From assembly GCF_019583405.1 (NCBI RefSeq), contig NZ_SZUU01000005.1:1-64000 (forward strand): 64,000 nt of DNA, read 5' to 3'. The notes beneath the pieces were generated by a model. That model saw nothing but the letters and a program-made list of their open reading frames with translations. It did not search any database and was not told where the DNA came from. Positions 1 through 64,000 of this stretch are shown piece by piece (the stretch's first letter is position 1; each line of letters opens with the position of its first letter). The DNA comes from Bacteroides fragilis. Its GTDB lineage: Bacteria; Bacteroidota; Bacteroidia; Bacteroidales; Bacteroidaceae. The position numbers and the translations under genes are program-made.

Positions 1-2
1 CT

Positions 3-818
3 TCGACCAATGTGGTAACCCCCAACACGAATAAAACGGCGGCATTCAATCCAAACACGACCTTGAGTACAACCATACGCATGGTTCCATTTGCAGGGGC
101 CAGAACGATTACAGTGCATTTCAATACACTGACGGTAGGCGGACGGATTGTGAACAACAACACCGAAATCACGTCCACCCAAAGCGTACAGTTGAAGGAA
201 GGGAAAAGCTATACACTAAAAATACAGTTTAAAAAGGGTCCCGGAATCAATGTGTTGGAGAAAGATATGAATCTTACGCAAAACGGGTGTACGGCTCAGG
301 ATAAGAAAGACCTGGCCCAATTAATATGGGCGGACGGGAATCTGAAAAGCACAGGTTCATCTAATTATGTATGGGGAACTTCCACTGAGTATGGCTACTA
401 TTATACATTTTATAGTACTTACACTGGAAATACAAGTCAAAATAATACTGACCCATGTACCAAACTTAATGCCTCAACTTATGGTACAGGGTGGCGTACG
501 CCGTCACAAAACGAACTAACTAAACTGTCTCGATGTACAAATAAAGTAATGACAAATAAAGGGATGTGGTTTATGGCCTCTAGTCCTAAAGGGCTTTTTT
601 TATCAGCAGCGGGGCGATCACCTTCCAACCTAGGAAGTACGACCCCACCGCTTCCTTCTGGAAATTGGGTAGATACATATGCTAATTATTGGACCTCGGA
701 CCCATATGGAAATGCAGATGGATATGCCTTAGCGTTCGAAACGAATGACTGTTCTGTTATACTACGATCACGTAAATTTGGATGTTCTGTCCGTTGCGTA
801 AAAGGCAACCGAAAATAA
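3..818 (+). CDS. Fimbrillin-like FISUMP-domain protein, C-terminal part (5' end outside window)
   Basis: The reading frame is open to the left edge, so only the last 271 residues are visible and a GTG at 12 is not a credible start. The first ~90 visible residues are Thr/Asn-rich beta-sandwich-like sequence of the kind seen in Bacteroides Mfa/Fim-type surface proteins. The rest resembles a FISUMP (Fibrobacter succinogenes major paralogous) domain: an LIWADGNL-like start, WRTPSQNEL near visible residue 164, YWTSDPYG near 232, and a closing VRCVK. Members of this family are cell-surface lipoproteins, often pilus or adhesin components. The next gene begins 24 bp downstream on the same strand, so the two are probably co-transcribed. 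Class of protein fairly sure; exact role unknown. Confidence 0.7.
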   Translation, partial: STNVVTPNTNKTAAFNPNTTLSTTIRMVPFAGARTITVHFNTLTVGGRIVNNNTEITSTQSVQLKEGKSYTLKIQFKKGPGINVLEKDMNLTQNGCTAQDKKDLAQLIWADGNLKSTGSSNYVWGTSTEYGYYYTFYSTYTGNTSQNNTDPCTKLNASTYGTGWRTPSQNELTKLSRCTNKVMTNKGMWFMASSPKGLFLSAAGRSPSNLGSTTPPLPSGNWVDTYANYWTSDPYGNADGYALAFETNDCSVILRSRKFGCSVRCVKGNRK

Positions 819-842
819 TATTCACTTTTAAAAAGATAAATC

Positions 843-1601
843 ATGAAAACCGAACTCAAAGGCTGGCTTGCGGACAATACCGTGACCACTGACAACAAAG
901 AAGACAAAATCCTGGTATTGGAAAGCGCCGGAAACCTGACGCTATCCGATGTACTGGATGAAATGAAGAAAGAAGATACCGGCTTGCGGGCAGAGACTTT
1001 AAAGCATGCCGTCGATCTTTTTCAGCGCACAGTATCGGAATTGGTACTGAACGGATACTCTGTCAATACGGGGCTTTTTCGTGCCGTACCACAGTTTCGC
1101 GGCGTGATAGATGGTGGAGTATGGAATCCCGAGAAAAATTCTATCTATGTTTCCTTCAACCAGGATAAGGATTTACGTGAAGCTATCGCACGGACCGGCG
1201 TAAAAATTCTGGGAGCCAAAGGTGACCCGGCCTACTTCATCGGCGGTGAAGACGCTGCCACCCGTGCCACGGATGGTAGTGCAACTGCCGGACGTAACTA
1301 TCGCCTGCAAGGAAAGAATATTAAAGTAACAGGTACAGACTCTGCAGTGGGTATCGTATTGATTGATGAGAAAGGCACGGAAACGAAGTTGCCGATGGAT
1401 ATGATCGCTGTAAACAACCCTTCGGAAGTGTTGGTGTTACTTCCGGCCGACTTAAAAGACGGAGTCTATGAATTACGACTGACTACCCAGTTTTCAACCG
1501 GTAATAAGTTGCTGAAAGTACCTCGTACGGTGATACGTAGCCTGGTTATTGGTCTTCCTTCGGGAGGAGATGGTGATATTGTAGATGATCCTACAGCCTG
1601 A
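843..1601 (+). CDS. HU-like DNA-binding domain protein with C-terminal Ig-like domain (DUF4469-like)
   Basis: A 252-residue protein. Residues 1-125 resemble the large HU/CCDC81-type domain of Bacteroides proteins, with helices around TLSDVLDEMKKEDTG and a beta-arm region around VNTGLFRAVPQFRG. Residues ~150-235 form a beta-rich module (YRLQGKNIKVTGTD to LTTQFSTGN) resembling the DUF4469/Bvu_2165 C-terminal domain. There is no signal peptide, so it is predicted to be cytoplasmic. It follows the FISUMP gene by 24 bp, and a long hairpin terminator lies ~95 bp downstream. Its role is unknown; the fold suggests nucleic-acid binding. The family assignment is from memory of motif style. Confidence 0.7.
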   Translation: MKTELKGWLADNTVTTDNKEDKILVLESAGNLTLSDVLDEMKKEDTGLRAETLKHAVDLFQRTVSELVLNGYSVNTGLFRAVPQFRGVIDGGVWNPEKNSIYVSFNQDKDLREAIARTGVKILGAKGDPAYFIGGEDAATRATDGSATAGRNYRLQGKNIKVTGTDSAVGIVLIDEKGTETKLPMDMIAVNNPSEVLVLLPADLKDGVYELRLTTQFSTGNKLLKVPRTVIRSLVIGLPSGGDGDIVDDPTA

Positions 1602-1694
1602 TTCCTGAGGAAGAGGTTTTCCTTACTCGGGGAAACCTTGCTTCCCGGTGGAGGGAAACTATCGTTCCTTGGCTTAGGAAAGAGGATTGTGCAA

Positions 1695-1749
1695 AAACTC
1701 CGCCCTGCACCACTTCACATAAAAGATGAAGCAATGCAGGGCGGAGTTT
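1695..1749. terminator. Long hairpin between convergent genes (bidirectional terminator)
   Basis: A perfect 15-bp stem (AAACTCCGCCCTGCA at 1695-1709 with its complement at 1735-1749) has an inner CTTCA/TGAAG stem in the loop. It lies between the plus-strand HU-like gene and the minus-strand ABC gene, and each arm is bordered by a short A/T run, as expected for a shared terminator. Confidence 0.75.
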
Positions 1750-1773
1750 CTGTATGGGATAGGGTGCCCTTCG

Positions 1774-2583
1774 TCAGGCTTTATCGTTTTCGTGGCAATG
1801 GCAATGTTCGCCCAGCACCCGGTGAGGCAGTGTGCCGTGTCCCAGCAGCTCGATCGGGCAGTTGAAGTTCCGTTCCAGCCATTCGGTGTTGACGCTTGCG
1901 GCCGGATGATAGTCCAGTGTTTCGTTCACGCAGGCGATGTTCTTCACCTGTTGCAGCACCGTCCCGATGTCGTGGCTGACAAGGATGATGGCGCAGTCGC
2001 GGTTGATCTCGGCCAGCAGCTGGTAGAGGCGGGCTTCGAAGCGCTTGTCGATGTAGGTGCTCGGTTCGTCGAGAATAAGCAGTTGCGGGTCGCTGATGAT
2101 GGCGCGTCCCAGCAGGGCACGTTGCAGTTGTCCGCCGCTCAGCTGCCCGATAGCGCGGTGTTCCAGTCCCTCGAGTCCCATGAGGAGGATGACTTGACGG
2201 GCTTTCTCACGCTGATGGTCGTCGAAGCGGCCGGTCAGCGATTTCTTTGAACTCAGTCCCGACAGGATCACTTCCAGAACCGAGATGGGGAAGGAGCGGT
2301 CGATCGAGCTGTACTGCGGCAGATAGCCCGTCGTGAGCGGTTCGTGATGCTTGACGATCTCTCCTCCCGTGGGGCGGAGCAGTCCCAGGATGCACTTGAT
2401 GAGGGTGGTCTTACCCCCACCGTTGGGACCGATGATGCCGAGAAAGTCACGCTCGTAGACTTCCAGGTTGACATCGTGGAGCACAGTGCGTCCGTCGTAG
2501 GCGGCCGAAAGGCCCCGGATGGAGAGGAGTGAGGCAGAAGCTGTTCCTTCCGTATGCTTGTGGCTGTTTCTTTCTTTATCCAT
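1774..2583 (-). CDS. Zinc/manganese-type ABC transporter ATP-binding protein
   Basis: ATPase subunit of a metal ABC importer, 269 residues from the ATG at 2583. A 16-residue upstream extension is possible but lies in repeat DNA and looks spurious. Walker A GPNGGGKTT is at about residues 52-60, the LSGGQ signature at 148-152, Walker B LLILDEP at 168-174 and the H-switch LVSHD at 203-205. The C-terminus carries HCHCHENDKA, a short His/Cys cluster of the sort seen in zinc-handling proteins. The substrate-binding protein gene lies upstream on the same strand, separated by a repeat-filled 139-bp gap. No membrane permease is visible in the window, so the transporter must be completed from elsewhere. 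Zn versus Mn cannot be decided. Confidence 0.88.
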   Translation of the reverse strand: MDKERNSHKHTEGTASASLLSIRGLSAAYDGRTVLHDVNLEVYERDFLGIIGPNGGGKTTLIKCILGLLRPTGGEIVKHHEPLTTGYLPQYSSIDRSFPISVLEVILSGLSSKKSLTGRFDDHQREKARQVILLMGLEGLEHRAIGQLSGGQLQRALLGRAIISDPQLLILDEPSTYIDKRFEARLYQLLAEINRDCAIILVSHDIGTVLQQVKNIACVNETLDYHPAASVNTEWLERNFNCPIELLGHGTLPHRVLGEHCHCHENDKA

Positions 2584-2601
2584 AGGTTGGTTGGGGATTG
2601 G

Positions 2602-2712
2602 GAGTTCACCACGGATTACACAGATTAACACAGATTGATATTCTGTCTTGTTGGTTCTGGGATAAAAAGGTCTGTGTTAATCCGTGTAATCCGTGTAATC
2701 CGTGGTGAACTC
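2602..2712. repeat. Inverted word-repeat (AATCCGTG type)
   Basis: The left arm at 2602-2634 and the right arm at 2671-2712 are complementary and built from short words (GTGTTAATC, CGTGTAATC, CGTGGTGAA). The right arm has one extra 9-bp unit (CCGTGTAAT). The whole could fold into a long hairpin between the binding-protein and ATPase genes of the metal transporter. A weaker relative lies at 53957-54015. Confidence 0.8.
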
Positions 2713-2722
2713 TTATTCATGA

Positions 2723-3667
2723 CTATTCTGTGGTGAATCCGCTGAGGCTCTTCGCTACGTTCAGCATCTCCTCCTCCCAGTCGTACGAAAGCGGATTGAT
2801 GGGTACCACCCGTGTTCCGGTCTGCCGGGCAATGATTTCAGCGTTGCGGCGGTCGAATTCCGGCTGCACGAAGATGATCCGTACCCCTTCTTTGCGGCAG
2901 AGATCCATCAGCCCTTTCAAGTGGGCGGGTGAGGGTTCCTTACCCCCTTCCTCGATGCTGATCTGGTGTAACCCGTAGTCGCGTGCAAAGTAAGAGAGGG
3001 CCGGGTGGTAGATGATAAAGGCACGGTCGGCTCCGGGTGCCGACAACGTCCGGCGGATCAGGCTGTCCGTCTGCTCGATGCGTTGGCAGAGCGAGTCGTA
3101 GCGGGCTTTGTAATACGCCTCGTTCTCCTTGTCGAGCACGGTGAGCGCCTTGAACGTATTTCCGGCTATGATCAGTGCGTTGGCTGCCGAGTTCCAGATA
3201 TGCGGCTCCACGCCCTCTTCGTGGCGGTGGTCACCGTGATCGAAGGCGGATTCAAAGATCAGGTCTACCCCTTTCGAAGTGTCGAACACCTGGATGTGGG
3301 GCGTATTGTTCATCAGCCGGTCCATCCACGAACGTTCGAAGCCGATGTATCCGATGCGCAGGTACGCCTCGCTCTCGCCCAGCGACACCAGTTGCTGCGG
3401 GGTGGGGTCGTATGTTTCGGGGCTGCTGCCTTTGGGCACCATGCTGCGTACAGTGAATTTGTCTCCGGCGATGGCTTCGGTGAAATACCGTTGCGGCTCC
3501 ATGGTGACGGTGATGATCCGTTCGCCGGTACTATCCTTTCCGCGCCCGGAACAGGCGGAAAGGAGGAGCAGAAAAAGAAAAGCGAAGACGGCCGCACCTC
3601 CCGTTCCTCTCCCCGGGAAGGGGAAGGCGGGGGCGACTGTCGGCTGTTGTATTCGGTTGGTTTTCAT
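2723..3667 (-). CDS. Metal ABC transporter substrate-binding lipoprotein (ZnuA-like)
   Basis: A 314-residue periplasmic metal-binding protein (TroA/ZnuA, cluster 9). The lipobox LLLSAC places the lipidated Cys at about residue 39, after a hydrophobic run. A His-rich loop (FDHGDHRHEEG) precedes the EPHIW ligand region. HPALSYFARDYG and the late Glu/Asp region QPEFDRR match the other metal-site segments. This is the typical length and order for the family. The n-region of the signal peptide (PAFPFPGRGTGGA) is unusually long and is encoded by a GC-rich CCCCGGGAAGGGG block, perhaps repeat-derived. Its partner ATPase lies downstream on the same strand. Confidence 0.88.
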   Translation of the reverse strand: MKTNRIQQPTVAPAFPFPGRGTGGAAVFAFLFLLLLSACSGRGKDSTGERIITVTMEPQRYFTEAIAGDKFTVRSMVPKGSSPETYDPTPQQLVSLGESEAYLRIGYIGFERSWMDRLMNNTPHIQVFDTSKGVDLIFESAFDHGDHRHEEGVEPHIWNSAANALIIAGNTFKALTVLDKENEAYYKARYDSLCQRIEQTDSLIRRTLSAPGADRAFIIYHPALSYFARDYGLHQISIEEGGKEPSPAHLKGLMDLCRKEGVRIIFVQPEFDRRNAEIIARQTGTRVVPINPLSYDWEEEMLNVAKSLSGFTTE

Positions 3668-3693
3668 AATGGTTATCCTTGTTATCGTTTTAG

Positions 3694-3785
3694 CTCACCA
3701 CAGAGGACGCAGAGGGCACAGAGTTTTAATCTCTTGCTTCTAAGATATGAAAGAGAAAATGCTCTCTGTGTCCTCCGTGGTGAGA
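3694..3785. repeat. Inverted word-repeat (TCCTCTGTGGTGA type), copy 1
   Basis: The left part (3694-3724) is the reverse complement of a CTCTGTG/CGTCCTCTGTGGTGA string. The right part (3725-3785) starts with TTTAATCTCTTGCTT and ends CTCTGTGTCCTCCGTGGTGA in direct sense. Copy 2 at 36967-37024 has the same start and end words. The right part lies inside the 3' end of the mnmD gene and provides its stop codon. Confidence 0.8.
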
Positions 3786-4504
3786 GGTATCTTCTTTGCC
3801 CTCAATATTTCCCTTTTGCCGCCCGGAGGGCCCGGAAGCCGCTCTACGGTGAATCCGGCCGCCTGCAGCATCCTCCGTACCACTCCTTTGGCGCAATACG
3901 TAGTCAGTATTCCGTCCTTTTCCATCATAACGTACAGGCGGTCGAATAGTTCTTGCGTCCACATCTCCGGCTGCTTCTCCGGTGCGAAAGCGTCGAAGTA
4001 GATAAGGGAGAATAGCGGTGAATGATCAGCGATGGACGGTGAATGATCAGCTATCGGTGACGGACACTCCATGCTTGTGAAGTCTCCCTGTATCTTCCTC
4101 AGGGTGAAATGTGGAGTGATCCGCACGTCTTCTCCCCAGGGCGCCGTATGGAGAGCCTTCATCCATTGCGCAGCCTGTTCGTCGCCGTTCGCCCGCCGTT
4201 CCCCGTTAGTATACCCGAGCTTCTCCACCGTTTCCCACGGCAGGGGATAGAGCTCGATGCCTGTATAGTGTACCTGCCTGCCCGACTTTTCGGCTTCGAT
4301 CAGTGTGAGCAGTGCGTTCAGCCCCGTTCCGAACCCTATCTCGAGGATGCGGGGCGAGGGGGCGGCGGAAGTCTTCAGCCCCATGTCGATGAAGATATGC
4401 GAGGACTCCGTCAGGGCCCCTTTTACGGAATGATAGTGCTCGTCCAGTTCGGGAACGAAGAGAGTGGCACTTCCGTCGGCAGTATATTCAATGATTCTTT
4501 CCAT
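3740..4504 (-). CDS. mnmD: tRNA 5-methylaminomethyl-2-thiouridine methyltransferase-like (MnmD)
   Basis: A SAM-dependent methyltransferase corresponding to the N-terminal half of MnmC (wobble U34 modification). The SAM-binding motif ILEIGFGTGLNALLTL is near residues 53-68, and the family segment YFDAFAPEKQPEMWTQELF lies about two-thirds along. Two oddities are visible. Between the core strands there is a tandem insert, SPIADHSPSIADHSP, from a duplicated DNA word. The last ~15 residues (PLTTEDTESIFSFIS) are encoded by the TCCTCTGTGGTGA-type repeat. The gene follows yqaA by 11 bp. The function is inferred from MnmC homology; free-standing MnmD enzymes are known. Confidence 0.85.
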   Translation of the reverse strand: MERIIEYTADGSATLFVPELDEHYHSVKGALTESSHIFIDMGLKTSAAPSPRILEIGFGTGLNALLTLIEAEKSGRQVHYTGIELYPLPWETVEKLGYTNGERRANGDEQAAQWMKALHTAPWGEDVRITPHFTLRKIQGDFTSMECPSPIADHSPSIADHSPLFSLIYFDAFAPEKQPEMWTQELFDRLYVMMEKDGILTTYCAKGVVRRMLQAAGFTVERLPGPPGGKREILRAKKIPLTTEDTESIFSFIS

Positions 4505-4515
4505 CTTTCAGTTCT

Positions 4516-4992
4516 TTACATAACCAGGTTCAGGGCTTCCTGCATCGCTTTCAGCAGGATGATGTAACGTATCAGTTTTCCGGCAAACATCGAAGCGGTG
4601 GTCAGCCACACGTTGCTCCGCATGAATCCTAAGGCCATCGATATCACCTCACCGATGGCCGGCAGGAAGGCAAAGAAAGCCATCAGGGCGCCTTTCCCCC
4701 GGAGGAAACGCTGCATCTTGTCTATCTTCTCCTTCTTGACCTTGAAGTATTTCTCAATCCAGTCTACTCTGCCCAGGCGCCCCATGTAATAGCACGTCAT
4801 CCCTCCGGCTGTGTTCCCTAACGAAGCGGAAATGAGGCAGAGAGCAGGGTCGAGCCCTAATTTCACCAGCCCTAACAGTACGATCTCCGAACTGAATGGG
4901 ACGATGCTTCCGGCCAGCAGCGCCGAAATGAACAGGCCGGGATAACCCCAGTCAATGAGTATCTGTGAAACGGTTTCTATAAAAGCGTCCAT
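4516..4992 (-). CDS. YqaA-type membrane protein (VTT/DedA-like)
   Basis: A 158-residue integral membrane protein of the YqaA/SNARE-associated (VTT) family. Hydrophobic segments lie at about residues 15-45, 50-70, 98-120 and 128-150, with the family-like stretch GGMTCYYMGRLGR in the first half and FFAFLPAIGEVISMALG in the second. It overlaps the upstream membrane protein gene by 16 bp, suggesting co-transcription and coupled translation. DedA relatives are linked to lipid scrambling or envelope homeostasis; the role of this one is unknown. Confidence 0.8.
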   Translation of the reverse strand: MDAFIETVSQILIDWGYPGLFISALLAGSIVPFSSEIVLLGLVKLGLDPALCLISASLGNTAGGMTCYYMGRLGRVDWIEKYFKVKKEKIDKMQRFLRGKGALMAFFAFLPAIGEVISMALGFMRSNVWLTTASMFAGKLIRYIILLKAMQEALNLVM

Positions 4993-5969
4993 ATGTTAAA
5001 GCAGAATAAAGCGATGAGGGCAACCATCGAACCGATGAAAAAGAGGTTGGACATCCGGTTGCCGGTCAGTACGAACAAGTGTCCCACCAGAATGCTGACA
5101 CCAATCAGCAGCAGCGAAAGCAGATCCATGCTCAGGGTGGGTTGCAGCACGATGAACAGGAAGATGCAGAAGTTGAGGAAAATAAGAAAATGCAGATAAG
5201 CGCGCGTCCGTATCTTATCCTCGTATCCTGCCACGATGCAATGCACCGAGCTGACCACATACAGGATGAACAGATAACCCAGCGTGACGATTTCCCATAA
5301 TTGAAAGTCGCGGCTGAAGTCGATGGGCCGGAAGCTGATCAGGTTGACGAACGGCTGATAGAAAAGCGTCATTTCGTTGTGGAAGAACGCATGTCCCAGT
5401 AAGAACCAGTAAGGAACGCTCCAGCCTATCATTGCCCCACAGAAGCTGCGGAACGTGAGCGCCTGGAAGTTGGATGCCCCCAACAGCCAGATGGGGATGA
5501 AGTACGTCAGTTGCGGAAACACGATGCTGCCCGCGCTCAGAAAGACGAACGAATGGAACAAATATCCGGCAGGCCGGGGGGCCTGATAGCTCTTGAACAG
5601 CAAATAAAGTGAGATGAGAAAGGCTACGGCGGCAATGTCGCCCGCATAAAGCAGGTGCATGCCGGGACAGGCCGTGGTGAACAGAAAGTAAAGCGATGTC
5701 TGCACAGATGCCCTCATGCGGATGATAGTAAACGTATTGTTCAGCTCTATCAGGAAATAACCGATGCCGGCAAAGAGAAGGAAGCTGATAATGCGGTTGG
5801 CCCATGCGGGTACACTTACGATATTCCACAGAGAGTAGGCGGACTCTTTCGCCTCCAGTCCGGGCAGTAGAAAGGAGGTCAGCACCCAGCAGGCAATACA
5901 CGTAAAGATAACGACAGGCAGTGTGAATCTGCCCGCCGTTATCCGGCCTTGTAGTCTTTGGTTTCTCAT
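4977..5969 (-). CDS. Multipass membrane protein of unknown function
   Basis: A 330-residue protein with about 8-10 hydrophobic segments distributed along its length and no recognised catalytic motif. Its start codon overlaps the purD stop by one base, and its 3' end overlaps yqaA by 16 bp, so it sits in the middle of a purD-membrane protein-yqaA operon. The size and placement recall uncharacterised Bacteroidetes membrane families such as DUF6427, but I cannot confirm that. Aromatic-rich loops (LFYQPFVNLISFRPIDFS) are present. Real gene: very likely, from length and tight overlaps. Confidence 0.8.
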   Translation of the reverse strand: MRNQRLQGRITAGRFTLPVVIFTCIACWVLTSFLLPGLEAKESAYSLWNIVSVPAWANRIISFLLFAGIGYFLIELNNTFTIIRMRASVQTSLYFLFTTACPGMHLLYAGDIAAVAFLISLYLLFKSYQAPRPAGYLFHSFVFLSAGSIVFPQLTYFIPIWLLGASNFQALTFRSFCGAMIGWSVPYWFLLGHAFFHNEMTLFYQPFVNLISFRPIDFSRDFQLWEIVTLGYLFILYVVSSVHCIVAGYEDKIRTRAYLHFLIFLNFCIFLFIVLQPTLSMDLLSLLLIGVSILVGHLFVLTGNRMSNLFFIGSMVALIALFCFNIWTLL

Positions 5970-7243
5970 TATAAATCGAAGCCGATGTCGCGGCGATAGT
6001 TTTTGTCCTTAAAGTCAATCATGTCGGCCACCTTGTAGCATTGTGCCAATGCCCCGGCCTTGTCGTTGCCGTAAGAGCAGATGGCGAGCACACGTCCGCC
6101 ACTGGTCACCACCTGGCCGTCCTTCATGGCTGTTCCGGCGTGGAACAGGATGCTGTCCGTTGCCCGGGCTGTTTCCAGTCCGCTGATGGCGTACCCTTTC
6201 CGGTAGGCTTCGGGGTATCCTCCGCTGACCATCATCACGCAAGTGGCCGTGCGCGGGTCGATGACGAGTGACCGGGTGTCGAGGTTACCTTCGGCCACGC
6301 CTTCCAGCAACTCTACCAGGTCGCTTTGTATACGCAGCATCACGCTTTCCGTTTCGGGATCACCCATGCGGACGTTGTATTCAATCACCATCGGTTCGCC
6401 TTTTACGTTGATCAGTCCCAGGAAGATGAAGCCTTTGTAGACGATGCATTCGGCTTTCAGTCCGTTGACGGTCGGTTCGATGATGCGGGTGCGCACCTTC
6501 TCCATAAACACCTCGTCGGCAAACGGGACGGGGGTCACGCTGCCCATACCGCCGGTATTGAGTCCTTTGTCTCCTTCACCGATGCGTTTGTAGTCTTTGG
6601 CTACAGGTAACACCTTATAATGGTCGCCGTCCGTCAGCACAAATACGGAGCACTCGATGCCGCTCAGGAACTCTTCGATGACCACCGTTGCCGAGGCATT
6701 GCCGAACATACCGCCGAGCATCTCTTTCAGCTCTTTTTGAGCCTCTTCCAAGGTAGGCAGGATCAGCACGCCTTTACCGGCGCAAAGTCCGTCTGCTTTC
6801 AGCACGTAGGGGGCTTCGAGTGTTTCGAGGAATGCCAGTCCTTCGTTCAGTGTATCGGCCGTTACGCTCCGGTAGCGGGCTGTCGGTATGTGGTGGCGCT
6901 GCATGAATTCCTTGGCAAACTCTTTGCTGCCTTCCAGCTTGGCTCCTTCCTTCGACGGGCCGATGACGGCAATCTCTTTCAGGCAGGGATTGTTTTGGAA
7001 ACGGTCGTAGATACCTCCTACCAGTGGGTCTTCCGGGCCTACTACAATCATGTCGATGTTCTCTTCAAGAGCGAATGCTCCTAAAGAGTCGAAATCGGTT
7101 GCTTTGATGTTTACGTTTTCGCCTACTTCGGCGGTTCCGGCATTGCCGGGCGCGATGAACAGCTTTTCTACTTTCGGGCTTTGGGCGATCTTCCATGCCA
7201 GGGCGTGTTCGCGGCCGCCCGAACCTAACAGTAATATCTTCAT
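5969..7243 (-). CDS. purD: Phosphoribosylamine--glycine ligase
   Basis: GAR synthetase, second step of de novo purine synthesis: phosphoribosylamine plus glycine plus ATP gives GAR. 424 residues, the normal length. The N-terminal [18 protein letters not shown] is the family signature. The ATP-grasp domain is seen in [16 protein letters not shown], and a late MGDPETE motif contributes to metal binding. The stop overlaps the start of the downstream membrane protein by one base. The DPP IV gene lies 22 bp upstream on the same strand, so all may share one transcript. Confidence 0.97.
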
Positions 7244-7264
7244 GTCTTTTGAGGATTTATATCT

Positions 7265-9424
7265 TTATAAATAGTCTTCGAAATAACGGGTTATCTTTTC
7301 ATGCAGATGCACACGGTCGCGTCCCGACACATTGTGCTTGTGGCACGGATAGATGAAGAGGTCCGGATACGTACGGGCATCGATGCAGGCTTTCATGAAC
7401 GAAAGGGTGTGTTGCGGCACGCAAGTATCGTCATGGTCGTCATGGATAATCATCAGGTGTCCCTTCAGGTTACCCGCCAGGTTTTTCAGGTTGCACTCCT
7501 TGTATCCTTTCGGGTTGCTTTGCGGAGTGTCCATGTAGCGTTCGCCGTACATCACTTCGTAATATCCCCAGTCGATGACCGGACCGCCGGCTACACCTAC
7601 TTTAAAAATCTCGGGATAGCGGAGGAGGAGGGCGGTAGTCATGTGTCCGCCAAAACTCCAGCCGTGTACTCCGATGCGGTTTCCGTCGACGTAAGGGAGG
7701 CTTTTCAGGAATTCGGCTCCTTTCACCTGGTCTCTTCCTTCTTCGATGCCCAGATGGCGGAAAGTGACGTTCTCAAAATCGAGTCCGCGGTTGTCGCTTC
7801 CGCGTCCGTCCACGGTAAACAGGATGTAACCTTTGTTGGCCATGTAAATGTCCCAGCCGCGTGCGCCATTCTGCCAACCATTGGTGACCATTTGTGCATG
7901 GGGACCGCCGTATACATAGACGATGGCCGGATATTTCTTGTTCGGGTCGAAGTCTGCCGGCTTGATCAGGCGGTAATACAGGTCTGTTTTGCCGTCTGCC
8001 GCTTTGATGGTACCGGTTTCGATGCTTGGCATCTTATAACCTGCAAAGGGATCGGCTGCCGTGAGCAGGTTGACACTTTTACCGCTCTGTACGTCAAGGA
8101 TATTGATGCTGCGCGGAACGCTTGGAGAACTGTACTGGTCAATCAGGTAGCGTCCCGAAGGGCTTAGTTTGCCGCTGTGCACACCTTCGCTACTGCCCAG
8201 AGGAGTGCGTGCTCCGGTTTTTATATCCACGCGGAACAGGTTGCTCTGCAAGGGCGAGAACTCCGTGCTTGCTATGATAATCTCCTTCTTCTTGGCATCG
8301 AAGCCCAGCACCTCCTTAACCAGCCATTCGCCTTCGGTCAACTGGCGGAGTTGCTTGCCGCTTGTGTCGTACAGGTAGAGGTGGCTGAAGCCGTCTTTCT
8401 GACTCTGGTAGATAAACTTACTGCTGTCCCAAGGTAAGAAAATAATCGGGTCTTGAGGTTCTACATACTTTTCGTTTTCCTCTTCAAAGAGAGTAGCCAT
8501 CAGGTCGCCTGTCTCGGCGTTATACTGGCAGAGCTTAGCGTGATTTTGGTCGCGGTTCAGTTCGATCAGGTAGAGGCTCTTTTCATCCGGTGCCCAACTG
8601 ATATTGGTAAAATAGCGGTCGGTCGGGTCTCCGGCATTGAGATAGATGCTTTTCCCGGTAGCAGGGTTATAGATGCCGACTTTCACCTGGTGGCTGGTCA
8701 TTCCCGCCATCGGGTAACGGATGTTGTTGACTTCGGCAATAGGAGTGGTGATGTCGACCAAAGGATATTGGGCTACCATGCTTTCGTCCATGCGGTAGAA
8801 AGCGAGCAGATTGCCCGAAGGACTCCAGAAAGTTCCTTTTTTGATTCCAAATTCGTTACGATGGACAGACTGACCACATACGATGCCTTGTGGTTCGTTG
8901 GTTACGGCTTTGTCGTCTACATAAAGATTATTGCCGATGGTATAGGCCACATGCCCCGTTTCAGGCTGATAATCTCTGTTGACACCTTCTTTGGGCACTG
9001 GGCGTGTACTGGTAATCTCGCGGTAGTCGAAATCGTAAACGATGTATTTGTCCGGCAGGCTGATCAGCATCAGGCTTTTCTTCGGCCATGGGAAACTGAC
9101 GTTGTAGAAGTGTTGCAATTTACCGTGTTTGCCGGCTTCCAACGTCCTGTTTACGATGTTACGGGTGGTTAGTGGTGTTTCCTTCCCGTTTTTGGGATTT
9201 ATCATGAACACTGCCTCTATTTCCGGTTTGATACACTCATCGCCCCACCATTGCAGGCCGGACAGATTCTCTGCAAAACGATAGGTGGCTCCGCCCGGGA
9301 TCAGATCTTCCAAGGTCGGCGTTTTCGGTTCCTGTGCCATAACGTTTGGTATTAGTAAAGATAAGAGCATTACTAATAAAGCATTCTTTGGTTTACTGTT
9401 GGTTTTCATGATTTGCTTTATCAT
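7265..9424 (-). CDS. S9 family dipeptidyl peptidase IV-like serine peptidase
   Basis: A secreted prolyl-type dipeptidyl peptidase, 719 residues (or 714 from the second ATG at 9409; both give a signal peptide ending near VMA-QEP). The N-terminal beta-propeller (about 80-470) is followed by an alpha/beta-hydrolase domain. The catalytic Ser is in GWSFGG (about 590), the Asp in HDDHDDTCVPQ (about 666) and the His in GRDRVHLH (about 706). YVYGGPHAQ marks the oxyanion-hole region. In Bacteroidales such enzymes release X-Pro dipeptides in the periplasm or at the surface. An S46 peptidase and an M16 peptidase also lie in the window but are not linked to it. Confidence 0.93.
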   Translation of the reverse strand: MIKQIMKTNSKPKNALLVMLLSLLIPNVMAQEPKTPTLEDLIPGGATYRFAENLSGLQWWGDECIKPEIEAVFMINPKNGKETPLTTRNIVNRTLEAGKHGKLQHFYNVSFPWPKKSLMLISLPDKYIVYDFDYREITSTRPVPKEGVNRDYQPETGHVAYTIGNNLYVDDKAVTNEPQGIVCGQSVHRNEFGIKKGTFWSPSGNLLAFYRMDESMVAQYPLVDITTPIAEVNNIRYPMAGMTSHQVKVGIYNPATGKSIYLNAGDPTDRYFTNISWAPDEKSLYLIELNRDQNHAKLCQYNAETGDLMATLFEEENEKYVEPQDPIIFLPWDSSKFIYQSQKDGFSHLYLYDTSGKQLRQLTEGEWLVKEVLGFDAKKKEIIIASTEFSPLQSNLFRVDIKTGARTPLGSSEGVHSGKLSPSGRYLIDQYSSPSVPRSINILDVQSGKSVNLLTAADPFAGYKMPSIETGTIKAADGKTDLYYRLIKPADFDPNKKYPAIVYVYGGPHAQMVTNGWQNGARGWDIYMANKGYILFTVDGRGSDNRGLDFENVTFRHLGIEEGRDQVKGAEFLKSLPYVDGNRIGVHGWSFGGHMTTALLLRYPEIFKVGVAGGPVIDWGYYEVMYGERYMDTPQSNPKGYKECNLKNLAGNLKGHLMIIHDDHDDTCVPQHTLSFMKACIDARTYPDLFIYPCHKHNVSGRDRVHLHEKITRYFEDYL

Positions 9425-9571
9425 TATTTAGATCCTTTGATTTGTACTCTGCCCAAGTTCGTCGTTCTTGACTGGATGACAGCGCTTATCCGGGCAAGAA
9501 CGATGTGCTCAGGTACGAAGGGCCGGATGGCAGCCGATTCATCCATTTACAGGCTTCTGTCGGGAAATAGC

Positions 9572-10912
9572 TTAGTCTTCCTGAGGTTTTTCGATTCTTG
9601 GTTCACGATTCCCTTTAAATTCTCTCGGTTTTCTGTCTCCGTATCCCGAACTACGTTCTTCACGCGGTCTTCTTTCTCCTCTGAATCCGCCTTCTTCCCG
9701 ACGTGGCTTGAATTCTCTTCTCTCTCTTGGAGCACGTTCGCTGTTTTCATCACCACCTTCCTGACTCTTGAATTCCTTATATTTACCGTCGAAAATCTGA
9801 TATTTACGGAATTCACACTCCAAAGGACCATTGAATAACGGGGTTTTTATACTTGGCTTCAGACCGATCTGATCGAAGCATTCTTCACGGTAAGATAGTA
9901 TCCATGCGTCGTTTCCGACAAAAGCATGTTTGAGTCGCTCACCGATCATATTATACAGTCCCAGAAGGTCGTTGGTGGAAATACGTTCTCCGTAAGGGGG
10001 ATTGGTTATGATAATCGACTTTTCAGCCGGTTGTTCAAATTGCTGGAATGGTTGCAATTTCAGGATAATGTCTTTCGATACTCCTGCTGCCTTCACATTA
10101 TGAGTTGCTATCTCATTGGCTTTCGGGTTATTGTCGTAACCATATATCTTATGGGTGAACTCGCGTTCCTGGCTGTCATCGTTGTATATCCGGTCGAACA
10201 GATCCTGATTGAAATCTCCCCATTTTTCAAAAGCAAATTCTTTTCGGAACACTCCCGGGGCAATATTACGCGCAATTAAAGCTGCCTCGATAGGAATAGT
10301 ACCCGAACCACACATTGGGTCAATCAGGTCACATTCGCCTTTCCATCCAGTCATTAAAATCATACCGGCTGCCAGAACCTCATTCAGTGGAGCTTCTACA
10401 GCTTCCTGGCGATAACCTCTCCGGTGAAGTGATTCACCCGAAGAGTCGAGCGAGAGGGTACAGGTGGTCTGTGCAATGTGGATGTTCAGCAGTACATCCG
10501 GCTTGCTGATGCGTACAGAAGGACGCTTTCCATTCAATTCACGGAAATAGTCGACAATGGCATCTTTTACTTTGTAAGAGACGAACTTGGAATGACGGAA
10601 TTCATCGCTGAATACTACTGCGTCAACGGCAAAAGTTTTGTCTACATCCAATATCTCTTCCCAGTGAATGGCTTTGATCTGTTCGTAAACGGCATCAGCG
10701 TCTTTTGCGGTGAAGTGCTTGATGGGTTTTAAAATACGAATTGCAGTACGCAGGCAGAAGTTTGCTTTGTACATCATCTCTTTGTCACCGGTAAAAGAGA
10801 CCATACGGCGTCCTATTTGTACGTCGTTTGCTCCAAGTGTTGTCAATTCCTCTGCCAGTATCTCTTCCAGTCCCTGAAAGGTTTTGGCAATCATTTCAAA
10901 TTGTTCGCTCAT
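9572..10912 (-). CDS. THUMP-domain 23S rRNA guanine-N2 methyltransferase (RlmL-like) with Arg-rich tail
   Basis: An RlmL/YcbY-N type methyltransferase acting on 23S rRNA. I choose the ATG at 10912 (MSEQFEMIAKTFQGLE, 446 residues) because the 34-residue upstream extension is AT-rich and overlaps the preceding gene. The THUMP domain spans about residues 10-160. The SAM motif DPMCGSGT is near 198-205 and the catalytic NPPYGE near 304-309. The last ~75 residues are a low-complexity Arg/Gly/Glu tail (repeated RREEG, GERRPREER), resembling an RGG-type RNA-binding extension. The DEAD-box helicase in this window has a similar basic tail. Confidence 0.9.
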   Translation of the reverse strand: MSEQFEMIAKTFQGLEEILAEELTTLGANDVQIGRRMVSFTGDKEMMYKANFCLRTAIRILKPIKHFTAKDADAVYEQIKAIHWEEILDVDKTFAVDAVVFSDEFRHSKFVSYKVKDAIVDYFRELNGKRPSVRISKPDVLLNIHIAQTTCTLSLDSSGESLHRRGYRQEAVEAPLNEVLAAGMILMTGWKGECDLIDPMCGSGTIPIEAALIARNIAPGVFRKEFAFEKWGDFNQDLFDRIYNDDSQEREFTHKIYGYDNNPKANEIATHNVKAAGVSKDIILKLQPFQQFEQPAEKSIIITNPPYGERISTNDLLGLYNMIGERLKHAFVGNDAWILSYREECFDQIGLKPSIKTPLFNGPLECEFRKYQIFDGKYKEFKSQEGGDENSERAPRERREFKPRREEGGFRGERRPREERSSGYGDRKPREFKGNREPRIEKPQED

Positions 10913-10988
10913 AAAATGGATAACATGCCAGTGTGCTAATGCTGCGGTTATGTACCGTGCGACCGGCGTTTTAATGTTGTTAATTAAA

Positions 10989-11888
10989 TTATTTTTTTGC
11001 TTTTGTCTGTACAATTCTTGCTCCTGCCGGTATGTTTTCGGTGACCCAGATGTTACCGCCTACGGTGGCATCACGTCCGATGGTAATTCGTCCTAGGATG
11101 GTGGCATTGGAGTAGACAATCACATTGTCTTCCAGAATCGGGTGGCGTGGAATACCTTTAATCGGTTTGCCGTCGGCATCCAGGGGAAAACTTCTTGCAC
11201 CCAGTGTCACTCCCTGATAGATCTTCACGTTATTGCCAATGATACTTGTGGCTCCGATCACCACGCCGGTACCGTGGTCAATTGTGAAATGTGTGCCGAT
11301 TCTTGCACCCGGATGTATATCGATTCCGGTTTCACTGTGTGCCATTTCGGTAATGATACGCGGAATTAGCGGTACTCCTAATTCCAGGAGTTCGTGCGCG
11401 ATGCGATAGTTGCTGATTGCTTTAATGGCGGGATAGCAGAAGATCACTTCACCGAAACTTTGTGCGGCAGGGTCGCCATTGTAGGCTGCTCCCACATCTG
11501 TGGCCAAAACACGACGCAGATGGGGTAGTTTACTGATGAACTTAGCTGCCAGACGGGCGGCTTCTTCACGTTTTGACTCGGTGCATTCATTGCATTGGCC
11601 ACCGTTACCAAAACACAGTCCGGCAAGAATTTGCTCTGTGAGCAGATTGAACAACTTTTCTACATTGACACCGATATGGTAGTTGATAGTTCGGCTGTTG
11701 ACTGTTGAATTTCCGTAATATCCCGGGAAGAGAATGGAGCGCGCTAATTCGATAACATCGCACAATACCCGTGGCGAGGGCAATGGCTCACCGTCTTTAT
11801 GTTGGTGAAACAGTCCTTTGTATGATTCGCTTTCCGATAGCTCATCGACTGTTTGTGTCAGGATGTGAGTGAAGTTCAGTGGACTCAT
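10989..11888 (-). CDS. Serine O-acetyltransferase (EpsC/CysE type)
   Basis: Acetyl-CoA plus L-serine gives O-acetylserine, the first step of cysteine synthesis. 299 residues. The helical N-terminal region is longer than in E. coli CysE, as in EpsC-type enzymes. The left-handed beta-helix hexapeptide repeats run from about residue 185 to 285. The signature IDIHPGARIGTHFTIDHGTGVVIG carries the catalytic His-Asp pair. A -7 box (CAAAGATA, minus strand) sits at 11917-11924, just upstream of the start. It precedes the RlmL-like gene on the same strand with a 76-bp gap. Confidence 0.93.
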   Translation of the reverse strand: MSPLNFTHILTQTVDELSESESYKGLFHQHKDGEPLPSPRVLCDVIELARSILFPGYYGNSTVNSRTINYHIGVNVEKLFNLLTEQILAGLCFGNGGQCNECTESKREEAARLAAKFISKLPHLRRVLATDVGAAYNGDPAAQSFGEVIFCYPAIKAISNYRIAHELLELGVPLIPRIITEMAHSETGIDIHPGARIGTHFTIDHGTGVVIGATSIIGNNVKIYQGVTLGARSFPLDADGKPIKGIPRHPILEDNVIVYSNATILGRITIGRDATVGGNIWVTENIPAGARIVQTKAKK

Positions 11889-11916
11889 TATGAGACTATT
11901 CTAATTATATTGGCTA

Positions 11917-11924
11917 CAAAGATA
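11917..11924 (-). promoter_or_regulatory. -7 element for serine acetyltransferase gene
   Basis: TATCTTTG on the minus strand fits the Bacteroides TAnnTTTG consensus, about 30 bp before the start codon. No clear -33 TTTG is seen. Confidence 0.5.
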
Positions 11925-11952
11925 TGAATAATTGCGCATAAAAAGTAGTACG

Positions 11953-11987
11953 TTTGTTATTGAATTTAAAAAAAGGATGTATTTTTG
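11953..11987 (+). promoter_or_regulatory. Promoter for TPR histidine kinase gene
   Basis: TTTG at 11953-11956 and TATTTTTG at 11980-11987 match the Bacteroides -33/-7 elements with a slightly long 23-bp spacer. The start codon is 28 bp downstream, which also argues against the in-frame TTG start at 11985. Confidence 0.5.
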
Positions 11988-12014
11988 TTGGGTATTACAC
12001 GTGAAATCAAAACA

Positions 12015-14045
12015 ATGAGGCATAAAACAAACCGGGCAATTGTATTTTTTTGTTTGTTATTACTGTTAACGGGCTGTAAACAAAACACAAGCCATTCTGA
12101 TTTAGCTTTTCCGGGCATGAGTTCGGACTCTGTGGAACGGTGCGCCCAGGATTCATTGTTTACCAATACTCAATATTCACGTCATCTGTTGCGACAAGCC
12201 TTGTCGGGCACCTCTGACAGCCTATCCTATTACCGGCTTTTATCATTCTATTCCAAATCTTATTTTGTTACGGCGGATTTTGATTCAATCTGGTATTATA
12301 ATCAGTTTATTAAGCGCTTTTGTGACAAGGTTACACCTTCGCCGGAGGTGCATGATTTACTTTCTACCGTCTATAATATGGAGGGTAACGTCCTGATGCA
12401 GCGCACCCAGCCCGACTCTGCAATTATTTCCTATGAAAAAGCATATAGAGAAAGGTTACAAGGAAAGGAACCGGACTATCTGCCGGACTTATGCATAAAT
12501 CTGGCAGATGCCAATGTTCATAAAGGGGATTATACGTATGCTGCGTATTATTATCGTCGGGCCTTGTTTCTTTGTGATTCTCTCGGATTGCCGGATCGTA
12601 ATAAGTTTCCGGTTTACTATGGTCTTGGACAGACATACATGGAATTACGCGATTTTGAACTTTCCAATCATTATTATGAGTTGGCCGGGGCTTTTTTTGA
12701 CCGGATGAGTGTTTCTGAGAAATGGACTTATCTGAATAACCGGGGAAATCATTTTTATTATAAGAAAGATTACCCTCAGGCTGTCTGTTACATCAGTCGT
12801 GCATTGGATGTGGTAGAGTCTTATCCGCAAATGGTTTTTGAGCAGAATCTGTGTAAGGCAAATCTCGGTGAGCTTTATGTGATAACTAATAAACTGGACT
12901 CTGCGCAACTATACCTGGACGAAAGTTATAGGTTCTTCTCCGAAATCGGGAATCAATCGGCACTCTATTACATAGAGACACAAATGATTGAGCTTGCGCT
13001 CAAAAAGGGGAATGTAGCTCTTGCCGGACAAATTATCAAGCGCTCGGCCAATTATGGGCATATAGATGCCAATATGATAAACATACGTAATCACTACCTT
13101 CAGCATTATTACGAACGGGTAGGGGATTATAAAAAGGCTTATGAATATCAGAAATACGATCTTCAACTTAATGATTCTATTCGCAATGAACGGGTTCGTA
13201 CTCGCGTTGCAGAATTAGATATGCGTTATCGGCAGGATACGATTGTGATGCGTAGAGAGTTGGTGATTGAGAAGCAAAGAGGAGAGATGAAGGAACTGAA
13301 ACTGACAGCATATATATGGGCTTTGGTTTGCATTGTATCTGTTGTCGTAGCAGGATGTATTTATTGGTATATGAAGAAGAAGCGCATGTTTCTTCAGGAA
13401 CGGCATATCAATCAGATCGGGCGTCTTCGCATGGAGAATATTCGAAACCGTATTTCACCCCATTTTACATTTAATGTGCTGAATCGTGAGATTAGTCAGT
13501 TTAAGGGTGACGGGGCTTTGTGTGATGATCTTACGGAGCTGGTCAGGCTGCTTCGTAAGAGTTTGGAGTTTACGGAGAAACTTAGCGTTTCTCTTTATGA
13601 TGAACTGGAATTTGTGAAAACCTATATTCGTCTAGAGCAGGGACGGCTCGGAGATGATTTTTCAATGGATATAAAGATCGAAGGGGGCTTGGATATTCAA
13701 CAAGTGATCATCCCCTCAATGATTGTACAGATACCGGTAGAGAATGCGTTAAAACATGGGCTGTCCGGAATCGAAGGTTTAAAGTCGCTCCGCATATCAG
13801 TCTGCCGGAGAGGCAATGGTATACTGGTTGATATTTGTGATAATGGGCGTGGATATTCACCACAAACTATGTCATCTGCGCGTGGAACAGGAACAGGGTT
13901 GAAAGTGCTTTATCAGACTATTCAACTATTAAATGATAAGAATCGCGAGAAAATACGTTTTGAAATCAAGAATCTGGTGAATAATGGACAGACCGGGACA
14001 CAAGTTCTAATCTATATACCATTGGATTATTCTTACAATTTATAA
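12015..14045 (+). CDS. TPR-containing LytS-type sensor histidine kinase
   Basis: A membrane sensor kinase of 676 residues from the ATG at 12015. The N-terminus looks like a lipoprotein signal (LLLLLTGCKQ). About six TPR-like repeats fill residues 60-400. One transmembrane segment lies near 430-450, followed by a His_kinase domain with SPHFTFNVLN (phospho-acceptor His) and a HATPase with IPVENALKHG (N box) and DNGRGY (G1). The downstream LytTR regulator begins 12 bp later and is surely its partner. Periplasmic TPR sensors of this layout are common in Bacteroidetes; the stimulus is unknown. Confidence 0.88.
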   Translation: MRHKTNRAIVFFCLLLLLTGCKQNTSHSDLAFPGMSSDSVERCAQDSLFTNTQYSRHLLRQALSGTSDSLSYYRLLSFYSKSYFVTADFDSIWYYNQFIKRFCDKVTPSPEVHDLLSTVYNMEGNVLMQRTQPDSAIISYEKAYRERLQGKEPDYLPDLCINLADANVHKGDYTYAAYYYRRALFLCDSLGLPDRNKFPVYYGLGQTYMELRDFELSNHYYELAGAFFDRMSVSEKWTYLNNRGNHFYYKKDYPQAVCYISRALDVVESYPQMVFEQNLCKANLGELYVITNKLDSAQLYLDESYRFFSEIGNQSALYYIETQMIELALKKGNVALAGQIIKRSANYGHIDANMINIRNHYLQHYYERVGDYKKAYEYQKYDLQLNDSIRNERVRTRVAELDMRYRQDTIVMRRELVIEKQRGEMKELKLTAYIWALVCIVSVVVAGCIYWYMKKKRMFLQERHINQIGRLRMENIRNRISPHFTFNVLNREISQFKGDGALCDDLTELVRLLRKSLEFTEKLSVSLYDELEFVKTYIRLEQGRLGDDFSMDIKIEGGLDIQQVIIPSMIVQIPVENALKHGLSGIEGLKSLRISVCRRGNGILVDICDNGRGYSPQTMSSARGTGTGLKVLYQTIQLLNDKNREKIRFEIKNLVNNGQTGTQVLIYIPLDYSYNL

Positions 14046-14057
14046 AGATAGGAAATT

Positions 14058-14813
14058 ATGTATAAGGTGATCATTATAGATGATGAGAAGGCGGCTATTG
14101 AGACCTTGCGCCGGGATCTGGAGGTGCAGGCTGATCTGGAAATAAAAGGGACTGCCGGGAATGGCGCAAAAGGGAAGAAACTTATTATGGATATACATCC
14201 CGATCTTTTGTTCCTGGATATAGAGTTGCCTGATATTCAGGGAATCCGTTTGCTTAGTGAGATTCGTGAACAGGTGTTGTGGGATATGAAAGTCGTTTTC
14301 TATACTGCCTATGATAAATATTTGTTGCAGGCATTACGTGAGTCAGCCTTTGATTATCTACTGAAACCTTATGATGCGAAAGAATTGAATCTGATCATTG
14401 AACGTTACCGCAAGGCAATGGCCTCTACTCAACCTATACCGTCTTTTGCTTCTGCTATAAGTACTTTGGTGCCTGGTAGGGACCTGTTTATGATTAGTAC
14501 AGTAACAGGGTTTAGATTTCTTCGCCTTGAAGAAATAGGTTATTTTGAATATTTGAAAGATAAGCGGTTGTGGCAGGTGGAGCTTTTTAATCAAACGAAA
14601 CTTTGTCTGAAGAAAAATACGACGGCTGACGATATAATCGGTTATTCTAACGCATTTGTACAAATCAGTCAGTCGGCTATTATCAATATCAATTATCTGG
14701 CCATGATAAAGAGTAAACAGTGCTTGCTTTATCCCCCTTTTAGTGATAAAGAAGACTTAATTATTTCACGCGGATTCTTGAAAGAGTTACAAGAACGCTT
14801 TTGTATTATTTGA
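14058..14813 (+). CDS. LytTR-family response regulator
   Basis: A 251-residue response regulator. The receiver domain (1-120) has acidic residues near the start (IIDDEKAA), the phospho-acceptor Asp in LLFLDIELPDIQG near residue 55 and the conserved Lys in LLKPYDAKEL. The C-terminal LytTR DNA-binding domain (about 150-250) has IGYFEYLKDKRLWQVE and a typical INYLAMIKSK segment. It forms a two-gene operon with the upstream TPR kinase. Target promoters are unknown. Confidence 0.92.
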   Translation: MYKVIIIDDEKAAIETLRRDLEVQADLEIKGTAGNGAKGKKLIMDIHPDLLFLDIELPDIQGIRLLSEIREQVLWDMKVVFYTAYDKYLLQALRESAFDYLLKPYDAKELNLIIERYRKAMASTQPIPSFASAISTLVPGRDLFMISTVTGFRFLRLEEIGYFEYLKDKRLWQVELFNQTKLCLKKNTTADDIIGYSNAFVQISQSAIININYLAMIKSKQCLLYPPFSDKEDLIISRGFLKELQERFCII

Positions 14814-14894
14814 AGTTTTTCTGTCGGATAAACTCTTATTTTACCGCTTATACTCTGGCTGTAACCATATAATCGGCTTTCTGATAAAAAAGAG

Positions 14895-14925
14895 TTGCTA
14901 TGCTTTTACTTTGATTGTATCTTTG
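14895..14925 (+). promoter_or_regulatory. Promoter of candidate small transcript
   Basis: TTG at 14895-14897, a 20-bp spacer and TATCTTTG at 14918-14925 give a near-ideal Bacteroides promoter. The expected RNA start is near 14930. No large gene follows on this strand before 18740. Confidence 0.65.
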
Positions 14926-14929
14926 TGAG

Positions 14930-15040
14930 GTACGATTACTCTTAAAAAAACAACCGAAATGAACAGTATTAAACAATTCTCTTGATAGTTAACTGGTTGG
15001 GTAAAGCCGGAGCTTTTTGTGAAAAAACTCCGGCTGTTTT
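14930..15040 (+). ncRNA. Candidate ~110-nt small RNA with mini-ORF
   Basis: The span from the predicted RNA start to the intrinsic terminator is ~110 nt. It contains an 8-codon ORF (14959-14985, MNSIKQFS), followed by a strong hairpin with a T-rich end. The arrangement resembles a leader-peptide/attenuator cassette, but no gene follows it, so an independent small RNA or micropeptide gene fits better. Inferred only from promoter and terminator signals. Confidence 0.45.
15005..15040 (+). terminator. Intrinsic terminator of small transcript
   Basis: AGCCGGAG plus T5 pairs with A5 plus CTCCGGCT around a GTG loop, followed by GTTTTATG. It is a strong stem ending in a short T tract on the plus strand. 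Confidence 0.8.
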
Positions 15041-15081
15041 ATGATGTTGTTATCTCAAATAATCTTTTTTATTTCTTCTTA

Positions 15082-15097
15082 TGTTTCACGTGACACA
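15082..15097. other. parS-like ParB-binding site (site 2)
   Basis: TGTTTCACGTGACACA matches the conserved chromosomal parS sequence TGTTTCACGTGAAACA at 15 of 16 positions. It lies between two terminators, outside any gene. Confidence 0.6.
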
Positions 15098-15132
15098 AAA
15101 AAAGACCGAAGCTCTCAGCAACGGTCTTTTTT
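15098..15132. terminator. Terminator between small transcript and DUF3836 gene
   Basis: AAAAAGACCG and CGGTCTTTTT arms enclose a 13-nt loop. A/T tracts lie on both sides, so it can act on both strands and most clearly ends the minus-strand DUF3836 transcript. Confidence 0.8.
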
Positions 15133-15181
15133 AGAGTATTTAATGTGTTAGATCTTTAAGAAAGAGTAAAGTGTTTGGAGA

Positions 15182-15577
15182 TTATAGATTAGGGTTATCC
15201 ATTGTAACGGTCATCTCCGGAGCCAGTATAAATTCACTTTTCCGGTTATTCCATTTATAATAGTTTGTGGTAATGGTTTTGCCTTCGTACGTATAGCGAA
15301 CCAGCAAATCGTTCTCCCAATTATTTTTATTGCTGTTCCATTTCATAGTCTGACTTTCAATCATGCGTTTATTGTCATCGTATTTATAGTTATATTTCAT
15401 ATAATTGGCCAGGGAAGAGCCTTCTTTCTTATAAACGGTTTGTCCTATTAACATGCCGTTTTCTTCTTCGGAGTTATAAATAAGATTGTTATCATAGTTC
15501 CGGGCGGAAACTGCAACGCTGCTTACCAAAAGAACTGCTGACAATGCTACTGTTTTTAAAAATCCTGTTGTTTTCAT
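15182..15577 (-). CDS. DUF3836-type secreted protein
   Basis: 131 residues. A signal peptide (to about residue 25, AVSA-RNYDN) is followed by a repetitive beta-strand pattern: YKYDDNKRMIESQTMKWNSN, then YTYEGKTITTNYYKWNNR. This is the YD-repeat-like layout of the Bacteroides DUF3836 family. The gene is alone, with a -7 box (TAACTTTG, minus strand) at 15639-15646 and a terminator directly downstream. Presumably periplasmic or surface exposed; function unknown. Confidence 0.75.
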   Translation of the reverse strand: MKTTGFLKTVALSAVLLVSSVAVSARNYDNNLIYNSEEENGMLIGQTVYKKEGSSLANYMKYNYKYDDNKRMIESQTMKWNSNKNNWENDLLVRYTYEGKTITTNYYKWNNRKSEFILAPEMTVTMDNPNL

Positions 15578-15638
15578 GATATCTGTTTTTAAGTCTTTAA
15601 ATTGTCATATTTCTACCATTTGTTGGCTTTAACGGTGG

Positions 15639-15646
15639 CAAAGTTA
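15639..15646 (-). promoter_or_regulatory. -7 element for DUF3836 gene
   Basis: TAACTTTG on the minus strand lies 62 bp before the start codon and fits TAnnTTTG. Confidence 0.45.
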
Positions 15647-15750
15647 CATATTAAACGGATATAAATGCATAAAATCGAAGAAAATTTATCATATTGTCAG
15701 TGTTGAGGCCTTTGAGTTACTTTCTTTTTGATAAGTATGCTGACAAAAAG

Positions 15751-15777
15751 ATATCCGGCAGATTGTTTGCCGGATAT
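15751..15777 (-). terminator. Terminator of polA
   Basis: ATATCCGGCA and TGCCGGATAT arms form a 10-bp stem. On the minus strand it is followed by CTTTTTG, about 70 bp after the polA stop. Confidence 0.8.
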
Positions 15778-15846
15778 TTATATAAACAGTAAGCATTTTT
15801 AGATGGATCTTTCATAGCTTTCTGTACGAATAGTTAATGATTGTTA

Positions 15847-18654
15847 TCAATGTGCCTCCAGCCAGTTTGTACCCCATCCGCAATCTGCTTTTAAGGGAAC
15901 ATGCATACGGTAGGCTTTCTCCATTTCCTCAATAACCACTTGCTCTACCATTTCTTTCTCTTTTGCCGGTACACTGAAATTCAACTCATCGTGTACTTGC
16001 AAAATCATTTTTGCTTTCAGGCCTTCTGCTTTGAAGCGTTCATAAATACGTGCCATAGCAACTTTGATTATGTCAGCTGCGCTTCCCTGTATCGGAGCAT
16101 TGATGGCATTTCGCTCTGCGTATCCGCGTACTACGGCATTACGGGAGTTAATATCCGGTAAAAAGCGTTTGCGATGAAAAATCGTTTCCACATAACCGTG
16201 CTCGCGTGCCACCTGGATACTCTTGTCCATATAGGATTTTACTTGCGGATAGGTTTCAAAATAACCGTCTATCAGCTCTTTGGCTTCTTTGCGGTCGACA
16301 TTCATGCGTTCCGCCAGGCCAAATACGGAGATACCGTAGATAATACCGAAATTGGCAGTCTTGGCCTTACGGCGCATATCGGCGGTAACCTCTTTTATAT
16401 CTACCTTATAAATCTTGGCAGCTGTAGCCGCATGAATATCATAGCCACTGAGGAAAGCATCGATCATGTTTTTATCTTTACTCAGGTGTGCCATTATGCG
16501 TAGCTCAATCTGTGAATAGTCGGCGGAGAAGAAACTGCAACCGTCATCCGGAATAAAAGCTTTGCGTATCTCTTTACCGTCTTCGTCCCGGATCGGGATA
16601 TTCTGCAGGTTAGGGTTACTTGAACTCAATCTTCCTGTTGCGGTAACGGTCTGGTTAAAGGAGGTGTGTATACGTCCGGTTTGGGGATTGATCAATTGCG
16701 GCAGAGCATCGATATAAGTACTTAATAGTTTCTTAAGTCCCCGATATTCCAGAATCTTACCGATGATGTCGTGCTTATTTCGCAAGCTCTCCAATACCTC
16801 TTCTGAGGTGACGTACTGTCCGGTTTTTGTTTTTTTAGCTTTCTCTACTATTTTCAATTTATCAAAAAGTATCTCTCCTACCTGTTTGGGAGATGCAATG
16901 TTGAATTCTCCTTCGGCGAGAGTATAAATTTCTTTTTCGATACTTTGCAGTCTCGTAGTGAAGTGTTCCGACGATTGTTTCAGAGCCTCCGTATCTAAAC
17001 GCACTCCGTTGCTCTCGATATTGACAAGAACAGGGACCAGAGGCATTTCGATTTCATAGAATAACTTCTCGGCATCATTTTTCTTTAATTCCTGTTCCAG
17101 TATATTTTTAAGTTTTAGTGTAACGTCTGCATCTTCGCAGGCGTACAGATAAACTCCTTGAGGGGAGAGGTTGCGCATATTTTTCTGCCCTTTGCCTTTT
17201 GGCCCTATTAACTCTTCAATATGTATGGTTTGATAATGCAGATAGATTTCAGCCAGATAATCCATGTTATGACGGAGTTCGGGTTGGAGGACATAATGTG
17301 CTACCATGGTATCGAAGAGTTTACCTCGGACTTCAATCCCATAGTTTTGCAGAACGAGCATGTCGTACTTTATATTCTGACCGACCTTGAGTGACTTCTC
17401 GTTTTTGAAGACAGGTTCGAATTCCCGAACGATTTTGATTGCCTCTTCCCGTTCGGCAGGTACCGGAACGTAAAATGCTTGATTTTCGATAATACTAAAA
17501 CTCATTCCAACCAATTCTGCATCCATTGGATCCGTTCCGGTGGTTTCCGTATCTAACGCAAGAATTTCGGATGTAAGTAGTTTTTTAATAATTTCGTTTC
17601 TTTTCTCCTCTGTATCAATTAATTGGTAGTCGTAGCTTAATGAATTTAAGCTTTCCAGATTTGATTTTTTTTCTTCATTCGTATGATCGGGCGTAAATTC
17701 TTCAAAGAGATTGCCTTGAACCGGGCCGTTTTCCTGATTAAATAATGTACCGGCGATAGGGGAGGCAGGTGATGATTCTTTTTTGAATATCCGTTCCATC
17801 AATGTGCGGAATTCCAGCTCTTCAAATATTTTACGCAACGTGTCCTCGTCTGCTTGTTCACGGACGAGTGAGTTCATATCGAGCCGGATAGGTACATCCA
17901 CTTTGATTGTTGCCAGGAATTTGGAGAAAAGAATCATTTCCCGATTCGTCTCGACTTTTGTCTTCAGTGCTCCTTTCAACTGATCGGTATGTTCAAGCAG
18001 ATTTTCTATACTCCCAAACTCGGCAATTAATTTTTGGGCAGTTTTTTCTCCCACACCCGGACACCCCGGAATATTATCGGAAGAGTCGCCCATCAGTCCG
18101 AGCATATCTATCACTTGTGCCGGCGATTGAATCTCGAATTTAGCTTTTACTTGTTCTACCCCCATAACTTCAAATTCTTTGTCTCCATATTTGGGGCGAT
18201 ACATAAATACATGATCCGTTACCAACTGACCATAGTCCTTGTCAGGAGTCATCATATAAGTAGTGATACCCTGATTGCCGGCTTCTGTTGCCAGAGTTCC
18301 GATTACATCGTCCGCTTCATATCCCGCTACCTCCAGGATGGGGATTCGGTAAGCCTTGATAATATCTTTTATAATAGGTACCGAAAGACGGATTGCTTCC
18401 GGAGTTTCTTCGCGTTGAGCTTTATATTGTTCAAAAGCTTCGTGACGAAATGTAGGTCCCGGTGGATCGAATGCAACTCCAATGTGGGTGGGGTTCTCTT
18501 TCTTCAGCACCTCTTCCAGAGTGTTTACGAATCCCAGTATGGCTGAAGTATTAAAACCCTTGGAATTAATGCGGGGATTTTTAATGAACGCATAGTACGC
18601 CCGATAGATAAGAGCATAAGCATCCAAGAGGAATAGTTTGCTGTTTTGATTCAT
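15847..18654 (-). CDS. polA: DNA polymerase I
   Basis: 935 residues from the ATG at 18654 (MNQNSKLFLLDAYALIYRAYYAF). A 47-residue extension to 18795 would run into the divergent gene and looks non-coding. Domains in order: 5'-3' exonuclease (1-290, with SDNIPGCPGVGEKTA), 3'-5' exonuclease (about 320-500, DTETTGTDP with its acidic residues) and polymerase (about 560-935). The polymerase has DYSQIELRIMAHLS (motif A), the O-helix region RRKAKTANFGIIYG and QVHDEL (motif C). It works in repair and Okazaki-fragment maturation. It is divergent from the polyprenyl synthase gene. Confidence 0.96.
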   Translation of the reverse strand: MNQNSKLFLLDAYALIYRAYYAFIKNPRINSKGFNTSAILGFVNTLEEVLKKENPTHIGVAFDPPGPTFRHEAFEQYKAQREETPEAIRLSVPIIKDIIKAYRIPILEVAGYEADDVIGTLATEAGNQGITTYMMTPDKDYGQLVTDHVFMYRPKYGDKEFEVMGVEQVKAKFEIQSPAQVIDMLGLMGDSSDNIPGCPGVGEKTAQKLIAEFGSIENLLEHTDQLKGALKTKVETNREMILFSKFLATIKVDVPIRLDMNSLVREQADEDTLRKIFEELEFRTLMERIFKKESSPASPIAGTLFNQENGPVQGNLFEEFTPDHTNEEKKSNLESLNSLSYDYQLIDTEEKRNEIIKKLLTSEILALDTETTGTDPMDAELVGMSFSIIENQAFYVPVPAEREEAIKIVREFEPVFKNEKSLKVGQNIKYDMLVLQNYGIEVRGKLFDTMVAHYVLQPELRHNMDYLAEIYLHYQTIHIEELIGPKGKGQKNMRNLSPQGVYLYACEDADVTLKLKNILEQELKKNDAEKLFYEIEMPLVPVLVNIESNGVRLDTEALKQSSEHFTTRLQSIEKEIYTLAEGEFNIASPKQVGEILFDKLKIVEKAKKTKTGQYVTSEEVLESLRNKHDIIGKILEYRGLKKLLSTYIDALPQLINPQTGRIHTSFNQTVTATGRLSSSNPNLQNIPIRDEDGKEIRKAFIPDDGCSFFSADYSQIELRIMAHLSKDKNMIDAFLSGYDIHAATAAKIYKVDIKEVTADMRRKAKTANFGIIYGISVFGLAERMNVDRKEAKELIDGYFETYPQVKSYMDKSIQVAREHGYVETIFHRKRFLPDINSRNAVVRGYAERNAINAPIQGSAADIIKVAMARIYERFKAEGLKAKMILQVHDELNFSVPAKEKEMVEQVVIEEMEKAYRMHVPLKADCGWGTNWLEAH

Positions 18655-18713
18655 ATTTTTCAGTTTTTTCATGGTAAAAGTACAAAAAAATACCGTATTA
18701 ACCGTTTTATTAT

Positions 18714-18721
18714 TACTTTTG
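18714..18721 (+). promoter_or_regulatory. -7 element for polyprenyl synthase gene
   Basis: TACTTTTG fits TAnnTTTG and lies 18 bp before the chosen ATG at 18740. It sits inside the longer in-frame ORF, which supports the shorter start. Confidence 0.45.
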
Positions 18722-18739
18722 TGCTCAAATAGTGTGTGC

Positions 18740-19714
18740 ATGGATAGCTTATCTTTAATAAAGTCCCCGATTATTACGGAGCTGGAAGATTTCAAAAATC
18801 TATTTGATAGTTCTCTGTCCAGTTCAAATCTTTTGCTTAATAATGTGATTGCTCACATCCGGCAGAGGAATGGTAAGATGATGCGTCCTATCCTTGTGTT
18901 GCTTGTAGCAAAGCTTTACGGAGAAATAAAGCCTGCGACTTTACATGCGGCGGTATCCCTTGAACTTCTTCATACGGCAAGTCTGGTACACGATGATGTG
19001 GTAGACGAAAGTACAGAGCGTCGCGGACAGTTATCAGTAAATGCTATTTTTAATAATAAAGTAGCAGTGCTGGTAGGCGACTTTCTTTTGGCAACAAGTC
19101 TGGTGCATGCCGAACGCACTCGCAATCATGATATAATTGGTGTGGTAGCGTGTTTGGGGCAAGATTTGGCGGAAGGGGAGATACTCCAACTCTCTAATGT
19201 TAGTAACCGGGAATATTCCGAGACAATTTACTTTGATGTGATCCGTAAGAAGACGGCTGCTCTTTTTGCTGCATGTACCAAAGCTGCCGCTCTTTCAGTC
19301 GAAACTACCGATGAAAAGGCTGAATTTGCACGCCTTTTTGGTGAGAATATTGGAATTTGCTTTCAGATTAAAGACGATATATTCGATTATTTTGAGAGTA
19401 AAGAGATCGGTAAACCGACCGGAAATGACATGTTGGAAGGTAAGCTGACTTTGCCTGCTTTATATGTGCTTAATACCACTACTGATGCATGGGCTCAGGA
19501 AATGGCGCTTAAGGTAAAAGACGGTACGGCTACAGTAGACGAAATTACCCGTTTGATCGAGTTTATCAAGCAAAACGGAGGAATAGAATATGCTGTAAAA
19601 GTGATGTATGAATACAAAGAGCGTGCTCTTGATTTATTGCGTACTCTACCGGATTCGGCAGTGAAGACGTCCTTGATTACATACTTGGATTATGTAGTCG
19701 ATCGTGATAAATAA
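18740..19714 (+). CDS. Polyprenyl diphosphate synthase (IspB-like)
   Basis: A trans-prenyltransferase that builds long-chain polyprenyl diphosphate, probably for the menaquinone side chain. 324 residues from the ATG at 18740. The 23-residue upstream extension is hydrophobic and overlaps the promoter, so I excluded it. The first Asp-rich motif is in HTASLVHDDVVDEST and the second in FQIKDDIFDYFE. GKMMRPILVLL provides the early Lys/Arg substrate contacts. The gene starts 85 bp from the divergent polA start. Chain length cannot be read from sequence by eye. Confidence 0.92.
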   Translation: MDSLSLIKSPIITELEDFKNLFDSSLSSSNLLLNNVIAHIRQRNGKMMRPILVLLVAKLYGEIKPATLHAAVSLELLHTASLVHDDVVDESTERRGQLSVNAIFNNKVAVLVGDFLLATSLVHAERTRNHDIIGVVACLGQDLAEGEILQLSNVSNREYSETIYFDVIRKKTAALFAACTKAAALSVETTDEKAEFARLFGENIGICFQIKDDIFDYFESKEIGKPTGNDMLEGKLTLPALYVLNTTTDAWAQEMALKVKDGTATVDEITRLIEFIKQNGGIEYAVKVMYEYKERALDLLRTLPDSAVKTSLITYLDYVVDRDK

Positions 19715-19723
19715 GTTTCTTAT

Positions 19724-20431
19724 CTATTTCAGTGTTCTCTTTTTCCATGGACTATCCGGGTTCTCTGTGGCTTGGCGGTAAAGATGGATGCATTGTTCCT
19801 GTTTTCCTTTCTCTGTAGCCTCCATTGCTTGTCCTAATAAGAAACTTTTTCCTACTTCAGTCCAATTATTAAACGCTTGTGTGCATTGCCGTCCGGCCGA
19901 GCAGATATAGTTCCATGCAAGGCTTTCTTCTATAAATCCCGCATCATAGGCTATGCGTATCAGGCATACCATTCTCCCCATATCCCATGCAAGCACCCCT
20001 CTTTTCAGGTCTTCTTCTACGATTTCTATGGTTTGATCGGATTTTATACAAGTGATGAAATTATGTAGATTGTTGCATTTTAGAATGAAAAGTTCTATGC
20101 CGAAGAAACGTTCCCGTATTCTTTTTTCCAATTCTTCCGGATTATATTTTGCTACTAAAAAGGGTAGGAGAATGCTGAATGAGGTGCGGTCACCTTCATC
20201 ATGCAGGAAGTGGATCATCTCGATAACAGCCGTTTCATTTTTGATTCTGGGACTTCTTAAAAGAAGTTTAGATAAGGTTTCTTTGCTTGCTCCGGTTGTA
20301 AGACTATCTACGTAGAGATTTTCTTGTAAACTGGGAATCAAGCTGATTAATAGACCCGTTTCTTTTGCGTTCTCTAAATTCTCCCTTTGTTGGTTCCGGT
20401 TGAATTGTTGAAATAATGCTTGTTCTGCCAT
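19724..20431 (-). CDS. DUF1266-like protein
   Basis: 235 residues without signal peptide or membrane segment. The C-terminal half (about 145-215) has AWDMGRMVCLIRIAYDAGFIEES and FNNWTEVGKSFLLGQAM, the conserved Trp-Asp/Gly-Arg and Trp...Leu-Gly-Gln pattern of DUF1266. The N-terminal half is helical and unassigned. The stop lies 10 bp from the converging polyprenyl synthase stop. A structured 5' region with a perfect -7 box at 20705-20712 lies upstream. Function unknown. Confidence 0.75.
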   Translation of the reverse strand: MAEQALFQQFNRNQQRENLENAKETGLLISLIPSLQENLYVDSLTTGASKETLSKLLLRSPRIKNETAVIEMIHFLHDEGDRTSFSILLPFLVAKYNPEELEKRIRERFFGIELFILKCNNLHNFITCIKSDQTIEIVEEDLKRGVLAWDMGRMVCLIRIAYDAGFIEESLAWNYICSAGRQCTQAFNNWTEVGKSFLLGQAMEATEKGKQEQCIHLYRQATENPDSPWKKRTLK

Positions 20432-20466
20432 ACTCTTGTTTATTTTAATTCTTTGTTAACCGAAAA

Positions 20467-20542
20467 GCGTGAGAACTGTTGCTCTGTATCTTTCCTGGGG
20501 CTTCGGCAAGCCGTTATGATGATACAAGCAACAGTCTCACGC
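20467..20542 (-). ncRNA. Structured element in leader of DUF1266 gene or small RNA
   Basis: The arms GCGTGAG-A-ACTGTTGC-TCT-GTATC and their complement (20521-20542) pair over about 20 bp, with an inner GGCTT/AAGCC hairpin (loop CGGC). The plus strand could fold equally well. The -7 box TATCTTTG at 20705-20712 (minus) would place the element in a 5' leader ~35 bp before the start codon. No T tract follows, so it is not a plain terminator. Confidence 0.4.
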
Positions 20543-20704
20543 TCCGTTCGATATATAACAAGAGTATATACGTGAAGGTGCGTGAGACCCGTTTGCTTAT
20601 TACCTTTCATAACATGAATTTTGCCGAATTCCAGGAAAAAGATAATAATTGAAACGTTCTCTAATACAATGAATTAGCCTATTCTCTATGGGCTAATATC
20701 AGCA

Positions 20705-20712
20705 CAAAGATA
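20705..20712 (-). promoter_or_regulatory. -7 element upstream of structured leader
   Basis: TATCTTTG on the minus strand is a perfect TAnnTTTG match. No -33 TTTG is evident. Confidence 0.4.
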
Positions 20713-20764
20713 GAAAAATCTTCTGACTTCTTCGTAGGTAACTTTAGTTTTTCTTAAATAAAAA

Positions 20765-20804
20765 TACCGTGTCACCCCACATTAATAAAAGGGACGACAC
20801 GGCA
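20765..20804 (-). terminator. Terminator of deoC
   Basis: CCGTGTC (20767-20773) pairs with GACACGG (20796-20802), with inner GTCCC/GGGGT pairing. On the minus strand it is followed by TATTTTTATT. Confidence 0.7.
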
Positions 20805-20833
20805 TGGCATATTTGATTGCTAATGTGTAGCCT

Positions 20834-21736
20834 TTAGAAGAATTTTAGTTCTTCACCTTTGATTTCAGACAGGAGCAGATTTGCCAAACGGCTGGTTCCC
20901 AAACGGAACAGTTTGTTACTGAGCCATTCTTCACCTAATATCTCTTTTACAATGGTATAATAAATCAAGGCATCATTTACGCTGTTAATACCGCCGGCAG
21001 GTTTAAAACCTATTTTATTTCCGGTTTGTTCGTGGTATTCTTTAATGGCCTGGCACATTACATAAGCTGCTTCCGGAGTTGCTGCCGGTTGCTGTTTTCC
21101 GGTGGATGTTTTGATGAAATCGGCTCCGGAATACATCGATAGAATAGAAGCTTTTTTAATGTTAGAGGCAGTCTTTAGAGCCCCTGTTTCAAGGATTACT
21201 TTCAGATGATGTTCTTTACAAGTTTCCTTTAGCTCCATAATTTCTTCACACATCGTTTCGTAGTCACCGCTTAGAAATGCCCCTACAGGAATTACGATAT
21301 CTATTTCGTCGGCTCCGTCAGCCACTGCCATTGCGGTTTCTGCTATCTTTATTTCAGTAAATGTTTGCGAAGAGGGGAATCCGCCTGATACGCAAGCAAT
21401 ATTTACACCTTCCACTTCGAGTGTATCTTTTACCACCTGTGCAAAATTAGGATATACACAGATTGCCGCAACGTTCTTCAGATCAGGAAATTCATTATCG
21501 AACTGATTCACTTTTTCAGTGAATCTCATGACGCTTTCATCGCTGTCTGTCGTATTGAGTGTAGTCAGATCAATGCAGTTGAAAAGGAATTTTTTTACCT
21601 CCTCCGTATTGTTCTCCGGTACTTTTTTATCGATTAATGCTGCAACTTGAGCCTGTACGTCAGCATCGTTCAGTTGCGTGTTGTACTTAGCCAGAGCGGT
21701 CAGGTACTTGTCTTGAGGAGTATCATTCATTTCCAT
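20834..21736 (-). CDS. deoC: Deoxyribose-phosphate aldolase
   Basis: Cleaves 2-deoxyribose-5-phosphate to glyceraldehyde-3-phosphate and acetaldehyde. 300 residues, a TIM barrel with an N-terminal extension of ~70 residues compared with short DeoC proteins. LKVILETGAL and ADFIKTSTGK carry the family Lys residues, the second being the Schiff-base Lys; GFKPAGGI is the phosphate-binding region. The start overlaps the end of the MazG-like gene by 14 bp. A second Met two codons in (21730) is an equally possible start. Confidence 0.94.
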   Translation of the reverse strand: MEMNDTPQDKYLTALAKYNTQLNDADVQAQVAALIDKKVPENNTEEVKKFLFNCIDLTTLNTTDSDESVMRFTEKVNQFDNEFPDLKNVAAICVYPNFAQVVKDTLEVEGVNIACVSGGFPSSQTFTEIKIAETAMAVADGADEIDIVIPVGAFLSGDYETMCEEIMELKETCKEHHLKVILETGALKTASNIKKASILSMYSGADFIKTSTGKQQPAATPEAAYVMCQAIKEYHEQTGNKIGFKPAGGINSVNDALIYYTIVKEILGEEWLSNKLFRLGTSRLANLLLSEIKGEELKFF

Positions 21737-22061
21737 GTTCTCTCAGTTTTGGATTGTTGATATGTCTTTTATTATCTCTTTGAGTTTTCTTTTCCAGATT
21801 TCGTGCAAATGCCTCTGTGAGGTTTACGCCGGTTTGGTTCGCGATACACAGGAGCACCCAGAGTACGTCTGTTATTTCGTCACTGATGTTGTCTTTTTCG
21901 CCTTCCTTAAAAGATTGATCGCCATATTTGCGAGCCATAATGCGGGCCAATTCGCCTACTTCTTCCGTGAGAACAGCCATATTGGTCAGTTCGCTGAAAT
22001 AACGTACACCGTATTCGTGTATCCACGAATCGACGGCTTTCTGTGCTTCTTCTAATGTCAT
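21723..22061 (-). CDS. MazG-like nucleotide pyrophosphohydrolase
   Basis: 112 residues, the single-domain MazG-like (dCTPase/XTP3-type) size. The metal-binding pattern is EEVGELARI followed by ISDEITDVLWVLL, giving the ExxE...ExxD set. It probably hydrolyses a non-canonical or excess (d)NTP to the monophosphate. Its start overlaps the dtd stop by one base and its end overlaps deoC by 14 bp, so dtd-mazG-deoC form one operon. Confidence 0.88.
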   Translation of the reverse strand: MTLEEAQKAVDSWIHEYGVRYFSELTNMAVLTEEVGELARIMARKYGDQSFKEGEKDNISDEITDVLWVLLCIANQTGVNLTEAFARNLEKKTQRDNKRHINNPKLREHGNE

Positions 22062-22513
22062 TATTCCTTGTTTTTGGTATCAATACAAATAGTTACAGGC
22101 CCATCGTTCAATAATTCTACTTTCATATCGGCTCCGAATTCTCCTGTTCCCACTTCCTTTCCTAATGCACAACTCAAATCTTTGCAGAATTGTTCATAAA
22201 GCGGGATTGATATTTCCGGTTTGGCGGCCTTAATATAGGATGGACGGTTTCCTTTTTTTGTAGATGCGTGTAGCGTAAACTGACTGATTACCAATATATC
22301 ACCTCCTGCATCTAAGATTGATCTATTCATAACTCCGTTTTCGTCATCAAAGATGCGGAGATTTACGATTTTCTTGCATAGCCAGTCAATATCCTCCTGT
22401 CCGTCCGTATCTTCAATACCTGTCAGAATCATCATTCCTTCCCGAATTGCGGATTTACAGTGTCCGTCAATTGTGACTGAAGCGTGGCTGACGCGTTGTA
22501 TAACTACTCTCAT
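22061..22513 (-). CDS. dtd: D-aminoacyl-tRNA deacylase
   Basis: Removes D-amino acids (and Gly from tRNA-Ala) mischarged on tRNA. 150 residues. The cross-subunit active-site motifs are both present: SQFTL in LVISQFTLHA and the GPVT segment in LNDGPVTICID. The starting MRVVIQRVSHASVTI is typical. It is first in the dtd-mazG-deoC operon. uvrC on the same strand ends 45 bp upstream. Confidence 0.95.
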   Translation of the reverse strand: MRVVIQRVSHASVTIDGHCKSAIREGMMILTGIEDTDGQEDIDWLCKKIVNLRIFDDENGVMNRSILDAGGDILVISQFTLHASTKKGNRPSYIKAAKPEISIPLYEQFCKDLSCALGKEVGTGEFGADMKVELLNDGPVTICIDTKNKE

Positions 22514-22558
22514 TCGAATTATATTGCTTAATCTTTACTATTGCAAAGATAGCTATTT

Positions 22559-24385
22559 TTAGCGATTATTGAGACCCTCTTTTACGATTTTTGCCTTCGA
22601 TTCACCTATTACCGTGGCCACTTCTTCCATAGAAGCTTCTTTGATACGTTTTACGCTTTTGAACTCTTTCAGCAGGAGGGTTTTCGTTTTCTCCCCGATT
22701 CCCTTGATGCTGTCCAGAGCGGATGATACCTGTCGTTTACTACGTTTGTCTCTATGGAAAGTAATGGCGAAGCGGTGTACTTCATCCTGGATCTGTTCCA
22801 ATAGCCGGAATAAGGGGCTATGCTGTTTGATGCCGATTGTTTGAGGTGGGAAACCGAAAAGCACTTCAGAAGTTCGGTGTTTGCGGTCTTTGGCAAGCCC
22901 GGCAATAGGGATGTCCAGTTGCAACTCTTCCATTACTTGTCTGACTACCTCCATTTGCCCCTTTCCACCGTCAGTGATAATCAGGTCGGGCAGGGGAGAT
23001 TCTTCCTCTAAGACGCGTTGGTATCGTCTTCTGACAACCTCTTTCATTGAGGCATAATCATCGGCACCTACAACTGTTTTGATATTGTATTTTCTGTAAT
23101 CGTTCTTTGATGGCTTTGCTTTCTTAAAGACTACGCAGGCTGCCACTGCATCTGTCCCCTGGATATTTGAGTTATCAAAACATTCTATTTGCATCGGCAA
23201 TCTGTCCAGATGTAGCTCCTGCTGAATCTCCTTCATCAGACGCATACTGCGTTGTTCGGGATTCAGTTTTTCAGCTTGCTTCATCCTGTCAGCCTTATAT
23301 TGTTTTACGTTGAGTAGAGATAGTTCCAGCAGCTTCTTTTTATCGCCTCGCTGAGGTATGGTGAATGTGACGTTGTTCAACTCCATTTCTATATCGAAAG
23401 GAACGATAATCTCACGTGAAGCGCTTTTGTAACGTTCTCTCATTTCGATAATGCCCAATGTGAGCAGTTCTTCTTTTGTTTCATTCAGTTTCTTCTTGTA
23501 CTCAAAAGTGAAAGCCTGATTGATAGCTCCGTTTGTGATATGGAGATAGTTGATGAAAGCTGATTTCTCACCGTCTTCTTCGATCGAGAATACATCTATG
23601 TTATGCAGTACCGAACTGACAACCTCGGATTTCGAACGGTAATTTTCGATTAATGCGTATTTTTCTTTCACCTTTTGTGCTTCCTCGAATTTCATTTCAG
23701 CGGCTAATTCCTGCATCTGTTGGTACAGCATTTTGCTTATTTCCTGAGTATTCCCTTTAAGGATCTCTTTTATTTCAGAGATGTTTTTCAGGTATTCTTC
23801 TTGTGATTGCAGTCCGATGCATGGTCCGGCACAGTTCTTGATGTGATATTCAAGGCATACATTGAACTTCCCTGCACGAATATTCTCAGGTGAAAGGTTT
23901 AGGCTACATGTGCGTAAAGGGTATAAGTGCTTTATCAAATCGAGTACGGCATGCATGGACGGAGCGTGACTATATGGGCCGTAATAGGATGAACCATTTC
24001 GGATGATACGCCTGGTTTTGAATACTCTTGGAAAGTATTCGTTCTGTACACAGATGGACGGATATGTTTTATCGTCTTTCAGCAGGACATTGTAGCGCGG
24101 CTTATACTTCTTGATCAGGTTGTTTTCAAGCAGTAACGCGTCTTCCTCCGAGTTTACCACGATGTAGCGTATGTCTGCGATCTTGCTTACTAATACACGG
24201 GTTTTTCCGGGTTGATGTTCTTTGCTGAAATAGGAATTAACTCTTCGTTTCAGGTTTTTTGCTTTTCCTACATAGATAATGGTGCCTTCGGCATTCAGAT
24301 ATTGATAAATGCCGGGCTTTTCAGGAAGGTTTGAAACAATCCCTTTTAAGTATTCGCTGGTTTTAAGTTCTTGATCTGTATCCAT
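22559..24385 (-). CDS. uvrC: Excinuclease ABC subunit C
   Basis: The dual-incision nuclease of nucleotide excision repair, 608 residues from the ATG at 24385. GIY-YIG domain: PGIYQYLNAEGTIIYVGKAKNLKRR. UVR helix for UvrB contact: about 205-240 (QELAAEMKFEEAQKVKEKY). RNase-H-like nuclease region: CFDNSNIQGTDAVAACVVF onward. C-terminal helix-hairpin-helix: LDSIKGIGEKTKTLLLKEF. The start codon lies six bases after a terminator-like hairpin, and in-frame alternatives (ATG at 24397, TTG at 24421) fall within or before that hairpin. Expression may depend on the promoter at 24419-24448. Confidence 0.95.
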   Translation of the reverse strand: MDTDQELKTSEYLKGIVSNLPEKPGIYQYLNAEGTIIYVGKAKNLKRRVNSYFSKEHQPGKTRVLVSKIADIRYIVVNSEEDALLLENNLIKKYKPRYNVLLKDDKTYPSICVQNEYFPRVFKTRRIIRNGSSYYGPYSHAPSMHAVLDLIKHLYPLRTCSLNLSPENIRAGKFNVCLEYHIKNCAGPCIGLQSQEEYLKNISEIKEILKGNTQEISKMLYQQMQELAAEMKFEEAQKVKEKYALIENYRSKSEVVSSVLHNIDVFSIEEDGEKSAFINYLHITNGAINQAFTFEYKKKLNETKEELLTLGIIEMRERYKSASREIIVPFDIEMELNNVTFTIPQRGDKKKLLELSLLNVKQYKADRMKQAEKLNPEQRSMRLMKEIQQELHLDRLPMQIECFDNSNIQGTDAVAACVVFKKAKPSKNDYRKYNIKTVVGADDYASMKEVVRRRYQRVLEEESPLPDLIITDGGKGQMEVVRQVMEELQLDIPIAGLAKDRKHRTSEVLFGFPPQTIGIKQHSPLFRLLEQIQDEVHRFAITFHRDKRSKRQVSSALDSIKGIGEKTKTLLLKEFKSVKRIKEASMEEVATVIGESKAKIVKEGLNNR

Positions 24386-24417
24386 AAAAAAGGGCATAGT
24401 GATTATCACTATGCCCT
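24386..24417 (-). terminator. Terminator-like hairpin directly before uvrC
   Basis: On the minus strand a 13-bp arm (AGGGCATAGTGAT) pairs with its complement around a single base, followed by T6 and then the uvrC ATG. It can terminate read-through from apt. Confidence 0.8.
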
Positions 24418-24418
24418 G

Positions 24419-24448
24419 CAAATATATTCATTTTATTTATAACGACAA
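24419..24448 (-). promoter_or_regulatory. uvrC promoter overlapping the apt 3' end
   Basis: On the minus strand TTG (24448-24446), a 19-bp spacer and TATATTTG (24426-24419) match the Bacteroides -33/-7 pattern. The RNA start would fall inside the hairpin's first arm. Confidence 0.55.
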
Positions 24449-24967
24449 TACGGATTGTACTTCTACGTCTTTGTCGTTTTCGAATACTTTTTCCCCATTC
24501 AACTCTTTTAATTCAATAATGAAGTTGATATATACTTTCTTCGGATGGAGTTTCTTCACGAGATTACAGGCAGCTTTCATTGTACCTCCGGTTGCCAGCA
24601 GGTCATCGTGCAATAATACTACATCATTTTCGTTCAAGGCGTCTTTATGTATCTGCACTGTATCTTTGCCGTATTCTTTGTCATAGCTTTCTTCCATTGT
24701 TTCAGCAGGGAGTTTCCCGGGTTTACGGATGGGTATGAATCCTGCTCCAAGGCGGGTTGCGAGAATCGGGCCCATAATAAAGCCCCGTGATTCGATACCT
24801 ACTACCTTGGTGATCCCTTTATCTTTGTACATTTCGTACATAATATCCGAGAGTTCCTGGAGGCGCTCCGGGTCTTTGAACAGTGTAGTGACATCATAGA
24901 ATAAAATTCCGGGTATTGGGAAATCCGGTATTTCCCGGATGCTTTTTTTAAGCTTCTCTTTGCTCAT
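24437..24967 (-). CDS. apt: Adenine phosphoribosyltransferase
   Basis: Salvages adenine with PRPP to AMP. 176 residues from the ATG at 24967 (MSKEKLKKSI); another ATG two codons upstream is possible. IREIPDFPIPGILFYDVTTLF is the family N-terminal signature. The PRPP-binding loop is VVLLHDDLLATGGTM. GFIMGPILATRLGAGFIP is also typical. The 3' end contains the -33 part of the predicted uvrC promoter. A parS-like site lies 34 bp upstream of the start. Confidence 0.95.
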   Translation of the reverse strand: MSKEKLKKSIREIPDFPIPGILFYDVTTLFKDPERLQELSDIMYEMYKDKGITKVVGIESRGFIMGPILATRLGAGFIPIRKPGKLPAETMEESYDKEYGKDTVQIHKDALNENDVVLLHDDLLATGGTMKAACNLVKKLHPKKVYINFIIELKELNGEKVFENDKDVEVQSVLSL

Positions 24968-25000
24968 AATCATTGTTTTATATCGTTTTTTTAAATGTTT

Positions 25001-25016
25001 TGTTTCACGTGAAACG
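25001..25016. other. parS-like ParB-binding site (site 1)
   Basis: TGTTTCACGTGAAACG matches TGTTTCACGTGAAACA at 15 of 16 positions, including the whole central palindrome. It lies in the short gap between mnmG and apt, 9 bp after the mnmG stop. Confidence 0.7.
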
Positions 25017-25024
25017 CAAGTGCC

Positions 25025-26902
25025 CTATCGTCCGGAAAGGACCAGTAATACGTTGATGTCGCTTGGCGAAACACCGGGAATCCGGCTTGCTTGCGCTATT
25101 GTTTCGGGGTCGATTTTCTTAAGTTTCTGCCGGGCTTCAGTCGAAAGTGATTGAAGATTGTCATAATCGAACTTGCCCTTTATCTTAATACTTTCAAGTC
25201 TTGCCAACTTGTCAGCGATGATGCGTTCCCGTCCAATGTAGCCTTCATATTTGATTAGAATTTCTGCAGCTTCCAAAATTTCGTCTTTCCTTTCATCTGT
25301 GATTTTTTCTAATTCGCGCTTAAATGCCGGTATGTGTTCGGAGATGTTTTCTATTGTAATTTGCGGACGATTAATCAAATCAATCAACTTGCATCCGTGG
25401 CGTAGGGGAGTAGTCCCTAATTTTTCAAGTGCATCGTTTATTAGTGCAGCTTTAATTGAATAGTTACGGGTAAAGTTTACAATGCTTTCTATTGCTTCAC
25501 GCTTGCTCTTTAATAAAGCATAGCGGTCCTCTTTTACTAACCCCAATTTGTATGCTCTTTCTGTGAGTCGCATATCTGCATCGTCCATGCGAAGAAGAAT
25601 GCGATATTCGGCTCGTGAAGTAAACATGCGATAAGGTTCGTCAACACCTTTAGTCACGAGGTCGTCGATTAATACGCCAATATATGCTTCATCCCTTGCT
25701 AAGGTGAAAGGCTCCCCGCCATGGCAGTTGATGTGTGCATTAATACCTGCAATGATACCTTGTCCGCCGGCTTCTTCATATCCGGTAGTACCATTTACTT
25801 GTCCGGCGAAGAAGAGATTTCTGATTTTCTTCGATTCCAACGTGTGTTTTAGTTGTGTCGGATCAAAGTAGTCGTATTCGATAGCGTATCCCGGTCGATA
25901 AATAACGAGGTCTTTGAAAGCGGGAATCTTCTTCAGTGCTTTTATCTGTATATCCATCGGCAAAGATGAAGAGAATCCATTCAGATATAATTCCTGCGTA
26001 GTTTCTCCTTCCGGTTCAAGGAATAACTGGTGCTGTTCTTTATCGGGAAAGGTTACGATCTTTGTTTCGATACTCGGGCAATAGCGTGGTCCGATACTTT
26101 GTATTTGCCCGTTGAAAAGGGGAGAATCGGATAGACCGTTGCGCAGAATGTCATGTACTTCTTTATTTGTAAAGCACGTCCAGCATTGTAATTGCTTAAG
26201 ATGCCGCACGCTGGTATTCATGAATGAGAATTTGTGGAAATCGCATTCACCATCCTGAGTGTCCATCAGTTCGTAATGTACGCTTCTTCCGTCAATACGT
26301 ACAGGAGTGCCGGTCTTCATTCGTCCGTATTCAACGCCATGTTTTGCGATGGATTCGGTTAATTCGTAAGAGGCCGGTTCTGCCATACGTCCACCCGGAA
26401 GTTTTGTTTTTCCTACATGCATCAGTCCGTTCAGGAAGGTTCCTGCGGTCAATACGATGCATTTGGCGTGAAACGTCACATCCCAGAAAGTCTTCAGTCC
26501 CACAACCTCTCCGTTTTCAACGATAATTTCCTTTACGGTATCCTGCCAGATATGTAAATTAGGTATATTTTCTAATATTTCACGCCAGGCCCAGATAAAT
26601 TTATTCCGGTCGCACTGTGCACGCGGGCTCCACATAGCCGGTCCTTTCGAACGATTTAGTATACGGAACTGGATAGCTGTCTGATCTGTTACTAATCCCA
26701 TGTAGCCACCCAAAGCATCTATCTCACGTACAATTTGTCCTTTAGCAATCCCCCCTACAGCAGGGTTACAGCTCATTTGCGCCACCTTGTTCATATCCAT
26801 AGTGATAAGACAGGTTTTTGAGCCTAAATTTGCTGCCGCTGCAGCAGCCTCACAGCCTGCATGTCCGGCACCAATTACAATAACGTCGTACTTAAAATCC
26901 AT
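25025..26902 (-). CDS. mnmG: tRNA uridine-5-carboxymethylaminomethyl modification enzyme
   Basis: The FAD-dependent partner of MnmE in wobble-uridine modification. 625 residues, full length. The FAD-binding Rossmann motif is at the N-terminus (VIVIGAGHAGCEAAAAAANLG). Family segments SCNPAVGGIAKGQIVREIDALGG and LTAGTFLNGLMHVGK follow. The C-terminal helical domain ends RIPGVSPSDINVLLVLSGR, which contacts MnmE and tRNA. A -7 box TAACTTTG (minus) is at 26930-26937. The product acts on the same base as MnmD, encoded 20 kb away. Confidence 0.97.
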   Translation of the reverse strand: MDFKYDVIVIGAGHAGCEAAAAAANLGSKTCLITMDMNKVAQMSCNPAVGGIAKGQIVREIDALGGYMGLVTDQTAIQFRILNRSKGPAMWSPRAQCDRNKFIWAWREILENIPNLHIWQDTVKEIIVENGEVVGLKTFWDVTFHAKCIVLTAGTFLNGLMHVGKTKLPGGRMAEPASYELTESIAKHGVEYGRMKTGTPVRIDGRSVHYELMDTQDGECDFHKFSFMNTSVRHLKQLQCWTCFTNKEVHDILRNGLSDSPLFNGQIQSIGPRYCPSIETKIVTFPDKEQHQLFLEPEGETTQELYLNGFSSSLPMDIQIKALKKIPAFKDLVIYRPGYAIEYDYFDPTQLKHTLESKKIRNLFFAGQVNGTTGYEEAGGQGIIAGINAHINCHGGEPFTLARDEAYIGVLIDDLVTKGVDEPYRMFTSRAEYRILLRMDDADMRLTERAYKLGLVKEDRYALLKSKREAIESIVNFTRNYSIKAALINDALEKLGTTPLRHGCKLIDLINRPQITIENISEHIPAFKRELEKITDERKDEILEAAEILIKYEGYIGRERIIADKLARLESIKIKGKFDYDNLQSLSTEARQKLKKIDPETIAQASRIPGVSPSDINVLLVLSGR

Positions 26903-26929
26903 TGAATCAATGTTTATTTCTTAACCGCG

Positions 26930-26937
26930 CAAAGTTA
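26930..26937 (-). promoter_or_regulatory. -7 element for mnmG
   Basis: TAACTTTG on the minus strand, 28 bp before the mnmG start, fits TAnnTTTG. Confidence 0.45.
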
Positions 26938-27156
26938 CGAAAAAGTTGTCAGTTGCGGGTTTTATGCAATAAGTTTTAAGTGTTTATAGGTATCACAAAC
27001 CAATGATTTGATTTATCGATAAGATCTTAATTTTGCCTTTTTACTACCAAAACGTTTGTGATTTGAACGTTTTAAAAAACGCTATTTGGGACGAAATACT
27101 CTTGATAGCTAAAAATATAAGCAATTGGGGTTCTTTTGGAGCGTAGGCGGTCAAAT

Positions 27157-27266
27157 GAAGTTAACTTCATACCTTCGGGAAGTTAACTTTTTGTTGATAA
27201 GATACTAATTCTTTCCAAGTACGAAGTTAACATCGTATTAACACGAAGTTAGGTTTTTGTTAAAAG
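27157..27266. repeat. Phased 22-bp repeat array (GAAGTTAAC)
   Basis: GAAGTTAAC occurs at 27157, 27179 and 27223, and GAAGTTAGG at 27245. All starts are spaced by 22 bp or 44 bp, with a degenerate unit (GATACTAAT) at the expected 27201. The second and last units also share TTTTTGTT. The first unit is inside the perfect 16-bp palindrome ATGAAGTTAACTTCAT (27155-27170). Two-turn spacing suggests protein binding on one DNA face. Confidence 0.75.
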
Positions 27267-27505
27267 AGGATGAACTTTATACTCAATAAGCTATTTAATA
27301 GTGTAAAAAATACCTTTTCTTTTTCTGAAATTCATCAGAAGTGTTTATGCTATTAAATGACTTTTTGTTGAATGCATCTATTTTTTGCTTCCTAATCTCC
27401 ATGTTCTGGTTTTCTATTTTGTCTTTTTGTTTGGGAAGGGTATAAATTCTTATCTTATTGAATTTATGTAATTCAAAATGCCAGCGTTTTTTTGAGTATT
27501 GTTTT

Positions 27506-27560
27506 CGGTTGGACGGAAATAGAGCGTTTTAGAAAGGTTTAAAAATACAGAATGACAGAT
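27506..27560 (+). repeat. 55-bp direct repeat, copy 1
   Basis: Identical over 55 bp to 31162-31216, in the same orientation. It begins CGGTTGGACGGAAATAG and ends ACAGAATGACAGAT. It is followed directly by a decayed regulator fragment. Confidence 0.95.
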
Positions 27561-27566
27561 TGGCAA

Positions 27567-27665
27567 TTGAAGCAAGCAGAGTTACGCTGCACCACTGAAG
27601 AGAAAGCATATTTGAGTAATTGCCTGTTTAAGGAGACTTCTATTTTAATCGTATCCGGGTACTAA
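27567..27665 (+). pseudogene. Remnant of a TPR regulator gene (C-terminal fragment)
   Basis: The frame from 27567 reads LKQAELRCTTEEKAYLSNCL, then FKETSI before a stop at 27663. This aligns with LKQAELCRVIDEKARLRNCL and FTETSI of the intact TPR regulator at 31294-32991. It is preceded by the same 55-bp sequence that precedes the intact gene. Most of the coding region (about 1.3 kb) has therefore been lost by internal deletion, and the 3' end is also missing. Confidence 0.75.
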
Positions 27666-27739
27666 GCAAACTTGGATTTTTAGAACATTGGCGGGAGAAT
27701 GTTATCACATTTGGCTGTTTTTTTCTATAAATCAGCCCT

Positions 27740-27805
27740 TTATAATGCTACAGATGTTATCCATTTTTCTCTTTTACGAAAGGGGAATGGGGTAACTTTG
27801 CCATC
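27740..27805 (+). promoter_or_regulatory. Promoter region of lipoprotein/beta-barrel operon A
   Basis: Contains TTATAATG, ATGTTATC and the -7 box TAACTTTG (27793-27800). It aligns without gaps to 33077-33142, upstream of operon B, at about 47 of 66 positions, including those words at equal spacing. Confidence 0.55.
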
Positions 27806-27825
27806 GAATTAATTTTATATCAATT

Positions 27826-28932
27826 ATGAAGAAGAGTTTATTGAAAGTTAGTAGCTTTGCGCTGCTATTGGGTGGTTGGCTATGTGCATGCCAAGATGAC
27901 CAAATTGTGGATCAAAAGGTTAGTTTAGACCATTCTAATACTATCCAATTAGTGGAAATAACAGATAATAATGAAGTTATTCCGGTTACATCCACTCGTG
28001 GTAATGTTGGTTCTGCTTCAAACTTAGCTCTTAGATTTGCTTCAGAGACGGATTATCTGGCAGCATTACGAGATATTGAGGGGAGAGATATTTCAGGAAA
28101 ATTGCGTTTTGCTGATTCGTTGGGATTGACTTCAATGCAAAAGTTACTTCAACTTGCAGATGATGAATTGGAAAGTATCGGTGCTAATGCTTTGAATGAA
28201 AGTGATTTTAGGAATAAATATAATGCGTATAAAGAAAAATATTCAAAGTATTTTGTCTTTAATCAAGTTGATAAATCAGATTTATCTGCTTATATGCCGG
28301 CTGGTGATGAAAAAGCGTCTTTCGTTGTAGGTATAGGTCATAAAGTGGTAGTAGGCAATAGAGTGGAGCGCATTGACTTTCATCAAAGAATGAGTGTCGA
28401 AGATTCTTTGTTATTTGCAAATAGTCCTTCAAAAGCAGCTCAACCGTTTACGAGAGCTTTAAAACCGGAAGCAGAATGGCCTGTTAATAGTTTCAATGAA
28501 CGTCCATTTAATGGGAAAAAAACCGTTTTTAATTTTAGACCTACGTCTGGCAGAGAATTTGAAATACATTTAGGTGCGCAAAAGAAAATGTGGTATGGAT
28601 GGAAAAAAGATCCTGCAAGAGACTTTTATTTAAAATTTAGTGTAAGTAATTTTCAGTGCGTTGTAGCGGGAGCTGGTGGTCATCCTGTTTGGACAAGTTC
28701 GCCGGAATATATTTATTCGTTTTTGGGAGCGAAAGGTAAAGTAAACATGACTATTGGGCGTGGATTAGGCGGAAATATTGAGGGGAAAGCATATGTCTGG
28801 ACTGATCAAACTATTGAAAAGGATGCAAAGGGTAATGTGATAATGGAGCTGGTGAATAAAAGACCTTACCCGAAAGGTAATATCAATAATTCTTTGCCAT
28901 GTAAGTTATCTTGGGCAAATGGTACTTATTAA
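27826..28932 (+). CDS. Lipoprotein of unknown function
   Basis: 368 residues. The signal peptide ends with a lipobox-like GGWLCAC near residues 17-22. The mature part is polar, with helical segments around residues 75-135 and a beta/aromatic region after 200 (FNFRPTSGREFEIHLGAQKKMWYGW). The length and style recall Bacteroides families such as DUF4848, but I cannot confirm that. An outer-membrane beta-barrel gene starts 13 bp later, so the two are probably co-transcribed and co-localised at the outer membrane. The gene lies downstream of a decayed regulator and the shared promoter motif, and is more AT-rich than the surrounding core genes. Confidence 0.75.
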   Translation: MKKSLLKVSSFALLLGGWLCACQDDQIVDQKVSLDHSNTIQLVEITDNNEVIPVTSTRGNVGSASNLALRFASETDYLAALRDIEGRDISGKLRFADSLGLTSMQKLLQLADDELESIGANALNESDFRNKYNAYKEKYSKYFVFNQVDKSDLSAYMPAGDEKASFVVGIGHKVVVGNRVERIDFHQRMSVEDSLLFANSPSKAAQPFTRALKPEAEWPVNSFNERPFNGKKTVFNFRPTSGREFEIHLGAQKKMWYGWKKDPARDFYLKFSVSNFQCVVAGAGGHPVWTSSPEYIYSFLGAKGKVNMTIGRGLGGNIEGKAYVWTDQTIEKDAKGNVIMELVNKRPYPKGNINNSLPCKLSWANGTY

Positions 28933-28945
28933 TTTTTTATGTTAT

Positions 28946-29668
28946 ATGAAAAAGATTTATTTTGTTTCTTTGATTATGTTAGTAGCTTCTATGAGCAGTA
29001 TGGCTCAAGTGAAGTTTGGTATCGAAACCGGTATGACTGCTTCGCGCATAGTTTCAGGTCAGAGGATAACAGAGAGTGCTGCAAGTTCGGCCGGGGTACA
29101 GATTGGCCTGGCTGCCGATTTCACTTTTAGTAAAAAATGGTTGCTGATGTCCGGTTTGTCTTTTTTACAAAAAGGAGGCGGACTCAACAGGGAGTTGACT
29201 GTTAATGCCGGTCATGTGGATTTATACCAGGCTGGTCCTGCTTTTAATCATATCTCGTTTAAGATGAACTATCTGGAGCTTCCTCTAAAGCTGGGATATA
29301 AGTTTCAGTTAGGAGATAAACTCGATTTGATACCTTCTATTGGTATTTATGGAAGTTATGGTTTTAATGCAGGAAACTGTTCGTTGGATGTCTATCACTC
29401 CTATGAAAATTATGGAGCTTATGTGCCAACTCAATGGAAACCTTTTGATGGCTATTATAAGGTGGATGATGCAAACAGTAGCAGTGTGTCTGTCATTCCA
29501 CTTAAAGAGTTGAGACATTGGGACTTTGGTGGAACTGTAGGATTGAAAGCGGTTATTTCTAACCATTTCACTGCGTCTTTCAACTATTCACATAGTATAA
29601 GGGCAATTCAACGGCAGATGGATTTGCGTAATTCAAACTTTCAACTTTCAGTAGGGTATCAGTTTTAA
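28946..29668 (+). CDS. Outer-membrane beta-barrel protein (porin family)
   Basis: 240 residues from the ATG at 28946 (MKKIYFVSLIMLVASMSSMAQ); an in-frame start at 28919 lies inside the preceding gene. A signal peptide ends at MAQ. Alternating hydrophobic strands follow, e.g. FGIETGMTASRI, MNYLELPLKLGYKFQLG and IGIYGSYGFN. The C-terminus ends in aromatic QLSVGYQF, the signal for barrel assembly. This is the small 8-stranded OMP_b-brl type. It is translationally close to the lipoprotein gene. A related barrel protein is encoded at 33747. Confidence 0.82.
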   Translation: MKKIYFVSLIMLVASMSSMAQVKFGIETGMTASRIVSGQRITESAASSAGVQIGLAADFTFSKKWLLMSGLSFLQKGGGLNRELTVNAGHVDLYQAGPAFNHISFKMNYLELPLKLGYKFQLGDKLDLIPSIGIYGSYGFNAGNCSLDVYHSYENYGAYVPTQWKPFDGYYKVDDANSSSVSVIPLKELRHWDFGGTVGLKAVISNHFTASFNYSHSIRAIQRQMDLRNSNFQLSVGYQF

Positions 29669-30179
29669 ATATCATACGATTTCATTGAATTAATAAGAAG
29701 GCTTAGAGTGATCTTTGTACCAATGTACAAAGATAGTCTAAACTTAATTGAAATAACAGCTTAGACCGGCATTTATTGCTGTGTCTAAGTTGTTATTTTC
29801 TGATTTCGTCAATGCGCCACTCCAATCAATTCATCCTATTCGGTTTGTCGAACAGAGGCTGGATGCTGTGATGTTTGTTGGTAAGAAAGAGCGTTTTTTT
29901 AGCAAAAATCCGCTCTCAGGCATTCTTGTTCTGATTGTCGTAATGGTCTTGGCTGTATCCAACGCTTTGCCAACACTTGGATTGATATGCTTTAGCTTAA
30001 TGATCCTCGTGTAGAAGTAACAGAGGAAAAGGCATTCTCTGTTATTACGCTTATATTCGTGGCAACAAGTGTTGAGGAAGGGGAGGAGTTGAATTTTCAG
30101 TCCGAATTTTATTTTGATTTGTGTTGACGTTTTTTATACACGCTGGTGGTCTTAATTAAAAAATGCGTGTTTTTATAAA
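29669..30179. other. Intergenic region with hairpins and a possible gene remnant
   Basis: A palindrome ATCTTTGTAC-CAAT-GTACAAAGAT (29711-29734) is followed by the operon terminator (29754-29795). A 77-codon ORF (29781-30014) with a hydrophobic end continues in another frame to about 30122. It could be a frameshifted remnant, but I recognise no family and it may be non-coding. Confidence 0.5.
29754..29798 (+). terminator. Terminator of operon A
   Basis: TAACAGCTTAGAC pairs with GTCTAAGTTGTTA (one G-T pair) and is followed by TTTTC on the plus strand, ~90 bp after the beta-barrel stop. Confidence 0.6.
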
Positions 30180-30974
30180 AATATTCAGAATCTGTTTTGA
30201 ATTTATATAATAAGTTTTTAAGCATGATTTGGCAGAATGTAATTTGTAGCATTGCTTCTGCCGATTCTGTTTTATATTCATAATCCGCCGTCATTTTTCT
30301 GTAGTTTTCAATCCATGCAAACGTTCGTTCTACAATCCATCTGAGCGGAAGTACTTGAAACTTCTTTGACGATTCTTCAGGGCGAAGTACTACAGATAAT
30401 TCTCAACTACAATTCTTTACTGTATCCGCTAATTTTCCTCTATACCCATCGTTGGCTATAATCTTCTTCAATCTTGGGAATGAATACCGAAGCTGTTTTA
30501 TAGGTTCGACAGCCCCTATACGGTCGTGGATATTGGTAGTATGAACTGTGGCTGCCATTGGTAAGCCAAGCGTGTTGACAAAAATATGTTCTTTTCTGCC
30601 TTTGACTTTCTTTCCACCATCCATACCATATTTACGGCTGTCTATATGATGGGACGTTCTTACACTTCCGGAACCTATGAGTCCGATACCGGGGCTGATA
30701 GCTTTGCCAAAAGCTTTTCGAACTGATTCTCGAAGATGATGCATCAACTCCTCAAAGATTCCTTCCGGCTCCATTTACGAAAATAGAAGTAAGCGGTCTG
30801 CCAAGGACTAAATTCCTTGGGAAGCATTCGCCACTGACAGCCGATCTTAGTAAGGTATAACATAGCATTTATCATTTCACGTAAGGGATGTTTTCGTTTC
30901 CTTTCTTTGGTTTCTACTATATTTTTTATAACTTACCACTGTTTATCAGTGAGGTTGGTTGGATAATTATTCAT
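30109..30974 (-). pseudogene. IS5-family transposase, inactivated
   Basis: The minus strand from the ATG at 30974 reads MNNYPTNLTDKQW and then an in-frame TAA. After the stop it continues as a normal IS5-type N-terminus (KHPLREMINAMLYLTKIGCQ, WRMLPKEFSPWQT). A frameshift follows FRKW; the next piece (30403-30774) carries KVKGRKEHIFVNTLGLPMA and NDGYRGKLADTVKN, with part of the DDE core. A second shift after VKN leads to LRPEESSKKFQVLPLRWIVE and ERTFAWIENYR. The last codons run beyond the element's inverted repeat. With one stop and two shifts it cannot make an active enzyme. Confidence 0.85.
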
Positions 30975-31081
30975 AACTTATGTCTTGGTAACCATAAGGT
31001 TAAGAGATGGTGTTTGATAAATCGGTTGATAAACAATATATTATATTGATCTTTTATAATTCAAAACAGCTTCTGAATATA
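30180..31081 (-). mobile_element. Degenerate IS5-family insertion sequence
   Basis: About 0.9 kb, bounded by imperfect inverted repeats: ATATTCAGAATCTGTTTTGA at 30181-30200 and its near-complement (CAAAACAGCTTCTGAATAT) ending at 31080, which differ by one substitution and one indel over ~26 bp. It contains a broken transposase gene. A target duplication cannot be fixed by eye; both ends abut A/T-rich sequence. Confidence 0.65.
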
Positions 31082-31161
31082 TTGTTCGTATAAATGGCAA
31101 ATTGTTGTTTTATTGATATCGCGAGAATCGAAATACAGGCGTTTTTTTTTAATGAGTCTTC

Positions 31162-31216
31162 CGGTTGGACGGAAATAGAGCGTTTTAGAAAGGTTTAAAA
31201 ATACAGAATGACAGAT
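31162..31216 (+). repeat. 55-bp direct repeat, copy 2
   Basis: Identical to 27506-27560. It lies 25 bp before the promoter of the intact TPR regulator. Confidence 0.95.
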
Positions 31217-31240
31217 AGACAGTTGCCTTCCCTTGAAAAA

Positions 31241-31272
31241 TTTGGAAGTGGTTGAAAAGAATCGTAAGTTTG
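31241..31272 (+). promoter_or_regulatory. Promoter of TPR regulator gene
   Basis: TTTG at 31241-31244, a 20-bp spacer and TAAGTTTG at 31265-31272 are an excellent match to the Bacteroides promoter. The start codon is 21 bp downstream. Confidence 0.65.
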
Positions 31273-31293
31273 TTATCATAAAGCATTATAATT

Positions 31294-32991
31294 ATGAATA
31301 AGATATTTGTCGGTTTTATCTTTTTATTGTCTTTAGTGAGCGGAGTAGTTTCTTGTCAACGCTCTTCGTCACCGTATCCGTATTCTTTGAGATATGCCGA
31401 TTCTTTGATGGAGATATCTCCTGAACGTACGTTGGCTTATCTTCGTAAACTTGATGTTTCTACTTATTCAGCGGGTGACCGAGCATATTTCAGTTTACTT
31501 TTGACACAGGCTACTGATAAAAACTTTTTGCCACTTCTTCCCTGTGATTCACTGATTGATACCGCACTAGATTATTATGCTAAAAAAGATGGTGTCAATT
31601 GGGCTAAAGCTTGGCTTTATAAAGGGCGGATTCAAAAACAAATGAATATGACTGAACAGGCTTTGAAGAGTTGCTTTACTGCTTTGCAGGGAGTTGAAGG
31701 AAATGCCGGGGAGGAATTAAAGCTGAAAGGAATGCTATATGAAGATATGGGATCGATTTATTTACATCAATTTCTTTATCAGAAAGCGTTTGATGCGTTT
31801 TATCGCTCTTATCAATGTGATTCTTTACTGAATGACCATAAAGTATTAATGTATTCTCTTTCGAATATGGGATGGGTGCGTGTTGTTGAAGGAAAAGAAA
31901 AGGAAGCTTTGTTTTATCTCGATCAAGCCTTAGAGTTAGCATTGGCTTTGAAAGATTCTGTTTTTATGAGTGATATATACCAACGTATGAGCCTAAATTG
32001 TGAGAATGTTGACTCTGCATTTATGTATGCTCGTTTGGCCGAAAATTATCTGACGGAGAAGAATGATTCTATTGGTTACTATAGTTTGTGGTTAACATTT
32101 GGGGAACTATATTTGGATAAACAAGAGTTAGACTCTGCAGAATATTATTTAAAGCGTACACTGGATATTGCTGATTTTAAAAGGAAGATATTAGCGTCGT
32201 ATTCTTTGGCTGAGGTTGAGAAGATTAGGGGTAACTATCAACGAGCTTTTGAATATCAGTCCTATTATGGCGATAATATAGACTCTATTTTTTCGTTAAA
32301 CAAAGCCTCCGACATTGAGCGCTTGGCGTATAAATATGATTCAGAAGCGAAGGTAGCAAAAGAAAAGGAAAGGCATAGGCTTTTAGTTCAGCAGCTCTGT
32401 TATGGAGGAGTTTTGTTTGTGCTGGTTATTGCTATCATTTTTCAACGTATTTATAGGCGACGTCGAATAGCCCAGTTGCTGTATGAACAGCGTATAGCTC
32501 ATTTAAATGAGCAAACAGCTTTATCTCAATTACAAATAGAACGTTTAGAGGCTCAAATCTCTGCTTTAAAACAGTCTGACATGGAGCGTGAACAGGAAAT
32601 AGCTTTGAAACAGGCAGAATTGTGCCGTGTCATTGATGAAAAAGCACGCTTGCGTAACTGTCTGTTTACAGAGACTTCTATTTTTAAGCGTATTCAAGAA
32701 TTGAGCAGTCAGGCTAAGCCGGGGCAAGATGGAGTGAAAAGGGATCCGAAAGTTCTTCTTATCAAAGAACAGGAGCAATTGAAAGGTGTGTTATTTGATA
32801 TTTATGATGATTATATCCGATACCTTACGGATACCTATCCTAAAATAACCGATGACGACTGTATTTATTGTTGTTTGAAACTTTGTGAATTTGACGATCA
32901 AACCATAGCTTATTGTTTTGGTAATGTGAGTAGGCAAATTGTGGCCCAGCGGCGTTTACGATTGAAGAAGAAAATGGCTGAAACCAATTGA
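31294..32991 (+). CDS. TPR-containing membrane regulator with C-terminal helix-turn-helix
   Basis: 565 residues. The N-terminus has a signal or lipobox (LVSGVVSCQ, Cys at about 21). TPR-like helices fill residues 35-350. A transmembrane segment (QQLCYGGVLFVLVIAIIF) lies at about 365-385, then a coiled coil to about 450. The C-terminal ~60 residues (LTDTYPKITDDDCIYCCLKL, FDDQTIAYCFGNVSRQIVAQ, RRLRLKKKM) resemble the LuxR-like helix-turn-helix at the end of Bacteroides TPR regulators. It would sense from the periplasmic side and act on DNA near the membrane. It lies directly upstream of operon B and probably controls it; a paralogue upstream of operon A is decayed. Confidence 0.8.
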   Translation: MNKIFVGFIFLLSLVSGVVSCQRSSSPYPYSLRYADSLMEISPERTLAYLRKLDVSTYSAGDRAYFSLLLTQATDKNFLPLLPCDSLIDTALDYYAKKDGVNWAKAWLYKGRIQKQMNMTEQALKSCFTALQGVEGNAGEELKLKGMLYEDMGSIYLHQFLYQKAFDAFYRSYQCDSLLNDHKVLMYSLSNMGWVRVVEGKEKEALFYLDQALELALALKDSVFMSDIYQRMSLNCENVDSAFMYARLAENYLTEKNDSIGYYSLWLTFGELYLDKQELDSAEYYLKRTLDIADFKRKILASYSLAEVEKIRGNYQRAFEYQSYYGDNIDSIFSLNKASDIERLAYKYDSEAKVAKEKERHRLLVQQLCYGGVLFVLVIAIIFQRIYRRRRIAQLLYEQRIAHLNEQTALSQLQIERLEAQISALKQSDMEREQEIALKQAELCRVIDEKARLRNCLFTETSIFKRIQELSSQAKPGQDGVKRDPKVLLIKEQEQLKGVLFDIYDDYIRYLTDTYPKITDDDCIYCCLKLCEFDDQTIAYCFGNVSRQIVAQRRLRLKKKMAETN

Positions 32992-33076
32992 ATAAAGTCC
33001 TTTTGGAGCTTTGTGGGAACCTGACAAGGTTTAAATGTTATCGTGACCGATTGCTTTCTATCTGTTTATCTGTTGT

Positions 33077-33142
33077 TTATAATGTTGTCTATGTTATCTC
33101 GTTTCTTCTTTTTAGAAGGAGAAATGAGGTAATTTTGCAGTC
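33077..33142 (+). promoter_or_regulatory. Promoter region of operon B
   Basis: TTATAATG, ATGTTATC and the -7 box TAATTTTG (33130-33137) sit in the same order and spacing as in 27740-27805. The start codon of the DUF3244 gene is 28 bp after the -7 box. Confidence 0.6.
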
Positions 33143-33164
33143 AAAATAAAAACGATATGAAACA

Positions 33165-33533
33165 ATGAAAGTAAGAAAGAACATTCTATTTACAGGGCTT
33201 ATACTCCTACAACTGTTGGCATTGCCTGGAGAGGTATATGGCATGGATCATGCAGTTATGGCTGTCATGAAGAAAAAGCATAATGTGTATACGAATACGC
33301 ATTTTTCAGAAAAAAACCGGAGAGATATTTTACCTGTTGCTTGCGGTTATATTGAAGAGGATCAACTGTTCTTAAGTTTTAGTTCTCCATTGAATAATAT
33401 GAAGATACAAATTGTGGATTCTGAAACAGGGCAGACGGTTTTTGATGATACTATAACGGGTACTTCTTTCTCTATTCTTTTAGAACGAGATTCTGATAGC
33501 TTTGACATTTATATTTCAAATATTAACAACTAA
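33165..33533 (+). CDS. DUF3244-like small secreted protein
   Basis: 122 residues. The signal peptide (LFTGLILLQLLALPGEVYG) is followed by a short linker and a ~75-residue beta-sandwich-like region: LFLSFSSPLNNMKIQIVDSE, then GQTVFDDTITGTSFSILLER and DSDSFDIYISN. That is the DUF3244 layout of small Bacteroides proteins often found beside TPR regulators. It is the first gene after the regulator and probably periplasmic or surface-bound. The next gene, a decayed lipoprotein, begins 13 bp later. Confidence 0.75.
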   Translation: MKVRKNILFTGLILLQLLALPGEVYGMDHAVMAVMKKKHNVYTNTHFSEKNRRDILPVACGYIEEDQLFLSFSSPLNNMKIQIVDSETGQTVFDDTITGTSFSILLERDSDSFDIYISNINN

Positions 33534-33546
33534 GAATTATTCTACA

Positions 33547-33730
33547 ATGAAGAGAATTTTGTTTGCAGCAATTTCTTTTGTCGTATTATTTCCCGCATGT
33601 GGTAATGATGTAGAAAACATTCAGGGGATGCTAATGTAAATTTTAAATCTCTTTATGATGAATATGAAGCAGCATGGGAATTGAAGGAGAGTATCGGCTG
33701 ACAGTAGATACAGATAAAATAGTTAAATAA
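33547..33730 (+). pseudogene. Frameshifted small lipoprotein gene
   Basis: The ATG at 33547 opens MKRILFAAISFVVLFPACGN, continuing DVENIQG (lipobox FPAC), then stops at 33637. The sense continues in a second frame (DANVNFKSLYDEYEAAWELK) and then a third (GIEGEYRLTVDTDKIVK, stop at 33728). Two frame changes in ~180 bp suggest a recently damaged lipoprotein gene of about 60 residues. Alternatively the 30-residue first piece is a real small lipoprotein. Confidence 0.55.
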
Positions 33731-33746
33731 TAACCAGTTACAGATT

Positions 33747-34367
33747 ATGAAAAAATTAATTTTATTATTGTTTTTGTCTTTACCGATAGCTGTTTCCGGA
33801 CAACAGGTAGAGAAAGGTAGTGGTATCATTCTGGGTATAGGCGGAGGGCATATTTCTTCTCATACTCCAAGTGTTTATGGTGGTTTACCTGTAGATAAAG
33901 GAAGTTCTTTTTTAGACCGGAAAGTTGTTTTGGAAGCTGGGTACCGTTTTCGTTTGGTTCCTCAGAAAGGACGTTTTTTTTATGATGTAGACGCACTGTT
34001 TGGATATAGTAAGTGTGATTATAGGATTAGCTATTTGTCTGCTGAAGAGAATACGGTATATAGTGAGGCATCCGGTGATAAACAGAATTTGTCTTTGTCA
34101 TTGGCCGGAACATGTAACTTTCAAATAGTGAAAGGACTTCATGTAGGTGTGGGAGTACAACCAACCTATTATATATGGGAAACAAGAACATTTGATATTC
34201 CTGTATTGGCTAAAATTGGCTATGATTTTGGGCCTGCTGAACTTGCCTTTTCTTATAAACAAGGACTTGTGAAAAATAATAAGATTTCGGCTTTTAAAGA
34301 TAGCCGCTTCTCAAACTGGCAATTCTCTGTTTATATTCCTTTGTCAAAGTGTCTGCTAAAAAAATAA
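33747..34367 (+). CDS. Outer-membrane beta-barrel-like protein
   Basis: 206 residues. A signal peptide ends near AVSG-QQVEKG. Amphipathic strands follow, e.g. VVLEAGYRFRLVPQKGRFFYDVDALFGYS, LHVGVGVQPTYYI and AELAFSYKQGLVK. The end (WQFSVYIPLSKCLLKK) has the aromatic strand, but unlike the operon A barrel it carries a six-residue extension rather than a terminal Phe. It is the last gene of operon B, after the DUF3244 gene and the damaged lipoprotein gene, and has the same predicted location as the 28946 product. Confidence 0.75.
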   Translation: MKKLILLLFLSLPIAVSGQQVEKGSGIILGIGGGHISSHTPSVYGGLPVDKGSSFLDRKVVLEAGYRFRLVPQKGRFFYDVDALFGYSKCDYRISYLSAEENTVYSEASGDKQNLSLSLAGTCNFQIVKGLHVGVGVQPTYYIWETRTFDIPVLAKIGYDFGPAELAFSYKQGLVKNNKISAFKDSRFSNWQFSVYIPLSKCLLKK

Positions 34368-34449
34368 CCTGAACTTGAGTTTACCTGTAAAGGTGGAGTG
34401 GAGTAAAGATGAAGAAATTACTTCATTCCACCTTATTATTTTTCAAGTA

Positions 34450-34869
34450 TCACTGTTTCCTTATAGCCAATGCCCTGTTTTCTGCCGCTTCCATGATTTC
34501 CCGCTCTCCGGGTCCCTTGTCATTAATGCCGCAAAGGTGGAGGATTCCATGAATGATGGTACGGTGTAATTCCTCGTCATAAGTCGTATTGAATTGCTCT
34601 GAGTTAGTCTTTACCGTTTCCAGGCTAATAAATAAATCTCCAGAAAGACGGTCACCCTGACAATAGTCGAAGGTGATGATGTCTGTATAGTAATCGTGTT
34701 GTAAGTACTGGCGGTTTACTTCCAGTATTTTTTCATCCGAACAGAATATATAGGCGATTTCACCGATTCTTTTCCCATAAGTGGCAGCTACGGCTTTGAT
34801 CCATTCGGTAGTCTCGCGTTTCTTGATATCGGGCATTTTGACACCCTCTGTTTGATAAGTTACGGCCAT
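34450..34869 (-). CDS. ybeY: rRNA maturation RNase YbeY
   Basis: A single-strand endoribonuclease for 16S rRNA 3'-end maturation and ribosome quality control. 139 residues. The metal-binding segment is HGILHLCGINDKGPGE. The first two His of the H-x3-H-x5-H pattern are present, but the third position is Asp, as I believe is usual in Bacteroidetes. TDIITFDY and GDLFISLETV are the other family segments. The gene is just downstream of the nucleoside-gate membrane gene on the same strand. Confidence 0.92.
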   Translation of the reverse strand: MAVTYQTEGVKMPDIKKRETTEWIKAVAATYGKRIGEIAYIFCSDEKILEVNRQYLQHDYYTDIITFDYCQGDRLSGDLFISLETVKTNSEQFNTTYDEELHRTIIHGILHLCGINDKGPGEREIMEAAENRALAIRKQ

Positions 34870-34882
34870 AATTGTTTTTATT

Positions 34883-36115
34883 TTAAAAGAAGAATAAATA
34901 ACTGATTAGAATTGCTGCAATGATTCCGGCAAAATCGGCAATCAGTCCGCACGTCACCGCATTACGTGTTTTCGTGATGCCTACGCTGCCGAAGTAAACA
35001 GCCAGAATATAGAAAGTGGTATCGGAAGCTCCGCGAACCACACAGCTCACACGTCCGACAAATGAATCGGGTCCGAATTGCTTCATGGTATCGATCATCA
35101 AGCCATTGGCACCGCTTCCACTGAGTGATTTCATTAAGGCAGTCGGCAGTGCACCTACAAAACCGGTGTCAAGCCCACAGAATGCCACAATGGAGCCGAT
35201 ACCTCCAACGAGTATATCCATAGCCCCCGAAGTACGGAAAACCGCGATTCCAACGAGGAATGCCACCAGGTAAGGAATGATGCGGACTGCTGTGGTGAAG
35301 CCTTCTTTGGCACCTTCTACAAAAGAATCGTATACGTTGATTTTTTTTCGAATGCCTGTGCCGATAAATAATATGATGACAGAAAACAGGATCACATTGG
35401 CTGTCAAGGTGGAATAAATTCCCATATCTTCGCGTGAAAGCGTAGCTGTCAGGTAAATGATTCCGCCAAAGAAAAGGCTCAGGCAACCCATAAGTGTCAA
35501 TATCGCTTTGTTTATCAGATTGATGCGCTGGGAAATACTGACAGCGATGACTCCTACCAGTGTGGAGATAAAGGTACTTAGCAAGATGGGGATGAAAATA
35601 TCCGTTGGCTGTGCAGCTCCCATCTGTGCCCGGTAGACCATAATGCTGATAGGGATGATGATCAATCCGGAAGTATTAATCACCAGGAACATAATCATGG
35701 GGTTACTGGCGGTGTCTTTCTTAGGGTTCAGTTCCTGTAACTCTTTCATGGCTTTCAGTCCCATGGGGGTAGCGGCATTGTCGAGTCCCAGCATATTGGC
35801 AGACATATTCATAAAAATAGAACCCATGACCGGATGTCCTTTCGGAATATCCGGAAACAAGCGGCAGAAGACCGGACTCAGCCAGCGTGAGAGGGCATTG
35901 ATCAGTCCGCTGTTTTCACCGATTTTCATTATTCCGAGCCAAAGGGACAAGACACCGGTGAGTCCGAGGGAAATCTCGAATGCTGTTTTAGATGAGTCGA
36001 AAGTAGAATTGATAATCTCCGTGAATATTTGGGTATCGCCGAAGAACAGGAGTTTGCAGACGGCAACTACGAAAGCAATCACAAAGAACGCAATCCAGAT
36101 ATAATTTAGAACCAT
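34883..36115 (-). CDS. Nucleoside-recognition (Gate) domain membrane protein, SpmA/SpmB-like
   Basis: 410 residues with about 10-11 membrane segments. Two Gate-type halves are visible. The first contains NMSANMLGLDNAATPMGLKA, as in SpmA. The second contains SGSGANGLMIDTMKQFGPDS and VVRGASDTTFYILAVYFGSV, as in SpmB. The protein is thus a natural SpmA-SpmB-type fusion, common in non-sporulating Bacteroidetes. Substrate unknown; transport or gating of a small molecule is likely. Thirteen base pairs separate it from ybeY. It diverges from the AlkD-like gene. Confidence 0.88.
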   Translation of the reverse strand: MVLNYIWIAFFVIAFVVAVCKLLFFGDTQIFTEIINSTFDSSKTAFEISLGLTGVLSLWLGIMKIGENSGLINALSRWLSPVFCRLFPDIPKGHPVMGSIFMNMSANMLGLDNAATPMGLKAMKELQELNPKKDTASNPMIMFLVINTSGLIIIPISIMVYRAQMGAAQPTDIFIPILLSTFISTLVGVIAVSISQRINLINKAILTLMGCLSLFFGGIIYLTATLSREDMGIYSTLTANVILFSVIILFIGTGIRKKINVYDSFVEGAKEGFTTAVRIIPYLVAFLVGIAVFRTSGAMDILVGGIGSIVAFCGLDTGFVGALPTALMKSLSGSGANGLMIDTMKQFGPDSFVGRVSCVVRGASDTTFYILAVYFGSVGITKTRNAVTCGLIADFAGIIAAILISYLFFF

Positions 36116-36180
36116 AAATATGCCCGTTAATTTTCCTACAAAATTAAGAATATGTTTCTATTCATTGTGGCTTTTTTGCC

Positions 36181-36188
36181 TATTTTTG
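36181..36188 (+). promoter_or_regulatory. -7 element for AlkD-like gene
   Basis: TATTTTTG fits TAnnTTTG, 33 bp before the ATG at 36222, and lies within the longer in-frame ORF. Confidence 0.45.
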
Positions 36189-36221
36189 TCAGGATGTAAC
36201 TTTATAAACTCAATTGTCTCG

Positions 36222-36920
36222 ATGAAATCGATAGAAATTCAAAAAGAGCTGGAGACTTATGTTGATCCGGTGAAGCGGGAATATCTTCCCGGATTCTTTA
36301 AAACCGGAAAAGGGCAGTATGGCGAAGGTGACAAGTTTCTTGGGGTAGTAGTGCCCAATACTCGTATTGTGGCTAAAAGGCATAAGGACATCCCTTTTGA
36401 GGTAATGGCCGAATTGCTTCAGTCGGAGTGGCACGAATGCCGGTTGTGTGCATTGCTGATGATGGTGGAACGGTTTAAAAAGTCCGACGAGAAAGAGCGG
36501 GAGGCTATCTATCGTTTCTATCTGTCTCAAACGGAACGTATTAACAACTGGGATTTGGTAGACCTGTCGGCTCCTTATATTGTAGGCGAATATCTGAGAG
36601 ATAAATCACGTGACGATCTTTATCGGCTGGCTGAGAGTAATCTGCTGTGGGAGCAGCGCATCGCGGTAGTGGCTACTGTTACTTTGATCAGAAATAACGA
36701 TTTCGCCGATATTCTTCGTCTGGCAGAGTTGTTGTTGCAGCATAAGCACGACCTGATGCAGAAGGCTATAGGCTGGATGCTCCGTGAGATGGGAAAGAAG
36801 GACCGGGACTTGCTGTTGCAATTCTTGGATAAATACAGGATGGTGATGCCACGAACTATGTTGCGTTATTCGATAGAAAAACTGACGGAAGCCGAACGAA
36901 AATATTACATGAAGCGTTAA
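36222..36920 (+). CDS. DNA alkylation repair protein, AlkD-like
   Basis: 232 residues of HEAT-like helical repeats, the AlkC/AlkD-type DNA glycosylase fold. I start at the ATG at 36222 (MKSIEIQKELETYVDPVKRE). The longer ORF from 36120 adds a lipoprotein-like stretch that would be wrong for a DNA enzyme and overlaps a -7 box. GVVVPNTRIVAKRHKDIPFE, then NNWDLVDLSAPYIVGEYLRD and WEQRIAVVATVTLIRNNDF, match the helices lining the AlkD groove. It is predicted to remove cationic alkylated bases. It is followed by a TCCTCTGTGGTGA-type repeat. Confidence 0.85.
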   Translation: MKSIEIQKELETYVDPVKREYLPGFFKTGKGQYGEGDKFLGVVVPNTRIVAKRHKDIPFEVMAELLQSEWHECRLCALLMMVERFKKSDEKEREAIYRFYLSQTERINNWDLVDLSAPYIVGEYLRDKSRDDLYRLAESNLLWEQRIAVVATVTLIRNNDFADILRLAELLLQHKHDLMQKAIGWMLREMGKKDRDLLLQFLDKYRMVMPRTMLRYSIEKLTEAERKYYMKR

Positions 36921-36966
36921 TTGGGGCATTGCAGGATTGGCTACAGGGATCCGGGGAACCGAGAGA

Positions 36967-37024
36967 TTTAATCTCTTGCTTATAGGGATGTCATCCTCTG
37001 TGAACTCTGTGTCCTCTGTGGTGA
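36967..37024 (+). repeat. Word-repeat (TCCTCTGTGGTGA type), copy 2
   Basis: Begins TTTAATCTCTTGCTT and ends CTCTGTGTCCTCTGTGGTGA, as in the right half of copy 1 at 3725-3785. Further CTCTGTG words follow to 37075, close to the ruvB -7 box. Confidence 0.8.
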
Positions 37025-37083
37025 TCTTCTCGTTTCAAAGGAAAAACTCTGTGAAACGCTGTGCTACTCTGTGATGAAATCTA

Positions 37084-37091
37084 TATCTTTG
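37084..37091 (+). promoter_or_regulatory. -7 element for ruvB
   Basis: TATCTTTG fits TAnnTTTG, 21 bp before the ruvB ATG at 37113. It abuts the end of the CTCTGTG repeat block. Confidence 0.5.
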
Positions 37092-37112
37092 CTACCTATT
37101 TATAAAAAAGAA

Positions 37113-38141
37113 ATGGAAGAAGATTTTAATATACGGGATCATCAACTGACCAGCAGAGAACGGGATTTCGAGAACGCCCTCCGTCCATTGAGCTTTGAAG
37201 ACTTCAACGGGCAGGATAAGGTGGTCGATAATCTCCGCATTTTTGTCAAGGCGGCTCGCCTGAGGGGTGAAGCGCTGGATCATGTATTGCTACATGGACC
37301 TCCCGGATTGGGAAAGACTACTTTATCGAATATTATCGCTAACGAGTTGGGTGTGGGATTTAAGATAACTTCCGGACCGGTACTCGACAAACCGGGTGAT
37401 CTGGCCGGGGTGCTGACCAGTCTTGAACCGAATGACGTGTTGTTTATCGACGAGATTCACCGTCTTTCACCGGTAGTGGAAGAATATCTCTATTCGGCCA
37501 TGGAGGACTATCGTATCGATATCATGATCGATAAGGGACCCTCGGCCCGTAGTATCCAGATTGATCTGAGCCCGTTTACACTGGTGGGGGCGACAACCCG
37601 CAGCGGTTTGCTGACGGCTCCTTTGCGTGCCCGTTTCGGTATCAACCTGCATTTGGAGTATTATGACGACGATATATTAAGTGGCATTATCCGCCGTTCG
37701 GCAGGTATACTCGACGTGCCTTGTTCGTCTCAGGCAGCCGGTGAAATAGCTTCAAGGAGTCGTGGAACCCCTCGTATAGCCAATGCGCTGCTGCGCAGGG
37801 TGCGCGACTTTGCACAGGTGAAAGGTTCGGGATCTATCGACACGGAGATTGCCAACTATGCGCTTGAAGCACTGAACATCGATAAATACGGACTGGATGA
37901 AATTGATAATAAGATTCTCTGCACCATTATTGACAAGTTTAAGGGTGGCCCGGTGGGATTGACAACGATTGCCACTGCCCTGGGTGAGGATGCCGGAACG
38001 ATTGAGGAAGTATACGAGCCATTCCTTATCAAGGAGGGGTTCCTGAAGCGTACTCCCCGGGGACGTGAGGTGACGGAGCTGGCTTACAAACATCTTGGGC
38101 GCAGCCTTTACGATAGTCAGAAGACACTGTTTAATGATTAG
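37113..38141 (+). CDS. ruvB: Holliday junction ATP-dependent helicase RuvB
   Basis: The AAA+ motor of branch migration with RuvA. 342 residues from the ATG at 37113 ([20 protein letters not shown]). The 14-residue extension lies upstream of the -7 box and is rejected. Walker [12 protein letters not shown], Walker [11 protein letters not shown], sensor [18 protein letters not shown], and the C-terminal winged helix with [18 protein letters not shown] are all present. The next gene, a flippase, starts 15 bp downstream. Confidence 0.96.
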
Positions 38142-38156
38142 ATACACAAAAACAAC

Positions 38157-39653
38157 ATGGCCGGATTAAAGTCATTGGTAAAAGATACAGCCCTGTATGG
38201 GCTGAGTAGTATGGTTGGTAGGTTTCTGAACTATCTGTTGGTGCCGTTATATACAGCGGTCTTACCTGCCGCATCCGGCGGATATGGGGTTGTCACCAAC
38301 GTATATGCCTGGGCGGGGTTGATTATGGTACTGTTGACGTTCGGGATGGAGACCGGTTTCTTCCGTTTTGCCAATAAGTCGGAAGAAGATCCGGCAAAAG
38401 TATATGCCAATTCACTGATCTCGGTAGGAGGTATTTCACTTGTCTTTGCCGTCCTTTGTCTGACATTCCTTCAGCCTGTCTCTAATTTTCTGGACTATGG
38501 CGATCATCCTGACTTCATCGGGATGATGATAGTGGTCATGGCGCTCGATTCTTTCCTGTGCATCCCGTTCGCTTATCTGCGTTATAAAAAGCGTCCCATT
38601 AAATTTGTTGCCATTAAGTTCATTTCCATCATTGCCAATATTGTTCTGAACCTGTTCTTCCTGTTGCTTTGCCCGTGGTTGCATGTGCATTTTCCAGCAT
38701 CGGTGGATTGGTTCTATAATCCGACCTATCTGGTAGGGTACATCTTTGTCACCAATCTGATAACGACCTGTTTGCAACTTTTTTGCCTGATTCCCGAGCT
38801 TCGTGGCTTTGCCTATCGGGTGGACAAGCCACTGTTGAAGCGGATGCTTGTCTATTCTTTTCCGATATTGATTTTTGGCCTGGTGGGCATTTTGAATCAG
38901 ACGGTGGATAAGATTATCTATCCTTTCCTCTTTACCGATCGTCAGGAAGGGCTGGTGCAACTCGGCATTTACGGTGCTGCCACCAAGATTGCCATGGTGA
39001 TGGCTATGTTCACTCAAGCTTTTCGTTATGCCTATGAGCCGTTTGTATTTGGCAGGGAACGTGAAGGAGACAATCGCCGGATGTATGCCCAGGCGATGAA
39101 GTATTTCCTTATTTTTGCCTTGCTTGCCTTTCTGACAGTTATGTTCTATCTCGATATTTTGCGTTATATGGTGGCACCCGATTATTGGGCAGGACTTAGT
39201 GTGGTAGCCATCGTGATTGGCGCGGAAATATTCAAAGGCATCTATTTTAACCTCTCGTTCTGGTATAAGCTGATCGATGAAACTCGTTGGGGAGCTTATT
39301 TCTCCATGGTCGGATGTGCTATTATCGTCGGAATGAATGTACTGTTGGTTCCCACTTACGGATTCGTGGCCTCGGCATGGGCTTCGGTAGCCGGATATGG
39401 GGTAATTACGGTTCTGTCTTATTGGATCGGACAGAAAAAATACCCCATCCATTATGACTTGAAGCACCTCGGTATGTATGTGTTGCTTACAGCAGTGCTC
39501 TATGCGGCAGGAGAGCTGGTACCTATTCAAAATGTGGTACTTCGCCTGGCTTTCCGTACTGTTTTGTTACTGATATTTGTGGCTTATGTTATCCGGACGG
39601 ATTTGCCATTGAGCCAGATTCCTGTGATTAACCGATTTATTAAGAAGAAATAG
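38157..39653 (+). CDS. Polysaccharide/oligosaccharide flippase (Wzx/MATE-like)
   Basis: 498 residues with about 14 membrane segments. The start GLKSLVKDTALYGLSSMVGRFLNYLLVPLYT is typical of polysaccharide biosynthesis proteins of the MOP superfamily. It should move lipid-linked sugars, or peptidoglycan-like intermediates, across the inner membrane. No glycosyltransferase neighbours are present; it lies between ruvB (15 bp) and the DUF389 gene (2 bp), so its substrate cannot be inferred. Confidence 0.88.
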   Translation: MAGLKSLVKDTALYGLSSMVGRFLNYLLVPLYTAVLPAASGGYGVVTNVYAWAGLIMVLLTFGMETGFFRFANKSEEDPAKVYANSLISVGGISLVFAVLCLTFLQPVSNFLDYGDHPDFIGMMIVVMALDSFLCIPFAYLRYKKRPIKFVAIKFISIIANIVLNLFFLLLCPWLHVHFPASVDWFYNPTYLVGYIFVTNLITTCLQLFCLIPELRGFAYRVDKPLLKRMLVYSFPILIFGLVGILNQTVDKIIYPFLFTDRQEGLVQLGIYGAATKIAMVMAMFTQAFRYAYEPFVFGREREGDNRRMYAQAMKYFLIFALLAFLTVMFYLDILRYMVAPDYWAGLSVVAIVIGAEIFKGIYFNLSFWYKLIDETRWGAYFSMVGCAIIVGMNVLLVPTYGFVASAWASVAGYGVITVLSYWIGQKKYPIHYDLKHLGMYVLLTAVLYAAGELVPIQNVVLRLAFRTVLLLIFVAYVIRTDLPLSQIPVINRFIKKK

Positions 39654-39655
39654 TT

Positions 39656-41023
39656 ATGAAGGCAGACAATCGAAACATTTTTGCCGTTAAGGCATTTCTC
39701 AGAGAATATCTGGACCTGAGAAAGGACAAAGACAACGAACTGGCAACGGTTGATTCCATCCGGAAAGGTGTGGAGTTCAAAGGGGCTAACCTCTGGATTC
39801 TGATTTTTGCTATCTTCATGGCCTCGCTCGGACTGAATGTCAATTCGACGGCCGTCATTATTGGTGCCATGTTGATTTCACCGTTGATGGGACCAATCAT
39901 GGGAGTGGGGCTATCAGTAGGGCTGAACGACTTTGAGTTGATGAAACGCTCTCTGAAAAGTTTTCTGATTACTACGGCGTTCAGCGTGACGACGGCTACT
40001 ATTTTTTTCCTGTTTACTCCCATTGCCGAAGCGCAGTCGGAGTTGCTGGCACGCACGTCACCGACAATTTATGACGTTTTCATCGCACTTTTCGGCGGAC
40101 TTGCCGGAGTGGTTGCTCTTTCTACCAAAGAGAAAGGAAATGTAATTCCGGGTGTTGCTATTGCTACCGCATTGATGCCACCTCTCTGTACGGCAGGTTA
40201 TGGGCTGGCTTCCGGCAATCTGATCTATTTTCTGGGAGCATTCTACCTTTATTTCATCAATTCCGTATTTATCAGTCTTGCCACGTTTATCGGTGTACGG
40301 CTGATGCACTTCCAGCGGAAAGAGTTTGTGGACAAGAACCGTGAAAAGAAGGTACGTCAATATATCGTATTCATCGTGATTCTGACTATGTGTCCGGCTA
40401 TTTATCTTACGATGGGAATTATCCGGAGTACCTTTTTCGAGACGGCGGCCAATCGTTTTGTCTCCGAACAACTCAACTTTGATAATACCCAGGTGCTGAA
40501 TAAGAAGATCCATTACGAAGGAGATTCATGCGAGATCCGTGTCGTGCTGATCGGTCCGGAAGTGCCGGAAGCTTCCATCGCCATTGCCCGCAGCAAGATG
40601 AAAGACTATAAACTGGAAAATACGAAGCTGATTGTTTTGCAGGGAATGAACAATAACGATGCGATGGACCTCTCGTCAATTCGTGCCATGGTAATGGAAG
40701 ATTTCTATAAGAATAGCGAGCAACGTTTGCAGGAACAACAAGTCAAGATAACCACACTCCAGAAGAGCCTTGAACGATATAAGTCTTACGATGAAATGAG
40801 CCGGAAAATCATTCCGGAACTGAAAGTACTTTATCCTTCGGTGACGGCTTTATCTATTTCGCATACGATTGAAACGACGGTCGATTCGATGAAAACAGAT
40901 ACAATTGCACTTGCCGTGCTGAAGTTTACCCGCCATCCGAAGAACGATGAAAAGGAGAAAATCAGTGCGTGGCTTCAGGCGCGGGTAGGAGCCAAGAAAC
41001 TCCGGTTGATTGTTGAAGAATGA
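39656..41023 (+). CDS. DUF389 membrane protein
   Basis: 455 residues. The N-terminal half is a DUF389 domain: ASLGLNVNSTAVIIGAMLIS, PLMGPIMGVGLSVGLND and GVAIATALMPPLCTAGYGLA, with about six membrane segments. The C-terminal ~220 residues are soluble and helical, with a coiled coil (SEQRLQEQQVKITTLQKSLE). The gene starts 2 bp after the flippase stop, so they are likely co-transcribed. The family is uncharacterised in function. Confidence 0.88.
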   Translation: MKADNRNIFAVKAFLREYLDLRKDKDNELATVDSIRKGVEFKGANLWILIFAIFMASLGLNVNSTAVIIGAMLISPLMGPIMGVGLSVGLNDFELMKRSLKSFLITTAFSVTTATIFFLFTPIAEAQSELLARTSPTIYDVFIALFGGLAGVVALSTKEKGNVIPGVAIATALMPPLCTAGYGLASGNLIYFLGAFYLYFINSVFISLATFIGVRLMHFQRKEFVDKNREKKVRQYIVFIVILTMCPAIYLTMGIIRSTFFETAANRFVSEQLNFDNTQVLNKKIHYEGDSCEIRVVLIGPEVPEASIAIARSKMKDYKLENTKLIVLQGMNNNDAMDLSSIRAMVMEDFYKNSEQRLQEQQVKITTLQKSLERYKSYDEMSRKIIPELKVLYPSVTALSISHTIETTVDSMKTDTIALAVLKFTRHPKNDEKEKISAWLQARVGAKKLRLIVEE

Positions 41024-41074
41024 CGGGAAGCATATGGCCGGAGAAAAGAAGATGAATAAACATGATTAATATAA

Positions 41075-43261
41075 ATGAATAGAAACAAAGTAATTAACTC
41101 TTTCTGTAGCAGAAAGAGATGGGGGGAAGTTCTGTGTCTGGTTTTGCTTTTTCTCTACCCGGCTTCATTACATGCCGATGAAGGTATGTGGATGCTGGGC
41201 AATCTGAATAAAGAAACCCGTAAAGCGATGAAAGAACTGGGATTGCAGATGCCTGCCGACCGGCTTTACAGTACGAAGCGTCCGTCGCTGAAAGACGCTG
41301 TGGTCAGTTTCGGAGGATTCTGCTCGGGAGTAGTCGTTTCCCAGGATGGCCTGGTATTTACCAATCATCACTGCGGGTTCAGCAGCATACAACAACATAG
41401 TTCGGTTGACCACGATTATCTGAAAGACGGGTTCGTGGCGCATAGCCGGGAAGAAGAGTTGCCCAATCCCGAGTTGTATGTCCGCTTCCTGCTACGTACA
41501 GAAGACGTTACCCGCCGCGTCCTGAAAGCTACAACACCCGGTATGACCGAAGCTGAACGAGGTTTGGCCATCGATTCGATGATGATATTAATAGGGGATG
41601 AAGTCTCGAAAAAAGACTCCACATTGGTTGGCATTGTAGATGCTTATTACGGAGGCAATGAGTTTTGGCTTTCCGTTTACCGCGATTTCAACGATGTGCG
41701 TCTGGTGTTTGCGCCACCGTCCTCTATCGGTAAGTTCGGATGGGACACGGACAACTGGATGTGGCCCCGTCATACAGGCGATTTTTGTGTCTTTCGCATT
41801 TATGCCGATAAGGAGAACCGCCCTGCGGATTATTCGCCCGATAACGTGCCCTATCACCCCGAATATGTAGCTCCGATTACGTTGGATGGATATAAAGAAG
41901 GTTCGTTTTGCATGACGTTGGGTTATCCCGGCAGTACAGAACGTTATCTTTCTTCGTTTGGTATCGAGGAAATGATGAACGGGATGAATCAGGCTATGAT
42001 CGACGTCCGCGGAGTGAAACAGGCCATTTGGAAACGTGAGATGGACCGGAGAGATTCTATCCGTATCAAATATGCGTCGAAATATGACGAAAGCTCCAAT
42101 TACTGGAAAAACAGTATCGGAACCAATAAAGCTATACGCAAACTAAAGGTGCTGGATAAAAAGCGCCAGGCAGAAGACGCGCTCCGAAAGTGGATTCAGA
42201 AGACTCCGTCAGAACGGGAGAAGTTGCTGCACCTGATGTCGTCGCTCGAACTGAACTACAAGGATCGTAAAGAGGTGAACCGGGCGATGGCCTATTTCGG
42301 AGAGTCGTTTATTAACGGTCCCGAATTGGTGCAATTTGCGCTGACCATCCTGAACTTCGACTTCGAAGCGGAACAGAAGCAGGTGGTGGCTCAGCTCCAG
42401 AAATTGCTCGATAAATATGCAAACTATGATGTGACCATTGATAAAGAAGTGTTTGTAGCCATGTTGAAGGAGTATCGGAGCAAAGTGGACCAGGCATATC
42501 TGCCTGATCTTTACCAAACCATAGATACGCTTTACGGAGGCAATGAACAGATGTATGTTGATTCACTGTATGCTCATTCTGAGATTACTTCTCCACGCGG
42601 CTTGAAGCGTTTCCTGGAACGCGATACTACTTTCCATATGGTCGATGACCCTGCTGTTTCGCTGGGCATTGATTTGATTGTGAAGCTTTTCGATATGCGT
42701 GGCCAAATGGCTGAGGCTTCTGATAATATAGAAAAGGAGGAACGAGAGTTTAATGCCGCTATGAGAAGGATGTATGCTGACCGCAATTTCTATCCGGATG
42801 CCAACTCGACAATGCGGCTGAGTTTCGGTACCATAGGCAGCTATTCACCTTACGACGGTGCCGACTATAACTATTATACTACGGTAAAGGGAATTTTCGA
42901 GAAGGTAAAGGAGCACAGTGGTGACCCCGACTTTGCTGTACAACCGGAAGTCCTGTCCCTGCTGGCATCAGGTGATTTCGGACGTTATGCCGATGAAAAG
43001 GGAGATATGAATGTATGTTTCATCTCAAACAATGACATTACGGGTGGCAATTCCGGCAGTGCCATGTTCAACGGCAACGGTGAACTGCTGGGGTTGGCAT
43101 TCGACGGGAATTGGGAAGCGATGAGTAGCGATATCGTTTTCGAACCCGAAGTACAACGCTGTATCGGGGTCGATGTACGATATATGCTCTTTATTATCGA
43201 AAAGTTCGGAAAAGCAAGCCAGCTGATACAAGAACTGAAAATAGAAGACCGAAAGAAGTAA
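41075..43261 (+). CDS. S46 family dipeptidyl peptidase (DPP7/DPP11 type)
   Basis: A periplasmic chymotrypsin-fold dipeptidyl peptidase, 728 residues. The signal peptide ends before ADEGMWMLGNL, the usual mature start. The catalytic His is in VFTNHHCGF near residue 98 and the Ser in TGGNSGSAMFNG near residue 660. The position held by Gly in DPP7 and Arg in DPP11 is Gly here (FDGNWEAMS, about 678), pointing to DPP7-like preference for hydrophobic P1 residues. That specificity call rests on remembered residue rules. With the S9 and M16 peptidases it adds to peptide breakdown capacity. Confidence 0.92.
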   Translation: MNRNKVINSFCSRKRWGEVLCLVLLFLYPASLHADEGMWMLGNLNKETRKAMKELGLQMPADRLYSTKRPSLKDAVVSFGGFCSGVVVSQDGLVFTNHHCGFSSIQQHSSVDHDYLKDGFVAHSREEELPNPELYVRFLLRTEDVTRRVLKATTPGMTEAERGLAIDSMMILIGDEVSKKDSTLVGIVDAYYGGNEFWLSVYRDFNDVRLVFAPPSSIGKFGWDTDNWMWPRHTGDFCVFRIYADKENRPADYSPDNVPYHPEYVAPITLDGYKEGSFCMTLGYPGSTERYLSSFGIEEMMNGMNQAMIDVRGVKQAIWKREMDRRDSIRIKYASKYDESSNYWKNSIGTNKAIRKLKVLDKKRQAEDALRKWIQKTPSEREKLLHLMSSLELNYKDRKEVNRAMAYFGESFINGPELVQFALTILNFDFEAEQKQVVAQLQKLLDKYANYDVTIDKEVFVAMLKEYRSKVDQAYLPDLYQTIDTLYGGNEQMYVDSLYAHSEITSPRGLKRFLERDTTFHMVDDPAVSLGIDLIVKLFDMRGQMAEASDNIEKEEREFNAAMRRMYADRNFYPDANSTMRLSFGTIGSYSPYDGADYNYYTTVKGIFEKVKEHSGDPDFAVQPEVLSLLASGDFGRYADEKGDMNVCFISNNDITGGNSGSAMFNGNGELLGLAFDGNWEAMSSDIVFEPEVQRCIGVDVRYMLFIIEKFGKASQLIQELKIEDRKK

Positions 43262-43270
43262 GCCCTTACC

Positions 43271-44134
43271 CTAACGTCTCAGTATGATTACGATTACTGC
43301 TGAGATTATGAGCAGAATGCCGATTCCGATGCTCCGGGTAAAGGGTTCGCCGAACATAAAGATACCTACACAAACAGCTGTTACCGGCTCCATGGCTCCA
43401 AGTACGGAAGTGAGCGTGGAGCCGATGCTTTTTACGGCCTGTACTAATGCCAGGTTAGAGATTACGGTTGGAATCAATGCCAGCAGCAGCAGATTTCCTC
43501 CCGTATGCCAGTCGGGAATAGCTTGAATACCCGTGGTCGCGCCTATCCCCACCAGCAGGAAAAACGTACCGAACAGAAAAACATAGAAAGTAAGCCTTAG
43601 CCCTTTCATCTGTCCGATCTTGAGTTGACTCACCGTAACCAGATAAAGCGCATATCCCAAAGCCGAGAGGAGAACAATGAACAATCCGATGGCAGTAATT
43701 CCACCGGAACTGTCGCCGTAAGAAAGGCAGGAGACACCGACTACGGCAAGAGCGATGGCGAAGAAGCGCCAGGCTGACTTCTTTTCGCGGAAAAAGATCA
43801 TCATAATCAGCGTGGTCAGTACCGGATACATGAAATGGATGGTAGTGGCTACCCCGCTTGCCATGAATTTATATCCCCAGAACAAGAAGACTGCGGACAT
43901 CAGATAGAGGAAGGCAAGTAGCGACAGCGAAGGGATTTCTTTGCGGCTGATACGGAAAGACTGTTTGTCGAGCAACAGAATACATCCCAAAGCTAAGCAG
44001 GCGAACAGGAACCGATAAAACAGGATGGATTCGAAGTGCATTCCCTCACGCATGGCAGGGATGGTGAAAAGAGGAATCAGCCCGAAGGAGGCCGATGAAA
44101 GCAGACCGTAAAGGAAACCATTAAATTTGTTCAT
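43271..44134 (-). CDS. EamA/DMT family transporter
   Basis: 287 residues, ten membrane segments in two EamA repeats. The first repeat has LLSSASFGLIPLFTIPAMRE and the second contains VLGAMEPVTAVCVGIFMFGE, the usual end of the repeat. It is a drug/metabolite exporter of unknown substrate. Convergent with the S46 peptidase gene (9 bp between stops). A -7 box TACCTTTG (minus) lies at 44169-44176. Confidence 0.88.
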   Translation of the reverse strand: MNKFNGFLYGLLSSASFGLIPLFTIPAMREGMHFESILFYRFLFACLALGCILLLDKQSFRISRKEIPSLSLLAFLYLMSAVFLFWGYKFMASGVATTIHFMYPVLTTLIMMIFFREKKSAWRFFAIALAVVGVSCLSYGDSSGGITAIGLFIVLLSALGYALYLVTVSQLKIGQMKGLRLTFYVFLFGTFFLLVGIGATTGIQAIPDWHTGGNLLLLALIPTVISNLALVQAVKSIGSTLTSVLGAMEPVTAVCVGIFMFGEPFTRSIGIGILLIISAVIVIILRR

Positions 44135-44168
44135 ACCCGAAAACTATTACCTGTTTTTTAAATTCACG

Positions 44169-44176
44169 CAAAGGTA
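44169..44176 (-). promoter_or_regulatory. -7 element for EamA transporter gene
   Basis: TACCTTTG on the minus strand fits TAnnTTTG, 35 bp before the start codon. Confidence 0.45.
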
Positions 44177-44608
44177 GTGTTTTTGGGGACAATATAAATA
44201 AGAGAACCCTGACTTAATCTTTTCTTATCATTTTGACTTTTTGCTTTCCTGACCCTTCCAGAATCGTTTATTTCGGGTCTCTCTCCGGTTGGTGTGAAAA
44301 AAACGTCCGGAATTTGCATTAGGCTCGGGATTCGTTGTCTTTGATTCGATTGATCTGCTTTCTCTTTTCAGGGTATGTCGGGCGATTGCAAACAAATAGT
44401 TGTTTTATCTCTTTGTTTGAGCTCTTTTTGGTAGTTTCCGGTTGCTGCTCTATTGAAATGAACCAGGTTGTGAACAGAAGCTTTTTCGGAAAAAGTGGGA
44501 ATAAAGAAGGCCTCTTCTTCCGATAGAGTAAGCATTTGCTCCGGATGGAGTAACCTTTCGGGGGAAATGCAGGTTGCATTTCGTCCGGAAGCCTGCTCTT
44601 CGGAGTGA

Positions 44609-44669
44609 GAAAGCCCGGCTCTTCATCCCGCTCAGACCGTTGCTAAGTGAAGTGAAGAGCCGGGCTTTC
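44609..44669. other. Perfect 16-bp stem-loop downstream of DEAD-box helicase gene
   Basis: The arms GAAAGCCCGGCTCTTC and GAAGAGCCGGGCTTTC flank a 29-nt loop, with further imperfect pairing outside (CTTCGGAG against CTCTCCGAAAG). It could stabilise or end the helicase mRNA. Confidence 0.6.
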
Positions 44670-44778
44670 ATCCGGCTTCTCTCCGAAAGAGAAATTTTAT
44701 AAGAAAGGGAAGTAAGCAGGGAACGGCTAATCAGGTCTTTTAGAAAGTTGACAGACCGTTCTTCCTATCTTTTTGTCT

Positions 44779-46692
44779 TTAGCTCTTCTTGGGCTTTCTT
44801 CTTGCCCATCCCTCTTCGCTGAAGTCGGGTTCGGCATCTTTAAAGAACTGCTTCCATTCATCTTTACCTTTAGGACCACGTGCCTCTGAGTATCCCCGTT
44901 CCTCACGGCTTGGTTTTCCTGTTTTTTTTGCGTCGGCTTGTTTTCCGGTTTTTCCACTCCTGCTTCTTTCTTTGTATCCGGCAGATGTACCCGAAGTTTC
45001 TTTCCCTCTTCCGCTGCGTTCGTTGCTTTCGCTACGCTTAACGCGACCTTTGCGCTCCGTAGATGCTTCTTCACCGGCTACTTCGACCGAGACCTTACGG
45101 CCGTTCCAGTTTGTCCGGTTGAGAGCTTTTACAACGCTTTGTGCCTGCTTCTCTTCTACTTCAAAGAATGAAAAATTCTTCATCAGGTCAATACGTCCCA
45201 GTTCCACCCGTCCGCGTGTATTGCTGTTGAGCAGGCTAATCAGTTCATGAGGGAAGAAGTTATCTATTTTGCCCAGATTGATAAAGAGGCGTGTAAAGCC
45301 TGGTTCTGCTTTGCGGCTACCTTGCCCGTCACGGCTTTTGCCCGTACGTTCACCACGTCCGTCAGTAGGTGCCTGAATCTCTTCGCGGTTACGATAATAA
45401 TCGAGGAACCGATTGAACTCGTGCGATACCATCCGCTTGATAAGGTCTTCCTTGCTCAGCCATTCCAGTTTACGATAAATTTCGGGCATGAAATCGTTAA
45501 TGTCTTCCTCGTTTACCTTTACTTTTTCAAGGTCATCGATCACTTTAAGAAGCTGTTTCTCGCAAATCTGTTTGCCGGTAGGCATCTCGCCGGCAATGAA
45601 CTTCTTGCCGATGATACGCTCTATTTCGCGCATTTTTCCCTTTTCACGCAGGTTGATAATCGCAATCGATGTACCTGTCTTACCGGCACGTCCGGTACGT
45701 CCGCTGCGGTGTGTGTAGCTTTCCGTATCATCCGGCAACCCGTAGTTGATGACGTGTGTCAGGTCGTCTACGTCCAGTCCGCGTGCGGCGACGTCTGTGG
45801 CTACCAGTATCTGGAGGTTGCGAATACGGAACTTCTGCATCACCGTGTCACGCTGTGCCTGCGAAAGTTCTCCGTGCAGTGAATCGGCGTTATAACCTTC
45901 CTGCATCAGTTTATCGGCAATCTCCTGAGTCTCTTTACGGGTACGGCAGAAGACGATACCGTAAATCTGCGGATAATAGTCTACGATGCGTTTCAATGCA
46001 GCATATTTATCTTTTGCGTGTACGGTATATACCACATGCTTCACATTGCTCGTACTTTCGTTTTTGCGTCCGATGGTAATCTCTTTTGCATCGTGAAGAT
46101 AGTTCTTCGAAATACGGGCTATTTCGGGGCTCATCGTAGCCGAGAAAAGCAGTGTGTTGCGTTCCTGCGGAACATCGGACAGAATAGCGTTTATGCTCTC
46201 CGTAAAGCCCATGTTAAGCATTTCGTCCGCTTCGTCCATCACCACGTTGGTGACAGTGGCAAGCGATACTGTTTTGCGTTCCATCAGGTCGAGCAGACGT
46301 CCCGGTGTGGCAACAATGATGTGCACACCCCGTTTCAGGCTGCGTATTTGGCTGTCGATGGACGAACCACCGTATACGGGCAATACTTTCAGCCCGTCAA
46401 TGTATTTGGAGTAATCGTTCAGATCGCCCGCTATCTGGAGGCAAAGCTCACGTGTAGGGCATAGAACGAGTGATTGGGGGATTCTGTTTTTTACGTTAAT
46501 TTTTTGGATGAGGGGCAAGCCAAACGCTGCGGTCTTACCCGTTCCTGTCTGTGCAAGAGCTACTACATCATTGTTCTCTCCTAAAAGGTATGGAATCACT
46601 TCCTCCTGTACCGGCATGGGATTCTCGTATCCCATCTCTTCAATAGCTTTACGTATCTCCGGAGAAACGCCAAGCTCTTCAAATGTCTTCAT
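44779..46692 (-). CDS. DEAD-box RNA helicase (DeaD/CsdA-like)
   Basis: 637 residues from the ATG at 46692 (MKTFEELGVSPEIRKAIEEM). All core motifs are visible: Q motif (YENPMPVQ), AQTGTGKT, PTRELCLQ, ATPGRLLD, DEAD, SAT, ATDVAARGLD and HRSGRTGRAG. After a helical linker, a DbpA-type RNA-binding domain follows (FTRLFINLGKIDNFFPHELI to WNGRKVSVEVA, about 475-550). The last ~85 residues are a Lys/Arg/Ser/Gly tail. Likely role: ribosome assembly or cold-shock RNA remodelling. A -7 box TATCTTTG (minus) is at 46723-46730. Confidence 0.94.
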   Translation of the reverse strand: MKTFEELGVSPEIRKAIEEMGYENPMPVQEEVIPYLLGENNDVVALAQTGTGKTAAFGLPLIQKINVKNRIPQSLVLCPTRELCLQIAGDLNDYSKYIDGLKVLPVYGGSSIDSQIRSLKRGVHIIVATPGRLLDLMERKTVSLATVTNVVMDEADEMLNMGFTESINAILSDVPQERNTLLFSATMSPEIARISKNYLHDAKEITIGRKNESTSNVKHVVYTVHAKDKYAALKRIVDYYPQIYGIVFCRTRKETQEIADKLMQEGYNADSLHGELSQAQRDTVMQKFRIRNLQILVATDVAARGLDVDDLTHVINYGLPDDTESYTHRSGRTGRAGKTGTSIAIINLREKGKMREIERIIGKKFIAGEMPTGKQICEKQLLKVIDDLEKVKVNEEDINDFMPEIYRKLEWLSKEDLIKRMVSHEFNRFLDYYRNREEIQAPTDGRGERTGKSRDGQGSRKAEPGFTRLFINLGKIDNFFPHELISLLNSNTRGRVELGRIDLMKNFSFFEVEEKQAQSVVKALNRTNWNGRKVSVEVAGEEASTERKGRVKRSESNERSGRGKETSGTSAGYKERSRSGKTGKQADAKKTGKPSREERGYSEARGPKGKDEWKQFFKDAEPDFSEEGWARRKPKKS

Positions 46693-46722
46693 TAAATCTC
46701 TGTATATCTTTATATTCGGGTG

Positions 46723-46730
46723 CAAAGATA
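46723..46730 (-). promoter_or_regulatory. -7 element for DEAD-box helicase gene
   Basis: TATCTTTG on the minus strand, 31 bp before the chosen ATG, supports the start at 46692. Confidence 0.5.
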
Positions 46731-46786
46731 CGGATTAATTATGAATTACGAACGATAACAATAAATAATGATGGACAAAAAATGCG

Positions 46787-47842
46787 TTATTCCAGCAAGA
46801 TGCTGCGTAGTCTGTGTGTGTCCTCGGGCTGCAGACCGATTGCTTTCTGCAGATAGGTGGGTACATCACCGTATTTGCGCTCTATTTCGTCTTTGGCTGC
46901 ATTGAGGAAATCTTCTTTTGCGGAGAAGAGAGTGGTAATGGCTTCCTGCGAGTTGGCGGGCAGGTTATAAGCGTACTTGGACGCTTTGGGGATATTAAAG
47001 TAATCGTTGCTCAGACGGTAATCTTCCATAATGATATCCGCATTAATATCTAAAGCAGCCAGTATCAGGGCAGATACGATGCCGGTTCGTCCTTTTCCCG
47101 ACGAGCAGTGAATCACTACCGGATAGCTATTGGGATCAAGCAGGATGTCGAATATTTCCTTGTATTCCTTCTGGTATTTTGCCACCAGTTCGCGGTTCAT
47201 CGCTTCCACCATGTGATAAATGGTATCCGTCTTGATCTTCTCTTGTTGTATGCCGTGCAGGATATGTTCCATATCACCCGTACTGATAGGGATATGCACC
47301 ACATTGAATCCTTTTTGCAAAGGAGGCGTATTATGAAGTTCGCTTTCGGAGCGCAGGTCCAGAATGGTTTTGATGCCCAGATTCTGTAGTTTTCTGAAGG
47401 CAAAGCAATTCAGGCTGTCTATCTGTGCCGAACGGTAGAGCTTGCCCCAGCGTACGTGCTTTCCTGTAGCGGATTTATATCCTCCCAAGTCGCGGAAGTT
47501 CTGTATGCCGGGCATATTTACATTACGGGGAGCCACTTTTACACGGTATTTGTCATTGAATACCATTGTATAATAGGAGCGTTTGGAAGGATCGTTGGTC
47601 ACAATCGTTATCCGTGCGTCGGAGATGTTAGCCATGGCGACGGGATTGTCTTCGGGTATGAACTCCGGATTGTCGGATGCATATACTTTCACCTGCCCCT
47701 TGATGAGAGGGGTTGTTTCCCATTTAAGAATACAGTTTCCTATATTATTCTCTTCGCAAACCACCGAAATGTTAGGAGACATGTCTGTGCACGAAGGCAG
47801 AATAAGTAAAATAGTTAGTAAATTGAACAGGTTTTTGTACAT
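46787..47842 (-). CDS. Tyrosine-protein phosphatase lipoprotein
   Basis: 351 residues. A lipoprotein signal (TILLILPSC, Cys about 18) precedes a ~75-residue beta-sandwich and then a phosphatase domain. The P-loop is HCSSGKGRTGIV (Cys246, Arg252), matching C-x5-R. NFRDLGGYKSATGKHVRWGKLYRSAQ is the conserved start of the Y_phosphatase3 family. Being secreted, it more likely acts on phospho-sugars, phosphoinositides or host phosphotyrosine than on cytoplasmic proteins. A -7 box TATCTTTG (minus) is at 47872-47879. Confidence 0.88.
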   Translation of the reverse strand: MYKNLFNLLTILLILPSCTDMSPNISVVCEENNIGNCILKWETTPLIKGQVKVYASDNPEFIPEDNPVAMANISDARITIVTNDPSKRSYYTMVFNDKYRVKVAPRNVNMPGIQNFRDLGGYKSATGKHVRWGKLYRSAQIDSLNCFAFRKLQNLGIKTILDLRSESELHNTPPLQKGFNVVHIPISTGDMEHILHGIQQEKIKTDTIYHMVEAMNRELVAKYQKEYKEIFDILLDPNSYPVVIHCSSGKGRTGIVSALILAALDINADIIMEDYRLSNDYFNIPKASKYAYNLPANSQEAITTLFSAKEDFLNAAKDEIERKYGDVPTYLQKAIGLQPEDTHRLRSILLE

Positions 47843-47871
47843 AGTTCGTATTTGTCTGAAAGCACTATTTG

Positions 47872-47879
47872 CAAAGATA
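47872..47879 (-). promoter_or_regulatory. -7 element for tyrosine phosphatase gene
   Basis: TATCTTTG on the minus strand, 30 bp before the start codon. Confidence 0.5.
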
Positions 47880-47935
47880 TGGATTCTTGTTACATGGTAT
47901 AATTACTTTGCTATAATTAGACAACGTTAATAGTA

Positions 47936-48020
47936 ATTAGCTACAGGCTACGGGCTACGCGCTACGGGTAATTATGCCGGATGATGCACATTTACTTGTT
48001 GCTTGTAGCTCGTAACTGAC
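47936..48020. repeat. Word-repeat with four 7-bp units (GCTACGG)
   Basis: Four consecutive 7-mers GCTACAG, GCTACGG, GCTACGC and GCTACGG occupy 47940-47967. A partly complementary stretch (TTGCTTGTAGCTCGTAACTG) lies at 47999-48018. It fills the gap between the phosphatase promoter and the end of the sugar kinase gene. Confidence 0.75.
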
Positions 48021-48025
48021 AAGCA

Positions 48026-48946
48026 TTAACGGTAGTTTGCCGCAAACTTCTCCGATACGGAGTTACTGAAACTCTTGCAGACTTCTGCGGAGAAATCCTG
48101 ACCGCATTGTATCACCTTATCCCAGGTCTCCTCACTCAGGTTTTGCAAGTCGCGGTAACGGACGTCATATTTTAACATGCCGTAGATCAGGCCGGCATTG
48201 AAGTTGTCTCCTGCACCGATGGTACTGACTGCTTGCAACGGGGTGACAGGATACTCTTTCGATATTGTGTTGGTACGCAGCGAGATTTTCTCCGCTCCGG
48301 CTGTACAAAGGAATAGCGGACAATAGAACTTGATTTTGTCCTTGTAGATCTTCTCTACGTCTTTGATTCCGTACATGTAATAGAAGTCTTCCAGAGATCC
48401 CCTTACGATGTCGGCATATTCCAGATTCTCGATAATGGTTGGAGCTAACTTCATAGCTTCGTTCTTATGTGAAGAACGGAAATTGGGATCATAATATACA
48501 ATCGCCTTTTTCTCTCTCGCTATGTCCAGCAGTTCCAGAATCTTGTCGCGTAAGACCGGATTCAGGGCATAGTATGAACCGATGACAATGATATCATCTT
48601 CGTTGATGGGAGGGAACAAAACGTCCAGCCGCTGTTTGGGATAGTCTTTATAGAAGATGTATTCCGCGTCGCTGTGTTCGTTCAGGAAAGCCAGGGATAC
48701 GGGCGATTTGCCATCCGGGAACACATTGACGTGATCCGTCGGGATATGATTGTCACGCATGAATTGCAAGATGATGTTTCCAACATGGTCGTTGCCCGTT
48801 TCGCTGATGAAACATACATTGACTCCCATGCGTCCTAAAGAAACGATGCCGTTGAAAACAGAGCCTCCGGGAACGGCTGCCGAAGGCTGGTCGTTCCGGA
48901 AGATAATATCGAGTATGGTCTCTCCGATGCCGATTACTTTACGCAT
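48026..48946 (-). CDS. PfkB-family carbohydrate kinase
   Basis: 306 residues. The N-terminal VIGIGETILDIIFRNDQP and the two-glycine GGSVFNGIVSLGRMG are PfkB signature 1. ISTIGAGDNFNAGLIYGML is signature 2, with the catalytic Asp. Fructokinase or a related sugar kinase is likely. The gene overlaps the SIS isomerase by 13 bp, so the pair probably handle one sugar phosphate pathway. Confidence 0.9.
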   Translation of the reverse strand: MRKVIGIGETILDIIFRNDQPSAAVPGGSVFNGIVSLGRMGVNVCFISETGNDHVGNIILQFMRDNHIPTDHVNVFPDGKSPVSLAFLNEHSDAEYIFYKDYPKQRLDVLFPPINEDDIIVIGSYYALNPVLRDKILELLDIAREKKAIVYYDPNFRSSHKNEAMKLAPTIIENLEYADIVRGSLEDFYYMYGIKDVEKIYKDKIKFYCPLFLCTAGAEKISLRTNTISKEYPVTPLQAVSTIGAGDNFNAGLIYGMLKYDVRYRDLQNLSEETWDKVIQCGQDFSAEVCKSFSNSVSEKFAANYR

Positions 48947-49539
48947 AGTTTTCTTGATTTTTCACCCAGATAACCACCGTGATGGCGTTTGGAGTATTCT
49001 TCGATAGTGAATTCAGTCCTTTTCATTGTTTGTACCACGAGGATATCGCCGATGACGGTCATTACCGTAGTCGAGGTAGTAGGGGTCATGCCCAGTGTAC
49101 AAACCTCGGCAGGGTGCCCTGTACTCAGGCATACATCTGATTCGCTGGCAAGCGGACTGTCGGGGTTTCCGGTGATAACGATGAATTTAAGGCCCGGATT
49201 CAGGTTGTGGGCCAACTGTGTTAATTCTACGATTTCACGGGTTTTTCCCGAGTTTGAAATCAACAGCAACAGGTCGTTTTCTTGCAGGATGCCCAGATCG
49301 CCATGTTGCGCTTCGCTGGGATGAAGGAAGACAGAGGGAATACCGGTCGAACAAAACGTAGTGGCGATGTTCATCGCTATTTGTCCGGCTTTACCCATGC
49401 CGGAAGTTACAAGTTTGCCTTTTTTTCTGTGTATTTGTTCCACAATCAACTCAACCGCCTTTTCGTAGGCATCGGTCACGGGAATATTCAGCACGGCTTG
49501 TGCTTCCTTTTGCAGGAGTTCTTGAATCGATTCAATCAT
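48934..49539 (-). CDS. SIS-domain sugar-phosphate isomerase (KpsF/GutQ-like, no CBS domains)
   Basis: 201 residues, a single SIS domain: VTSGMGKAGQIAMNIATTFC, then STGIPSVFLHPSEAQHGDLG and LLISNSGKTREIVELTQLA. It lacks the C-terminal CBS pair of full KpsF/GutQ arabinose-5-phosphate isomerases, so it could equally be a hexulose-phosphate-type isomerase. It overlaps the kinase gene by 13 bp downstream and shares one base with the LOG gene upstream: a tight three-gene operon. Confidence 0.85.
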   Translation of the reverse strand: MIESIQELLQKEAQAVLNIPVTDAYEKAVELIVEQIHRKKGKLVTSGMGKAGQIAMNIATTFCSTGIPSVFLHPSEAQHGDLGILQENDLLLLISNSGKTREIVELTQLAHNLNPGLKFIVITGNPDSPLASESDVCLSTGHPAEVCTLGMTPTTSTTVMTVIGDILVVQTMKRTEFTIEEYSKRHHGGYLGEKSRKLCVK

Positions 49540-50069
49540 TATATCTTAGTTGTTAATTCATTAAATGTGTTTGCTACTTCATAATAGGAGGACAGCGGAT
49601 GGCGGGCAAATCCTCTTGCCTGTAATTCGCTGAGTACGGCAAGCAACGGGCTATAAAAACCATTTGCGTTGTAGAAGATCACTTTCTTCTGGTGATAACC
49701 GATGGAAGCGGCTGCCATGACATGAAATACTTCATCCAGCGTGCCGATACCGCCGGGGAGAGCCACCAATACATCCGACTGTTGCAGGATGATATCTTTG
49801 CGGTCACTCAGATTGTGTGTGCGGATCATTTCATCGAGATATGTACTCACTTTGCCGTTCTCTTCAAGTTTGGAGGGTACTACACCGATGACACGTCCCC
49901 CGCTTTCTTTGACTGCCTTTGCCACACATTCCATGAGTCCGAGGTTGGCACCACCGTAGATAAGTGTCTTGCCGTTTCTTCCCATCCATTCGCCAATCTG
50001 ATGGGCTGCATCGAAGAATGTCGGGTCGATGCTGTCGGATGCGGAACAGAAAATTCCTATCTTTTCCAT
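49539..50069 (-). CDS. LOG-family protein (TIGR00730 Rossmann fold)
   Basis: 176 residues. GGANLGLMECVAKAVKESGG and the PGGIGTLDEVFHVM motif define the LOG/lysine-decarboxylase-like family. Characterised members remove the ribose 5-monophosphate from N6-modified AMP (cytokinin riboside phosphoribohydrolase); in gut bacteria they may act on nucleotide 5-monophosphates in general. It is first in the LOG-SIS-kinase operon. Confidence 0.9.
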   Translation of the reverse strand: MEKIGIFCSASDSIDPTFFDAAHQIGEWMGRNGKTLIYGGANLGLMECVAKAVKESGGRVIGVVPSKLEENGKVSTYLDEMIRTHNLSDRKDIILQQSDVLVALPGGIGTLDEVFHVMAAASIGYHQKKVIFYNANGFYSPLLAVLSELQARGFARHPLSSYYEVANTFNELTTKI

Positions 50070-50135
50070 AAGGGTTATTGATGTTATAGCTTACAAATAT
50101 CTGCAATTTTCTATAAACGACAATAAGTTTTATTG

Positions 50136-50143
50136 TATTTTTG
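50136..50143 (+). promoter_or_regulatory. -7 element for M16 peptidase gene
   Basis: TATTTTTG fits TAnnTTTG, 27 bp before the ATG at 50171. A TTG start at 50141 would overlap it and is therefore unlikely. Confidence 0.5.
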
Positions 50144-50170
50144 TATCCTCAACCTAACTTAATAGTAAGA

Positions 50171-51418
50171 ATGAAGCAGTTAAGTACCCGTGCAGAAATG
50201 CAATATAATATACATACCCTGTCCAACGGTCTTCGCATCATCCATGAGCCTTCGCTTTCAAAGGTGGCTTATTGTGGATTTGCCGTAGATGCCGGCACCC
50301 GTGATGAGGCTGAAAACGAACAAGGAATGGCCCACTTTGTGGAGCACCTGATTTTTAAAGGTACCCGGAAACGGAAGGCATGGCATATCCTGAATCGTAT
50401 GGAGAATGTAGGAGGCGACCTGAATGCATATACCAATAAGGAAGAGACAGTGATTTATTCGGCATTCCTGACCGAACATTTCGGGCGGGCATTGGAATTG
50501 CTGGTAGATATTGTTTTTCACTCCACTTTTCCGCAGAACGAGATAGAAAAGGAGACGGAAGTGATTATCGACGAGATACAGTCATACGAAGATACTCCTT
50601 CGGAGCTTATTTTCGATGACTTTGAAGATATGATTTTCCGGAATCATCCGTTGGGACGCAACATTCTGGGCAGGCCGGAATTGCTGAAACAATTCCGAAG
50701 CGGGGATGCGGTTGCTTTTACTTCCCGGTTCTATCAACCTTCCAATATGGTATTCTTTGTTTTGGGCAACTTCGACTTTCAGAAAATAGTCCGCCAGGTG
50801 GAGAAACTGTTGGCAGACCTTCCGTTGATTGGAGTCGATAATCACCGTACTCCGCCTCCCCTTTACGTACCGGAGCATCTGGTTGTCCATAAGGAGACCC
50901 ATCAGGCGCATGTGATGATTGGCAGTAGGGGATACAATGCTTATGATGATAAACGTACCGGCTTGTATCTGCTGAATAATATTCTGGGTGGTCCGGGGAT
51001 GAACAGTCGCCTGAATGTTTCTCTCCGCGAGCGAAGAGGATTGGTCTACACTGTGGAGTCCAATCTGACATCGTATACGGATACGGGAGCTTTCTGCATC
51101 TATTTTGGAACCGATCCTGCGGATGTGGATACTTGTCTGCGGTTGACTTACAAAGAACTGAAAAGGATGCGGGATGTGAAAATGACCTCTTCGCAGCTGA
51201 TGGCTGCTAAAAAACAACTGATCGGGCAGATTGGAGTTGCTTCGGATAATAATGAAAATAATGCGTTGGGGATGGCAAAGACCTTCTTGCATTACCACAA
51301 GTATGAATCATCCGAATCTGTTTTCCGGCGAATCGAAGCATTAACTGCAGAAGGGTTGCTGGAGGTGGCCAATGAGATGTTTGCAGAGGAATATCTTTCT
51401 ACACTGATCTACAGATAA
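50171..51418 (+). CDS. M16 family zinc metallopeptidase
   Basis: 415 residues from the ATG at 50171. The inverted zinc motif HxxEH is HFVEH in QGMAHFVEHLIFKGT, with the third ligand Glu in NAYTNKEETVIYSAF. The C-terminal half has the R-x-YT substrate-binding pattern (RERRGLVYTVES). No signal peptide is evident, so it is probably cytoplasmic, resembling processing-peptidase-like M16B proteins. It diverges from the LOG operon. Confidence 0.92.
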   Translation: MKQLSTRAEMQYNIHTLSNGLRIIHEPSLSKVAYCGFAVDAGTRDEAENEQGMAHFVEHLIFKGTRKRKAWHILNRMENVGGDLNAYTNKEETVIYSAFLTEHFGRALELLVDIVFHSTFPQNEIEKETEVIIDEIQSYEDTPSELIFDDFEDMIFRNHPLGRNILGRPELLKQFRSGDAVAFTSRFYQPSNMVFFVLGNFDFQKIVRQVEKLLADLPLIGVDNHRTPPPLYVPEHLVVHKETHQAHVMIGSRGYNAYDDKRTGLYLLNNILGGPGMNSRLNVSLRERRGLVYTVESNLTSYTDTGAFCIYFGTDPADVDTCLRLTYKELKRMRDVKMTSSQLMAAKKQLIGQIGVASDNNENNALGMAKTFLHYHKYESSESVFRRIEALTAEGLLEVANEMFAEEYLSTLIYR

Positions 51419-51586
51419 GAAGAAAAGGAAGAGGGTGCATCTGAGGATTGACATTACTATTAGACACACAATTAATACTTATATAAATCTTTACGATGCA
51501 CTCTCTGACCTTGGAATATATAAACTAAAAAAACATCATAGTCCGGGCTATGCCGAATCGCATAGACACCCGTAGTACAGAAAGTG

Positions 51587-51961
51587 CTAAATAAGAATAT
51601 GCCTGAGCGCAAATACATAGTATTTTGGTGCAGGCTTAACTCTGTTATGAAGAGTATAAAAAGAAGTGTATTCTTTGAATGTTATTAATTTCTGAGAGTC
51701 CGTCTTGGCGGCCGGATGGAGGTTATTGCTTTGTTTATACGGATTGGCCGAATCCGAAACAGCCTTTTTGACCAGTATCCCTTGATTAAAGTCGAATAGA
51801 TCGTGTCCTGAGTTATCAAAAGAAGGTCTGTTGTGAGTATGGCTTTTTACGGCAGTAGTGACTGTCACCCCGTTATTGGCGGGTTGTAGAGCACTGCTTT
51901 TCTGGGTACCGAATACCAAAAATAACAGGCATAGCATTATTAGTTTGATGTATGCTGCCAT
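51587..51961 (-). CDS. Small secreted protein of unknown function
   Basis: 124 residues from the ATG at 51961 (MAAYIKLIMLCLLFLVFG); an in-frame Met four codons earlier is possible. A signal peptide ends near QKSSA. The mature part is polar with several His and Asn residues (SHTHNRPSFDNSGHDLFDF) and a basic aromatic end (KYYVFALRH). It has a proper start and sits alone between the M16 and DUF5009 genes. I recognise no family. It could be a real exported protein or a chance ORF. Confidence 0.45.
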   Translation of the reverse strand: MAAYIKLIMLCLLFLVFGTQKSSALQPANNGVTVTTAVKSHTHNRPSFDNSGHDLFDFNQGILVKKAVSDSANPYKQSNNLHPAAKTDSQKLITFKEYTSFYTLHNRVKPAPKYYVFALRHILI

Positions 51962-52125
51962 AATTGGCGGCAAATGTATGGATTAATACGGATCTTTCTT
52001 CGGGTGGCTTTGCTTTTTCTCGAGTCATTAATTATTTTTAATAATAGGAGATTGAACCGTCCAAAGGAGCTGACCGGCAGTGGTGTCATTAGTTACCTTG
52101 GATGGTTCAGTCTGCGGAGTTTGAT

Positions 52126-53283
52126 TTATACTTTTAGTTTAATCTTAGCTTTGACCAGTAATCCTGTGATACCGACAATAATCAGTGAGAATATGGCCGA
52201 TTTCATTAATCCCGGTATGCTGCTGCCCAATGCGGTGGGGTAGTGTAATCCAAGTAATTGTTGCATTGCATACCAGATATATGGAATGATGTAGCAAGTA
52301 AGGGTTGCGGTTCCTGCCGGTTTGATAATATCGAACCAGTCGGTTTTGCCTTTTATGTCAGTCAGCCAATAGAAGAAGCCGAATGACGGGAAGAAAGCTG
52401 CTGTGCAGAAGAAGAACCAGCTTGGAGTGGCTTGTATCTTTGAGATGATCCAGAAAGGATGTGAGGCAAAGCCGGCTGCCAGCATAAGGACACCCAGGCC
52501 GCATAATATCCCTATAAACTTTCCAGGGTGCTCGGAACTGGCGTATTTTTGCATCAGTAATGAAGTTAGTATGCCCGACATCCCGAATGCATGTAATGTC
52601 ATATCACTTGGTATGAATGGAAGTGGCAGGACGTCTGCATGATTCAGCAATGACAGGGCGATAAACACTACCCAAGCGAAAAGGTTGCGTGCCAGGTTTT
52701 CCCGGGTAAATAAATATACAGAGGCACAGATTACATAGGTCCAGCCGATAAGACCCAGAATTCCCCACCATTTCTGTTGGAAAGGTGCTCCATGAAATCC
52801 TTTGTAGAGGACAAGGAAAGTCAATAGTAAAATACCTGCTGTCTTCATTCCCGTATAGAGATGTTTCTTTTGGGTGGTTAGCGGTTTGGGGTATACTCCC
52901 CAGATCAGGAAGAAGCCAATCACCATAATGATAGAGAACCAGGGATGGGAGAGTCCTGCCACTCCTCCGCTGTTTACAGAGAAAAGCCCCATGACAATCA
53001 GTGCTACGGTTCGCCAGAAAATATGCATAATCACTTGGGGCAATGAATCGCCTTTTTTGTATCGGTTCTGTACGGCAAACGAAATAGACATGCCCATACA
53101 GAACAGGAAAGCCGGAAAAATTGTATCGGAGAAACCTAACATGTCTTCTGTCATTGCTGCGTGTCCGAGCCAATGGGGGATATCTCTGAGTCCGGGAATA
53201 TCATTCACAAAAAGCATAAGGAACATGGTGAGTGCACGGAATATATCGACCGCAGCGACTCGTTGAGGGGATGAAGTTTTCAT
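52126..53283 (-). CDS. DUF5009 membrane acyltransferase-like protein
   Basis: 385 residues with about ten membrane segments. The start RVAAVDIFRALTMFLMLFVNDIPGL is the DUF5009/heparan-alpha-glucosaminide N-acetyltransferase-like (NagX/YeiB-like) signature. HWLGHAAMTEDMLGFSDTIFPAFLFCMGMSI follows as expected. It may acetylate or acylate a periplasmic sugar. A -7 box TATCTTTG (minus) is at 53315-53322. Confidence 0.85.
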   Translation of the reverse strand: MKTSSPQRVAAVDIFRALTMFLMLFVNDIPGLRDIPHWLGHAAMTEDMLGFSDTIFPAFLFCMGMSISFAVQNRYKKGDSLPQVIMHIFWRTVALIVMGLFSVNSGGVAGLSHPWFSIIMVIGFFLIWGVYPKPLTTQKKHLYTGMKTAGILLLTFLVLYKGFHGAPFQQKWWGILGLIGWTYVICASVYLFTRENLARNLFAWVVFIALSLLNHADVLPLPFIPSDMTLHAFGMSGILTSLLMQKYASSEHPGKFIGILCGLGVLMLAAGFASHPFWIISKIQATPSWFFFCTAAFFPSFGFFYWLTDIKGKTDWFDIIKPAGTATLTCYIIPYIWYAMQQLLGLHYPTALGSSIPGLMKSAIFSLIIVGITGLLVKAKIKLKV

Positions 53284-53314
53284 AATGTGTTAAATTAATT
53301 AGGGGTTATGCTCA

Positions 53315-53322
53315 CAAAGATA
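53315..53322 (-). promoter_or_regulatory. -7 element for DUF5009 gene
   Basis: TATCTTTG on the minus strand, 32 bp before the start codon. Confidence 0.5.
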
Positions 53323-53390
53323 GCGTAAAAATGTTTAAAGTCTACTGTCTTCCGGCTTATTCCGCTTATCTTTGCCTGAAAACCTAAAAA

Positions 53391-53924
53391 ATGATGATGA
53401 CATTAAATCGTATTACGAGTGCTGACGATTCACGTCTGAACTGTTTGATTCCTTTGTACGAGGAGTCTTTTCCCGAAAGTGAGAGAAGAAAAATCGGGCA
53501 GTTGAAACGAATGATTGAGAACCATACTCCCATGTATTTCAATGCTATTGAATGTGATGGAGAGTTGAGTGGAATGTTTGTATACTGGGACATGGGTGAC
53601 TTCTACTATTTAGAACACCTGGCTGTATTCCCGGAAATGCGGAATAAAAAGATAGGGCAGCAGGTGCTTGATTATGTGGCCGGACACCTGAAAGGACTGC
53701 GCCTGCTGGAAGTAGAGCCTACGGAAGATGAAATGACTACCCGGCGCGTGAACTATTATCGGCGTAACGGATACAAGGTGCTCGATAAAACCTATGTACA
53801 GCCTTCTTATCATGCTATGGAGAACGCCTGTCCACTTTGGATTATGGGAAATGAAGATTCTCCCCGACTGTCTGAACACGTGGAAAGAATTAAAGAGGAA
53901 GTGTATAGGCAGCAGATAGGATGA
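53391..53924 (+). CDS. GNAT family N-acetyltransferase
   Basis: 177 residues. The acetyl-CoA-binding part is FYYLEHLAVFPEMRNKKIGQQVLDYV, where RNKKIGQ occupies the R/Q-x-x-G-x-G/A loop. The later strand LLEVEPT and YYRRNGYKVLDK (GNAT motif B) complete the fold. The acceptor is unknown. The start has three consecutive Met codons, so the exact start is uncertain by 2-6 bp. The gene is followed by a CTGTG-type repeat. Confidence 0.88.
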   Translation: MMMTLNRITSADDSRLNCLIPLYEESFPESERRKIGQLKRMIENHTPMYFNAIECDGELSGMFVYWDMGDFYYLEHLAVFPEMRNKKIGQQVLDYVAGHLKGLRLLEVEPTEDEMTTRRVNYYRRNGYKVLDKTYVQPSYHAMENACPLWIMGNEDSPRLSEHVERIKEEVYRQQIG

Positions 53925-53956
53925 GGCCTTATAAATGTGTCAAAACTATCGCTTGC

Positions 53957-54015
53957 CCCACAGAAAAACAGAGATCGAGTAGGCTTCGGTCTTACTTTCT
54001 GTGTTAATCTGTGGA
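53957..54015. repeat. Degenerate inverted word-repeat (TTAATCTGTGG)
   Basis: CCACAGAAA near 53958 pairs with TTTCTGTG and TCTGTGG near 53996-54015. The TTTCTGTGTTAATCTGTGG string resembles the repeat at 2602-2712. It lies between the convergent GNAT and uxuA genes and could serve as their terminator. Confidence 0.55.
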
Positions 54016-54058
54016 GCCAGCGGTGGGTGAAAAGGTCTTTTACTGCCTTTTCGTGTTT

Positions 54059-55264
54059 TTAAAAGATTGATTTTGCAATTCCCATTTCCAGTCCTCTTAG
54101 CTCGGCAAGTCCGCGCAGGCGTCCAATGCAGGAGTATCCCGGATTGGTTTTCTTCTTTAAATCGTCTACCATTTGGTGTCCATGATCCGGACGCATGGGG
54201 ATAGATACTTTTCTTCTCTGTTGTAATTCAAGGAAAGCTTTCATGACCCGGTACATATCTACGTCTCCTTCCAGGTGGTTGGCTTCGTAGAAATTTCCTT
54301 CGGAATCTCGCTGAGTGCTTCGGAAGTGGACAAAATTGATACGATCGCCGAATTGTTTCATCATACCTTCCAGGTCGTTGGCACTGCTTACTCCAAGTGA
54401 TCCGGTACAGAGACAGAGCCCGTTCGATTCATTAGGCACAGCATCGATCAGTGCCTGAAAATCGGCCGCACAACTCATGATACGCGGTAAACCCAGAATG
54501 GGGCAGGGTGGGTCGTCCGGATGAATCACCAGCTTTACACCGGCCTCGTCTGCTACCGCAGTCACTTCTTTCAGAAAGTAGATTAAGTGGGCACGTAGCT
54601 TATCCGCGTCGATACCTTTGTAACGATTCAGTTCCTGTTGAAACTGCTCCAGCGTGAAACTCTCTTCCGAACCGGGAAGTCCGGCAATCATATTACGGAC
54701 AAGGAGTTGTTTCTCCGTTGCGTCCATCTGTTCGAAACGAATTTTTGCTTTGGCTTTTTCTTCATCGGTATAGTCGTTCTCTGCACCCGGTCGTTTCAGT
54801 AAGAAAAGATCGAAAGCGATAAAAGCGGCACGTTCAAAACGAAGTGCTTTGGAGCCATCGGGTAGGGTATAGGCAAGATCGGTGCGAGTCCAGTCGAGTA
54901 CGGGCATAAAATTGTAGGTAACGATATGAATGCCACATTTACCGAGGTTACGTAAGCTCTCTTTGTAGTTTTCGATGTATTTTCTGTAATCGCCTGTCTG
55001 GGTTTTGATGTGTTCGTGTACCGGGACACTTTCTACTACCGACCATCGCAGACCGACGGATTCGATCAGTTCCTTTCGTTTCATAATTTCTTCTACAGTC
55101 CATACTTCGCCATTAGGGATGTGGTGGAGAGCGTTGACAATTCCCGTAGCTCCGGCTTGTTTAATGTCCCAAAGGCTAACAGGATCATCCGGTCCATACC
55201 AGCGCCAGGTTTGTTCGGAAAGAAAGAGTTTATTCTTTGATGAAGTGATATAAGGTTGATTCAT
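54059..55264 (-). CDS. uxuA: Mannonate dehydratase
   Basis: D-mannonate to 2-keto-3-deoxygluconate, in hexuronate breakdown. 401 residues. Family segments include [20 protein letters not shown] near the start, [20 protein letters not shown] (metal ligands), and [15 protein letters not shown] near the C-terminus. The SDR gene 84 bp upstream probably supplies the preceding fructuronate reduction. No uronate isomerase is in the window. Confidence 0.96.
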
Positions 55265-55348
55265 AAGTCATTTTTTACTTTTGAAAGTAGGTTTAATCAT
55301 TCTGTTTGTTTTATCTTTGGGGAGGGAAGATGCATGGGAGAGGCCTCT

Positions 55349-56161
55349 TTACATTGCAAAAGCATTGAATCCGCCGTCCACTATGGCCACAGTGCCCGTT
55401 ACGAAGCTTGCTGCGTCGCTGATCAGGTATTGTATTGTGCCGCATAACTCTTCAGCGCGTCCCATACGTCCGAATGGGGTTTGGCGGATGACATCCTGTC
55501 CCCGTTGAGTATATGTTCCGTCCGGATTGGTTAGTAAAGTGCGGTTCTGCTCTGTCAGGAAGAAACCGGGGGCAATGGCATTTATACGGATTCCTTCACC
55601 AAACTTTTTGGCAATTTCTGTGGCCATAAATGCGGTAAAGTTGGAAATGCCTGCTTTGGAAGCCGAATAACCGGCCACACGTGTCAAAGGACGGAAAGCT
55701 GCCATTGAGGAGAAATTGACAATAGCTCCGCTTTTCTGCTCTGTCATCGGTTTTAGAAATACTTGTGTCGGCAATACGGTACCGGTCAGATTAAGATCCA
55801 CTACCTTCTGAAATTCATCTATTTTCAGATTGAAGATGTCACTTGCCGGTGCAATCGTAGCTCCCGGCATATTGCCGCCTGCCGCATTGAGCAATGCGTC
55901 TACCCGCCCATAAGCTTTCAATATATCTGCCAGGTTCTGTTCAAGGATGTTCCGGTCGAGTACATTGGTTGCCAGGAACAGAGCTTCGCCCCCTTTGGCG
56001 CATATTGTTTTTACTATCTCGTTACCCACTTCGGCTTTACGTCCGAGGATAACGACCTTGGCATCTTCTTCTGCCAGATGGACTGCAATTGTTTTTCCCA
56101 ATACTCCTGTTCCACCGGTAATGACCACTACCTTATCCTTTACACTAAATAAGTTTGCCAT
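55349..56161 (-). CDS. SDR oxidoreductase, probable D-mannonate oxidoreductase
   Basis: 270 residues, short-chain dehydrogenase fold. The nucleotide motif is TGGTGVLGKTIA. The NAAGG segment is in LLNAAGGNMPG, the catalytic Ser in IVNFSSMA and YSASK carries the Tyr and Lys. It is close to SDRs that replace UxuB for fructuronate/mannonate interconversion, and it precedes uxuA on the same strand, which supports that role. Substrate by context only. Confidence 0.85.
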   Translation of the reverse strand: MANLFSVKDKVVVITGGTGVLGKTIAVHLAEEDAKVVILGRKAEVGNEIVKTICAKGGEALFLATNVLDRNILEQNLADILKAYGRVDALLNAAGGNMPGATIAPASDIFNLKIDEFQKVVDLNLTGTVLPTQVFLKPMTEQKSGAIVNFSSMAAFRPLTRVAGYSASKAGISNFTAFMATEIAKKFGEGIRINAIAPGFFLTEQNRTLLTNPDGTYTQRGQDVIRQTPFGRMGRAEELCGTIQYLISDAASFVTGTVAIVDGGFNAFAM

Positions 56162-56290
56162 ACTATTATATTTTAAGTTTAAACTTCTTGTTCTATAGCT
56201 CCGTTATCGCACACGCAGCATGCAAATATAGTTATAAAGTTGATGGAACGGTTCAAAAAAGGAAGGAAATTAATTTTTGGTCAACTCCTT

Positions 56291-56935
56291 TTATCGGGGA
56301 TTGGCTATTGTTTGTTGCAGTATTAACAAACTTTCCGGCCCCATATTGAATAAGAGGTCGATGATACTCAGGTTGGGCAGGAACCCGTGGCGGGTTTCGA
56401 AAACCTGATAGTAAGGTTGGGGAATAAATTCCGGATCGGCTTGGCGGAAATTCTTTTTGGGATGGATGGTTTCCCGGAAGTCTATTTCGTTCGGAGCGAA
56501 GTCCGTTTTATATTCGGTGGTTCGTTCCGTATCAGGTTGTATATCTATCAGCTTGCATACAAGCCGGCACAATTCTTCATTGAAATCTGTGAGGAATTCA
56601 TATTTCTTTTCATAGAAAGGGCGAAAATCGTCTTTATAATATTCAAAAAAAGGGGTGCTGTTATAGGCCGACTCCATTGCATTCCAGTGCAGGTGCCTCC
56701 AGTTGCCATGGTCGGAAATCCGGATATCCTTCATCGGACATTTCGGGTTTTCCGGTTTTACGGTAGGAACAGAAAGTGCCAGTTCTCCCTCCGGACCTGC
56801 AATAGTACAGCGGTTCCGGTAGGTCTGTTTCATGTAATGATCGTGCTGCTCGATGAATATTTTATCGTAATTCAACAGTTTACTATAATATTCTACGGGT
56901 GCCAGATAGGCAGAAGAGAGATAAGCGACTTTCAT
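56291..56935 (-). CDS. WbqC family protein
   Basis: 214 residues. The start VAYLSSAYLAPVEYYSKLLN and the later NRCTIAGPEGELALSVP are typical of WbqC-like proteins, a family found in O-antigen and other glycan gene sets and elsewhere. The enzymatic role is not established. It is last of a dapB-lepB-lepB-like-wbqC run on the minus strand, with 62 bp to the upstream gene. Confidence 0.85.
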   Translation of the reverse strand: MKVAYLSSAYLAPVEYYSKLLNYDKIFIEQHDHYMKQTYRNRCTIAGPEGELALSVPTVKPENPKCPMKDIRISDHGNWRHLHWNAMESAYNSTPFFEYYKDDFRPFYEKKYEFLTDFNEELCRLVCKLIDIQPDTERTTEYKTDFAPNEIDFRETIHPKKNFRQADPEFIPQPYYQVFETRHGFLPNLSIIDLLFNMGPESLLILQQTIANPR

Positions 56936-56997
56936 GGGTGGTTGATACTTTGTGATTACTTGGTTGCTGATATATAATTTGTGGTTTGTGGGACTGA

Positions 56998-57933
56998 CTA
57001 CTTCACCGGTTGGAAGAATCGGTTCCAGCGGTATCCGTTGAAGATTCCCGTATGGTCTTTCTTTGAGAACCAGATTCGCGAAGCTTTCCCAATGACATGA
57101 TCTTGCGGCACAAAGCCGAACAAGCGGGAATCGGAGAGATTTACCGAGTTATTGGAAGCCATCCAGTAATAATCTTTGGTAAAATAGCAATGCTGTGAAG
57201 GGCGACCTTCAATGTAGAGCGTATCGTTCCGGATTTCCGCTTGTTTGCCTTCATGCAACACCAGCGTATTCCGCAACAGGGTTCTGTTCCACGGATAAAC
57301 TCTGACGGCCTTTCCCTTGCCAGGGATGATGAGCGGTTTAGTTTCTTCCTGCCGGCTTTGGCTCAGAGGTTGTATCCAGCTTTTTCCGTTCATCGCCTGT
57401 TCAAGCAGATAATATTCGTAACGGCTGAAGCTTCGTACATTCTTGCCTTCATGCTGCCCCATCAGTTCGTTGGAGCCGATGGAAAGAATGGAAAGTAGTG
57501 AGTCTAACTGCTGTTCCTTGGTCTGTGGATAAGTGTAGAGTTGTTTCCGGTCCGGTCCGAGTTGTGTGCTGCGGTCTACTACATTGAATAGTGAATCGAT
57601 AAGCAAAGTATCTCCCGGTACACCGATACACCGGCTGATATAGATTTCTCTCCGGTCGATGACCGGTTCTTTGATAGCTGCGGGATTATTGAATACGACG
57701 ATGTCGTCTTTATCAATGCGCCTTGGATTCCAGCGGTGGTAGGAGAACAGTGACATATAAGGTGCCCGAAGTCCGTAGCTCCACTTATTGACCAGAATAC
57801 GTTCGCCTTGGAAAAGGGAGTTCTCCATGCCCGATGAAGGTATCAGGCATGAGGTAAAAGCAAAGCCGCGGAGCAATAATACGATAACTATTGCTCCGGC
57901 AAATGCGATAATCCATTTGAATCCCTTTCTCAT
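56998..57933 (-). CDS. S26 signal peptidase homologue lacking catalytic Ser and Lys
   Basis: 311 residues with one N-terminal membrane helix (residues ~9-25) and an LepB-like periplasmic part. Comparison with its neighbour shows both active-site positions changed. PSSSL with the nucleophile Ser is PSSGM here (about residues 33-37). YVKRCVGLPGD with the general-base Lys is YISRCIGVPGD (about 102-112). The box E GDNRHNSADSR is also altered, to SNNSVNLSDSR. The fold boxes remain, so it is conserved as a structure but probably not active as a Ser/Lys peptidase. It lies 7 bp after lepB, suggesting co-expression and perhaps complex formation. Confidence 0.88.
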   Translation of the reverse strand: MRKGFKWIIAFAGAIVIVLLLRGFAFTSCLIPSSGMENSLFQGERILVNKWSYGLRAPYMSLFSYHRWNPRRIDKDDIVVFNNPAAIKEPVIDRREIYISRCIGVPGDTLLIDSLFNVVDRSTQLGPDRKQLYTYPQTKEQQLDSLLSILSIGSNELMGQHEGKNVRSFSRYEYYLLEQAMNGKSWIQPLSQSRQEETKPLIIPGKGKAVRVYPWNRTLLRNTLVLHEGKQAEIRNDTLYIEGRPSQHCYFTKDYYWMASNNSVNLSDSRLFGFVPQDHVIGKASRIWFSKKDHTGIFNGYRWNRFFQPVK

Positions 57934-57940
57934 TACTACG

Positions 57941-59425
57941 TTAGTCTACCCACTTAAAGATGCGGTTCCAGCGGATTTTACCGTCAAACCAGCCACGGTC
58001 TTTATCCAATGACAGCCATACGACGATCGGTTTACCTACTACGTGGTCTTCGGGTACGAATCCCCAATAACGGGAATCAGCCGAATTATGCCGGTTATCA
58101 CCCATCATCCAGTAATAATCCAACTGGAAAGTATACTGGTCTGTCTTCACACCGTTAATGTAGATTCCGTCTTCTTTCTGCTCCAGTTTATTGCCTTCGT
58201 AGGCAGTGATGCAACGTTCGTAGATAGGCAGATTATCCGGAGTCAGCGTGATAGTGGCTCCCTTTGCCGGAATCCAGATAGGGCCGTAATTGCTGCGGTT
58301 CCAGTGAGTATATAAATTCAGAGGATACATGTCTCCGGCATAATCTTCCGGTTCTATCACGATTTTGCTGATCAACTTTTTGTTGGCGGACAGAGTATCA
58401 TACATTTTCTTTGTGAGCGGGAGGTGATATACAGGATTCAGCCTGCCTTGGGCGTTTCGTCCATCCATTCCTAACTCAACCAACCCTTCTTCATAACCTG
58501 CTCCTTCGGGAGTTAATCCCTGGTCGGCTTTACTGATTCCCAGTTCGCGGAACATCTCTTCTGTGATATACGGACCCGTAGTTTGCACAAAGTAGTTGAA
58601 TTGCAGGTTCTCAGGGTTTTCTATTGCCTTCCCGTCAATCATCACCTGACCGTTGATAATTTGGAGTGTATCGCCCGGCAGTCCTACACAACGTTTTACG
58701 TAATTTTCCCGGCGGTCCACCGGACGGGTGACAACCTTGCCATACCGTTGGGGATTGGACATTATTTCTTTTCGTCCGGCATTGTAGTATAAATCGTATA
58801 CAGTCTTCTGTTGTTCCCGGGTCAGACTGTCCATATTGATCGGATTCGGATAAATCTGCTTCCCGATGTTGTATGCCAGTGTATAAAAGTCGGCATCCGG
58901 AAAGTTCAACGCAACAGTGTCTCCTGCAGGGAAGTTAAACACTACAATATCGTTCAGCTTTACTTTACCGAACCCGGGCACACGTTTGTATTTCCATTGA
59001 GGCCACTCAATGTACGACTTGGTGTTCAGTATCGGCAGTGTATGCTGTGCCAATGGCATCGATAGTGGAGTATTCGGTACACGGGGACCATAGCTCATCT
59101 TGCTTACATACAGGAAGTCTCCCACCAACAATGATTTTTCCAGTGAAGAGGATGGGATCTGGTAATTCTGAAAGATATAGATATTCACGAAATATACTGC
59201 TACCAAAGCGAAAACGATAGCATCTACCCAACTCATTACGCTTCGGACAGTCGGGTTCTTTGACTTCTTCCAGAATGACCAGGGGATTTTCTTGGTAATG
59301 TAAACATCGAAAATGAAAGGAACCACAATCAGTCCCCACCAGCTTTTCACCCAGATCAGGAAAATCAGATAAAGAAGAATAGCAATGGAACATTTTATCC
59401 ATTGAGTACGTGTTGCTTTTCTCAT
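57941..59425 (-). CDS. lepB: Signal peptidase I
   Basis: The membrane leader peptidase. 494 residues, long for the family. Hydrophobic helices are at about 8-45 and 65-85. The catalytic Ser is in IPSSSLEKSLLVGD and the catalytic Lys in NYVKRCVGLPGDTLQ. Box E is MMGDNRHNSADSRYWGFVP. A large insertion (about 165-210 and 265-385) separates the boxes, as is usual in Bacteroidetes LepB. It follows dapB by 4 bp and precedes the degenerate paralogue by 7 bp: a single operon. Confidence 0.94.
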   Translation of the reverse strand: MRKATRTQWIKCSIAILLYLIFLIWVKSWWGLIVVPFIFDVYITKKIPWSFWKKSKNPTVRSVMSWVDAIVFALVAVYFVNIYIFQNYQIPSSSLEKSLLVGDFLYVSKMSYGPRVPNTPLSMPLAQHTLPILNTKSYIEWPQWKYKRVPGFGKVKLNDIVVFNFPAGDTVALNFPDADFYTLAYNIGKQIYPNPINMDSLTREQQKTVYDLYYNAGRKEIMSNPQRYGKVVTRPVDRRENYVKRCVGLPGDTLQIINGQVMIDGKAIENPENLQFNYFVQTTGPYITEEMFRELGISKADQGLTPEGAGYEEGLVELGMDGRNAQGRLNPVYHLPLTKKMYDTLSANKKLISKIVIEPEDYAGDMYPLNLYTHWNRSNYGPIWIPAKGATITLTPDNLPIYERCITAYEGNKLEQKEDGIYINGVKTDQYTFQLDYYWMMGDNRHNSADSRYWGFVPEDHVVGKPIVVWLSLDKDRGWFDGKIRWNRIFKWVD

Positions 59426-59429
59426 GATG

Positions 59430-60158
59430 TTAGTCTTTTAAGAATGGGAATAAATCGCTCATACCCAGATAGCCTTCATGGGTTGCTGTGTATTCTGCGG
59501 CAAGTACCGCACCCAAAGCAAAACCTCCCCGGTTTTTGGCATCGTGGGTGATGGAGATACTGTCCGCCTCCGAATCGTAACGGATGGTGTGGATACCGAA
59601 TACTTCGCCTTCACGGATGGAGTGAATCGGCAACTCGTTCGCTGAGTGTGCTTCCTCTTTTACCCAAACGTTTTTACGCTCCATGTTTTCAAGAATACCT
59701 TCTGCCAGCGTGATGGCCGTTCCGCTTGGTGCATCGAGCTTGTGCACGTGGTGGGTTTCACTTATGGTCACGTCATATGCCGGGAACTGGTTCATTATTT
59801 TAGCCAGATACTTATTGACTGCCGAGAAGATGGTTACGCCCAAACTGAAATTGGATGACCAGAACAGGGTTTTTCCACCTTTGCTGCATAGTTCCTTTAC
59901 TTCATCGCCGTGTTCTGCCATCCATCCGGTACTGCCCGAAACTAACTTTACACCTGCTTTGAAAGCTTTCATATAATTGTTGTAGGCTACCATGGGATTA
60001 GTGAACTCAATAGCCACATCTGCCGATTTAAATGCTTCAGACTCGAAATCATCCTGATTGTTGATGTCGATAATGCTGACAATTTCGTGTCCGCGACTGA
60101 GGGCAACTTTTTCGATTTCCCTGCCCATTTTTCCGTAACCTATTAATGCTATTTTCAT
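59430..60158 (-). CDS. dapB: 4-hydroxy-tetrahydrodipicolinate reductase
   Basis: NAD(P)H-dependent step of the diaminopimelate/lysine pathway. 242 residues. The N-terminal dinucleotide motif is ALIGYGKMGREIE. The active-site segment ETHHVHKLDAPSGTAITLAEGI contains the catalytic His-His and Lys. It is slightly shorter than E. coli DapB, as in other Bacteroidetes. A -7 box TATCTTTG (minus) lies at 60202-60209, making it first gene of the dapB-lepB-lepB-like transcript. Confidence 0.96.
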   Translation of the reverse strand: MKIALIGYGKMGREIEKVALSRGHEIVSIIDINNQDDFESEAFKSADVAIEFTNPMVAYNNYMKAFKAGVKLVSGSTGWMAEHGDEVKELCSKGGKTLFWSSNFSLGVTIFSAVNKYLAKIMNQFPAYDVTISETHHVHKLDAPSGTAITLAEGILENMERKNVWVKEEAHSANELPIHSIREGEVFGIHTIRYDSEADSISITHDAKNRGGFALGAVLAAEYTATHEGYLGMSDLFPFLKD

Positions 60159-60201
60159 TGTTTTACTGACTTTATAGACTTTATATCCAAAATATTAGTT
60201 G

Positions 60202-60209
60202 CAAAGATA
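60202..60209 (-). promoter_or_regulatory. -7 element for dapB operon
   Basis: TATCTTTG on the minus strand, 44 bp before the dapB start codon. Confidence 0.5.
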
Positions 60210-60253
60210 GGATTTTTATTACATTTGTCGAGCACATTAACGTCTTGTTAACA

Positions 60254-61522
60254 ATGGAACAACTCCTACATTATGTGTGGAAACACAAAATTTTTCCTCT
60301 TCACGAACTGCAAACAACCACTGGGCTGCCTGTTGAAGTGATTGATACGGGACTGCCGAATCCTAATGCAGGCCCCGATTTTTTTAATGCCAAATTAAAG
60401 ATTGACGGTACGCTTTGGGTAGGCAATGTCGAAATACATACAGCCTCTTCCGATTGGTTCCGTCACGGGCATGATCGTGATATGGCCTATGATTCGGTGA
60501 TTTTACACATTGCGACGGAAATAGATTGTGAGATATACCGCACCAATGGTGAACCTGTCCCTCAACTCCGGTTGGCCTGTCCCCGCCAGGTGAAGGAACA
60601 TTATGACGAGCTTTGCCGGGCAGACGTACATCCACCTTGCTATTCGATCTTGGAAACTCTCCCTAAACTAACAGTTCATTCCTGGCTGACAGCTTTGCAG
60701 ACCGAGCGTTTCGATCAAAAGAACCAGACCGTATCCCGGCGGCTTCAGCGCTGCAATCAACATTGGGAGGATGCCTTTTTCATCACGCTGGCACGTAATT
60801 TTGGTTTCGGACTGAATGGAGATGCTTTTGAAGCCTGGGCGAATCTGCTTCCGTTCCGTTCCATTGATAAGCATCGTGACGACCTGACACAAGTGGAAGC
60901 TTTCTTTTTTGGGCAGGCCGGTTTGCTGGAGGGAGAACCTGTTGACGATTATTTCAGTTGGATGCAGAAGGAATTCCGTTATCTGCAACATAAGTTTGAA
61001 CTTCCACCGGTGATGAATGCTTCTTTGTGGCGTTTTCTCCGTCTTCGTCCCGGCAATTTCCCACATGTGAGGCTGGCACAACTGGCCTCCCTATATTACA
61101 AAGAGCGTTCCTTATTTTCACGTGTTATGGAAGCGCAAACCCTGAAAGAATTAAATTTGATTTTCTCCGGTCATACTTCTGCTTATTGGGAGGAACACTT
61201 CATATTTGGCAGGACCTCTCCCCGGAGGGAGAAAAGCATCGGTTCCGGTGCAAGGGAACTGATCATTATCAATACGGTCATACCTTTTCTGTATGCTTAC
61301 GGTTTGCATAAAGCAGATGACAGGTTGTGTGAACGTGCAGCTTCATTGCTTGAAGAGTTGAAAGCTGAAAACAACTACGTCACCCGCATGTGGAGTGGAG
61401 CCGGAATTCCTGTCCGGACAGCAGCGGACAGTCAGGCGTTGTTACAATTACAGAAGGAATATTGCGACAAGAAGAAATGTCTTTATTGCCGCTTCGGATA
61501 TGAATACCTGAAACATAAATAA
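60254..61522 (+). CDS. DUF2851 family protein
   Basis: 422 residues from the ATG at 60254 (MEQLLHYVWKHKIFPL); an in-frame TTG nine bases earlier is less likely. Conserved segments typical of DUF2851: TGLPNPNAGPDFFNAKLKID, WVGNVEIHTASSDWFRHGHD and VILHIATEID, then a Cys-rich end (YCDKKKCLYCRFGYEYLK). The beta-rich N-terminal part resembles a nuclease-like core, but activity is unknown. Divergent from dapB. Predicted cytoplasmic. Confidence 0.88.
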   Translation: MEQLLHYVWKHKIFPLHELQTTTGLPVEVIDTGLPNPNAGPDFFNAKLKIDGTLWVGNVEIHTASSDWFRHGHDRDMAYDSVILHIATEIDCEIYRTNGEPVPQLRLACPRQVKEHYDELCRADVHPPCYSILETLPKLTVHSWLTALQTERFDQKNQTVSRRLQRCNQHWEDAFFITLARNFGFGLNGDAFEAWANLLPFRSIDKHRDDLTQVEAFFFGQAGLLEGEPVDDYFSWMQKEFRYLQHKFELPPVMNASLWRFLRLRPGNFPHVRLAQLASLYYKERSLFSRVMEAQTLKELNLIFSGHTSAYWEEHFIFGRTSPRREKSIGSGARELIIINTVIPFLYAYGLHKADDRLCERAASLLEELKAENNYVTRMWSGAGIPVRTAADSQALLQLQKEYCDKKKCLYCRFGYEYLKHK

Positions 61523-61537
61523 TTCTGTTCTTCCCGA

Positions 61538-61566
61538 TTGGATATTAGGAAGATATATTATCTTTG
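61538..61566 (+). promoter_or_regulatory. Promoter for DUF4348 lipoprotein gene
   Basis: TTG at 61538-61540, an 18-bp spacer and TATCTTTG at 61559-61566. The ATG at 61616 is 49 bp downstream, which excludes the in-frame start at 61538. Confidence 0.6.
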
Positions 61567-61615
61567 CCCGCTGAAAATGCGGGGTGGGATTCCCCGTCTT
61601 AATAACCCATTCATT

Positions 61616-62176
61616 ATGAAAGTGAAAAGATTTGTGCTTTGTCTGTTTATGCTTACCCTGATGGGAGGCATTTGCTTTATTTCCTGTGGAAATACTTCGA
61701 AAGCGAAGGCAGAAAGTGCTGCTACTGCGGAAACGGCTGATGAACCTTTCCAGACGTTTCTGAAGAAGTTCACCTCAAGTGCTTCTTTCCAGTATACCCG
61801 TGTGAAGTTTCCGTTAAAAACTCCCATCACTCTGATGACGGACGATGGAAATAGCGAGAAAACCTTCCCTTTTACACAAGAGAAATGGCCGTTGCTGGAT
61901 GGCGAGACTCTAAAAGAGGAACGCATAACCCAGGAGGAAGGAGGAATCTATGTTTCTAAATTTACGGTGAACGAACCTACCCATAAAGAGTTTGAAGCCG
62001 GGTATGAGGAGTCGGAAGTTGACTTACGTGTGATATTCGACTTGATTGACGGTAAATGGTATGTAACCGATTGCTATACCGGGTGGTATGGATACGATCT
62101 GCCGATTGACGACCTGAATGAAACTGTGAAGCAGGTGAAAGAAGAGAATCAGACTTTTAAAGAATTGCATCCGTAG
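61616..62176 (+). CDS. DUF4348-type lipoprotein
   Basis: 186 residues from the ATG at 61616. The signal peptide ends in a lipobox (GICFISCGN, Cys about 24). After an Ala/Glu-rich linker, a compact domain runs DEPFQTFLKKFTSSASFQYT to VDLRVIFDLIDGKWYVTDCY and YGYDLP, in the style of Bacteroides DUF4348. It is outer-membrane or periplasmic, role unknown. Preceded by a good promoter and probably monocistronic. Confidence 0.8.
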   Translation: MKVKRFVLCLFMLTLMGGICFISCGNTSKAKAESAATAETADEPFQTFLKKFTSSASFQYTRVKFPLKTPITLMTDDGNSEKTFPFTQEKWPLLDGETLKEERITQEEGGIYVSKFTVNEPTHKEFEAGYEESEVDLRVIFDLIDGKWYVTDCYTGWYGYDLPIDDLNETVKQVKEENQTFKELHP

Positions 62177-62287
62177 AGAATCTGATATCAGGGGGAGGAT
62201 CACTCAAGGACTCCCTTTCTTTTAAAGAAAAGATAGGTTACTGCCCCAAGAGATGCAAGTTGACTAACATTCCCGTGTGTTGGTCAA

Positions 62288-62309
62288 GATTTTACGTACT
62301 GACGTAAAA
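62288..62309. repeat. Small palindrome TTTTACGT-ACTG-ACGTAAAA
   Basis: A perfect 8-bp inverted repeat, followed within 40 bp by two more TTTAC words (62311 and about 62335). It lies between the convergent DUF4348 and dus genes. Confidence 0.6.
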
Positions 62310-62431
62310 GCCTTTACATGCCGGGGTAAATGCTTTTACATCGAAAGGAAAATACAGGTAAATATAATTTGCTGACTATCAGTGATAATGAAACGGATGC
62401 CAAACTACGCATTGTCCGGATGAACTTTCTG

Positions 62432-63367
62432 TCAGAATGCCGAACGGACGGCAATGTTGTATTTGGTAAGCGTAGTGCTTTTATGGATAGCTTTCCAACT
62501 TTTCCGGTCGATCTGTGGAGCCAGATACTCCCAGAATGTTTTCATCTTGGTTACCAGTTGCGCTTCGCCACCTTGTATCTGCTCTTCATAATGAAGGAAA
62601 ACGGCTGTGTGCAGTGCCTTAAGCTTTTCATGCCACTCTTCGGGAGAAAGCTTTCTGCCTTCTTTGTACTCCCAGCCTAATGCAGGGTTTGTCAGTAATC
62701 CGCGTCCGATCATCACTCCGGCAAGACTTGGGAACTTGTCGGTAATGCGGTGGATGTCTGCTATGGTCAGGATATCCCCATTATAGACTACGGGATGTCT
62801 GCATGCTTCGTAGAAAGAGGTAAATCCCTCCATGTCTACCTCGCCTTTGTATTGCTGGATGCCCAACCGGGGATGGAGGGTGATTTCGGTCAGGGGAGCA
62901 GCGTTAAGCAACGGTATCAGTGACAGGCATTCATCCGGTTTTTCCCATCCCAGACGCATCTTTACCGAAAAGCGCATGTCGGGAAATTGTTCCGTTTGTT
63001 TTAGCAATGCCTCCACCTTGTCGGGATAAGGCAGCATGCCGGACCCGCATTGTCGTTTTGCCAACATCGGGAAAGGACAGCCGAGATTGATGTCTATCTC
63101 CCGATAGCCCTGTTCGATGAAGAGGGCGATCATACGCTCTGTTTTATCCGCTTCGGAGGCTATGAGTTGCGGGATAAGGCGGCCCACCCGGTTGTTTTCG
63201 GGTAGAATGTCCCGAACGTCTTTGTGGCGGAACTCTCCCCGGTCTACTCGTACAAAAGGAGTATGATAGACATCTATGCCGCCGAAAACGGCGGCATGGG
63301 CATTACGATAGGCTGCCTCGGTATATCCCTGAAGCGGAGCGAAGTGGATAGGTAATGTATTATTCAT
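62432..63367 (-). CDS. tRNA-dihydrouridine synthase
   Basis: An FMN-dependent reductase of uridines in the tRNA D-loop. 311 residues. PLQGYTEAAYRNAHAAVFGG is the N-terminal FMN region. DINLGCPFPMLAKRQCGSGML holds the catalytic Cys. LHPRLGIQQYKGEVD and VMIGRGLLTNPALGWEY mark the later barrel strands. Which D position it modifies cannot be told. It follows the partial porin gene by 6 bp on the same strand. Confidence 0.94.
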   Translation of the reverse strand: MNNTLPIHFAPLQGYTEAAYRNAHAAVFGGIDVYHTPFVRVDRGEFRHKDVRDILPENNRVGRLIPQLIASEADKTERMIALFIEQGYREIDINLGCPFPMLAKRQCGSGMLPYPDKVEALLKQTEQFPDMRFSVKMRLGWEKPDECLSLIPLLNAAPLTEITLHPRLGIQQYKGEVDMEGFTSFYEACRHPVVYNGDILTIADIHRITDKFPSLAGVMIGRGLLTNPALGWEYKEGRKLSPEEWHEKLKALHTAVFLHYEEQIQGGEAQLVTKMKTFWEYLAPQIDRKSWKAIHKSTTLTKYNIAVRSAF

Positions 63368-63373
63368 CTGTTT

Positions 63374-64000
63374 TTAAAACATAAACATGGCTACACCTAC
63401 GATACGGTTGTTACCGATGGAATGCGTATCGATGATTTTGCCGCTTTTAAGATTCAGTGAACCGTAAGCAGCGGAAGTATAGGTATATTCCACTCCAAAC
63501 TTCCAGTGATTGACGTTGTATGTCAGTTCGGCTCCGGCAGTTACTACCTGGTCTACATTGGTTCCTGTTCCGTACAGTTGACCGGATGCTAAAGCATCAC
63601 TTGTCCCCAGATTCTTGACATATCCCAGGAAGATACCCGGTTTCCATTTCTGTCCGTATACAACGTTCAGCCATGAACTGGATACCCGGATCGGTGTATA
63701 TTTCTGTTCTCCGGTCTGCTTATCGATCGATTTGATTCCGAATCCACCGAGCATCGAAGTTTGTGTCAGATTAGAGCCCAATACGGTTTTGGCTCCTACA
63801 AACCAGTCTTTATTGCTGTATTTTACATGTCCTTCATAAGATAAAGTGGTGATGCGTTCGTTCACTTTATAAACTTTATCATCTATTTTAGACTCTGTAC
63901 GGGGTTTCAGGGAGAGAAGTTCTATGCCTGCTCCGGCTATCCATCCGTTGGCTTTATAATCGAGTCCCAGATAGAATTCGGGGACACAGCTGTTCTTTAT
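63374..64000 (-). CDS. Outer-membrane porin-like protein, C-terminal part (5' end outside window)
   Basis: The frame stays open from the stop at 63374 to the right edge, giving 208 visible residues; the apparent GTG start near 63865 is internal. The sequence alternates aromatic and polar strands: FYLGLDYKANGWIAGAGIEL, VVYGQKWKPGIFLGYVKNLG, AGAELTYNVNHWKFGVEYTY. It ends NNRIVGVAMFMF, with the terminal Phe of a beta-barrel. This resembles Bacteroides DcaP-like or related porins. The missing N-terminal part prevents a finer call. Confidence 0.75.
   Translation of the reverse strand: MKNSCVPEFYLGLDYKANGWIAGAGIELLSLKPRTESKIDDKVYKVNERITTLSYEGHVKYSNKDWFVGAKTVLGSNLTQTSMLGGFGIKSIDKQTGEQKYTPIRVSSSWLNVVYGQKWKPGIFLGYVKNLGTSDALASGQLYGTGTNVDQVVTAGAELTYNVNHWKFGVEYTYTSAAYGSLNLKSGKIIDTHSIGNNRIVGVAMFMF

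Follow-up and report, generated by a model that had tools for sequence, protein, structure and literature searches.

Tandem units, either dyads or direct repeats, that recur in a few copies at a spacing of two helical turns are familiar from operator arrays and plasmid iterons. HU proteins are usually described as weakly sequence-specific; the HU/IHF superfamily also includes HU-HIG (PF18291), a known Pfam family. Repeats dispersed between genes include the palindromes of REP/BIME elements, which occur with RAYT, as well as MITEs. In Porphyromonas gingivalis, BrickBuilt repeats are tandem 23-nt units dispersed between genes; an element has a leader, between 1 and 22.8 repeats, a tail, and terminal inverted repeats of the IS5 type, and the same report mentions 22-nt tandem repeats for strain W83 (PMC4596501).

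Here, we studied an array of 22-bp units in a 64,000-nt stretch of Bacteroides fragilis DNA (the window), along with arrays elsewhere in its genome (G000) and in other genomes. Like operator arrays and iterons, these arrays consist of a few tandem copies of a dyad or direct unit, spaced by two turns; unlike them, they form many unrelated families per genome, occur chromosome-wide, and are linked to HU-HIG rather than initiator genes. The array-bearing genes match HU-HIG, whose longer members are modeled as an HU domain plus a winged-helix-like domain, but the private 22-bp arrays at these genes contrast with the weak sequence specificity of HU. Judged from titles and the openings of abstracts, literature searches returned no account of 22-bp arrays tied to HU-HIG genes. 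With REP/BIME elements the arrays share a dispersed, extragenic, and palindromic character, but not their own fixed 22-bp phase. The RAYT transposase (Y1_Tnp) was matched in 3 of 16 genomes (G030, G208, and G078, with arrays present in G030 and G078) and had no match in G000, G269, G272, G021, G263, G277, or G136; because the three genomes richest in arrays lack it, we did not make a REP/RAYT assignment. BrickBuilt repeats are likewise dispersed, intergenic, and tandem, at 23 nt against 22 bp here, but our arrays mostly have four or five units and no common ends that we could see. As to MITEs, inspection by eye found no common ends in the 22 loci of G000, and some copies in genome G324 have longer common flanks.

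We consider it somewhat probable that 22-bp arrays are cognate docking or operator sites of diversified HU-HIG proteins, and that the array in the window is one dispersed site of this kind.

Results

The array upstream of mnmG

The array lies in a 923-bp gap around which mnmG (25025–26902, minus strand) and a gene for a DUF4848 protein (27826–28932, plus strand; PF16140) are divergent, each transcribed away from the gap. It consists of five units on the plus strand (27157–27266), starting at 27157, 27179, 27201, 27223, and 27245. The initial annotation had listed GAAGTTA-type units at all of these positions except 27201, where it saw a degenerate unit in an otherwise vacant slot, and had placed the first unit in a 16-bp perfect palindrome and the whole array next to mnmG. 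Each of these statements holds: the four positions are exact, the third unit (27201–27222) reads GATACTAATTC, the palindrome surrounding unit 1, as read from the sequence, is ATGAAGTTAACTTCAT (27155–27170), and the neighboring gene matches TIGR00136 with an E-value of 1e-237.

There are four matches to GAAGTTAAC in the window, against 0.61 expected and a maximum of three among 100 shuffles. For a motif chosen post hoc, the five positions together score 39/45, and the best of 1000 shuffled versions of the gap that kept its dinucleotides scored 28. The motif-free score of 46/88 for lag 22 is attained by that lag in 2 of 1000 such shuffles, and by any lag of 15–60 in 33 of 1000, so that, with the motif ignored, the window array on its own is only moderately unlikely. 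The stronger evidence for it comes from outside the window, from the genome-wide matches and from its counterpart in the related genome G269.

With its dyad-symmetric units, 22-bp steps, several copies, and intergenic position, the array has the features of the wider group described below. It falls under the threshold of our generic survey (60% over 44 bp), which misses it because its units are too degenerate. In the window, the generic detector reported two other lag-22 arrays, and a single detection over all other lags of 15–59. The second array in the window (62275–62369) is unrelated in sequence, with TTTAC and GTAAA half-sites alternating, and the third (44495–44561) is weak. Two parts of the mnmG-side gap recur nearby: 27444–27569 resembles window positions 31099–31225 (79% similar), and 27567–27654 resembles 32605–32693 (75%).

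The GAAGTTAAC family and its conservation

A genome-wide count of such arrays had been suggested in the annotation; searching the 5.02-Mb genome of the window with a two-unit pattern (up to two mismatches) gave 71 matches, compared with six for the reversed control. These matches group into 22 intergenic loci (21 clusters plus L043, added by hand; L048 and L054 had pattern matches yet no array), mostly with four or five units at 22-bp steps and an occasional step of 23. Units of the family are palindrome-like, about TACGAWRTTAAYWTCGTA plus 4 bp, i.e., inverted half-sites approximately every 11 bp. The arrays stand beside unrelated genes in convergent, divergent, and tandem settings, and because this is true of the other 21 loci, adjacency to mnmG looks incidental.

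Twenty of the 22 loci have an array in the same place in G269, including the pair L045/L104, which an insertion interrupts in G269; for L041 and L042, none of the 23 G269 loci examined is a partner. The annotation had let its reading depend on conservation in close relatives, and array and spacing are indeed preserved in G272, G352, and G269. The G269 counterpart has the same place and spacing, and its vacant unit reads GATATTAATTC. In all nine pairs in which both flanks are under 90% identical, the array is more similar than either flank; in several closer G000/G269 pairs, it is less similar than the flanks. The G269 array L091 has exactly one 22-bp unit fewer than its G000 partner L052, and copy number therefore changes by whole units. 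L051 and L092 differ by the inversion of a short loop.

Some of these comparisons bear on whether the arrays act as RNA or single-stranded DNA hairpins, such as terminators or processing sites. Long palindromes are preserved by symmetric, paired changes between G000 and G269 (L038/L099 and L056/L095), as hairpins would be, but many array units are plain direct repeats, the arrays occur between convergent, divergent, and tandem genes alike, and Rfam at gathering thresholds gave no match anywhere in the window. We regard a hairpin role as extremely improbable.

The gap upstream of mnmG differs between species in the presence and kind of array. With the fragilis matrix, a phased array was found there in six of the 29 genomes with a match, namely G272, G352, and G269 and, differently spelled, G277, G324, and G365; in G363, the gap is short and without an array. 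This variability, together with the dispersal of related copies to unrelated intergenic places, is what would be expected if the arrays were MITE- or ERIC-like palindromic elements, mobile but non-autonomous, with the 22-bp step a need of the transposase and the link to HU-HIG reflecting a common mobile module or host factor. We judge this unlikely, given that the flanks of the 22 fragilis-type loci show no common ends by eye, that 20 of these loci are in place in both G000 and G269, and that arrays at HU-HIG genes occupy a promoter position.

Across the genus, 37 of 158 genomes matched the two-unit pattern (up to two mismatches; reversed control, 0–1 per genome), with 41 matches in G272, 36 in G000, 34 in G269, and 28 in G021. 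A family-wide sample at up to three mismatches likewise had matches in 37 of 201 genomes, many of them single and at control level; the reversed control reached 40 matches in one genome, G251. Three-unit matches came from B. fragilis Q1F2, B. cutis, Segatella albensis, Phocaeicola sartorii, and several MAGs; the 24 stretches found by this search include several other simple repeats (L148, L154, and L155) and one from Methanosarcina.

A 22-bp period independent of unit sequence

The period is broader than any one unit. In mapped mnmG-upstream gaps of other species, 22-bp arrays of unrelated sequence were found, and 22-bp arrays in general have diverse units, among them GGCTACACCCTTT, GATATATAGAT, TTCCCACTACGACTGAAGG, and TGTGGCATT. 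In 400 kb of unselected G324 DNA, there are 17 non-coding loci at lag 22, compared with a mean of 0.16 and a maximum of one for other lags (multiples of 11 left out). The same amount of G000 DNA, from stretches chosen to avoid known GAAGTTAAC loci, has four. Per 80 kb, we counted three such loci in G266, two in G368, one in G209, and none in G240 or G038; 100 kb of Escherichia coli had none.

Arrays upstream of HU-HIG genes

PF18291 has 45 matches in G324 and 14 in G000, a few of which are ordinary HU. Loci were examined for 36 of the 45 and for all 14, and 15 of these 50 genes (14/36 and 1/14) have an upstream array no more than 250 bp away; other lags gave 0–3, and the harmonic lag 44 gave 12. 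Among the best 30 of 101 matches in G266, G277, and G020, 18 genes have an upstream array (other lags, 0–1; lag 44, 13). For 30 of 79 matches in G136, G021, G263, G030, and G168, the count is 12 (other lags, 0–2; lag 44, five), two of them doubtful in that the arrays at L391 and L396, being AT-rich or of simple sequence, are likely to be spurious. Pooled by protein length, arrays precede 36 of 47 genes for proteins of at least 195 aa, nine of 59 for 120–194 aa, and none of four for shorter proteins.

Control genes had an upstream array in 9 of 248 cases in G324 (the HU-HIG gene of L242 included) and in 0 of 284 in G000. By Fisher's test, 14/36 against 9/248 in G324 gives P = 8e-9, and the pooled long class against the G324 controls gives P = 4e-28, a comparison that mixes genomes and includes partly best-scoring genes. 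The HU-HIG sets are not independent, since G277 and G324 contribute several orthologs (such as L310/L359 and L320/L374) and L351 and L352 are near-identical.

A modeled long member has an HU-like domain followed by a C-terminal helical domain (mean pLDDT 85, pTM 0.49); the model matches HU structures, and winged-helix proteins weakly.

Unit sequence varies among HU-HIG genes. One family found at their promoters recurs as dispersed arrays in the same genomes. Searched as three units at 22 bp with up to three mismatches (reversed control, 0), CACTNNAGTG arrays occur at nine places in G020, two of which are the promoters of HU-HIG genes L348 and L360, and at five places in G266, one of them the promoter of HU-HIG gene L357. 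Beyond these two genomes, in which HU-HIG genes were located, there are seven such places in G368 and five in G267, and none in G324, G000, or G029. The L360 and L357 proteins are closely related, with a score of 983; of the G324 proteins, 36 of 45 of which were read, the highest-scoring reaches 418. When 46 HU-HIG arrays were compared with 50 dispersed arrays, 12 pairs scored at least 22, against a maximum of 21 in a column-permuted null. These pairs involve six of the 50 dispersed arrays, five at the mnmG loci of other genomes and one in G324 (L244/L338); the remaining 44 did not exceed the null maximum with any of the 46 HU-HIG arrays. Similarity between proteins and similarity between arrays were not significantly correlated across all pairs (Spearman 0.125, P = 0.17), and the three most similar HU-HIG protein pairs also rank as the three most similar in their arrays.

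These data also speak to whether the arrays are operators of another protein family, for which HU-HIG genes are merely frequent targets. The pattern is broken in either direction, by the 9 of 59 HU-HIG genes of 120–194 aa and by 11 of 47 longer ones, and eight or nine of the 248 control genes also have an upstream array. On the other hand, L357 and L360, which are related, have one and the same array family at their promoters, that family has dispersed copies in their genomes, and units differ from one HU-HIG gene to another; we find operators of another family distinctly unlikely.

Among the 14 HU-HIG loci of G000, one has an upstream array, of a different unit, and none has a GAAGTTAAC array. 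A GAAGTTAAC-family array in a HU-HIG promoter was found only in viral contigs. Fifteen viral-contig stretches had a two-unit match, most of them without an array. In L295 and L287, three-unit GTTAAC arrays stand directly before a HU-HIG gene, with proteins 96% identical; a third contig, L414, encodes a 62%-identical HU-HIG homolog, whose upstream region has two GTTAAC palindromes at a distance of 22 bp. HU-HIG-linked GTTAAC arrays are thus known from three viral contigs of two lineages. A candidate partner for GAAGTTAAC in G136 was rejected, the upstream regions of two HU-HIG genes there carrying a different palindrome.

A 22-bp step with three to seven copies would also fit iterons, that is, plasmid or phage origin sequences that persist as relics or that serve to decoy foreign initiators. 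Some arrays do lie in viral contigs, one HU-HIG promoter array has a VapE-like gene on its other side, and in Segatella a Rep3-like gene follows an array, but the Rep3 match (21.6 bits) is under the cut-off of 22.4, and this protein, the one initiator sought, has no relative at the other loci examined. No initiator gene adjoins the window array, whose neighbors are mnmG and the DUF4848 gene. Similarity searches against plasmids with two array queries gave only weak matches (two records and one), that from a B. fragilis plasmid lying upstream of a sigma-70 gene, and we did not retain a plasmid origin on this basis. We regard iterons as very unlikely.

Proposed role of the arrays

Period, dispersal, conservation, promoter linkage, and the sequence match of some promoter arrays with dispersed arrays are directly supported. 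From the two-turn phasing, the initial annotation had proposed cooperative binding by one protein, as in iterons or operator arrays. The proposed cooperative binding gains indirect support, since 22 bp is preserved despite differing units and arrays lie in promoters of HU-like genes; the iteron reading was not established. If the arrays are HU-HIG sites, each would be a docking site for a single dimeric DNA-binding protein in several copies, one dimer per dyad and per 22 bp, and because 22 bp is two helical turns, adjacent bound dimers would stack along the same face of the helix. Each array family would most likely be read by its own HU-HIG member, with an HU domain and, in longer members, a putative winged-helix domain after it. 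Such a protein may bind the array in its own promoter, giving autoregulation, and further dispersed intergenic arrays, giving local control of chromatin or expression; binding, autoregulation, and any effect on neighboring genes are predictions from sequence patterns. We infer, tentatively and at slightly less than even chances, a HU-HIG protein as the putative partner of the GAAGTTAAC family in G000.

A wider possibility, which we hold to be plausible but not quite probable, is a many-coded chromatin system, in which dozens of HU-like proteins per Bacteroides genome would each have their own 22-bp phased palindromic code, an autoregulatory promoter array, and several dispersed arrays, with codes that diverge among paralogs as well as among species; in that case, the array in the window would be a site of the GTTAAC code. 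If HU-HIG proteins do read the arrays, target sites would become known for a large protein family of dominant gut bacteria that has received little study, and HU-like proteins would have diversified sequence codes rather than a general DNA-coating role. Many HU-HIG genes are now paired with a candidate binding site, which opens the question to direct testing, and every site family points to more predicted target loci within the same genome.

Several minor observations concern the setting of arrays. In Segatella albensis (L160, 2487–5004), a GAAGTTAAC array, the Rep3-like gene, and a HU-HIG gene follow one another in one direction, and at L242 (14917–17159), a VapE-like gene is separated from a divergent HU-HIG gene by a 22-bp array. 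Some crowding of arrays is apparent on contig C2 of G000 and from 1.96 to 3.06 Mb in G269, from which we draw no conclusion on chromosome position. G324 has many theta-type GAAGTTAAC arrays (L190–L218) bordered by TGATWATCA, several with longer common flanks. Another 22-bp family, of the GAAATTTATTTCGTCCGCAGAC type, was seen in another genus, with 84 matches in G078 and three in G143.
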